DNA from: Methanoculleus sp. MH98A
Lineage (GTDB): Archaea; Halobacteriota; Methanomicrobia; Methanomicrobiales; Methanoculleaceae
DNA: 34,717 nucleotides
Reading direction: 5' to 3'
NCBI RefSeq assembly: GCF_000691865.1
Contig: NZ_JMIO01000011.1
Location: forward strand, 1-34,717
The notes under the pieces are model-generated. The model worked only from the letters and a program-made list of their open reading frames with translations, made no database searches and was not told the origin of the DNA. The translations under genes and the position numbers were made by a program. Positions 1 through 34,717 of the stretch are shown here, piece after piece (positions within the stretch are counted from its first letter, which is position 1; each line of letters starts with the position of its first letter).

Positions 1-270
1 TCCCCTGTCCCCACCCCCCTGCGTGGCGATATCCAGTGGAAATCCGTGGACGGGTATTTAGTGAGTCCCAATGCAGATCTGAAACTTGAGAACCGCCAGG
101 TTTTCGTTGAACGGCCAGCGGAACGGCAGGAGTAGGAACATAGTGGACGCAGGCCGGGGATCCTGGAATCCCCTCCCTTTACTCCCCGCTCGAAGACCTC
201 TGGTCTTCTCGAACTCCTTCCCCTGCGGGGAAGTCGTCCTTCGCACCTTAACGGTTCTCACGCTCCTGCC
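1..270. repeat. Intergenic mosaic repeat element (copy A)
   Basis: No convincing gene. Bases 1-50 look like the 3' end of one element (C-rich run, then tggcgatatccagtggaaat and ccgtgg). Bases about 130-270 look like part of another. It contains the hairpin GAAGACC-TCT-GGTCTTC at 192-208, which aligns with hairpins at 11991, 25566 and 25845, followed by shorter palindromes such as gcaccttaacggt. Related blocks occur only between genes in this window. Function unknown. Confidence 0.6.
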
Positions 271-1293
271 CTACGGGCAGTCGCGCCCATCCGCCCGCCG
301 CGTCCACTCCCGGTATTTCCCCTGCTCGAGCATCGCGTCCAGGATAACCATCGCGAGCATGCACTCCGCAACCGGGACGACCCGCGGCGCGATGCAGGGG
401 TCGTGCCGCCCTTCGACCGTTATCTCCCGCTCCTTCCCGGCGATATCGACGGTCCGTTGCGCCTTGCGGATCGAGGGCGTCGGCTTGACGGCAAGCCGGA
501 CGACGATATCCTGCCCGGTGCTGATTCCGCCAAGAACGCCGCCCGCATGGTTGCTCGAAAACCCTTCTGCGGTGATCGGATCGTTCATCTCGCTCCCGAA
601 GAGCCTCGCGGCGCCGAACCCCTCGCCAAGCTCGACACCCTTCACCGCACCGATGCCCATCATCGCCCCGGCGATGGCGGCGTCGAGCTTCCCGAAAACC
701 GGGTCCCCGAGGCCCGGCGGGCACCCGGTGGCCGTCACCTCGACGATGCCGCCCACGGAGTCGCCCGCATCCCGGGCGGCACGGATCTCCGCTTCCATCG
801 TTTCCGGATTCGTCGCGCCGTGCACCTCGACGACCCTCCCCCGGATCGCGATGCCGCTGGGTTCGAGGCAGCGAATCGCCACCGCTCCCGCCGCGACCCG
901 CGCAAGGGTCTCCCGGCCCGAACTCCTCCCGCCGCCGCGGTGGTCACGAAGGCCGTACTTCGCCTGCCAGGTGTAGTCCGCGTGCCCCGGCCGGAAGACG
1001 TCCCGGAGTGCGTCGTAGTCCTCCGACCGGACATCCCGGTTCCTGACGAGGAGCGCGATCGGGGCGCCGGTCGTTCGCCCCTCAAAAATTCCCGAGAGGA
1101 TCTCCACCCTGTCCGCCTCCTGCCGCCCGGACGCAAGCGGGCTCTTCCCCGGCCGCCTGCGGTCGAGGTAGGGCTGGATATCCGCCTCCGTGAGGGGGAC
1201 ATTGGGCGGGCAGCCGTCGACGACCGCACCCACCGCCAACCCGTGGCTCTCGCCGAACGTCGTGCACCTGAAGTTTCTTCCGAACGTGTTCAT
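271..1293 (-). CDS. aroC: Chorismate synthase
   Basis: Converts 5-enolpyruvylshikimate-3-phosphate to chorismate, the last common step of aromatic amino acid synthesis, using reduced flavin; cytosolic. The 340-residue product opens with [18 protein letters not shown], the family's N-terminal signature, and has the RRRPG segment near residue 48 and the GRSSGRET segment near residue 125, where flavin and substrate bind. The length is near the family norm. I start at the ATG at 1293 because the conserved N terminus begins there and it overlaps the preceding stop as ATGA; the frame is open further upstream but only inside aroKE. Last gene of the operon, so its product consumes what the upstream genes make. 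Family assignment is secure. Confidence 0.96.
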
Positions 1294-2666
1294 GCAAGCA
1301 TCTCCCGAACCAGTTCCGGCGTGACCGCAAGTCCGGTTATCAGCCGGAACTGCTCTGTTGCCTGGTGGACGAACATCTCCGTGCCGGGTATTGTCTCGCA
1401 CCCGGCCTCTCTCGCCGCCCGGATAAGCGGCGTCTCCGGTGGCGTGTAGACGAGGTCAAATACGGTCGTCCCACGCTCGAGGTCGTCCGCGGCAAGCAGG
1501 CTCCGGGTGTCGGGCTCCATCCCGACCGGGGTTGCGTGTACCACTACATCGGCGTCGCCCCCTTTGAACTCTTCGAGACCGCCCCACCGGCAGTCGAAGC
1601 GTTCCGCAAGCCCCCGCGCCGCACCCGGAGCCCGGGCAAGCACCATGACGTCCATATCAAGCGTTCTGAGCGCGTAGACCGCCGCGGCCGCCGCACCCCC
1701 GGCGCCGAGCACAACCGCCCGGGCGCCCCGGCGGTGGGCAAGCGGGATCCGTACCCCCAGCCAGTCGGTGTTGTGGCCGTACATCCTTCCGCCGCACCGG
1801 ACGACGGTGTTCACCGCCCCGATCGCTGTCGCGTGTTCGTCGATCTCATCGAGATGGCGCATCACGTCGGTCTTGAACGGGATGGTGACGGATAAGCCCT
1901 TCAGGGGGAGGAGGTTTGCGAGGCGGACGATGGTTCCCGCATCCGGCCACTCGAAGCGGGTGTAGTGGTAGTTCATCCCGAAGTGTTGAAAGAGCCGGTT
2001 GTAGAGGAGCGGGCTCCTGCTGTGGGCGCAGGGGTTCCCGGCGATGGCGCATACCATGAGACCCGGGTCCCGGTCGATCATAGCCCCGAGGCCCGAAAGG
2101 CCGAACCGCTCAAGGAGGGCGTCGCGCTCAGGCCTTCGCGTCTTCGCGTCTTCGCGTGCGGTCACATTCCCATATCCTTGCTCCCGGACGATCATATCCG
2201 CGACCTCCCCGGGCGTGCGCCTCCCGGTATCGATGCAGACGTCGGCCGCGCCGAGGTAGGCCTCCTTTCTCCGGAGAAGGAGCGTGCGCACCTCCTCTTC
2301 GGGGGCCAGATCGGTCAGCCCCGGCCGGTCGCTCCCGGAGATCCGCTCAACGATGACCCCGGGCGGGGCCGCTAGGAGGAAGACCCTGCCGTGCCGCCGG
2401 AGGTCGGCGACGTTTGCCGGGTCGCATACCGCCCCGCCGCCGGTGCCGATCACGCCCTCCGCCGTCCGGAGCGACGCGACGACCTCCCGCTCGAGGGCGC
2501 GGAAGTGCGCTTCCCCGTGCTGCCGGAAGATCTCCGGGATCGGCATCCCGGCCCGCTGCTCGATAAGCGCATCGGTGTCGTAGAACGGCAGCCCGAGGCG
2601 ATCCGCGAGGAGCCGCCCGACCGAGGTCTTCCCGGTCCCCCGGAAGCCGGTAAGGACGACCTTCAC
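1290..2666 (-). CDS. aroKE: Bifunctional shikimate kinase / shikimate dehydrogenase
   Basis: One 458-residue protein with two consecutive pathway activities. Residues about 1-165 are a P-loop shikimate kinase of the bacterial AroK type: [11 protein letters not shown] Walker A, the DTD substrate motif, [16 protein letters not shown] and an RPGL lid. Residues about 200-458 are a shikimate dehydrogenase: [14 protein letters not shown] with the catalytic Lys, GHNTDWLG with the catalytic Asp, the GAGGAAAAA dinucleotide loop and a C-terminal QATEQF. The start is a GTG overlapping the aroA stop (GTGA); it puts the P-loop at the usual distance from the N terminus. Most methanogens are known to use a GHMP-type shikimate kinase, so this fold and the fusion stand out. 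The linker near residues 170-190 is built from the 8-bp repeat described at 2134-2157. Confidence 0.93.
2134..2157. repeat. Three tandem CTTCGCGT units in the aroKE linker
   Basis: Three perfect consecutive 8-bp units lie inside the coding sequence joining the two domains of aroKE. On the coding strand they read ACGCGAAG three times and translate as AREDAKTRR. The same unit, slightly varied, forms both arms of the intergenic palindrome at 8481-8580. With an 8-bp period each unit is read in a different frame. This looks like an intergenic repeat that entered or seeded the inter-domain linker. Confidence 0.85.
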
Positions 2667-3931
2667 AGCAGCCCCTCCCCGTAGAGCGCCTCCCAGAACC
2701 CGGGGAACGACTTCTCCACGCATTCGGGGTCACGGATCGCCATCCCCCCGACCGCGAGCCCGAGCACGGCAAACGCCATCGCCGTCCGGTGGTCGTCGTG
2801 CGGGTCGACGGCCACCCCGTGGAGGGGCGCGGGCGTGATCGTGAGGGAATCCTCCGTGACCTCGACCCCCGCACCCATCCGCCGGAGGGTGTCCGCCGTC
2901 ACCCCGACGCGGTCGCTCTCCTTGTACTGCAGGTGCGCCGTCCCGGTGATCGTCGTCGGCGACCCTGCCGTCGCCGCCACCGCCGCGAGCGTCTGGACGG
3001 TGTCGGGGGACGAGGACATATCGATCTCGATGCCTTTGAGATCGCCCGTCCGCTCCACCGTCACTGCGTCGGTGCCGGCGGCGACGCTGCACCCCATCGC
3101 CTCGAGGGCGTCGAGGAACCGGCGGTCGCCCTGGACGGAGGTCGGGTTCAGGCCCGTGACCGCGACCCTCCCGCCGCAGACGGCCGCGACCGCGAAGAGA
3201 TAGGAGGCCGAGGAGTAGTCGCCCTCGACCCGGTAATCCCTCCCCCGGTAGGCTCTACCGCTCTCCACCCGGAACCGGTCGTAGCCCTGCCGCTCGATAT
3301 GTGCACCGAACCGGAGCATCACGTCCGCGGTCACGTCGAGGTAGGACCGCGAGGCCGGGGTCGCCGGGAGCGTGAGTTCCACGTCCTCCTCTGCGTAGGG
3401 CGCCGCCATCAGGATGGACGAGACGAACTGGCTGCTGATGCTTCCGTCGATCGCCGTCCTCCCGCCCCGGAGTCTGCCGGAGATGCGGATGGGGGGGTAG
3501 CCGGGCTCGCCGACGAACGCGACGTCACCCCCGAGGGCCCGGAGCGCCCCCGCAAGGGGGCCGACCGGCCGCTCGAGCATCCGCGGACTCCCCGTCAGCA
3601 CTACCGGGTGCTGCGAGAGGAGCGCCGCCGAGGTGAGGAGCCTTAGCGTCGTCCCGGAGTTCCCGCAGTCGATGGTCACCTCTCCCGGTGCGGGGAAGGA
3701 GCCGCCGCAGCCGGCGACGGCGATCTCCCCCGGCAGCCACTCGAGTTGCACCCCGAGGACTTCAAGCCCCCGGGCGGTCAGTTCCGTATCGGCCGCCCGG
3801 AGCGGTCTTTCGATCCGCGTCCTTCCCGAGGCGAGCGCTCCCGCGATCAGCGCCCGGTGGGTGTAACTCTTGGAGGGCGGCGCCTCGAACTTCGCGTCGA
3901 CCGGGCCGGTCTGCGACACGCGGACGATCAT
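2663..3931 (-). CDS. aroA: 3-phosphoshikimate 1-carboxyvinyltransferase (EPSP synthase)
   Basis: Transfers the enolpyruvyl group of PEP to shikimate-3-phosphate. The 422-residue protein shows the family signatures in order: SKSYTHRALIAGAL near residue 20 (shikimate-3-phosphate binding), NSGTTLRLLTSAA near 92, SSQFVSSILMAAP near 165, DYSSASYLFAVAA near 233, KESDRV near 335 and DHRTAMAFAV near 377. The ATG at 3931 overlaps the pheA stop as ATGA and gives the right N terminus (MIVRVSQTG); an upstream extension would only read pheA in another frame. The operon order places it after prephenate metabolism and before shikimate kinase, so gene order does not follow the chemistry. Identification is firm. 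Confidence 0.97.
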   Translation of the reverse strand: MIVRVSQTGPVDAKFEAPPSKSYTHRALIAGALASGRTRIERPLRAADTELTARGLEVLGVQLEWLPGEIAVAGCGGSFPAPGEVTIDCGNSGTTLRLLTSAALLSQHPVVLTGSPRMLERPVGPLAGALRALGGDVAFVGEPGYPPIRISGRLRGGRTAIDGSISSQFVSSILMAAPYAEEDVELTLPATPASRSYLDVTADVMLRFGAHIERQGYDRFRVESGRAYRGRDYRVEGDYSSASYLFAVAAVCGGRVAVTGLNPTSVQGDRRFLDALEAMGCSVAAGTDAVTVERTGDLKGIEIDMSSSPDTVQTLAAVAATAGSPTTITGTAHLQYKESDRVGVTADTLRRMGAGVEVTEDSLTITPAPLHGVAVDPHDDHRTAMAFAVLGLAVGGMAIRDPECVEKSFPGFWEALYGEGLL

Positions 3932-4719
3932 ATCGGCACCTCCATGCGGGCGTAACACCCGAGTTCCCTGACGGTGGTCATGCTCTTGAGTTCCTCCCTT
4001 GCTTCCCGCCATCCTTCGGCGGTCTCCATGTCGATGAAGAACAGGTACTTCCCCATGCCCCGGCGGGACGGCCGCGACTCGATCCGGGTCAGGTTGATCC
4101 CGCGCCGGGCAAAGACCGCGAGGATATCGGCAAGGAGCCCGACCCGGTCGAGTTCGGGGTCGACGAGGAGGCTGCACTTCGTGGCTCCCGCGATCTCATG
4201 GGGGACGGCTGATATCTCGACGAACCGGGTGGTGTTGTCCCTGCTGTTCTGGACGTCCCGGGCGGCAATGGGAAGATCGTAGATCCGTGCCGCCGTCTCC
4301 GAGACGACGGCGCCGGCGTGCTCGTCTCTCTGCATCGCAACGGCGCTTGCCGCATTGCTGCTCGTGTGCACGACCTCCACCCCGAGACGGTCGAGGAGGA
4401 CGGAGCACTGCTCGTGCGTCTGCGGGTGGGCGTAGATGACCGCGAGGCGGGCGGGGTCCCCCCGGGCCGCGAGGTGGTGCCGGACGGGCATGTAGGCCTC
4501 TCCGGTGATCGAGACATCGAACTCCATCAGTCCCTGGAGCGTCTCCCCCACGCCGCCGGCCTCCGAGTTCTCGATCGGGACGAGCCCTTTCGCTCCGCCG
4601 GCCGCCACGCGTTTGATGATGGCGCGGATCGTCGGCAGGAGTTCGATATCGTTGCCGTAGAGCCTGGCTGCGAGTTCGTGGCTGACCGTCCCGGCCGGCC
4701 CGAGTGTTGCGACGGTCAT
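3928..4719 (-). CDS. pheA: Prephenate dehydratase
   Basis: Decarboxylates and dehydrates prephenate to phenylpyruvate for phenylalanine synthesis. It is a 263-residue stand-alone enzyme without a chorismate mutase domain. The catalytic half starts with VATLGPAGTVSHEL, has VPIENSEAGGV near residue 47, and DNTTRF near 160 with the catalytic Thr-Arg-Phe. From about residue 175 an ACT domain follows, with LLADILAVFARRGINLTRIESRP; the ESRP motif binds phenylalanine in known homologues, so feedback inhibition by Phe is expected. It overlaps tyrA upstream and aroA downstream by ATGA. No chorismate mutase gene was found in this window, so that activity must be encoded elsewhere. Confidence 0.96.
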   Translation of the reverse strand: MTVATLGPAGTVSHELAARLYGNDIELLPTIRAIIKRVAAGGAKGLVPIENSEAGGVGETLQGLMEFDVSITGEAYMPVRHHLAARGDPARLAVIYAHPQTHEQCSVLLDRLGVEVVHTSSNAASAVAMQRDEHAGAVVSETAARIYDLPIAARDVQNSRDNTTRFVEISAVPHEIAGATKCSLLVDPELDRVGLLADILAVFARRGINLTRIESRPSRRGMGKYLFFIDMETAEGWREAREELKSMTTVRELGCYARMEVPI

Positions 4720-5549
4720 CGGCTCACCACGTGGCTGATGAGGTCGTCGGTCTCTTCCGTCGCGGCCCGGAGGTACGAGGCGTAGTGGCCGGCGTTCCGG
4801 GTAAAGAACTCCCGGAACCGTTCGGCATCCCCGGACTCGACGATCTCGCGGAGCGTCCGGACAGCCTCCTCGAACTCGGCGAGCACCTCCGGGACGGCCG
4901 GGTTCATCTGCAGGATGTCGCCGTAGAGCCCGGCGTCCTGGGCGAGGAGCCGCCCGACGAGCCCCATCTCGATCCGGTAGACAGGGCTCGTAAACCGGAG
5001 GGTCTCCGCGACGTCGGCGCCGGTCCGGCGGATGGCCTCCGCCTTTGCGAGCGTCCCGAAGTGGGTGAGCCCCTGGATCACCGCCATCATCCGGTCGTGG
5101 TCTTCCGGTGTCGAGAGGGTGATCGCCGCCCCCTGGTCGCGGAAGACGGATAAGAGTCTTTCAAGGGTCTCCGGGCTGCACCTGGCCGGGATTGCGACGA
5201 TCGTCTGGCCCCGGAGCGACGCGGCGCCGGGCCCGAACATCGGGTGGAGCCCGATCACCTCCGCACGGGAGGCGAGCATCGCCCGGACGGGTTCGACCTT
5301 GAGGGAGGTGAGGTCGCAGAAGACCTGTTCACCTGAAAGGAGCGGCGCGACCTCGCGGATCACGTCGACGGTGGCGCGGATGGGGACCGAGACCATGACG
5401 ACGTCCGCCGTCTCCGCGACGGCGCGGGCGGTGAGGGAGGTCTTCGTCCCCGAGACGATCGTCTCCCAGCCGGCGGCCTCGAAGACCTCCGCAAAGAACC
5501 GTCCCATCTGTCCCGTGCCGCCGATGATGCCTGCAAGCATTCCCGTCAC
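4716..5549 (-). CDS. tyrA: Prephenate dehydrogenase
   Basis: Oxidative decarboxylation of prephenate to 4-hydroxyphenylpyruvate, the tyrosine branch. The 277-residue product has an N-terminal Rossmann loop (AGIIGGTGQMGRFFAE), VSVPIRATVDVI near residue 55, and the prephenate-binding segment GLHPMFGP near residue 99, followed by a helical dimerisation half. There is no fused mutase or ACT domain. The start is probably the GTG at 5549, whose GTGA overlaps the aroB' stop; an ATG three codons further in (5540) is the alternative. It sits next to pheA, so both terminal branches are translated from one message. Confidence 0.92.
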   Translation of the reverse strand: MTGMLAGIIGGTGQMGRFFAEVFEAAGWETIVSGTKTSLTARAVAETADVVMVSVPIRATVDVIREVAPLLSGEQVFCDLTSLKVEPVRAMLASRAEVIGLHPMFGPGAASLRGQTIVAIPARCSPETLERLLSVFRDQGAAITLSTPEDHDRMMAVIQGLTHFGTLAKAEAIRRTGADVAETLRFTSPVYRIEMGLVGRLLAQDAGLYGDILQMNPAVPEVLAEFEEAVRTLREIVESGDAERFREFFTRNAGHYASYLRAATEETDDLISHVVSR

Positions 5550-6532
5550 TTCTCCAGGATCGTCTCTTTGACGGCGACGCCGAAGTGCCGCCCGCCCTCC
5601 GCGACGCTGCCGAGCACCTTATCGCCGACCGCGAGGGCGGCGACCGATACGGCCGTCCCGTCCTCCCGGACGAGCCGGATCGTCTCGGCGTTCTGGAGAA
5701 CCAGGCTCACTGTCGCGTCGCCGGCCTTCGCCTCGACGAGGAGGAGCGGACGGCGCTCGATCTTCACCCTGCCGACGACCGCGTCGTGGGTAGTGCCGGT
5801 ATGCTCCGCGACGAGCACCTTATCGCCCACCGCGAGGTCGGCGAGGTACGCCGTCTTTTTGCCGGGGAGGAGGGTGTAGGCGTGCACCGCCCCGGCGTTC
5901 ACCCGGAACGGTCGCGGCGCCACGTAGGGGTTCTCCAGGGTCTCGGGGTGCACCATCAGGAACGCCGAGGAGGTGTTGCCGACGAGCATCCCTTCCCCGT
6001 CGGCGAGGATCGAGCAGGTGTCGACGCAGACCCTATCCCCCATCCCGACGGGAACGATCCGGGTCACCTCGAACGGGACGAGAGGAACCTCTTCGCCGGC
6101 GCCGGCAATCGTCTTCGCGACCCGCCGGATCTCCGCAGGGTCGTCGGTCGAAAGGAGGATGCCCGCCGTCCCGCGTTCGAGGACGGTCAGGGCGACCTTC
6201 GCCTCGTCGGCGTTCCCGACCGCCGCAACGATCCGGTCGGACTGCGCGACGAGGTTCTCGAGCGGGATGACCGTCCAGTCCTGTGTCCTGACGATGACGA
6301 AGCCCTCGCGGGAGAGCCGGATCGCCTGTTCTTCGGACTCTTTGTCGACGATCTCGACCTCGAAGACGTCTTTTCCGGGAAGGAGGTCGCCGTTCTCCGC
6401 GATCGTCGTCACCCGGCCGAGTTCCCGCACGCGCTCTGCGTCGTCCGTCACCAGAGCGTCGGCACCGCTCTCGATCGCGGTGGTCGCGAGATCCTTCCTC
6501 CACGGCCGGAGATCGACCCAGAAGAGTTTCAT
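5546..6532 (-). CDS. aroB': 3-dehydroquinate synthase II (archaeal type)
   Basis: Performs the NAD-dependent oxidative deamination and cyclisation of 2-amino-3,7-dideoxy-D-threo-hept-6-ulosonate to 3-dehydroquinate, replacing bacterial AroB. The 328-residue sequence starts [11 protein letters not shown], typical of the family, and contains RTQDWTVIPLENL near residue 82 and the conserved stretch VCVDTCSILADGEGMLVGNTSSAF from about residue 167, then VNAGAVHAYTLLPG. The length is slightly below that of other archaeal members. It lies directly downstream of the ADTH synthase gene, with ATGA overlaps on both sides, so substrate and product enzymes are adjacent. Confidence 0.95.
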   Translation of the reverse strand: MKLFWVDLRPWRKDLATTAIESGADALVTDDAERVRELGRVTTIAENGDLLPGKDVFEVEIVDKESEEQAIRLSREGFVIVRTQDWTVIPLENLVAQSDRIVAAVGNADEAKVALTVLERGTAGILLSTDDPAEIRRVAKTIAGAGEEVPLVPFEVTRIVPVGMGDRVCVDTCSILADGEGMLVGNTSSAFLMVHPETLENPYVAPRPFRVNAGAVHAYTLLPGKKTAYLADLAVGDKVLVAEHTGTTHDAVVGRVKIERRPLLLVEAKAGDATVSLVLQNAETIRLVREDGTAVSVAALAVGDKVLGSVAEGGRHFGVAVKETILEK

Positions 6533-7323
6533 CGCTCAGTCTCCAGGGCTTCGGCCGCGCTTTTGCCCTCGTGCACCACCCGGGATATCGCGGCGATGAA
6601 CCGGGCGGGGTCGTCGCGCTGGAAGGCGTTCCTGCCCATACAGACGCCTGCCGCCCCCGCATCGATCGCGTCGCGGATGGTCGTGAGCGTCTCCATATCC
6701 CCGCCCTTCTCGCCGCCGGCGATCATCACCGGCACCGAGCAGGCGGCGGTGATCCGGCGGAACGTCTCCGGATCCCCGGTGTAGTTCGTCTTGATGAGGT
6801 CGGCCCCGAGTTCTTCCGCCACCCGGACGCAGTGCCCGATCGACTGCGGCGAGGTGGGGTCGATCCCCTTGCCGCGGGGGTAGATCATGATCAGGAGCGG
6901 TATCCCCCAGCGGTTGCAGTCCCGCACCACCTCGCCCGCCGATTCGAGCATCCGTGACTCGTTGGGCGCGCCGAGGTTGATGTGGATCGAGACCGCGTCG
7001 GCGCCGAGCGCGACCGCCTCCTCCACGGTGCAGACGAGCACCTTGTCATTCGGGTCCGGGTTCATCGAGGTGCTCGCGGAAAGGTGCACGATGAGCCCGA
7101 TATCCTTTCCGTGCTTCCGGTGCCCGCCTTTCACCATGCCCTTGTGGAGGACGATGGCGTTCGCCCCGCCCTCGCTCACCGCGTTGACCGTCTCGGTCAT
7201 GTTGCAGAGCCCTTCGATCTGGCCCATCGTGAACCCGTGATCCATGGGGATGACCACGGCGCGGCCGGTATTTCTGTCCATTATCCGCTCAAGGCGGATC
7301 TCTTTTCCAATCATATCCATCAC
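6529..7323 (-). CDS. ADTH synthase-family aldolase, copy 1 (AroA')
   Basis: Member of the DhnA/class I aldolase family that in methanogens condenses 6-deoxy-5-ketofructose-1-phosphate with aspartate semialdehyde to give ADTH, the precursor of 3-dehydroquinate. The 264-residue protein keeps [11 protein letters not shown] with the catalytic Asp, MIYPRGKG with the Tyr, [12 protein letters not shown] with the Schiff-base Lys, and the phosphate-binding IAGGEKG and [10 protein letters not shown] loops. The start is a GTG at 7323 overlapping the upstream stop (GTGA), or one of the ATGs at 7320 and 7314. It is a tandem paralogue of the gene at 7320-8117. Which copy is the true ADTH synthase, and which may act as fructose-bisphosphate aldolase or in making the deoxyketofructose phosphate, cannot be told from sequence alone. 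Confidence 0.9.
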
Positions 7324-8117
7324 GTCTTCAGAATCTCAACCGCTTCTTCTGCCGACCGCCCTTCATGAATGATCAGTGCGGCGGCACGGATAAGGCGATC
7401 GGGCGCCGGGTGCTGGAAGGCGTTCCTCCCGATCGATATCCCGGCGGCACCCCCCTCCATCGCACCCTCGACCAGGTCGAGGATCGCCGCTTCGTCGGTC
7501 TTCGAGCCGCCCGCGACCACGACCGGCACCGGGCATCCTCTCGTTACTTCGCGGAACGAGTCCGCATCCCCGGTGTAGACGGTCTTGACGATATCGGCGC
7601 CGAGCTCCGCCGCCACCCGTGCGGAGAGTTTCACGCTCTCGAGGTCATGCTCGTCGCTGACCTTCCTGCCCCGCGGGTACATCATCGCGAGGAGCGGCAT
7701 CCCCCACTCCATGCACGTGACCGCGACCCGGCCCAGGTCTTCGAGCATCCGTGCTTCGGAGTCGGCGCCGACGTTGATGTGCACCGATACGCCGTCGGCA
7801 CCCATCTTTAAGGCGTTCGTGACGGTGTTGACGAGCACCTTGTCGTTGGGGTCGGGGCCGATGCTGGTGCTCGCCGAGAGATGCATGATGAGACCGACGT
7901 CCCGCCCGTGCCCCCTATGGCCGTGCAGCGCAAGCCCAACGTGGCCGATGACCGCGTTCGCTCCGCCCTCGGCGACCAGGTCGATGGTTCTCCCTACGTC
8001 GACCAGCCCGGGGATGGGGCCGAGCGTCACCCCGTGGTCGAGCGGCACGATGATGGTCCTGCCGGTGTTCCGATCCATAATACGTTCCAGACGAATCTCT
8101 TTTCCTCTCATAACCAT
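7320..8117 (-). CDS. ADTH synthase-family aldolase, copy 2 (AroA')
   Basis: First gene of the aromatic operon; 265 residues, collinear with its neighbour. It has [61 protein letters not shown] with the Schiff-base Lys, and [14 protein letters not shown]. From memory, the segment around the catalytic Lys and the GGSKT loop are closer to Methanocaldococcus jannaschii ADTH synthase than copy 1 is; that is an impression, not an alignment. A strong ribosome site (GGGGAGG, about 8121-8127) precedes two possible ATGs at 8117 and 8111; spacing favours 8111, conventional annotation 8117. All catalytic residues are present, so both copies should be active. Confidence 0.88.
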
Positions 8118-8300
8118 AGTCCTCCCCGGATTTTGATGATGCAGTCTTTCCGGGAGTGATTAAAACTGGATAAACCAGGTAAAATAGCGATAAAACGCTG
8201 CCGCTCCAGAGTTACGGATATCGGCTGTCGAAAACTGGCAGATCGCTTCTGCACACGCGGCGGCTACTCCGTTAACCGAGATAAAAGCGGTCACCGGCGA
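8118..8300 (-). promoter_or_regulatory. Leader and promoter region of the aromatic operon
   Basis: Contains the operon's ribosome site (8121-8127, minus strand). A+T-rich stretches at 8159-8196 could hold the TATA box; several candidates exist (for example GCTATTTTACC on the minus strand, near 8179-8189). Two small palindromes share an ATAAA core: CTGG-ATAAA-CCAG at 8166-8178 and AGCG-ATAAAA-CGCT at 8186-8199. They would suit a regulator binding at the promoter, but this is a guess. Confidence 0.4.
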
Positions 8301-8480
8301 AAAAACATCCACCACGCATTGGCTATATCGTTACGTGTTCTTGTATAAAAATATGCCGGATTTACACGCAGGAGGAGAATCCGGAGCAGGACAAGGCCCT
8401 GCGGAAAAAAGTATGCGGTTTGTCTTATTTCGGCTTTGTTGAAACCCTCTCCCGGAGGATGAATTATCTCCGGATAATCC

Positions 8481-8580
8481 ATGTCTCACCGACGCACGCG
8501 AAGGCGCGAAGAACGCGAAGTCTGGATGGGTATTGACTGTCTCCCTTCGCGACTTCGCGGCTTCGCGTGAGACCCACATC
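8481..8580. repeat. Large imperfect palindrome of CGCGAAG units
   Basis: The left arm (8481-8520) reads atgtctcac, then a short insertion, then three CGCGAAG-containing units. The right arm (about 8545-8580) is its inverse: three CTTCGCG units, then gtgagacccacat. The roughly 25-base centre, tctggatgggtattgactgt and a few more, is not repeated. The arms would pair over about 35 positions with few mismatches. The unit matches the tandem repeat inside aroKE. No coding function is apparent; the rest of the gap 8300-8640 holds only a small CCGGAG/CTCCGG inverted repeat at 8452-8473. Confidence 0.8.
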
Positions 8581-8642
8581 ACCCGCCTCTATCGGCAACC
8601 GAATGTTATCCAGGGGTTGTGGAAAGCATTTCAACAGGGCCC

Positions 8643-9134
8643 TTATTTCCGGCTCTTCTTGAACGATATGACGTCGCCGACGGTCATGGTCACCCGGCCG
8701 GGCCCGCCCGTGGAGATGCTGTCTTCAGCCGAGTCGATCAGCCTGATATTGAGTGCTTTCTCGAGTTTCTTCCGGACATCGTCTTCAGGGATGAGGTCGC
8801 CCTTCTCGATCTTTTTGACCAGAATCTCACGCTCCTTGATCGCCCGTGCAAGGTCGAGCGTGGACCACTCCTTCTCTTCCCGTGCCGCCCGGATACGGTC
8901 GGCGTAATCGTCGACGAGTTCTCCTTCCATCAGGTCAAAAACGTCCCTGGGCCTCCTCCTGGAGCCCTGTGGGGCGGCGAGTCCCGGCTTCTTCTGCGGG
9001 GCACCTCTTCGTCGCGGTTGCTGGACTTCTGTACCGTGTTTCGCACATCGAACGCAGACGCAGAGTTCTGCACCCTCGATCTGGATGGTTTTCGACGGTC
9101 CCACTATAGGAGCGCCGCATAGTTCGCACTGCAT
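8643..9134 (-). CDS. Multiprotein bridging factor, archaeal type (aMBF1)
   Basis: Predicted DNA- or ribosome-associated regulator related to eukaryotic MBF1. The 163-residue protein has an N-terminal zinc ribbon (CELC near residues 3-6 and CVRC near 27-30), a basic flexible linker, and a Cro/C1-type helix-turn-helix at about residues 70-130 (DYADRIRAAREEKEWSTLDLARA, then IKKIEKGD-like residues), ending in a basic tail. I choose the ATG at 9134 (MQCELCG), not the one at 9161: the minus-strand TATA element (9170-9176) lies only about 12 bases from 9161 but about 39 from 9134. It is divergent from PAN, a pairing I recall from other methanogens. Confidence 0.9.
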   Translation of the reverse strand: MQCELCGAPIVGPSKTIQIEGAELCVCVRCAKHGTEVQQPRRRGAPQKKPGLAAPQGSRRRPRDVFDLMEGELVDDYADRIRAAREEKEWSTLDLARAIKEREILVKKIEKGDLIPEDDVRKKLEKALNIRLIDSAEDSISTGGPGRVTMTVGDVISFKKSRK

Positions 9135-9146
9135 AAGTCTCGCAAA

Positions 9147-9190
9147 CAACTTTATATTCATTTTAACCTATATAATTAATCGAGGAGACC
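9147..9190. promoter_or_regulatory. Overlapping divergent promoters of aMBF1 and PAN
   Basis: TTTATATTC at 9151-9159 is a good TATA box for the plus strand, about 37 bases before the PAN ATG. TTATATA on the minus strand at 9170-9176 suits aMBF1 starting at 9134. The two boxes lie about 18 bases apart and their initiation regions overlap. The PAN ribosome site GAGGAG is at 9182-9187. The two polymerases could hardly occupy both promoters at once. Confidence 0.6.
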
Positions 9191-9191
9191 T

Positions 9192-10430
9192 ATGGGAGAT
9201 ATCGCTCGGCAGGCACCAGACAAGGATACCGGTGAAGACATCTACCAGTATCTCCTGGAACGGATTACGAACCTCGAAAACCGAAACCTGGAGCTACGCG
9301 AGCAGTTCCGCCAGATGGAGTCCGAGAAACGATACGTTGAAACCCAGAAGATCCGCTACGAGCGGGAACTCCGAAAACTCAAGAGCGAGATCGAGCAGCT
9401 CAGAAGCCCTCCTCTCGTGATCGGAACAGTTACCGACGTTATCGACAACAGCCGGGTGATTGTGAGAAGCAGTGCAGGGCCGCGATTCCTGGTCCGTACG
9501 TCCCAGCTCATCGACCCCGATCTCCTCAAACCGGGTGTGCGCTGTACGCTCAACCAGCAGTCCCTCGCCATCGTGGATGTGCTCCCCACGAGCTACGACG
9601 CGCAGATCTACGGCATGGAACTGGTGGAGTCCCCGGAGGAGACCTACGAGAATATCGGCGGCCTTGAACCGCAGATCGAGGAGATCCGGGAAGCCGTCGA
9701 GCTCCCCCTGACAAAACCGGAACTCTTCGAGAAGGTCGGCATCTCCCCGCCGAAGGGTGTTCTCCTCTACGGCCCGCCCGGCACGGGGAAGACCCTCCTC
9801 GCACGGGCGGTGGCCCACCAGACGAACGCACACTTCCTCCGCGTGGTCGGTTCGGAACTGGTGCAGAAGTACATCGGCGAAGGCGCCCGCCTGGTCCGGG
9901 AACTCTTCGATCTCGCGAAGCAGAAGGCGCCGTCGATCATCTTCATCGACGAGATCGACGCAATCGGCGCGCACCGGAACGACTCGACCACCTCCGGCGA
10001 CCGGGAAGTCCAGCGGACGCTGATGCAGCTCCTCGCGGAGATGGACGGGTTCGAAAACCGGGGCGACGTCAAGATCGTCGCGGCGACGAACCGGATCGAT
10101 ATCCTCGATCGTGCCCTCCTCCGCCCGGGCCGGTTCGACCGGATGATTGAGATCCCGCTCCCCGACCACCAGGGGAGGCTTGCGATCTTAAAGATCCACA
10201 CCCAGCACATGAACATCAGCGAGGACGTCAACCTCTCGGAAGTCTCCCGGCTCACCGAGGGCAAGAACGGCGCCGACCTCCGGGCGATATGCATGGAGGC
10301 GGGGATGTTCGCCATCAGGATGGAGCGCGATGCGGTCAACACCGACGATTTCATGAAGGCGATCGACAAGCTCTCGGTGGACTTCGACCGCCACCACTTC
10401 CACACCACCTTCGGCGAGATGTTCGCCTGA
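9192..10430 (+). CDS. pan: Proteasome-activating nucleotidase, copy 1
   Basis: Hexameric AAA+ ATPase that unfolds substrates and feeds them to the 20S proteasome. The 412-residue protein has an N-terminal coiled coil (about residues 15-72), an OB domain (about 75-135), Walker A GPPGTGKT near residue 195, Walker [10 protein letters not shown] near 253, sensor-1 ATNR near 300 and the RPGRFDR arginine-finger segment near 315. The C terminus is GEMFA: the usual hydrophobic-Tyr-X proteasome-docking tail is here Met-Phe-Ala, with Phe for Tyr. A second PAN at 12395 ends Met-Tyr-Leu. Good ribosome site GAGGAG; a T-run follows the gene. Confidence 0.95.
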
Positions 10431-10433
10431 AGG

Positions 10434-10452
10434 ATATCTTTTTTTGTTGTTA
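10434..10452. terminator. T-rich terminator after PAN
   Basis: The only 19 bases between the convergent PAN and acetyltransferase genes contain a run of seven T then TGTTGTT on the plus strand, the usual archaeal oligo-T termination signal. The last bases overlap the TAA of the acetyltransferase. Confidence 0.55.
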
Positions 10453-11061
10453 AACCTCAGCCGAATGCTCTGCCGTGAACGTCTCCCCCAGTCCCGGCAG
10501 GCGTTCCGGGGCAAGATCGCTCTTTAGAAGGCCGAAGATCAGACGATCGTGATATTCGCTCCCGGCATGCCAGTACTGCCTCTGGATACCCTCCAGGACA
10601 AAGCCGCAGCTCTCCATCACCCGCCGTGATGCCGTATTGCCGGCAACGGTGTCGCCGTTCAGCCGGTAGCCCTCGAGCACGGTGAACGCGAAGTAGACCA
10701 GAAAGGTGCAGGCCCGGGTGCCGTAGCCTCTTTTCCAGCACGCGTCGTCGAGCTGGTAGCCGATCAGAAACGATCCGGGGCTGAAGTCAACCGGAAACAG
10801 TGCACACTGCCCGACGAAGTCCCCGGTATCCTCCAGTCTTACCGTGAAGACGTGGTGATCCGGCATTCTTCCTGCCCGGAACGCCGTCCGCATCTCCTCG
10901 ATCAGGGGGAGGAAATAGGATCGCGTGGCCTCATCCGTATTCGGCCCGAAAAACAGCCACCTGCAGACCGACTCCTTCGAGAGCATCCGGGATATATCGG
11001 GAAGGTCGTGCTCGGTGCAGTAGGAGAACCTCAGACCGCCGCCGGTCCAGGCGTGTTGCAT
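10450..11061 (-). CDS. GNAT-family N-acetyltransferase (RimJ/RimL-like)
   Basis: A 203-residue acetyl-CoA-dependent acetyltransferase. Visible features: LRFSYCTEHDLPDISRML at the N terminus, GQCALFPVDFSPGSFLIGYQL near residue 85-105 (beta-4/beta-5), the acetyl-CoA loop KRGYGTRACTFLVYFAF near 110-127 (Q/RxxGxG/A pattern), and AGNTASRRVMESCGFVLEGIQRQ near 140, typical of the RimJ/RimL subgroup that modifies protein N termini or small molecules. The substrate cannot be predicted. TTATATG on the minus strand at 11084-11090 is centred 26 bases before the ATG, so the transcript is probably leaderless. Convergent with PAN. Confidence 0.88.
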   Translation of the reverse strand: MQHAWTGGGLRFSYCTEHDLPDISRMLSKESVCRWLFFGPNTDEATRSYFLPLIEEMRTAFRAGRMPDHHVFTVRLEDTGDFVGQCALFPVDFSPGSFLIGYQLDDACWKRGYGTRACTFLVYFAFTVLEGYRLNGDTVAGNTASRRVMESCGFVLEGIQRQYWHAGSEYHDRLIFGLLKSDLAPERLPGLGETFTAEHSAEV

Positions 11062-11083
11062 ATACCTGGATTCGACCTTCCCG

Positions 11084-11093
11084 CATATAAGAA
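11084..11093 (-). promoter_or_regulatory. TATA box for a leaderless acetyltransferase transcript
   Basis: On the minus strand the sequence reads TTCTTATATG. The spacing of about 26 bases from the box centre to the ATG at 11061 would put the transcription start at the start codon, and there is no Shine-Dalgarno sequence, as expected for a leaderless archaeal mRNA. Confidence 0.5.
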
Positions 11094-11148
11094 AGAGAGT
11101 CCTGAGATAAGGAAAAAACTGCCCCGGCAGATGTGCGCGTACACCCGC

Positions 11149-11592
11149 TTACCCTGCCGGGTACTCCTCTTCGGCGCACCAGACCTCGAGCACCGTATCC
11201 TCAGGCTCCGTCCGGTCGGCATACGCCTCCGGCGTCGTGCCCTCGTCCATCCAGATCGTATCGACCATGTGGTCCCCGGCGATCCGGTAGAGGCAGCGGT
11301 ACCTCCACGGTTCTGCGGGCATCACGTCCCGCTCGTAGATCTGCCGGGCAAGCCCGGACGAGCAGAATATGCTGTCTCCGGGCTCGAAGAGAACCTCCTC
11401 GACGTAGCGCTGGATATACCACCGCAGTTCGGAGACGAGGGCGAGCGCACTCCCGAGCGACGCCGTTCTGATCCGTATGCCGTACGCGAGCCGGTCAGGC
11501 TGATAAAAACGAAGAACGCCTCTGCTGGTCTCGGACTTGAGCAGGGTGTCGTAGAGGTCAACCCCCTCCGACTGAATGAGGAGGACGTTCAT
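11149..11592 (-). CDS. Protein of unknown function
   Basis: Not recognised. The likely product is 147 residues starting MNVLLIQSEGVDLYDTLLKS; the open frame runs further upstream to 11697, but those residues look like non-coding sequence. It is mixed alpha/beta with no membrane segment or signal peptide. It has a Cys in FCSSGLARQIYERD near residue 79, and an acidic C-terminal half (WMDEGTTPEAYADRTEPEDTV). Codon use matches the neighbours, so it is probably real. A distant relation to small chorismate-lyase-like proteins crossed my mind but the motifs do not fit. No operon partner: the acetyltransferase follows after about 90 bases with its own promoter. Confidence 0.6.
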   Translation of the reverse strand: MNVLLIQSEGVDLYDTLLKSETSRGVLRFYQPDRLAYGIRIRTASLGSALALVSELRWYIQRYVEEVLFEPGDSIFCSSGLARQIYERDVMPAEPWRYRCLYRIAGDHMVDTIWMDEGTTPEAYADRTEPEDTVLEVWCAEEEYPAG

Positions 11593-11739
11593 TGCATAGT
11601 TGTGGGCGCGTGAGGTCGATAAGGTTTCCTTCGATATCGCAACGGGACTTTGTCGGTGGGAATGCGGATGAGACGCCGCATCCCGGGACAATCTCACTAC
11701 AGTGCCGTCAAGTTTCCGAACATTCGCACATGTGAAGTA

Positions 11740-12090
11740 TGATGCACGGATTTCCGGTGAGTATCGCCATTGGGGAGTGCGACTGGCCGAAGGTGCGATG
11801 TTCCTCTGGAACAGAGCTGGAGCACCGTTAGGTGCGGGGGCAGGAGCATGAGCACCGTTAGGAACGACGTTCCATAGGAACGGAGTTCGAGCACCGGAGG
11901 TGCGAGGTGCGAGGGGCTGACGGGGAGTGCGATGTTCCGACAGGAACGGAGCTCGATCACCGTCAGGTGGGGAGGGGGGTCTCCCCCCTCGAAGACCTTC
12001 GGTCTTCTCATGCTCGCTGCGCTCGCACTCCCCTTTGTCCCCACCCCCCCATTGCGATAGCCACCACGGTCCAGTGTACCAGGCTATTCC
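11740..12090. repeat. Intergenic mosaic repeat element (copy B), inverted ends
   Basis: The most complete copy. It starts with tgcacggatttccggtgagt and atcgccattgggg (11743-11775) and ends with the inverse of this theme (cattgcgatagccaccacgg, about 12049-12070). Between lie micro-palindromes: GTTCC-TCT-GGAAC, GTTCC-ATA-GGAAC, GTTCC-GACA-GGAAC, several GAGCACC...GGTGCG, and the longer hairpin GAAGACC-TTC-GGTCTTC at 11991-12007. Inverted ends around a non-coding centre recall a MITE, but no target duplication was identified. The rest of the gap, up to 12360, shows no recognisable gene. Confidence 0.6.
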
Positions 12091-12359
12091 ATAGTTTCAG
12101 CCATTTAGTTCGTGGAAAAATCAGAAGAGGTTCAAGCGTGCTTGGGGTTCACCTGTGCATGGCTATCCAACGAACATTGCGTCTTAGGAAGTGTGAGCAA
12201 AAGCGGGACACAAGCACGTCAGGTGAGGGATCCGACGTGGAATTCGAGTACCACCACACGGCTGTGCGGTGCAAATGTGAGAAGGAAGAAGGCTCTCGAA
12301 TACCCCCCTCGACAACAGAACTTCAAAATGCCCCCTTTCATACTCCGGCGGCAAATGTG

Positions 12360-12394
12360 GACAAAAAAAGATCGGTGGGAAAGAAAAAACCCCG
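12360..12394 (-). terminator. T-rich terminator after the second PAN
   Basis: On the minus strand, directly after the stop codon of the second PAN, there are two T-runs (ggggttttttctttcccacc, then cttttttt about 12 bases on), consistent with archaeal oligo-T termination. Confidence 0.5.
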
Positions 12395-13567
12395 TCAGAG
12401 ATACATGCGGCTGTCCGGCGCCGCCGTCTCGCGCTTCACCTTCTTTATCGCCGCGAGGAAGTCTTCGCGCTCGACGGCTTCGGCGTCCCGCCGGATCGCC
12501 ATCATCCCGGCCTCGCGGCAGATCGACTGCAGCTCGGCGCCGGTGGTGTCTCCGGCGAGCTCCGCAAGCGAGGCCAGGTCAACGCTCCCGGCAAGCGACA
12601 TCTTCGCGGTGTGGATCTTTAAGATCTCGAGGCGTGCCCCGGCATCAGGGAGCGGAACCTCGATGATCCGGTCGAACCGGCCGGGGCGGAGGAGGGCCGG
12701 GTCAAGCATATCGATCCGGTTCGTCGCAGCCATGATCCGGATGTTGCCGCGGTTCCCGAACCCGTCCATCTCCGCGAGGAGCTGCATCAGCGTCCGCTGG
12801 ACCTCGGCGCTCCCGGAGGTCCCGTCGTTCGTTCGCATGCTCCCGATCGCGTCGATCTCGTCGATGAAGACGATCGCCGGGGCGCGCTCCCGTGCAAGGA
12901 CGAAGAGCTCGCGCACGAGCTGCGCGCCCTCCCCGATGTACTTGTGGACGAGTTCGCTCCCGGACATCCTGATGAACCGTGCCTGGGACTGGCGGGCAAC
13001 CGCCTTTGCGATCAGGGTCTTTCCCGTGCCGGGCGGGCCGTAGAGGAGGATGCCTTTCGGGGGCTCGACGCCCACGCGCTCGTAGATCTCGGGCTTCGTG
13101 AGCGGGTACTCGACCGCTTCCCGGACCTCCTCTATCTCCTCCTTCAGGCCGCCGACCTGCTCGAACGTCACGCTCGGCTGCTCGTCGAGTTCCATGACCC
13201 TGACTCTCGCGTCGAAGATGTTGCCGATCGTCTTGACGATGGAGAGGGTGTTGTTCACCGCCACCTTCATTCCGGGTTTGAGGGTGCGGTGGAGCTTCTC
13301 GCTGACCGCGGTGACGTATTCCTGGTTGTTGCCCTGCTGCCGGAGATACACTTCGCCGTTCTCAAGTACATCGACCACAGCGGCAACAAACAGCGGCACC
13401 CGTTTTAACTGGGCGTTCTCTTTCCGGAGCTGCAGAAGCTCCTTTTCCAGCAACTCGTTCTTGAGTTTGTAATCCAGGATCTGTGCCTTCAGGTCCTGAA
13501 GCTGGAGAGTGAGCATGTCGTGCTCGCTGCCGGGAGTGCTGCCAATGGTTTCGTCCATGTCACTCAT
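12395..13567 (-). CDS. pan: Proteasome-activating nucleotidase, copy 2
   Basis: Second 26S-type AAA+ unfoldase in the window, 390 residues. It has an N-terminal coiled coil (residues about 17-55), an OB domain (about 57-110), Walker A GPPGTGKT near residue 177, Walker B IVFIDEIDA near 235, ATNR near 282, RPGRFDR near 296 and a C-terminal Met-Tyr-Leu, a canonical HbYX tail that opens the 20S gate. Its coiled coil is shorter than in copy 1 and the two differ throughout, so they are old paralogues, not a recent duplication. The ribosome site GGAGAT lies 9 bases before the ATG. Divergent from the aconitase-X gene, with only 43 bases between. Confidence 0.95.
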   Translation of the reverse strand: MSDMDETIGSTPGSEHDMLTLQLQDLKAQILDYKLKNELLEKELLQLRKENAQLKRVPLFVAAVVDVLENGEVYLRQQGNNQEYVTAVSEKLHRTLKPGMKVAVNNTLSIVKTIGNIFDARVRVMELDEQPSVTFEQVGGLKEEIEEVREAVEYPLTKPEIYERVGVEPPKGILLYGPPGTGKTLIAKAVARQSQARFIRMSGSELVHKYIGEGAQLVRELFVLARERAPAIVFIDEIDAIGSMRTNDGTSGSAEVQRTLMQLLAEMDGFGNRGNIRIMAATNRIDMLDPALLRPGRFDRIIEVPLPDAGARLEILKIHTAKMSLAGSVDLASLAELAGDTTGAELQSICREAGMMAIRRDAEAVEREDFLAAIKKVKRETAAPDSRMYL

Positions 13568-13600
13568 ATAGTTGGATCTCCAATCACATTATAATGTGGT
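13561..13600. promoter_or_regulatory. Compact divergent promoter with 14-bp palindrome
   Basis: CACATTATAATGTG at 13585-13598 is a perfect palindrome with a TATA-like core, between the second PAN and the aconitase-X gene. For the minus strand it could act as the TATA box of PAN. CATATAG near 13565-13571 could serve the plus-strand gene. A symmetric site in such a short gap could also be an operator. Confidence 0.45.
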
Positions 13601-13610
13601 GGCAGTGACC

Positions 13611-14009
13611 ATGCAAGGCAGAAGCATATCCAAAGGTCTCGGAACCGGAGAACTCCTCATTTCGTCCGAACCCATATCGTTCCTCTCGGGTGTCGACCCC
13701 GAGACCGGCATCGTCGTCGAGCACGGGCACCCGCTCGAGGGGCAATCCGTCGCCGGACGGGTGCTGGCCTTCCCGTACGGGAAGGGTTCGACGGTCGGAT
13801 CCTACGTGATCTACGCGCTGAAACAGAACGGGCTCGCCCCCGCCGCGATCATCAATACGGAAACCGAACCGATCATCGCGGTCGGCGCAATCATCGCGGA
13901 GATCCCCATGGTCGACCGCCTCCCGCCGGAGTTCTCCGATCTCCCGCCCGGCACCACCGTGACGGTGAACGGCGATACGGGCGAGGTCTCCTGCGACGGG
14001 ACTTCGTGA
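13611..14009 (+). CDS. Aconitase X swivel-domain subunit (DUF126), probable phosphomevalonate dehydratase small subunit
   Basis: The 132-residue protein matches the DUF126 family (AcnX small subunit). In archaea this subunit pairs with a DUF521 large subunit to dehydrate 5-phosphomevalonate to trans-anhydromevalonate phosphate in the archaeal mevalonate pathway. Signatures: GRSISKGLGTGELLISSEPI at the N terminus, the FPYGKGSTVGSYVIYAL loop with the proposed active-site Ser near residue 65, then NTETEPIIAVGAIIAEIPMVD. The start is the ATG at 13611; in-frame GTGs at 13596, 13599 and 13605 are possible. No large subunit lies in this window. The J-domain gene follows after 6 bases and is probably cotranscribed. 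Confidence 0.88.
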   Translation: MQGRSISKGLGTGELLISSEPISFLSGVDPETGIVVEHGHPLEGQSVAGRVLAFPYGKGSTVGSYVIYALKQNGLAPAAIINTETEPIIAVGAIIAEIPMVDRLPPEFSDLPPGTTVTVNGDTGEVSCDGTS

Positions 14010-14015
14010 GGCGCC

Positions 14016-14447
14016 GTGGAAACTCATTACAAGGTCCTGGGCGTCTCCAGTGATGCCGCGCCCGACGAGATCCGGGCGGCCTACCGGAGTCTCGCGAAAC
14101 AGTACCACCCGGACATAAACCACGACCCGGATGCGGGTGAGCGGTTCATCGCGATCCAGCAGGCCTACGAGACGTTGATCGACCCCGATGCCCGGGCGCG
14201 CTACGACCTCGCTCTCCGGGGCGGCGCCACAGCAGGGCCGCATGACGCATACCAGTGGTACCGTTCCGACGGGCAGACAGTCTGGACGCGGGGATTCTCA
14301 TGGAACGGGCCGGCACCGGCTTCCCGGATCGGCAGGCTCGGCGTTCTGCTTTTCCTCTTCTTCGGAGGAATCCTGATCGTCTTCATGCTCATCCTGTCGC
14401 TCCTCGTTCGTGCCGTCTTTGGCGGCAAACGGCAGCAGGATTCCTAA
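14016..14447 (+). CDS. Membrane-anchored J-domain protein
   Basis: The 143-residue product begins with a J domain (residues about 3-65) including the HPD motif in KQYHPDINHDP, which stimulates DnaK ATPase in the family. The G/F, zinc-finger and substrate domains of true DnaJ are absent. A linker with Trp and Tyr residues follows, then a single hydrophobic helix (LGVLLFLFFGGILIVFMLIL, about residues 109-128) and a short basic tail. The start codon is GTG at 14016, 6 bases after the preceding stop. Likely role: recruiting Hsp70 to the membrane. Specific clients unknown. Confidence 0.85.
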   Translation: METHYKVLGVSSDAAPDEIRAAYRSLAKQYHPDINHDPDAGERFIAIQQAYETLIDPDARARYDLALRGGATAGPHDAYQWYRSDGQTVWTRGFSWNGPAPASRIGRLGVLLFLFFGGILIVFMLILSLLVRAVFGGKRQQDS

Positions 14448-14601
14448 AACCCTTTTTTGTAGGACTGTTCCCCCCTCCCCGGAGCAATCGGCACCGCAAT
14501 ACGGAGAATTGGGGTAGATCCGCGCCGCCCCGGTCGGATCACGGGAAACCTTATCAGGTGAAACCGCCTTCGTGCCGGATGATTATCGCGAGGTGAACGT
14601 G
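14448..14601. other. Intergenic: oligo-T terminator and rubredoxin leader
   Basis: A run of six T at 14453-14458 follows the J-domain stop and probably terminates that transcript. The rest is the leader of the rubredoxin gene. It ends with the ribosome site GAGGTGA at 14590-14596, which decides the ATG at 14602 over the upstream GTG at 14572. Confidence 0.45.
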
Positions 14602-14994
14602 ATGCCCATGGAGAAAGTGAAACGATACCGGTGCAAGTACTGCAACTACATCTACTCCCCGATGCGGGGCGAACCGCACCGCGGCATTCCGGCGGGTACC
14701 GAGTTTGAAGACGTGCCGGAGGACTACGTATGCCCGGTCTGCGGTGCGACCGGAAAAGGGCAGATCGGGAAGTGGGGGTTCGAGCTCTGGGAGCCGACCA
14801 AGTACGTCTGCAAGATCTGCGGCTACGTCTACGACAAAAAGCGCGGCGAACCCCTCCGCGGCTACCCGAAGGACACCGCATTCGAGGATTTGCCGGAGGA
14901 TTACGTATGCCCGGTCTGCGGGATGGATCCGCAGATCTCGAAGTTCCACGGTCCGGTCGGCAAATCTCAGTTCGAGCCTATCCTGGATGTCTGA
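14602..14994 (+). CDS. Double rubredoxin
   Basis: A 130-residue electron carrier with two complete rubredoxin modules in tandem. The first has [12 protein letters not shown] and [10 protein letters not shown]; the second has [17 protein letters not shown] and [10 protein letters not shown]. Each thus provides four Cys for one iron. The modules are close copies of each other ([15 protein letters not shown] against [15 protein letters not shown]), indicating internal duplication, and are joined by [11 protein letters not shown]. In anaerobes rubredoxin delivers electrons to oxygen- or peroxide-reducing enzymes; a peroxiredoxin lies 6 kb away but not in the same operon. Cytosolic, no signal peptide. 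Confidence 0.93.
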
Positions 14995-15071
14995 AAGGGG
15001 GGCCCGCCCGCCTCTCTCCCGGAACCGTGCCGTGCCGGCCGATATCCCGCGGGCTGCAGGGGGATCCGGTA

Positions 15072-15093
15072 TCCGGCACGATGCCGGACTTTT
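15072..15093 (+). terminator. Hairpin after the rubredoxin gene
   Basis: A perfect hairpin, TCCGGCA-CGA-TGCCGGA at 15072-15088, is followed by CTTTT. Archaeal termination does not normally need hairpins, so it may be only a structural element. The rest of the 295-base gap before the TPR gene contains a TATA-like cattataacc near 15126 but nothing else recognisable. Confidence 0.35.
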
Positions 15094-15289
15094 GCGGCAG
15101 CACTCTTTTATGAATCCCTAACACCCATTATAACCTGAGTCAGTCCGTTCACTCAAAATCGGTCCTTTCAAATACTGGTCGGCGCATCAATGTTAGAAAA
15201 CACCGGCTGCCTTCGTTGCGGGCAGCCGCCCACAGAGAATGCGGCGTTGAATAATCGCGCATCAAACGAGCAGCGGCAGATGATGTCGG

Positions 15290-18200
15290 ATGGATTTCTT
15301 CAGTAATATTCTGGGTCAGGGGAAGAACGCAAACCCCTCGATACAGCAGGGGACTTCTCAGTTCGAGGCCGGAAACTACGGCGAGGCGGTGAAGAGTTTC
15401 GAGAAGGCGCTCAAGATAGAGCCTGAAAACGGCTTTGCCCGGCTGTATATGGGGCGAGCGCTTGCCTGTCTCGGCAAGGACGGCGAAGCCGCGGAATGGC
15501 TGAAGCAGGCCCTCGAGTCGGCTCCCGGCGACGCCGGGACGCTGCGGGTGCTGGGGCATGTCCTCGCTCGCTCCGGCGAGTACGAGGAGGCGGCCGGGTG
15601 TTTCGCCCGGATCGCCGAAGAAAAACCCATGGACGCAAACGCCTCCTACTGGCACGGGGAGATGCTTGAACGGCTCGGCCGGTATGCCGAGGCGGCATCG
15701 GCCTACGCACGGGCGCTGGCAGGAGACCCGGAGAATACCGTCCTGCGGGAGAGGTGCGGGAGAATGTTCGAGCGGATCGGTGACTACCGGGAAGCGGCGG
15801 CATGCTTTGAGAAGATCCTCAGGGCAAATCCCGGCAGCACCGATATGCTCGCTCGCATCGGGGCCGCATACCTCAACCAGGGCGATTACCCGAAAGCCGC
15901 CGGTGCGTTCGACCGGGTGCTCGATACGGAACCGGGGAACATCGACGCGCTTTACGGAAAAGCCCGGGCGCTCGAACATCTCGGCCGGTTCGAGGAGGCT
16001 GCCGGCTGTTGCGCCGGGATCGTTGCCGTCGAGCCCGAGAACATCCCCGCCTGGTACCACCGCGGTTCAATGCTTCTCCGCGCAGGAAAGCACGAAGACG
16101 CACTGGAGTGCTTCGAGAAGGTCGCTCTCGCCGACCCGGATCACATCGCGGTGCGCTACGCCATGGGAATGGTCTACGACGCCCTCGGCCGCTACGATCG
16201 GGCGGTCAAGAGTTTCGACCATATCCTGAAGCACGACCAGGGTCAGGTCCAGGTATGGTACGCCCGCGGCATGGCGCTCTTCCGACTCGGCCAGTATAGC
16301 GAGGCGATCCGGTCGTTCGACCGCGTGCTCGAGAGCCGGGCGACGGCCGGGATGAAGTGGATCGGAGACGGCACCGACCTTGCGCTCTTCGAGCGTGACG
16401 AAGGGGGATCGCCCCGGAAACAGAAGCCGCTGAAGTTCGATGCGTTGAACGAGCTCATCCGCAACTGCCGGGGAACTGCGCTGTTCCACCTGGGGCGGTA
16501 TGCCGAGGCGCAGAAGGAGTTCGAGCAGGTCCTTGAGGCCGAAGCCGGAAACGTCTCCGTCCTGCAGCGGAGCGGCACCGCGCTCCTCCATCTCGGCAGG
16601 TATGAGGAGGCCGCACGCTGCCTGGATGCGGTCCTTGAGAAAGAGCCGCATAACGCCGTCGCCGGGTCGATGAAAGCAGAAGCGCTCATGAACCTCGGCA
16701 GGCACGACGATGCGCTGGCGTGCCTTGATTCGGTGCAGGGAGCCGGCGGCGAACCTCATCTCCTGTACCGGAAGGGAGAAGCCCTCCTGCATCTCGGGCG
16801 GTATACGGAGGCGGCAGAGGCGTTCGAAGCCCCCCTCAACGTCAATCCCGCCGATGCGGCGGCGGAGAACAGCAGGGGAGAAGCGCTCGTGCACCTCGGA
16901 CGGTACGAGGAGGCGCTCGCCTGCTATGACAGGGCACTCTCGGCCGCCCCGGCCGACCGTGCCGCTCTGCTCGGCCGGAGCACGGCGCTCGAGCGTCTCG
17001 GGCGGTATGAAGAGGCGCTCGAATCCATCGACCGGTTGACGCAGGCCGGTCCCGGGGACACCGGGACGCTTCTTCGGAAGGCATGGATCCTCGAAGCTCT
17101 CGGCCGCTACGATGCAGCCGTCGGGTGTTACGAGGCCCTCCTTGCAGCCGATCCGGAAGCCGGATACCCGGTGAATCTCGGGTTTGTTCTCGCCATGCTC
17201 GGGCGGTACGAGGAGGCCGCCGGACGGTTCGAGGAAGCCACGCGTGCCGACCCGGACAACTTCTTTGCGTGGTTCAACCGGGGCCGGGCGCTGGAGAGGA
17301 TGGGGCAGTACGCGGATGCGGCCGGGTGCTACGCAAAAGTGGCCGAAGGCCGGCCGGAGGATACCGGCGCCTGCTTTGCGCTTGCCGTCACCTTCGCACG
17401 GCTCGGCAGGCACCAGAAGGCGATCGAGTGCTGCGACCGGGTGCTCGCCGCCGACGCCTCGAACGCCGCGGTTGCAAGGATCCGGGCGGATATGCTGGAA
17501 GCCGTCGGCAAACACGAAGAGGCGGCGGAAGCATACGAGTGTTACCTGAAGAACTCTCCCGACGACCGCGACGCCAGAATGGCGTTCGGTATGGCGCTCG
17601 AGCGGGACGGGAAGTTCAGCGACGCGATAAAGCAGTATGCGCTGGTGCTCGAGGGCGACGAACGCGACACCGAAGCGTGGTACACCCTCGAGAGCGCCCT
17701 CGTGCACATGGGGCGCTACGAAGAGGCGCTCGAGTGTTCCGACAGCATCGTCGAGGCGAGCCCGGAGAACTGGGCTGCCTGGCAGCGGCGCGGCGAGATC
17801 TTCATGTGGCTTGGCCGCTACGCTGACGCGGTGGAGTGCTTCGAGAAGGTGATCAAGGCCGATCCGGCCGACGTTCTCACCCTGCGAAGACTCGGCGAGG
17901 CCCACGAGAAGGCCGGCAGGTACGAGGATGCCCTCGCCGCCTACACGCAGGTGCTCGACCGGGAACCGACCAGCATCGAGACCCTCCATGCCCGCTCGTC
18001 GGCCCTCATCCACCTCGGGCGATACGGGGAGGCGGTCAAGTCGATCGACAAGATCATCGTTCTCCAGGACGAGAACCCCGCAGCGCTCTTCATGCGGGGG
18101 ACGGTGCTCGAGAAGGCGGGCAGGCACGACGACGCTCTCGCAAGCTACGAGAAAGCGCTCTCGATCGACCCGAAGAACGCGGCCGTCTGGAACGCGGCGG

Positions 18201-18496
18201 GGAGGCTCAAGGATGCGCTGGGACGGCACGAAGACGCCGTCAAAGCGTTCGACAAGGCTATCGATCTGGGCGACGGAGACGTTCATGCCTGGCTCGCGAA
18301 GGGACTCGCTCTCGGCCACCTGGGTAAACCCGACCGGGCGACGACCTGCTTTGAGAAGGTCCTGGAGGGTGACCCCCGCCACGCCAGGGCATGGTACCTG
18401 AAAGGGAGAGCGCTCGATAAGCAGGGCAGATTTGCCGAAGCGGTGGAGTGCTTCAAAGCGGCGCTCGAGAACGGGGACGGAGGCGAAGAAGAATGA
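15290..18496 (+). CDS. Very long TPR-repeat protein
   Basis: The 1068-residue protein is almost wholly tetratricopeptide repeats, roughly thirty 34-residue units with the pattern LGRYEEAL/A near each unit's middle and AxxxxP at its end. It should form a long right-handed superhelix that binds other proteins. There is no signal peptide, membrane segment or catalytic domain. One interruption, at about residues 350-395 (MKWIGDGTDLALFERDEGGS), breaks the regular period. Repeats are similar at DNA level too, suggesting expansion by internal duplication. It is translationally coupled (ATGA) to a lipoprotein FKBP downstream. Specific partners unknown. Weak ribosome site; the start fits the codon pattern. 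Confidence 0.9.
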   Translation: MDFFSNILGQGKNANPSIQQGTSQFEAGNYGEAVKSFEKALKIEPENGFARLYMGRALACLGKDGEAAEWLKQALESAPGDAGTLRVLGHVLARSGEYEEAAGCFARIAEEKPMDANASYWHGEMLERLGRYAEAASAYARALAGDPENTVLRERCGRMFERIGDYREAAACFEKILRANPGSTDMLARIGAAYLNQGDYPKAAGAFDRVLDTEPGNIDALYGKARALEHLGRFEEAAGCCAGIVAVEPENIPAWYHRGSMLLRAGKHEDALECFEKVALADPDHIAVRYAMGMVYDALGRYDRAVKSFDHILKHDQGQVQVWYARGMALFRLGQYSEAIRSFDRVLESRATAGMKWIGDGTDLALFERDEGGSPRKQKPLKFDALNELIRNCRGTALFHLGRYAEAQKEFEQVLEAEAGNVSVLQRSGTALLHLGRYEEAARCLDAVLEKEPHNAVAGSMKAEALMNLGRHDDALACLDSVQGAGGEPHLLYRKGEALLHLGRYTEAAEAFEAPLNVNPADAAAENSRGEALVHLGRYEEALACYDRALSAAPADRAALLGRSTALERLGRYEEALESIDRLTQAGPGDTGTLLRKAWILEALGRYDAAVGCYEALLAADPEAGYPVNLGFVLAMLGRYEEAAGRFEEATRADPDNFFAWFNRGRALERMGQYADAAGCYAKVAEGRPEDTGACFALAVTFARLGRHQKAIECCDRVLAADASNAAVARIRADMLEAVGKHEEAAEAYECYLKNSPDDRDARMAFGMALERDGKFSDAIKQYALVLEGDERDTEAWYTLESALVHMGRYEEALECSDSIVEASPENWAAWQRRGEIFMWLGRYADAVECFEKVIKADPADVLTLRRLGEAHEKAGRYEDALAAYTQVLDREPTSIETLHARSSALIHLGRYGEAVKSIDKIIVLQDENPAALFMRGTVLEKAGRHDDALASYEKALSIDPKNAAVWNAAGRLKDALGRHEDAVKAFDKAIDLGDGDVHAWLAKGLALGHLGKPDRATTCFEKVLEGDPRHARAWYLKGRALDKQGRFAEAVECFKAALENGDGGEEE

Positions 18497-19002
18497 GGGA
18501 GAGGCATGCATACGGCATCCTGCTGCTGATCGCGTGCGTCCTGGCCCTCTGCTCGGGCTGCATCGCGGGCGAAGAGGTGCGGGTGAAGTCCGGAGATACG
18601 GTGCTGGTCCACTACACCGGCACCCTCGAGAACGGGACGGTCTTTGACAGTTCCGCCGGGCGCGAACCGCTCCGGTTTACCGTCGGCAAGGGCGAGGTGA
18701 TCACGGGGTTCGACGAAGGGGTCGTCGGGATGCAGGTCGGGGAGGAAAAAACTCTTCATATTCCGGCCGACCGGGCATACGGGCCGCACCGCGAGGATCT
18801 CGTCATTGTCCTCGACTCTGCCGAAATTGCCGGCAAAGAGAACCTGACGGTCGGCGATCAGGTAGGGATACCCCTGGAGAACGGACAGGTGCTGCCCGCA
18901 ACGGTCGTTGCCGTATCGGCCGATGCCGTTACCATCGATGCGAACCACCGCCTCGCGGGCGAAGATCTTACGTTCAATGTCAGTCTGGTTGAGATTGTGT
19001 AG
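18493..19002 (+). CDS. Lipoprotein FKBP-type peptidyl-prolyl isomerase (SlyD-like)
   Basis: The 169-residue product opens with a signal sequence (basic MRERHAYG, hydrophobic ILLLIACVLAL, then the lipobox-like LCSGC near residues 18-22), so it is probably exported and lipid-anchored. The FKBP core follows: VLVHYTGTLENGTVFDSS near residue 38, VGKGEVITGFDEGVVGM near 61-77, IPADRAYGPH near 90. After that comes an inserted flap-type domain (GDQVGIPLENGQVLPATVV), and the fold is completed by DANHRLAGEDLTFNVSLVEI. The archaeal long FKBP arrangement is clear. The start ATG overlaps the TPR stop. Likely role: folding of secreted or surface proteins. Confidence 0.9.
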   Translation: MRERHAYGILLLIACVLALCSGCIAGEEVRVKSGDTVLVHYTGTLENGTVFDSSAGREPLRFTVGKGEVITGFDEGVVGMQVGEEKTLHIPADRAYGPHREDLVIVLDSAEIAGKENLTVGDQVGIPLENGQVLPATVVAVSADAVTIDANHRLAGEDLTFNVSLVEIV

Positions 19003-19030
19003 GGATTGCTCAACACTTTTTTGGAACTCC
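19003..19030 (+). terminator. Oligo-T terminator after FKBP
   Basis: The run acttttttgg at about 19015-19024 lies shortly after the FKBP stop and is the likely end of the TPR-FKBP transcript. Confidence 0.45.
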
Positions 19031-19054
19031 CTCTGGAGCGTCGTCAATCATATT

Positions 19055-19380
19055 CTAAGCACGGATTTCCATCGGCTACGCACCTGGCGGTGCTCGTGGT
19101 CCGTTCCTATCAGTACGTCGCATATCGCCACGCACTGCCCCTGCCCCGAGGGGCGGGGAACGACGCTCCGCTAGGAGCGGAGTTGAGGCACCACAGGTGC
19201 GGGTGGGGAGGCCGAAGCGCGGGTGGGGTGGGGGCTACAGATATCATCTCATAGACGAGAGCTCTTTAAAAATCTCTATGGCACGTCAGTTTTAGGCTTG
19301 GAGACAGGGGAGGGGGCGAGCCCCCTCCCCGTCAGCCCCTCCCCCAACGGCGATATCCCCACTGTTCACTGCACCATGAC
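19055..19380. repeat. Intergenic mosaic repeat elements (copy C)
   Basis: Two pieces. 19058-19243 starts agcacggatttcc and contains GCACC-TGGC-GGTGC, cgcatatcgccacgcactgc (shared exactly with 25624-25643), GCTCC-GCTA-GGAGC and a G-rich tail gcgcgggtggggtgggg shared with copy D. 19300-19375 begins gagacaggggagggggcgag and ends ccaacggcgatatcc, like copy E. No gene is visible from 19003 to 19547. Bases 19381-19547 carry no feature I can name. Confidence 0.6.
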
Positions 19381-19547
19381 ATATTCTCGTTTTGACTGCT
19401 TTGTTGCCACACAGCGAGGGGCTTCAGTTTCTCTAACTCCTATCGTTCTGACAGTCGTATATTGCTCTCTCGATTACTCAAGTTTCAGACAGCCGTACGT
19501 GCCTCCGTTAAGGCATCCCGGACTAAAACAGGTCTCACCAGACCCGG

Positions 19548-20867
19548 TCACCCTTTCTTCTCCTTCCCGGCCCCCACCGGGGTGACGAGCACCTTATCGA
19601 CCCGGTGACCGTCCATATCGAGCACCTCGAACCGGAATCCGTTCCAGGCGAACCGGTCGCCGGCCTCCGGCGTCCGTTCGAGATACATCATCACGAACCC
19701 GCCGAGCGTCTGGTAGTAGCCGCGCCCCTCTCCGGGCAGGGTAGCCGCCACATCAAGGAGGTCGTGGAACTCGTCGACCGGGAGCATCCCGTCGAGGAGC
19801 CACGACCCGTCCGGACGACGGACCGCCGGACCCTCGGGCGGGTGCTCCGGCGACGGGATGCCGCCGACGATCGACTCCATGATGTCGTGGATGGTGACCA
19901 GACCCTGGATACTCCCGTACTCGTCGGTGACAAGGGCGATCCGCGCCCCGGAAGTCTTGAACTCGTCGAGAACCGAGAGTGCCGGGACGCTCTCGGGCAC
20001 GAAGAAGGCGGGGTCGATTGCTTTCATCAGGTCGGGGGGTTCGCCCGCGATCATCCGCGCCCAGAGGCTGCGGACCGAGACGGTGCCGAGCAGGTTGTCG
20101 AGATGGTCGCGGTAGACCGGGAAATAGACATGCCCGGAATCCACCATCTTCTGCCAGTTCTCTTCGGCGGGGTCCTCGACGTCCACGGCCACGATGTCGG
20201 GCCGCGGGGTCATCAGCACGCTGACCCGCCGGTCGGCGAGGCGGAAGACACTCTCCACCATATCCTGTTCCGCCTCCTCGAAGACGCCTGCCCGGGTGGC
20301 CTGCCCGATGAGAACCCTGACGTCCTCCTCCGTAACCTCGGGCCCCGAAGGCTTCCGAACCCTGAGCAGCATGAGGACCCCCTCGGTCGAGGCGCTCAGC
20401 AGCCGGACGAGCGGTGCAGCGACCAGCGAGAGGAGCCGTACCGGGCGCGAGACCAGCGATGCAATCCGGTCGGCGTGGGTCATGGCCACCCGTTTCGGCA
20501 CCAGTTCCCCGACGACGAGCGTTAAGTAGGTGATGACGGCGACGACGGTTACGACCGCGAGCGTGCCGCTGTAAGGCGCGACCAAGGGAAATCGGGCAAA
20601 CTCTTCTGCAAGAGGGCCCGCGAGCGTCGCCCCGCCGAAGGCCCCGGCCAGGATCCCGACGAGGGTGATGCCGATCTGGATGGTGGAGAGGAACTGCGTC
20701 GGATCCTGTGCAAGTTCGAGGGCGGTCGCCGCCCCGGCGTCGCCGCCCGCCGCTCTCTTCTGCAGGCGTGCCGTTCTTGCAGAGACGAGCGCGAACTCCG
20801 CCATCGAAAAAAAGCCGTTTGTGAGTATCAGGAGGACGATGATCGCAATATCGGTGGCAGGTGCCAT
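19548..20867 (-). CDS. CNNM/CorC-family membrane protein with CBS pair
   Basis: A 439-residue integral membrane protein of the DUF21-CBS-CorC_HlyC architecture (often called hemolysin C-like or UPF0053), linked to Mg2+/Co2+ transport or efflux. The N-terminal DUF21 domain has about four hydrophobic segments (IAIIVLLILTNGFFSMAEFA; STIQIGITLVGILAGAFGGA; LAVVTVVAVITYLTLVVGELVPKR; VRLLSLVAAPLVRLLS). Two CBS motifs follow (VSVLMTPRPDIVAVDV near 213; ALVTDEYGSIQGLVTIHDIMESIVG near 315-340), then the CorC_HlyC domain (ERTPEAGDRFAWNGFRFEVLDMDGHRVDKV). Start ATG at 20867 (MAPATDIA), since upstream residues look non-coding. Divergent from the peroxiredoxin. Confidence 0.92.
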   Translation of the reverse strand: MAPATDIAIIVLLILTNGFFSMAEFALVSARTARLQKRAAGGDAGAATALELAQDPTQFLSTIQIGITLVGILAGAFGGATLAGPLAEEFARFPLVAPYSGTLAVVTVVAVITYLTLVVGELVPKRVAMTHADRIASLVSRPVRLLSLVAAPLVRLLSASTEGVLMLLRVRKPSGPEVTEEDVRVLIGQATRAGVFEEAEQDMVESVFRLADRRVSVLMTPRPDIVAVDVEDPAEENWQKMVDSGHVYFPVYRDHLDNLLGTVSVRSLWARMIAGEPPDLMKAIDPAFFVPESVPALSVLDEFKTSGARIALVTDEYGSIQGLVTIHDIMESIVGGIPSPEHPPEGPAVRRPDGSWLLDGMLPVDEFHDLLDVAATLPGEGRGYYQTLGGFVMMYLERTPEAGDRFAWNGFRFEVLDMDGHRVDKVLVTPVGAGKEKKG

Positions 20868-20936
20868 TATAACCCTTTTGCCAGCAGGAGCCTTAAACCT
20901 GCGGGGCTTCACGGGCGGGAGAGGAACGTTCGTGAG

Positions 20937-20976
20937 AAATATTTATCGTCGCCGGAACAGAGTCCCGTCCGGTGAT
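20937..20976 (+). promoter_or_regulatory. TATA box and ribosome site of the peroxiredoxin gene
   Basis: AAATATTTAT at 20937-20946 is a strong archaeal TATA match; transcription would start near 20968. GGTGAT at 20971-20976 is a good ribosome site 5 bases before the ATG at 20982, which favours that ATG over the GTG directly before it. Confidence 0.55.
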
Positions 20977-20981
20977 ACGTG

Positions 20982-21467
20982 ATGGTCGAGGTCGGCGAGC
21001 AGGCCCGGGACTTCTCGATACCGGACCATAACGGGAATACTGTCCGGTTATCGGCGTTCCCGGGGAAGCGGGTTCTTCTCTCGTTCCACCCGCTGGCATG
21101 GACCCGTATCTGTGCCGGACAGATGAAGGCGCTCGAGGCGAACCGGGAGGCGTTCGACGGCCTCGGTGCCGTTGCCCTCGGCATCAGCGTGGATTCCGTC
21201 CCGTGCAAACATGCGTGGGCCGAGAACCTCGGGATCCATAAAACCCGGCTCCTTGCAGATTTCTGGCCGCACGGTGCCGTGGCGCAGATCTACGGCGTCT
21301 TCGATAGCCAGAGAGGCTACTCCCGGCGGGCGAACATCGTCGTCGACGAGGTCGGGCGCGTCATATTCGTCGCGGAATACCCGGCGACGACGGTGCCCGA
21401 CATGCAGGACGTCCTCGACGCTCTCCGGGCACAGGAGAGACATACGGAGCAGGTGCCGAAGGCGTAA
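20982..21467 (+). CDS. Peroxiredoxin (AhpC/TSA-like)
   Basis: A 161-residue thioredoxin-fold peroxidase. The peroxidatic Cys44 is in PLAWTRICAGQ, which fits PxxxTxxC. A second Cys (Cys75, in DSVPCKHAWA) sits where resolving Cys occur in some archaeal and bacterial members. VLLSFHPLAW forms the beta strand before the active site, and GISVDS and the Arg in FDSQRGYSRRANIVVD (near residue 115) complete the fold. Unusual: Trp and Arg-Ile in the active-site loop where most have Phe and Pro-Val. Likely role: reducing peroxides in this anaerobe. The reductant is unknown. Confidence 0.92.
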   Translation: MVEVGEQARDFSIPDHNGNTVRLSAFPGKRVLLSFHPLAWTRICAGQMKALEANREAFDGLGAVALGISVDSVPCKHAWAENLGIHKTRLLADFWPHGAVAQIYGVFDSQRGYSRRANIVVDEVGRVIFVAEYPATTVPDMQDVLDALRAQERHTEQVPKA

Positions 21468-21478
21468 CCCGGCCCCGC

Positions 21479-22774
21479 TCACCCCGTGCCCAGGAAGAAA
21501 CTGCCGACGAGCGTGATCAGGAGAACGGCCGGAACGCCGTAGCGGATGAGCGCCATATAGACCTTCTGCTGCCACCCGCAGCCGCCGATCTCTGCATAGA
21601 TCCGGGTGCGGGTCATGAACCACCCTCCGACGATGCTTATGATCAGCCCGGCCACGATGAGGCCGATCGTCCCGAATACGTAGTCGGCAAGGTCGAGGAA
21701 CGGCATTCCAAGCGCTTCGAGGTTCAGGGCGGTGTAACTGAGGGCGGACGGAAGCCCGAAGAGCATGACCGCGGCGAAGACGAGGAGCGTGGCGCGCTTC
21801 CGGGGGTAGCCGTAGGAGTCCATCAGCGCCGCCGTGGGAACCTCGAGCATGGAGACCGCCGAGGTGAGCGCTGCTGCAAAGAGCATCAGGAAGAAGAGCG
21901 TTCCGAGCACCGTGCCGTACCGGATCTCTGCAAAGGCCGTAGGCAGGGTGATGAACGCGAGGTTCACCCCGGCCGCGGGGTCGAGGCCCGCGGTGAAGAC
22001 CAGGGGGAAGATCACGAGCCCGGCAAGGACTGCAATCAGCATATCTGCGGCGGCGATGATGGCGGCGTTCCGGAAGAGGGGTTCTCGTTTGAGGTAACTC
22101 CCGAAGGTAAGCAGGATGCCCATGCCCACGGAGAGCGAGAAGAACGCCTGCCCGAAGGCCGCGATCCAGACGGCGGGGTCGGTCAGCCTCGAAAAGTCGG
22201 GGGAGAGGTAGAACCCGATCCCCTCGACCGCTCCGGGCTCCGTGAGCGAGAAGGCCACGAGAGAGATGAGGATCACGAGGAGAACCGGGATGAGGTACCG
22301 GGAGGCCCGCTCGATCCCTCCCCTGACCCCGGACCGCACCGTCACATAGACCGCAAGTCCCGAGAGTAGGAAGAAGACGAGCGGGAGATAGGAGCCCGTA
22401 AACGCATCGAACTCCATCGGCCAGCTGAAAGCAAAGGAGAGCGCGTATGCGAGCACCCAGCTCGTGATCACGAGGTAGTAGCCGAGGATCAGGCTGACGA
22501 CCGCGACGATGACGAGGCCAGCGGCGGCGAACCGCTGCCGTATCGAGCGGAAGGCGGATATGACCGATGTCCCCGTCGAGCGGCCGATGGCAAGTTCCAA
22601 CACCATCAGGGGGAGGCCGAAGAGGAAGATGGAGATCAGGAACGGGATCAGAAACGCACCGCCCCCGTTGGCGCCCACGACGTAGGGGAACCGCCAGATG
22701 TTCCCGATACCTACGGCCGAGCCGATGCTTGCAAGGATGAAGCCCAGCGTTGACGACCACTCTTCTCTTTCCAT
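21479..22774 (-). CDS. Sodium:neurotransmitter symporter-family (NSS/SNF) transporter
   Basis: A 431-residue membrane protein of the LeuT fold that takes up amino acids or related solutes with Na+. TM1 holds the signature GSAVGIGNIWRFPYVVGANG, followed by GGGAFLIPFLI (TM2) and LPLMVLELAIGRSTG. About eleven hydrophobic segments can be traced, with GQAFFSLSVGMGILLTFGSY for TM6 and FAAALTSAVSMLEVPTAALMDSYG in the TM8 region. The length suits the shorter 11-TM subfamily. ATG at 22774 is preferred to the GTG at 22783: GGTGAG acts as its ribosome site. Substrate not predictable. Convergent with the peroxiredoxin gene, 11 bases apart. Confidence 0.93.
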   Translation of the reverse strand: MEREEWSSTLGFILASIGSAVGIGNIWRFPYVVGANGGGAFLIPFLISIFLFGLPLMVLELAIGRSTGTSVISAFRSIRQRFAAAGLVIVAVVSLILGYYLVITSWVLAYALSFAFSWPMEFDAFTGSYLPLVFFLLSGLAVYVTVRSGVRGGIERASRYLIPVLLVILISLVAFSLTEPGAVEGIGFYLSPDFSRLTDPAVWIAAFGQAFFSLSVGMGILLTFGSYLKREPLFRNAAIIAAADMLIAVLAGLVIFPLVFTAGLDPAAGVNLAFITLPTAFAEIRYGTVLGTLFFLMLFAAALTSAVSMLEVPTAALMDSYGYPRKRATLLVFAAVMLFGLPSALSYTALNLEALGMPFLDLADYVFGTIGLIVAGLIISIVGGWFMTRTRIYAEIGGCGWQQKVYMALIRYGVPAVLLITLVGSFFLGTG

Positions 22775-22948
22775 ATCACTCACCGGTTGAGGATGGTTCC
22801 CCGGGAGTAAGGAAGCGTTCCGCCTTTATATTCGTGCCCGCCGGGTACCCCGACCACTGCACTTTTGTAGCGAGTGAGCCCATACGACTGCGGTCAGAAG
22901 CAGCATGAGCGTCAGTTCCCGGAAATGTCCCGGCAGGGGGGAAAGAGC

Positions 22949-23740
22949 GTGAACGGCAAGTACCCGTTCCTCGTCTCGATCCCCCACGGCGGCACCACCG
23001 TTCCACCCGAGCTCCGCGGTCTCGTCAACCTCACGCATAAGGAGATCGTCTTCAACAGCGATCCCTATACCCGCCGCCTCTACGGGTTCGACGATACGGT
23101 GGAGGCGGTGGTCGACTTCGACGTCTCAAGGGTCTTCGTCGACACCAACCGGGCACCCTACGACTACCCGCCGCGGACGCAGGACGGCGTGGTCAAGGTC
23201 ATCACGCAGGACGGAACCCCGGTATTCAGGAGGGGGCAGACGCCCGGCAGGGAACTGATAGGAACCCTTCTGCAGAACTACTACCACCCCTTCCACAAAC
23301 GGCTGAGCGAAGCCCTCGATACCCGGCCGATCGAGATCGCTTTCGACTGCCACAGCATGCTGCCGGAATCACCGCCGGTCAGGATGGACGCCGGACGCCC
23401 CCGCCCGCTCTTCTGCCTGAGCAACCGGGGGGACCGGAACGGAAAACCGAAACGGGCGGGCGGCCTCGTGACCTGCTCCCCGGAGTGGCTCCAGGCGCTC
23501 GCCCGGTCGTTCCAGGCGGAGTTCGAGGGTGAGGGGAGGGTTGCGATGAACGATCCCTTCCGGGGCGGGTTCATCTCGGTGGCGCACTACCGGCGGCGGC
23601 GGATCCCCTGGGTCCAGGTCGAGATCAACCGCGGCCTCTACGAGACCGAAGACCGCGAGGCCGGGGAGGCGCGGCTCGCCGACCTCCAGGGGCGGATCTT
23701 CTCCGCTGTCGCCGGGTTCTGGGACGAGGTTTCGGGGTGA
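22949..23740 (+). CDS. N-formylglutamate amidohydrolase-family protein
   Basis: A probable zinc hydrolase of the N-formylglutamate deformylase family, about 263 residues. Family hallmarks: PFLVSIPHGGTTVPPEL at the N terminus with the metal-binding His, DFDVSRVFVDTNRAPYDYPP near residue 55-75 (the D-x-N-R motif), YYHPFHKRL near 113, AFDCHSM with Asp and His near 132, and NDPFRGGFISVAHY then VQVEINRGLYET near 200-225. The real substrate may be another N-acyl amino acid. The start is uncertain: GTG at 22949 after a G-rich stretch, or ATG at 22925 eight codons earlier. Followed by a 70-base gap before recQ. Confidence 0.85.
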   Translation: MNGKYPFLVSIPHGGTTVPPELRGLVNLTHKEIVFNSDPYTRRLYGFDDTVEAVVDFDVSRVFVDTNRAPYDYPPRTQDGVVKVITQDGTPVFRRGQTPGRELIGTLLQNYYHPFHKRLSEALDTRPIEIAFDCHSMLPESPPVRMDAGRPRPLFCLSNRGDRNGKPKRAGGLVTCSPEWLQALARSFQAEFEGEGRVAMNDPFRGGFISVAHYRRRRIPWVQVEINRGLYETEDREAGEARLADLQGRIFSAVAGFWDEVSG

Positions 23741-23812
23741 GAAACCGCCCCAATCGGGCCGTATTTCCGGGGCCGAAGATACTATGCCGGTAGAGCCCCC
23801 ACTTATATAGTG

Positions 23813-25084
23813 ATGGATCGCCTGCACCTGATCCTCCAGCGCTACTTCGGGCATTCTGCGTTCAACCTCTACCAGCGGGAGATCATCGAAGACCTGCTTG
23901 CCGGGCGCGACGTCCTCGCGGTGCTCGCGACCGGAGGGGGAAAGTCACTCTGCTACCAGGTCCCCGCGCTCGTCGGCGACGGTGTCGTGCTGGTGATATC
24001 GCCCCTCATCGCCCTGATGAAGGACCAGGTCGACGACCTGCAGGCCCGCGGGGTCGGCGCGGAAGCGCTGAACTCTTCCGGATCATATGCCGCGACGCGC
24101 CGGATCCTCTCGGAACTCAAAGAGGGGCTTATCCAGATCCTCTACGTCTCGCCGGAGAAGGCGGTCGGCGAAGATTTTATCGACCTGATGGCGTCCCTTC
24201 CGGTCACCCTGATCGCGGTCGACGAGGCGCACTGCATATCGATGTGGGGGCACCAGTTCCGCCCGGAGTACCGGTCGCTTTCGGTGCTCAAGGAACGGTT
24301 CCCCGGGGTGCCGATGGTTGCCCTGACGGCGACCGCGACCCCGGACGTCCGCGACGACATCGCGCGGCAGCTCAATCTTTCGGACCCTTCGGTCTACGTC
24401 GGGAGTTTCAACCGCGAGAACCTCCGCTACGCCGTCGTCGGAAAGGAGGAGGACGCGTACGAGCGGCTCCGGGCCTATCTGCGGGGCAGGAGAGGGGACG
24501 CCGGAATCGTCTATGTCGCAACCCGTGACGGGGCCGAGACGCTCGCGGCACGGCTCCGCGCCGGCGGGATTCCGGCACTCCCCTACCATGCCGGCATGAC
24601 GGCGGCCGCCCGGAGAGAGACGCAGGACAGGTTCATCGGCGGGAAGGTTCCGGTCGTCTGCGCGACGAGCGCGTTCGGCATGGGGATCGACAAGCCGGAT
24701 GTCCGGTTCGTCGTCCACTACGATATGCCCAAGACCCTCGAGGCCTACTACCAGGAGAGCGGCCGGGCCGGAAGGGACGGCAAGGAGAGCGACTGCATCC
24801 TCTACTACAGCGACGAAGATGCGCGGCGCCTCAGATCGTTCATCGACCGCGATCTTGCATCCGAATTCCAGCGCGAGGTCGCACGCTCGAAACTCCAGAG
24901 CATGGTGGATTACTGCACCACGACGGAGTGCCGGAGGAAGATGCTCCTCGGGTATTTCGGGGAGCGGATCGAGGAGCCCTGTAGCGGCTGCGACGCCTGT
25001 GCTCCGGCAGGCGCCACGGCCGGAAAGGCCCGTCCCCGGTCCGGGCGCAGGAAACGCGGTGCCACCCGCCCGGCATCCGGCTGA
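23813..25084 (+). CDS. recQ: RecQ-family DNA helicase, short form
   Basis: A 423-residue superfamily 2 3'-5' DNA helicase. It has LATGGGKSLCYQVPAL (motif I, near residue 43), ISPLIALMKDQVDDL (Ia), AVDEAHCISMWGHQFRPEY (motif II and the RecQ aromatic loop, near 135), ALTATATPDVRDDI (III), YHAGM and ATSAFGMGIDKPDVRFVVH (V) and ESGRAGRDG (VI). A zinc-binding Cys set follows (TTTECRRKMLLGYFGE, then CSGCDAC). The protein then ends in a basic tail rich in Arg, without the winged-helix and HRDC domains of E. coli RecQ (about 610 residues). GTG at 23810 is an alternative start. A possible TATA (ACTTATATAG) lies immediately upstream, very close to the start. Confidence 0.93.
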   Translation: MDRLHLILQRYFGHSAFNLYQREIIEDLLAGRDVLAVLATGGGKSLCYQVPALVGDGVVLVISPLIALMKDQVDDLQARGVGAEALNSSGSYAATRRILSELKEGLIQILYVSPEKAVGEDFIDLMASLPVTLIAVDEAHCISMWGHQFRPEYRSLSVLKERFPGVPMVALTATATPDVRDDIARQLNLSDPSVYVGSFNRENLRYAVVGKEEDAYERLRAYLRGRRGDAGIVYVATRDGAETLAARLRAGGIPALPYHAGMTAAARRETQDRFIGGKVPVVCATSAFGMGIDKPDVRFVVHYDMPKTLEAYYQESGRAGRDGKESDCILYYSDEDARRLRSFIDRDLASEFQREVARSKLQSMVDYCTTTECRRKMLLGYFGERIEEPCSGCDACAPAGATAGKARPRSGRRKRGATRPASG

Positions 25085-25163
25085 ACCGGTGGGTTCCGGT
25101 GTCCTCCTTCCCCCGGGGAAACACCTATTATGCATACGGCAAAAGACTTTGCCGGGATTTGTC

Positions 25164-25388
25164 ATGGCAAAGAAGTTAACTCGTTCGACGTCCGACCGGT
25201 GGATCGCCGGCATATGCGGCGGCATCGGAGAATACCTTGAGATCGATCCGAACGTCATCAGGATGATCTGGGTCGTCCTCAGCGTGCTCACGACGGTCTT
25301 CCCGGGGGTAATCATTTATATCCTGCTCTGGATCATCCTGCCGGAACAGGGGCAGGCGCGGCCGGTCGAGGCGACGGCCGAGGTATAA
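25164..25388 (+). CDS. Small PspC-domain membrane protein
   Basis: A 74-residue protein that is essentially one PspC domain: LTRSTSDRWIAGICGGIGEY at the N terminus, the conserved LEIDPNVIRMIWVVLSVLT, then a hydrophobic hairpin (FPGVIIYILLWIILPE) and a short tail. PspC proteins in bacteria sense envelope stress; the role of such tiny archaeal versions is unknown. An open frame runs in from recQ, but the conserved domain starts at this ATG. A run of nine T follows at about 25422-25430, a probable terminator. Confidence 0.9.
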   Translation: MAKKLTRSTSDRWIAGICGGIGEYLEIDPNVIRMIWVVLSVLTTVFPGVIIYILLWIILPEQGQARPVEATAEV

Positions 25389-25421
25389 GCAAGGCGGGGT
25401 GCGGTCCGGAGGCTGTGCCCG

Positions 25422-25432
25422 TTTTTTTTTTG
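25422..25432 (+). terminator. Oligo-T terminator after the PspC gene
   Basis: An unbroken run of T about 35 bases after the PspC stop, the longest such run in the window. Confidence 0.5.
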
Positions 25433-25489
25433 GAGGACAGGCAGCCGTACCGCTAGGTTTCTCGAGATGTGGAAGTAAGGGTGATGCGC

Positions 25490-25700
25490 GTACTCAAGTG
25501 TCCTTGCTCACTCGTGCACGGCTTTCCAGTGGACTGCGCACCTCCGGTGCTCGTGCTCCTGACCCGAAACCCTTCGGGTTTCTCCAGCTCCGGCCCTTCA
25601 GCCCATCGCACCCTTCGGCCAGTCGCATATCGCCACGCACTGCCCCCGCCCCCTAGGGCGGGGGAGGAGCGCGAAGCGCGGGTGGGGTGGGGTTCTTCCT
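25490..25700. repeat. Intergenic mosaic repeat element (copy D)
   Basis: Begins with cgtgcacggctttccagtgg, then GCACC-TCC-GGTGC, the hairpin GAAACCC-TTC-GGGTTTC at 25566-25582, the block cgcatatcgccacgcactgc shared exactly with copy C, a G/C-rich palindrome (cgccccctagggcgggg) and gcgcgggtggggtgggg. Order of modules parallels the other copies. No gene is visible from 25389 to 26111. Confidence 0.65.
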
Positions 25701-25809
25701 CAATCACCTTAAAACACCTTGATTTCCTTACATTCCTGCCTTAAACCAGTCAATATTGCATCCGAAGAAAAAGAATGTCTAGAGGGAGCAAAGTTTGGGT
25801 ATTGGCTGT

Positions 25810-26040
25810 TGTGAAGAGACAGGGGAGGGGGGCGAACCCCCCTCGAAACTCTTCGAGTTTCTCATGCTCCGGGCGTTCCGCCCATCGCACTCCCGTCAGC
25901 CCCTCCTCGCACCTAACGGTGCTCACGCTCACTGCGTTCGCGCCTCGCACCTTTGGTGCTCGAACTCCGTCCTTTCAGGACGTCGTTCCCCCAATGGCGA
26001 TAGCCCATGGGAATCCGTGTCCGGGGATGTGGGGCAATGA
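25810..26040. repeat. Intergenic mosaic repeat element (copy E)
   Basis: Begins agacaggggaggggggcgaa as in copy C, then GAAACTC-TTC-GAGTTTC at 25845-25861, GGGCG-TTC-CGCCC, GCACC-TAAC-GGTGC, GCACC-TTT-GGTGC, GTCCT-TTC-AGGAC, and ends aatggcgatagcccatggga then atccgtg. Same orientation as copies A and D. It lies directly beside copy D, so this gap contains two elements in series. Confidence 0.65.
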
Positions 26041-26111
26041 GTTAAAGAATGGGCGCACCACTCAAAAAATGAGCATCTCAAGAACCGAAACCGAAGACTG
26101 CACCCCCCCGC

Positions 26112-27239
26112 TCACTCCACCGGCTCCCACCCGGTGCAGACGTCCCGTCCGGGATCGAGGAGCACGTCGTGGGGGAGCCCGATGAGCGAGACCGCCGCGA
26201 GCGCCCCGATGACGCCCCGGCCACCGTAGAGATGTGCTCCGAACCGCCCGGCTGCCCTCTCGGTCGCCTCCCGGTCGATCACCGTCTCTCTCGCGCTCCT
26301 CCCGTAGGCCCGGAGTCCGCCGGGCACCCGGAAACCCTGCCGGACGGCGACGCCCCACTCGGGGGACGCCGCCTCCCCGGCGACGAACCGCACGGCGGAC
26401 TCCTCGATCCGCGCCACGAGATCGGGCTCCACCGCAAGCTCGATGCAACTGCACGAGTTTCCGGCAGTCCGGGCCTCGAGCCGGGGGTTGAGCATCGCGA
26501 CGCGGTGACCGATCGGCATGACACCGTCGAGTTTCGCGAGGTGCTGGAGGAGCGCGAGGGCGAGGGCGAAGGTCGCGCCCTCGGTCCCGGTATCGGTGTC
26601 GTCGATCCCGACGGCGACGTAGGCGAGCGCCCGGGTGACCACCTCGCCCTCGACCACCGGCCCTTCGCGGTGAACGGTGACGCCGCGGACGCCCTCTGCA
26701 AAAGACATCATATCGGTGAGCGAGTAGGCCGGACCGCCGATACACCGGATCTGCTGGCGGATGTAGCCGTCCTCGTGGAAGACGCCGACGATCCCGACCG
26801 CCGGCGCGGGATCGAGCCCGACGGCCACCTCCCGTCGCCCGAGGCTCGCCCGCTCGCGGAGTAGCGTCCCGTCCCGGCGGACGGACTGCAGGGCGCCGCC
26901 GGCACGGGCGTGATGGAACTCGCAGAACGCTGCACATCCCCCGCTCATGCACTCGTGGTAGATCTCGACCTCGCCGCCGTCGATCGTGGTGAAGATCCGG
27001 CGGCAGGCGCTCTCCGGCATCACGCTGGTCGCCGCATACCGCGCCGCGTGCCGCCCTCGCTGCTCCTCCGTGATGAGGACGCAGCCCTCCTCGATGAGGC
27101 GGTTCACCCAGTCCTGGACGGTGCTCCGGGGGGTGTCGGTCGCCTCCGCGATATCGACCACCGTAAAGTAGCCACTCTCAAGCGTCGCCTGACGCATCAG
27201 CCGCAGGTACTGCTTTCTCCGCTCAAGAACCCTGGACAT
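26112..27239 (-). CDS. HTH protein with IDDTDT domain, resembling methanogenesis marker 11
   Basis: A 375-residue protein of two parts. Residues about 1-70 form a winged helix-turn-helix (RRKQYLRLMRQATLESGYFT, then VVDIAEATDTPRSTVQDWVNRLIEEGCV). The rest has a Cys/His-rich stretch (YHECMSGGCAAFCEFHHA near residue 93), IGGPAYSLTDMMSFAEG, and the motif VGIDDTDTGTEGATFALALA near residue 210. That motif is shared with TiaS (DUF1743) and, as I recall it, with methanogenesis marker 11. A role as nucleotide-dependent enzyme or regulator is inference. The ATG at 27239 has GTGATC as ribosome site; the coding region overlaps the homoserine dehydrogenase end by 17 bases, so the genes are cotranscribed. 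Confidence 0.7.
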   Translation of the reverse strand: MSRVLERRKQYLRLMRQATLESGYFTVVDIAEATDTPRSTVQDWVNRLIEEGCVLITEEQRGRHAARYAATSVMPESACRRIFTTIDGGEVEIYHECMSGGCAAFCEFHHARAGGALQSVRRDGTLLRERASLGRREVAVGLDPAPAVGIVGVFHEDGYIRQQIRCIGGPAYSLTDMMSFAEGVRGVTVHREGPVVEGEVVTRALAYVAVGIDDTDTGTEGATFALALALLQHLAKLDGVMPIGHRVAMLNPRLEARTAGNSCSCIELAVEPDLVARIEESAVRFVAGEAASPEWGVAVRQGFRVPGGLRAYGRSARETVIDREATERAAGRFGAHLYGGRGVIGALAAVSLIGLPHDVLLDPGRDVCTGWEPVE

Positions 27240-28212
27240 GCCGATCACGGATGTAGAGGAGGTCGCCGATCACCGCGCTGGCGGTCTCGGTGGAGCCCGC
27301 GCCCTTCCCGATGAACGTCAGGTCCCCGGCGAGGTCCGTCCCCACCGTGACCGCGTTGAGCGTTCCTTCGACGACGAGCGGGTGCACTTTTGAGACGATC
27401 CGCGGCGAGACGCGGAGCACCCCCGCCTCCGGGACGACCTCGCCGATCAGCCGGATGGTGCAGTCCTGATCCTCCGCAAGCCGCAGGGCTTCGGGTGTCA
27501 GGAGGGTGATCCCCGTCCTCTCCACGTCGTCGAGCGTGGTCCGCATATCGAGGATGGCGTTGGCGAGGATGACCAGTTTGATCGCCGCATCGATCCCCTC
27601 GACGTCGTAGGTGGGGTCGGCTTCGGCATACCCGAGTTCCCGGGCCTCGGCAAGAGCCTGCTCGTAGGTGAGACTGTCCTCGGCCATCCGGGTGAGGATG
27701 TAGTTGCAGGTGCCGTTGAAGACCCCGTAAAGCCTGGAGATGGTGTTGCCCGCAAGGCCTTCCTGCATCGCGTGGATGAGCGGGATCGCGCCGCAGACCG
27801 TCGCCTCGTACCTCAGGAAGACGCCGTTTGCCGCTGCCAGGTCCCGGAGTTCCGGGTAGGCGAGAGCGATCGGGCCTTTGTTCGAGGTGACGACGTGCTT
27901 GTGCCGCCGGAGGGCTCCCCGGATGTGGCCCAGCGCCGGCTCGCCGTCATCCACGTTCGTCGGGGTCACCTCGACCAGGACGTCATAATCCGCCTTCGCC
28001 ACCACGTCCGCGGGGCTGACGTCCCGGCTGCCGCAGGGTCCGCCTTCCTCCTTCTTGGCAAGCGCCGCCGCAATGTCGATCCCGGCCGGGTCGATGATCC
28101 CGCTCCTTGAATCGGCAAGACCGGTGACGGTGAGATCAAGGTTTTTTGCAAGGATTGCCCGGGCGATCCCCCGGCCGACGGAGCCGAACCCCAGGATGGC
28201 GATCCGCATCAT
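27223..28212 (-). CDS. hom: Homoserine dehydrogenase
   Basis: Reduces aspartate semialdehyde to homoserine on the way to threonine, methionine and isoleucine. The 329-residue protein has the N-terminal Rossmann loop AILGFGSVGRGIARAIL, the VVTSNKGPIAL segment near residue 110 with the active-site Lys, YEATVCGAIPLI near 138, FNGTCNYILTRM near 165, and AEADPTYDVEGIDAAIKLVILAN near 195, the catalytic region. No C-terminal ACT domain is fused; the regulator is encoded by the preceding gene, whose stop overlaps this start as ATGA. It competes for the aspartate semialdehyde that the ADTH synthase also uses, linking this operon to the aromatic one. Confidence 0.96.
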   Translation of the reverse strand: MMRIAILGFGSVGRGIARAILAKNLDLTVTGLADSRSGIIDPAGIDIAAALAKKEEGGPCGSRDVSPADVVAKADYDVLVEVTPTNVDDGEPALGHIRGALRRHKHVVTSNKGPIALAYPELRDLAAANGVFLRYEATVCGAIPLIHAMQEGLAGNTISRLYGVFNGTCNYILTRMAEDSLTYEQALAEARELGYAEADPTYDVEGIDAAIKLVILANAILDMRTTLDDVERTGITLLTPEALRLAEDQDCTIRLIGEVVPEAGVLRVSPRIVSKVHPLVVEGTLNAVTVGTDLAGDLTFIGKGAGSTETASAVIGDLLYIRDRHVQGS

Positions 28213-28697
28213 ACACCCTCCAGGGGCTCGATGATGAGGAGATCCTTCTGCTCCGCAACGCTGCGCAGGATCCGGATCGCTTTCTTCATCTCCTCGCGGG
28301 TGGTCGAACGGATAGTGATTCGGGCCGAAGACGGGGCGTTGATCGCCGGCATGGCAAGGGAGAGGTCCGTCACCTCGGCCGAGCCGGTCGTGTCGATCCG
28401 GTCGACCGTATCGGAGAGATCCGTGTGCATCAAATGCCCGATCGTGATCAGCGTGCATTCATAGAGGAGACGCTGCTCGCCGATGCGCACGACGCTGACA
28501 CCCTGCTCCCGGAGCAGTTCAAGGAGTTTCTCAAGGCGGCCCTCGGGAAGTTCCAGCACGATCTGGACGTCCAGCACTTCCGTAGCCGCCGGCGTCTCCC
28601 GCTGGTGGATGACCGCGATGATATTTCCCCCGACAGCCGAGATCGGCTGGAGGGCTGCGACCAGCTGTCCGGGTTGGTCCCTCATCTCGAGCTTCAT
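28209..28697 (-). CDS. ACT-domain regulator of homoserine dehydrogenase (COG2061-like)
   Basis: A 162-residue protein with an N-terminal ACT domain (MKLEMRDQPGQLVAALQPIS, AVGGNIIAVIHQRE) and a second, more divergent ACT-like half (TDLSLAMPAINAPSSARITI, then RSVAEQKDLLIIEPLEG). Such proteins are predicted to bind an amino acid, probably threonine, and to control homoserine dehydrogenase allosterically. The ATGA overlap with hom supports a fixed-ratio complex. The start could also be the TTG at 28709, which has AGGTGG upstream; the ATG at 28697 has AGGT at a usable distance. Confidence 0.88.
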   Translation of the reverse strand: MKLEMRDQPGQLVAALQPISAVGGNIIAVIHQRETPAATEVLDVQIVLELPEGRLEKLLELLREQGVSVVRIGEQRLLYECTLITIGHLMHTDLSDTVDRIDTTGSAEVTDLSLAMPAINAPSSARITIRSTTREEMKKAIRILRSVAEQKDLLIIEPLEGV

Positions 28698-28812
28698 GGA
28701 TACCTGCAAAAAAAACCACCTGCTGAATAGTTGACCTGCCGGGGTGATAAGTCTTGTACCCGGGAACAGTCCCTGGACGGGGGGTGTGCCGTAAAAATGG
28801 AGGGATACTTTG

Positions 28813-29529
28813 TTACTTCACCGACCCGGGCGCAGCGGTGACGATCGGGAGCGACCGGGCAAACTCGGGAAGGAGCTCGGCGGGGATGCCCATGACGAGT
28901 TCGTTGTCCTCAATCCCCGAGAACCGGCGCGATCCGTCGCACCCGAGCGAGTAGTTGACGTTGCCGGAGAGGTAGGGCAGCGCGGTCGCGTCCGCACAGA
29001 CCGACTGGATCCCCGCCATCGTGGACTCGATCCGTCCTCCGAGCAGGTAGAGCGTCGTCTGCGCGAGTTTCAGCATCGCCCGGGGCTCGGCGACGATGAC
29101 GACGACGTGCGGGTCGAACGGCGTCTTCTCGAGCGGCGCATAAACGGTCGCATACGTCTCGAGTTCCGGGACGTGCGGCACCTGCCGGATGGTCCGCATG
29201 CAGGCGGCCCAGCTCTCGAACTTGCCGAGTTTGTAGTAGAACTCTCCCGAACGGAGGCTCGGCGTGAGTTCCTTCAGCCCGAGGGCCCAGGCGCCCCCCA
29301 TGCAGACGTGCTTGTCGGCTGTCGCGTAAAATATCTCGCCGTTCAGCCGGGCCCTGGTGATCATCTGGCAGTGGCGGACGGTCTCGTCGATCGGCCCGAC
29401 CCCTTCGGGGATGCCGTCGGGGTTCTTTGCGAGTTTGACCGCGACCGGTGAGCCCCGCAGGTCGAGGGCGGTCTTGAGCGTCTCCGCGATCTCCGCGTAG
29501 GCGATCTCCTTGCGCATCTGGTCTTCCAT
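28813..29529 (-). CDS. DUF169 family protein
   Basis: A 238-residue cytosolic protein of the DUF169 family, common in methanogens and of unknown function. Signatures: LRGSPVAVKLAKNPDGIPEG near the N terminus, HCQMITRARLNGEIFYAT with a Cys near residue 54, HVCMGGAWALGL near 74, YKLGKFESWAACMRTI near 100, and NYSLGCDGSRRF near 195. The several conserved Cys could bind metal or a cofactor; that is inference. ATG at 29529 preferred, since the frame's upstream extension overlaps a GAGGAG ribosome site. Not obviously linked to its neighbours: 115 bases from the ACT gene and 73 from nadK. Confidence 0.87.
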   Translation of the reverse strand: MEDQMRKEIAYAEIAETLKTALDLRGSPVAVKLAKNPDGIPEGVGPIDETVRHCQMITRARLNGEIFYATADKHVCMGGAWALGLKELTPSLRSGEFYYKLGKFESWAACMRTIRQVPHVPELETYATVYAPLEKTPFDPHVVVIVAEPRAMLKLAQTTLYLLGGRIESTMAGIQSVCADATALPYLSGNVNYSLGCDGSRRFSGIEDNELVMGIPAELLPEFARSLPIVTAAPGSVK

Positions 29530-29602
29530 AATCCTGCTCACTCCTCTATCCAGATAATCCCCGCGCTCACTCATAAAATCTCTGTTCGGGGTTTCGGCAG
29601 GG

Positions 29603-30415
29603 TCAGAGGTTGCGCAGTTTATAGTTCACCTTTTCAAAGAAGGGTTTGTCAGTATGGACGAAGAGGGCGGGCTGATCCGACTTCTTAACCGTGATGGTAG
29701 ACTCTTTTTCGAGCTCGAACGTGCTCTGACCGTCGATGACGAGATGCGCCGGTTTCTCGGTCTCGAGTGTGATCTCGAGGTTCCTCTCGGTGCTGATGAG
29801 GTGGGGACGGGACGAGAGCATATACGGCGCGAGCGGCACAAGGAGGAAACCCTCGATCTGCGGGTCGACGATCGGCCCTCCCGCGCTCATGGCGTATGCG
29901 GTCGATCCGGTCGGGGTCGATACGAGCAGGCCGTCGGCCCGGAACCGCTCCGCGGGCGTGCCGTCGACGTAAACGCCGAACCGGAGCATCTTCGCCGGCC
30001 GGTCGGTGACGACGAGGGCCTCGTTGAGGGCGTCGCCGAGCGGTCTCCCGTTGACGGAGAGGCTGACCCGCATCCGGCGCTCGACACGGAACCCATCCGT
30101 GTGGGCGGCGAAGAACGTTCGTGCTTCGTCGGGTTCCAGGTCCGCGAGGAATCCCACTTCGCCCCAGTTGATCCCGAGGACAGGGATCTGTTTCTTCATC
30201 TGGTGGACGGTGAGGAGAACCGATCCGTCGCCGCCGACGACCACGGCCAGGTCGCCGCCGATATCCTCAAACGAAACACCCTCTTCTCCGAGGTGCTCCG
30301 CCGTGCCTTCCTCGAGAGCAACCTCATGCCCCAGACCCTCGAGTTCCCGGGCGAGCGACGCGGTGTAACGGAGCGCATCCGCCTCATCGATACGCGATAC
30401 AAGGACGATCTTCAT
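29603..30415 (-). CDS. nadK: NAD kinase
   Basis: Phosphorylates NAD(H) to NADP(H). The 270-residue protein has VVVGGDGSVLLTVHQM near residue 58 with the GGDG motif, LGINWGEVGFLADL near 80, the NEALVV segment near 130, and STPTGSTAYAMSAGGPIVDP near 165 for substrate binding. It ends with a beta-rich C-terminal domain (LVIDGQSTFELEKESTITVKKS). The gene lies 7 bases after the IMPase/FBPase gene, in the same order as the two halves of the M. jannaschii fusion protein MJ0917 (NADP phosphatase-NAD kinase). The pair may therefore set the NAD/NADP balance. Confidence 0.96.
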   Translation of the reverse strand: MKIVLVSRIDEADALRYTASLARELEGLGHEVALEEGTAEHLGEEGVSFEDIGGDLAVVVGGDGSVLLTVHQMKKQIPVLGINWGEVGFLADLEPDEARTFFAAHTDGFRVERRMRVSLSVNGRPLGDALNEALVVTDRPAKMLRFGVYVDGTPAERFRADGLLVSTPTGSTAYAMSAGGPIVDPQIEGFLLVPLAPYMLSSRPHLISTERNLEITLETEKPAHLVIDGQSTFELEKESTITVKKSDQPALFVHTDKPFFEKVNYKLRNL

Positions 30416-30422
30416 GCGCGAT

Positions 30423-31199
30423 TCACCTCAGGTACTCGATAACCTTGTTGTGCACGGTACCGTTCGTGGCGACGAGGCTCCGCCCGACGGACACCTCGTC
30501 GGGGAAGACAAGGGCGTTCCCTTCGAGATCGGAGACCGTTCCCCCGGCTTCCTCGCAGACCAGCATCCCCGCCGCCGCGTCGGTGACCCGGAGCGTTCCC
30601 CGCACGTCGATGAAACCGTCGATGCGGCCGCACCCGACGTAACAGAGCTCCAGCGCCGATGCGCCGAGGAGGCGCCACCGCCGGATCTTACGGCCGATCA
30701 TCTGGACACGCGTCGGGTCGAACTTCCGGCCGTAGACGCTCATGGCGCTCTCTTCGAGGAGCGATACCCCCGAGACGCGGATGGGCCGGTCGTCGAGGCA
30801 GGCCCCCCGTCCCCGGATGGCGTAAAACGTCTCACCCGTGGCGAGGTTCTGGACGTATCCTGCCTGTACGACTCCTTCTTCTGCATACGCAATCGAGAGG
30901 GCGTAGAACGGGATCCCGACCACGGCGTTGTAGGTGCCGTCGACCGGGTCGAGGAAGATGGTTCCGTTCTCCCCGCCCATCTCGGCGCACCCGAGTTCCT
31001 CGCTGATCAGGCGCCGGCAGAACGGGTGGCACGTGAAGTAGTCTACGATGATCTCTTCAGCGACCTGGTCGATCTTCTTCGTGGGCGTGCCGTCCGCGCC
31101 CATCTTGACGTACGCCCCTGCCTCCGGCGTTCCGACCATGCCTGTTATTGCATCGCGTACCGCCCCCGCCACGTCGTCACACGCCCGGATGAACTCCAT
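30423..31199 (-). CDS. Inositol monophosphatase / fructose-1,6-bisphosphatase family
   Basis: A Mg-dependent Li-sensitive phosphatase fold, 258 residues. Metal-binding motifs: ISEELG near residue 65, DPVDGTYNAVVGIPFYALSI near 84 and RVTDAAAGMLVCEEAGGTVSD near 205. In archaea this family acts on fructose-1,6-bisphosphate and inositol-1-phosphate, and in the MJ0917 fusion on NADP. Its position just before nadK makes NADP phosphatase activity plausible, though gluconeogenic FBPase is the conservative name. ATG at 31199 has GAGGAG six bases upstream; the TTG before it is unlikely. Divergent from the aIF5A gene. Confidence 0.9.
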   Translation of the reverse strand: MEFIRACDDVAGAVRDAITGMVGTPEAGAYVKMGADGTPTKKIDQVAEEIIVDYFTCHPFCRRLISEELGCAEMGGENGTIFLDPVDGTYNAVVGIPFYALSIAYAEEGVVQAGYVQNLATGETFYAIRGRGACLDDRPIRVSGVSLLEESAMSVYGRKFDPTRVQMIGRKIRRWRLLGASALELCYVGCGRIDGFIDVRGTLRVTDAAAGMLVCEEAGGTVSDLEGNALVFPDEVSVGRSLVATNGTVHNKVIEYLR

Positions 31200-31227
31200 C
31201 AACTCTCCTCGTCCCGTCCCTTATTCT

Positions 31228-31245
31228 ACGGTGTATTTATGTACT
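31228..31245. promoter_or_regulatory. A+T-rich divergent promoter element
   Basis: gtgtatttatgtac reads as a TATA box on both strands. On the minus strand it would start transcription just before the phosphatase ATG; on the plus strand about 25 bases before the aIF5A ATG. Assigned from position and composition only. Confidence 0.4.
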
Positions 31246-31288
31246 GTAATCCAGATACATTAATCACGCGTTTACCGAGTGAGACAAT

Positions 31289-31666
31289 ATGAAGGAACAG
31301 ACAGAAGTTGGGAAACTGAAAGAGGGACGTTACGTCGTCGTAGAGGATGAGCCTTGCAGGATTGTCTCCATCGCCACCTCCAAGCCGGGGAAGCACGGAG
31401 CGGCGAAGTCCCGAATCGACTGTATCGGCATCTTCGACGGCGTCAAGCGCTCGATCGTCCAGCCGGTCTCGGCGAAGACCTACGTGCCCATAGTGGAGCG
31501 GAAGATGGCACAGGTCATCTCGATCGCCGGCACGACCGTCCAGCTCATGGACGTCAAGGACTTTGAGATGTTCGAACTCGACGTGACCGAAGAGCAGGTC
31601 GCCGGCCTTGAGCCGGGTAAGGAGATTCCGTACATATCATCCCTGGGCAAGAAGAAACTTGAGTGA
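31289..31666 (+). CDS. Translation factor aIF5A
   Basis: Archaeal homologue of eIF5A/EF-P, which relieves ribosome stalling. The 125-residue product has an SH3-like N-terminal half with the modification loop TSKPGKHGAAKS; Lys35 in GKHG corresponds to the lysine that becomes (deoxy)hypusine. The C-terminal OB half runs from about residue 72 (KMAQVISIAGTTVQLMDVKD). The length is typical for archaea. The agmatinase-family gene follows after 25 bases, and in haloarchaea an agmatinase-like enzyme has been implicated in hypusine formation, so the two are likely linked in function. Confidence 0.97.
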   Translation: MKEQTEVGKLKEGRYVVVEDEPCRIVSIATSKPGKHGAAKSRIDCIGIFDGVKRSIVQPVSAKTYVPIVERKMAQVISIAGTTVQLMDVKDFEMFELDVTEEQVAGLEPGKEIPYISSLGKKKLE

Positions 31667-31691
31667 CCTTTTCTGGCTTACGAAAACGGGC

Positions 31692-32543
31692 ATGCACGAG
31701 CTCGCCCATCTCCATTTTGCGGATGCGGATGCGTCATACGAGGATGCCCGCTACGCCGTCTTTGGCGTGCCTTACGACGGTACGACGTCGTTTCGGCCGG
31801 GGACGCGGTTCGGGCCCCGGGCGATCCGGGAGGTCTCGTTCAACTTCGAGTCCTACGATCCCGCGACCAAAATAGACTTTTCTGAAGTGCCGATCACGGA
31901 TCTCGGCGACCTTGCGGTCTCCCGGCTGCCCGAGGAGGTCGCCGGAGAGGTCGCGGACGTCGCGGGGGATATCGCCCGCGACAACAAGGTGCCGGTGATG
32001 CTCGGCGGCGAGCACACCGCGACTGTCGGCGCGGTCCGGGCCGTCCGGCCGGATGTCTACGTCGTCTGCGACGCTCACCTGGATCTCCGGGACGAACTCG
32101 ACGGGACGCCCTACAGCCACGGGTGCGTCACCCGGCGCGTCCTTGAAGCGGTCGAGGACGTCGTCATCATTGGCGCCCGGAGCGGCGATCGCGAGCAGTT
32201 CGAGATTGCGGCGGAGAGGACGCACCTCTACACCGCCGATACGGTGCGGGAACAGGGGATCGACGCCGTCCTCCGGGAGGTCCGGGAGCACGTTGCGGGG
32301 AGGAGGATCTACCTCTCGATCGACGCAGATGCGATCGACTGCTGCCTCACCCCCGGTCTCGGGACGCCCGAACCGTTCGGGATGACGCCGCTCGATATCC
32401 GGGAGGTCGTGCGTGCCCTCGCGCCGTACGCCGCAGGGTTCGATTACGTGGAGGTCGCACCGTTCGATTCCGGGCAGACGGCGGCGGTGGCGGCGCAGAT
32501 CGTGCGGGAGTTCATCGCCCGGCACTGGCTCGCCGGGCGGTGA
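31692..32543 (+). CDS. speB: Agmatinase (ureohydrolase family)
   Basis: A binuclear Mn ureohydrolase of 283 residues. Metal ligands: GGEHTATVG near residue 102, VVCDAHLDLRDEL near 124-133 (DAHxD) and LSIDADAIDCCLTPGLGTPEP near 211-220 (DxD). Normal agmatinases cleave agmatine to putrescine and urea. Next to aIF5A it could instead, or also, act on agmatinylated aIF5A during hypusine synthesis, as proposed in Haloferax. CC replaces the usual Pro after SIDxDxxD. ATG at 31692 fits the conserved N terminus; no strong ribosome site. The last 160 bases recur in degenerate form at 33718-33910. Confidence 0.93.
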   Translation: MHELAHLHFADADASYEDARYAVFGVPYDGTTSFRPGTRFGPRAIREVSFNFESYDPATKIDFSEVPITDLGDLAVSRLPEEVAGEVADVAGDIARDNKVPVMLGGEHTATVGAVRAVRPDVYVVCDAHLDLRDELDGTPYSHGCVTRRVLEAVEDVVIIGARSGDREQFEIAAERTHLYTADTVREQGIDAVLREVREHVAGRRIYLSIDADAIDCCLTPGLGTPEPFGMTPLDIREVVRALAPYAAGFDYVEVAPFDSGQTAAVAAQIVREFIARHWLAGR

Positions 32544-32883
32544 AGATCCAGATTCCTTTCTGCTATTCTCGTCGATGGCGTGTTCAACGGAGCGCGCTCC
32601 CTCTCAACGATCCGGGGATTATATTCGGGAACCGGACGTCCCCAGAGCTTCACCAGCCTGCAGAGGCTCTGTACATCTCAAGGTATCGGGCGCAGGAATT
32701 GTTGGCGTTCTAGAGGATGCATCGATAATATTAGCCTTTTGGCATATCGAGGCCTCATCTGGAGCCCGGCCGCCCTGGAGAGAGTGATCCGCCTCCCCTG
32801 TCGGTTCTCCTCGCAATCAGGCTCCAATTCCATACGGCTCCCTCAGGAAACGCGACCTCTCCCTACATTCCCGGAGCAGTAAT
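32544..32883. other. Gap after agmatinase, no gene recognised
   Basis: About 340 bases with short open frames on both strands that resemble nothing known and lack ribosome sites. It lies between the agmatinase 3' end and the toxin-antitoxin promoter, and may be debris of an insertion event. Confidence 0.4.
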
Positions 32884-32917
32884 CATTATAGTTGTATATC
32901 CACAACTACTCCGTTGT
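32884..32917 (+). promoter_or_regulatory. TA-module promoter with 18-bp inverted repeat operator
   Basis: AGTTGT-ATATCC-ACAACT at 32890-32907 is a perfect 6-6-6 inverted repeat overlapping TATA-like sequence (cattatag at 32884-32891 and tatatc at 32895-32900). A further GTTGT half-site lies at 32913-32917, next to the ATG. This is the expected place and form of an operator for an autoregulated toxin-antitoxin operon. Confidence 0.6.
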
Positions 32918-33235
32918 ATGCCGTTGGTCAAGCGGCCGATCGCCCATGAGTTCGCGGCAAAGGCACGAGAGGCGTGCGGAGACGCGATAGAAGAGATCAT
33001 ACTCTTTGGCTCTGTAGCCCGGGGAGATGACCGGCCGGACTCAGATATCGATATCCTCGTAATTACGCCTGAAGAGGACTTTCGACTTCGCGAATTTCTC
33101 ACCGGACTTGCTTTTGATCTGCTGATGCAGACGGGCGAGCGAATCTCGGTCAAGGTACTCTCCCGTGCCGATGTTGCGGCGCACCGGCAGTATCCCTTTG
33201 TCAGACATGTTCTCCAGGACGGGGTGGCGGTATAA
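32918..33235 (+). CDS. Minimal nucleotidyltransferase (MNT-type antitoxin)
   Basis: A 105-residue protein of the DNA polymerase beta-like minimal nucleotidyltransferases. The core motif LFGSVARGDDRPDSDIDILVI near residues 29-47 has GSxxRG and the DxD metal site; a further acidic strand follows (LAFDLLMQTGERISVKVL). In characterised MNT/HEPN pairs the MNT enzyme adds AMP units to the HEPN toxin and neutralises it. It is followed after 3 bases by a HEPN gene. More A+T-rich than the agmatinase upstream, in keeping with an acquired module. Confidence 0.9.
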   Translation: MPLVKRPIAHEFAAKAREACGDAIEEIILFGSVARGDDRPDSDIDILVITPEEDFRLREFLTGLAFDLLMQTGERISVKVLSRADVAAHRQYPFVRHVLQDGVAV

Positions 33236-33238
33236 AGG

Positions 33239-33652
33239 ATGGGTGATCAGTCTGTTATAACAGCGCTTCTCAGGAAATCGCATCAACGCCTCGATGCGGC
33301 GCGCATCCTCTGCACCGAAGGCCACCATGAAGACGCGATCAACCGGGCTTACTACGCAATGTACCTTGCGGCTCTTGCTCTTTTGCACCGAAAAGGTGTA
33401 GAGATAAAATCTCATGCAGGGTTGATCTCGGCTATCGGTTCTCTCTATGTTAAGACGGGGGAACTTCCCCCTGAACACGGACGAGCGTTGAACCTGATTG
33501 AAGAACTTCGGGAAGAAGTGGACTACACGATCTGCCGGGAGATTATGCGAGAAGAGGTGGTGTCGATCATCACTAAGGCAATGGATTTCGTCATGTGTGC
33601 AGAACTGATCTGCGCAGAAGATTATACGAATGAGTCGCCTTCCTCGCACTAA
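33239..33652 (+). CDS. HEPN-domain protein (probable toxin of MNT/HEPN pair)
   Basis: A 137-residue all-helical HEPN protein. The diagnostic stretch is EDAINRAYYAMYLAALALLHR near residues 33-52, followed by KSHAGLISAIGSLYVKTGEL and ELREEVDY. In RNase HEPN toxins an Rx4-6H motif forms the active site. Here Arg is followed by AYYAMYL, so the expected His after six residues is replaced by Leu, and no other clear Rx4-6H is present. It may be an inactive or differently acting HEPN. Cotranscribed with the MNT gene. Function as toxin is by family and context. Confidence 0.88.
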   Translation: MGDQSVITALLRKSHQRLDAARILCTEGHHEDAINRAYYAMYLAALALLHRKGVEIKSHAGLISAIGSLYVKTGELPPEHGRALNLIEELREEVDYTICREIMREEVVSIITKAMDFVMCAELICAEDYTNESPSSH

Positions 33653-33717
33653 GACTTTTGATATCTAAGAGACCCTTAACGAGAGCACTGGTCTCCACCG
33701 TCCATCCCATCAGGGCA

Positions 33718-33910
33718 ACTCGCCGGGCAGATTCAGGCATTCCTCATGTGACCGCTCGATATCCAGGAGGTGATGTGGGCTCTTGCGTTGCAGGCTGCGG
33801 GGTTCGATTACGTGGAAGTCGCGCGTTTGACACTGGGCGGCGGTGGCGGCGCAGATCGTGCGGGAGTTCATCGCCCGGCACTGGGTTGCCGGGCGGTAAT
33901 CCAGGTTCTC
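33718..33910 (+). pseudogene. Degenerate duplicate of the agmatinase 3' end
   Basis: Bases 33747-33910 match the end of speB (32381 to about 32557): ccgctcgatatcc, gggttcgattacgtgga, ggcggtggcggcgcagatcg and gcccggcactgg are shared in the same order. The stop is TAA in place of TGA and similarity continues a few bases past it. A deletion of about 8 bases after the EVA codons breaks the frame. A shorter piece at about 33718-33746 (ctcgccgggcagattcaggc) resembles the very end of speB once more. The MNT/HEPN module thus lies between the intact 3' end and its remnant copies. Confidence 0.85.
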
Positions 33911-34110
33911 CTCCCGGCGATCCGCCTCGCCAGCATCACCATCACCTTGCCGAAGGCCTGTGGGTGCGCTACAGCACCGGGGTTCAAGGAATGCGAAAAT
34001 GCTCCCGGTTAAAGCCCATGGAGAGTGTTTAATCGGCTAACCGCGATAGCCGCCCTCGATACGCCGGACCCGGTATCGTCACTATGTTTATCTCGTGGGG
34101 GTGAAGGGGG
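33911..34110. other. Gap with no recognised gene
   Basis: Between the agmatinase remnant and the IS-like hairpin. Short frames only; includes ccgccctcgatacgccggac-like G+C-rich sequence. Nothing identifiable. Confidence 0.35.
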
Positions 34111-34111
34111 G

Positions 34112-34150
34112 GAGCGGGAAGACCCCGGTCTTCAGGCCGGGGATGAGAGC
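34112..34150 (+). mobile_element. Hairpin resembling an IS200/IS605 (TnpB) element end
   Basis: CCCCGG-TCTTCAGG-CCGGGG at 34123-34142, preceded by gggaaga and followed by atgag, resembles the guide-RNA end found at the right end of many IS605-family elements in archaea. No tnpA or tnpB frame is nearby, so at most this is a solo end or remnant. Based on recalled patterns, not an alignment. Confidence 0.4.
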
Positions 34151-34194
34151 GGAGCCGCCCTTCGTCATACATTCAGGTAGTTACCGAAAACCAT

Positions 34195-34243
34195 ATCTTA
34201 TAAACCAAACCGCATATACCTCAGTTGATTCGAGGTGAACATC
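34195..34243 (+). promoter_or_regulatory. Promoter and ribosome site of the HicB-HicA operon
   Basis: CTTATAAA at 34197-34204 is a good TATA box; transcription would start near 34228. GAGGTGA at 34232-34238 lies 5 bases before the ATG at 34244 and rules out the GTG at 34235 as start. Confidence 0.6.
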
Positions 34244-34540
34244 ATGTTCGTCAAATTCAAGATATTCTATTACGATGGGGGATGGACCGCTCGTGCTGCA
34301 GATCACGGCATCGTCACCCAGGGAGAAACTCTTGGCGAACTCGTCGATAATATCATAGAAGCAACAGAACTCTATTTCGAAGAAGAGATCGGATCGGGAG
34401 AACAGATCACGATCACCGTTACGACCGAACCCGTGCCCGACTTCATCCTTGAACTCGATGGGATCGACGCCGAACCACCTACACAACAGTTTGAATGCCA
34501 ATTCACAGTCGATCGCAATGTCAAGGCGACCGGTTGTTAG
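34244..34540 (+). CDS. hicB: HicB-like antitoxin
   Basis: A 98-residue protein with the HicB partial RNase H-like fold: MFVKFKIFYYDGGWTARAAD, GIVTQGETLGELVDNIIEATELYFEE and ITITVTTEPVPDF. HicB antitoxins bind HicA and often repress their own promoter through a C-terminal helix-turn-helix or ribbon; here the tail after residue 75 (DGIDAEPPTQQFECQF) shows no clear DNA-binding domain. It overlaps hicA by 23 bases. Order is antitoxin first, the reverse of the classic HicA-HicB arrangement but known. Confidence 0.85.
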   Translation: MFVKFKIFYYDGGWTARAADHGIVTQGETLGELVDNIIEATELYFEEEIGSGEQITITVTTEPVPDFILELDGIDAEPPTQQFECQFTVDRNVKATGC

Positions 34541-34688
34541 TAGATTCAAGATCGTTAAATACCTCGAATCTCTCGGGTACACGTACCTTCGACAAACAGG
34601 AAACCACGTTCAAATGGTTATCCAAAAAGGTGACAAGAAATATCATGTTGTCGCTCCCCTGCACAACGAACTGACCGGAGGGAGTTAA
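34518..34688 (+). CDS. hicA: HicA-like toxin, short
   Basis: A 56-residue dsRBD-like mRNA interferase homologue: KIVKYLESLGYTYLRQTGNHVQMVI with the catalytic His in GNHVQM, then KYHVVAPLHNELTGGS. Members usually continue past HxEL with a GTLRxIL-like helix; here the frame stops at TAA right after ELTGGS, so the C-terminal helix is missing. Either this is a naturally short form or it is truncated. The start ATG lies inside hicB, so the two are translationally coupled. Confidence 0.8.
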   Translation: MSRRPVVSRFKIVKYLESLGYTYLRQTGNHVQMVIQKGDKKYHVVAPLHNELTGGS

Positions 34689-34689
34689 A

Positions 34690-34717
34690 ATGGAGGAACT
34701 ATCTGATCGCGTCGATC
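34690..34717 (+). CDS. Start of a further gene, cut by the window edge
   Basis: An ATG follows hicA directly, with GGAGGGA at 34677-34683 as a well-placed ribosome site. Only MEELSDRVD is visible, so no identification is possible. It is probably the third gene of the HicBA operon. Confidence 0.5.

Follow-up and report, generated by a model that had tools for sequence, protein, structure and literature searches.

Repeats built of CGCGAAG units occur in distantly related prokaryotes, one copy lying in Methanoculleus sp. MH98A, and how they arise and are maintained can now be put to the test. The window, which is the whole stretch of 34,717 nucleotides analysed here, had been described in an earlier note as carrying a large palindrome of tandem CGCGAAG units between the promoter of an aromatic operon and the 3′ end of an aMBF1 gene. 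The present analysis traces this copy to one MITE insertion, names a likely mobiliser and finds loops flipped between orthologs. The palindrome was confirmed, with three units, a 24-nt spacer and three further units at 8497-8567. Its position holds as well, in the gap between the minus-strand genes 8643-9161 and 7320-8117; the name aMBF1 is but weakly backed, its sole support here being an HTH_3 match of ORF 8643-9161 at 20.8 bits, below the cut-off of 23. The features concerned are as follows.

8497..8520, plus strand: left arm of three CGCGAAG units (8497-8503, 8505-8511, 8514-8520), from sequence reading and an inverted-repeat search.
8521..8544, plus strand: spacer (loop) of 24 nt, present in both orientations among MITE copies.
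8545..8567, plus strand: right arm of three CTTCGCG units (8545-8551, 8553-8559, 8561-8567), then TGAG, from sequence reading and an inverted-repeat search.
8643..9161, minus strand: upstream gene, aMBF1-like according to the earlier note, with a weak HTH_3 match, from the ORF list and a profile search.
7320..8117, minus strand: gene heading the aromatic operon, a member of the DeoC/LacD aldolase family, from a profile search.

As RNA, the palindrome is predicted to fold at -49.1 kcal/mol (z = -4.8), which none of 200 shuffles matched, and the DNA fold of 8490-8575 beats all shuffles on both strands (z = -7.2 on the plus strand and -5.0 on the minus strand). The main stem of the RNA fold has 9 + 7 + 7 = 23 pairs, with 6 apical pairs in addition. 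The proposed hairpin itself stands, and the figure of more than 30 pairs first given for it is slightly high, since the outer pairing GTCTCAC/GTGAGAC competes with the foot of the main stem. The matching outer sequences of that description (atgtctcac / gtgagacccacat) are present, but they are parts of a surrounding MITE that had been overlooked. The possible cruciform or RNA hairpin is supported by loop inversions between relatives, because folding inverted repeats are expected to yield such inversions. No Rfam match above the gathering score was found within the window.

The MITE around the palindrome

The palindrome is not free-standing but is the core of a MITE. The 21-nt inverted pair flanking it is the end of a 210-bp element, which is delimited as follows.

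8432..8641, plus strand: 210-bp MITE with the palindrome as core, from terminal inverted repeats, a perfect 8-bp target duplication (TSD), relatives with and without the insertion, and further copies in the genus.
8432..8444, plus strand: left terminal inverted repeat GGCTTTGTTGAAA, from inverted-repeat and TSD analysis.
8629..8641, minus strand: right terminal inverted repeat, GGCCCTGTTGAAA on the minus strand, from inverted-repeat and TSD analysis.
8424..8431, no strand: left copy of the TSD, CTTATTTC, a perfect 8-bp duplication.
8642..8649, no strand: right copy of the TSD, a perfect 8-bp duplication, within which ORF 8643-9161 (minus strand) has its stop codon.

The ORF is intact because the right copy of the duplication holds its stop codon. 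The assignment as a MITE follows from the terminal inverted repeats, the TSD, empty sites, a length too short for a transposase, the presence of several copies and an autonomous element with matching ends.

The flanks of the insertion were matched in 34 of 35 Methanoculleus genomes, and the element is present at the site in three of these: the own genome (G000), Methanoculleus sediminis S3Fa (G044) and Methanoculleus sp. FWC-SCC3 (G005). In 17 congeners, the flank matches adjoin each other or share 9-23 bases, with no element between them, and in the remaining 14 the left side has diverged or the gap length is different. When 27 orthologous loci were inspected at the start of the right-flank match, the site was visible in 17, all without the element; the exact 8-mer CTTATTTC occurs once in 12 of these and as a variant in 5, while the other 10 loci are turned or cut and display another place. 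This comparison shows that the MITE entered the 3′ end of the upstream gene, duplicating 8 bp of target, in an ancestor of G000 and its two relatives. The copies have since changed in length: the ortholog of the window's copy in G005 is one unit shorter, and an orthologous MITE site measures 210 bp in G044 versus 293 bp in G000 and G005. Another measures 197 bp in total in G044 versus 1,233 bp in G019. The palindrome of this 1,233-bp copy is filled by 21.7 tandem copies of a 47-mer (at L133, 938-1954) that are 99% alike.

Further copies lie in the own genome and in other genomes of the genus. A search with the MITE ends gave a MITE-like copy in 41 of 52 stretches, several of them orthologous to each other; the end search found none in the other 11, among which L115 was found inverted by another search. 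The duplications of the 40 testable copies are perfect in 23 and have one mismatch in 8; the 9 with two or more mismatches count against the MITE explanation. Two copies (L127 and L145) lack the core, and L146 combines the same ends with a different interior. Longer elements of 342-817 bp also share these ends: L326 1872-2688 (own genome, contig C13), L321 1474-1815, L308 2503-3125 and L313 1361-2104. Their interior consists of small hairpin modules such as GCACC..GGTGC, and their 8-bp duplications are perfect in L326 and L321 and have one mismatch in L308 and L313.

The likely mobiliser is an IS5-family element. In G041, a 1,010-bp element with the ends GGCTCTGTTGAA / TTCAACAGAGCC and the 8-bp TSD GATGCTTG encodes a 288-residue DDE transposase, which matches NF033579 (IS5 family) at 231 bits against a cut-off of 140 and PF01609 at 78 bits. 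Its 12-bp end differs from that of the MITE at one base, and the first 19 bases of the two elements also differ at one place. The 127-base left end was matched in 6 of 35 genomes (G041, G005, G008, G011, G050 and G021). For the protein, 10 of 35 gave a match, which was strong in G041, G021 and G011, confined to end fragments in G005 and weak in the others. From the ends and the duplication length, we infer that an IS5-family transposase acting in trans likely moved the MITE; this goes no further than inference since neither the left end nor the protein was found in the own genome in the 35-genome search. The IS6 family, first suggested by the ends and the 8-bp TSD, was dropped in favour of IS5, PF13610 being matched in none of nine genomes. 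The element resembles prokaryotic MITEs of IS5 type in being short and non-coding, in sharing terminal inverted repeats and an 8-bp TSD with an autonomous IS5 element, and in having many copies and empty sites. It differs in its flipping multi-unit palindrome core, which is also found outside the MITE and is able to hold long tandem arrays.

The dispersed CGCGAAG repeat family

The core belongs to a dispersed hairpin family built of tandem CGCGAAG units. The genome-wide count proposed in the earlier note gave 64 exact matches of the 15-mer CTTCGCGNCTTCGCG in the own genome versus 0 for the reversed control, and 137 versus 40 with up to two mismatches. In the window only, the excess is weak (19 matches with up to three mismatches versus 11.9 expected, reached by 5 of 100 shuffles). 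Across the order, the exact 15-mer occurs in 29 of 130 genomes, with 378 matches in G041 and 276 in G012; the reversed control gave 0 save for one match in each of two genomes. A unit search of the window and 38 own-genome stretches yielded 42 clusters, of which at least two (L121:2730 and L122:1158) are one-direction scatters and not palindromes. The palindromes have two topologies, CTTCGCG x3-TGAG-spacer-CTCA-CGCGAAG x3 (81-82 bp when complete) and CGCGAAG x3-spacer-CTTCGCG x3 (70-71 bp when complete), and both alternate in L123. The linkers between own-genome units are one base in 62 cases and two bases in 40, with 4 longer gaps of up to 33 nt, and the units themselves hardly vary.

A random distribution with respect to genes, named in the earlier note as the outcome that would speak against its reading, did not emerge: of 39 clusters that could be placed, 37 are intergenic, compared with some 18% of positions drawn at random from the same stretches, as judged from home-made codon-usage gene calls in stretches chosen around the elements, with three more clusters at stretch ends. 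The intergenic clusters lie in 11 convergent, 22 tandem and 4 divergent gaps, and at least one gene 3′ end adjoins 33 of the 37. This neighbourhood and the stable RNA hairpin directly behind a stop codon would suit a transcription terminator or an RNA-stability element of the upstream gene, a reading that we regard as improbable. By sequence reading, no T-run lies 3′ of the hairpin on either strand, which leaves the suggested link to a transcript end unsupported (a separate terminator scan covers loops of 3-8 nt only, so it is blind to this hairpin). Furthermore, many congeners have no hairpin at the site yet keep both genes, and the gap types are near the length-weighted control except for the few divergent ones. 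The MITE and its palindrome are most likely a passenger at this locus that would alter the 3′ UTR of the upstream gene as well as its distance from the aromatic operon, and a putative function of the palindrome here is probably slight.

Archaeal REP/BIME elements moved in trans by a Y1 tyrosine transposase (RAYT) would also be of high copy number and intergenic, with the alternating orientation and two spacer classes of BIMEs. As described in the available portions of PMC2817692 and PMC3733652, such systems share high-copy intergenic palindromes in head-to-head and tail-to-tail pairs with the repeats studied here. The arms, however, are tandem 7-mers with linkers of 1-2 nt and not one short palindrome. 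The Y1 profile PF01797 has no match in seven high-copy genomes (G000, G003, G005, G010, G012, G014 and G019); it was matched in 12 of 41 genomes searched, a set without G041, G044, G048 and G050, and the matches within the genus fall in repeat-poor genomes, for example G002, G009, G020, G022 and G023. We therefore consider movement by a RAYT very unlikely. REP elements have a GTAG or CGTC tag at one end of a short palindrome; among the clusters of the unit search, arms end in TGAG/CTCA.

Outside the MITE, the mobility of the stand-alone palindromes is no more than putative. For 21 elements compared with four relatives, no clean empty sites were found, and where an element is absent the intergenic DNA is replaced or rearranged (alignments in three relatives; G042 scored only). 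Related spacers with a TATAAG-like sequence occur in both orientations at different own-genome loci (L093, L119 and L123), and this sequence might belong to a promoter.

A second family member in the window lies within a gene, in a region (1980-2330) searched for this copy only.

2134..2156, plus strand: three CTTCGCG units in frame, from a unit search, a profile search and ortholog comparison.

The run lies in the linker that joins the shikimate kinase domain of ORF 1290-2723 (minus strand) to its shikimate dehydrogenase domain. In M. sediminis (G044; L514, around 1500-1800), the linker of this fusion gene holds a longer in-frame palindromic insert of about 108 nt more, and G042 and G048 have no palindromic insert there. 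Rickettsia palindromic elements, as far as the consulted part of PMC10969869 presents them, likewise sit in frame within protein genes; the likeness is one of position, and here there is one coding case while most copies are intergenic.

Loop inversion and proposed template switching

The spacers are found in both orientations between orthologs. At L122, the 31-nt spacers of G000 and of its G019 ortholog are exact reverse complements of each other, and the L121 spacer in G044 is inverted relative to G000, G019, G005 and G042. The L095 spacer in G044 is inverted relative to G000 and G005, with a borderline score of 0.61 that is complemented by the inverted surroundings. These come from 84 ortholog comparisons (21 elements, 4 relatives), in which the spacer has the same orientation in 32 cases and is inverted in 3, the element is absent in 43 and an ortholog is lacking in 6; the same-orientation set includes 29 reliable comparisons once the three at L105, with its 12-nt spacer, are subtracted. 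A flip at a MITE site distinguishes L141 (G003) from its orthologs L476 (G010) and L478 (G005). In L122, L121, L095 and L141 versus L476/L478, the spacer is inverted and the arms are kept, the pattern of a template-switch inversion. In addition, L128 and L129, nearly identical outside, carry the entire core, asymmetric module included, in opposite orientations.

Among the 41 MITE-like copies, 22 have the spacer orientation of the window, 16 the opposite one and 3 no such spacer. A tree of the outer parts of 38 copies gives five orientation changes (5-6 in the bootstrap), three of which are forced by well-supported branches. Flips are rare compared with inheritance, since orientation is clearly clustered on this tree (a value as low was reached by none of 500 shuffles).

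Clean inversions that recur between the arms could be the work of a site-specific invertase that turns the loop as a genetic on/off switch. Some stand-alone spacers (L093) contain a TTTATAA-like sequence, which we take to be a possible archaeal TATA box and which would fit such a switch. The elements are nevertheless spread over tens of loci and differ in spacer and in arm length, and the flips are rare on the tree; we give this reading a very small chance. Least probable of all is that the inverted loops arose in the assembly of short-read genomes: assemblers may be misled by inverted repeats and the G000 assembly has 306 contigs, but elements of 60-120 bp are shorter than common sequencing reads, the flips include the single-contig genomes G003 and G019, and flipped copies differ together with their arm linkers.

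Template switching between the inverted arms is the best mechanism for the flips, as far as it can be deduced from sequence. The inverted arms would fold on single-stranded DNA in replication, where the polymerase may switch template between them. Such a switch would turn the spacer round, as in the flips described above, and could keep the arms alike by copying one onto the other. In combination with slippage on the 8-nt repeats, it would also account for the observed changes in unit number and for modules growing within the palindrome. The mechanism agrees with arms that hardly vary around spacers that vary and flip; against it, the same sequences would result from an invertase or from arm-to-arm recombination. 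In yeast genes, inverted spacers and homogenised arms are reported to result when the template is switched from one arm of an inverted repeat to the other (PMC8604942, in the part consulted), and both orientations are described for loops of plastid DNA hairpins (PMC6342102, likewise in part). From these sources, the likeness lies in a spacer between inverted arms that is found, homoplastically, in both orientations. The spacers in the parts consulted are short (2-9 bp), whereas those at the stand-alone loci here are 23-36 nt and belong to a dispersed archaeal repeat family. Taken together, a MITE passenger, mobilisation by an IS5-type element and template switching at a dispersed hairpin core form the best joint explanation, and we consider it fairly probable. 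Loop flipping between orthologs provides evolutionary evidence for the formation and processing of hairpins of this kind in cells. The flipping loops are homoplastic and are therefore unsafe as typing or phylogenetic markers.

Occurrence in distant prokaryotes

The remark that similar CTTCGCG repeats occur in many prokaryotes was borne out. A scan with CTTCGCGNCTTCGCGTGAG gave at least 119 stretches, 23 archaeal and 96 bacterial among the matches listed, the bacterial ones being labelled with at least 15 phyla plus 3 unranked groups; many are metagenome bins, and one phylum is represented by a single record. Among the same listed matches, an inverted partner lies within 110-120 bases of 41 of 120 bacterial arms (79 without; reversed control, 1) and accompanies 26 of 28 archaeal arms (control, 1).

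A C linker between units creates the sequence GCGAAGC, a very stable DNA mini-hairpin according to the portion of PMC4686876 consulted. This mini-hairpin was considered as a rule of construction and rejected: C makes up 38 of 62 one-base linkers in the own genome but, among the bacterial matches listed, 56 of 211, with G leading at 104, and it is no general rule because C is a minority in those bacterial contigs. T is the one-base linker in 2 of 211 bacterial cases among the matches listed and in 6 of 62 in the own genome.

In the literature, judged by titles and the starts of abstracts, no description of CGCGAAG repeats was found, and six 15-mers of the repeat sought in literature text gave no match. 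A survey of prokaryote satellites lists satellites of Methanoculleus marisnigri in the part consulted (PMC6749651), and CGCGAAG repeats go unmentioned in the consulted part of the genome paper on M. marisnigri (PMC3035220).

The CGCGAAG/CTTCGCG palindromes might even be one transposase-free family across both domains, namely template-switching hairpins with identical arms and flipping loops that grow by slippage and ride in MITEs and genes, the loops perhaps acting as slow switches; we hold this broad view to be rather unlikely. In Candidatus Chloroploca (L159, L164, L178, L271 and L276), the unit array lies mid-way in a dispersed sequence of greater length that has outer inverted ends of its own, and this arrangement, read by eye, parallels the MITE case.
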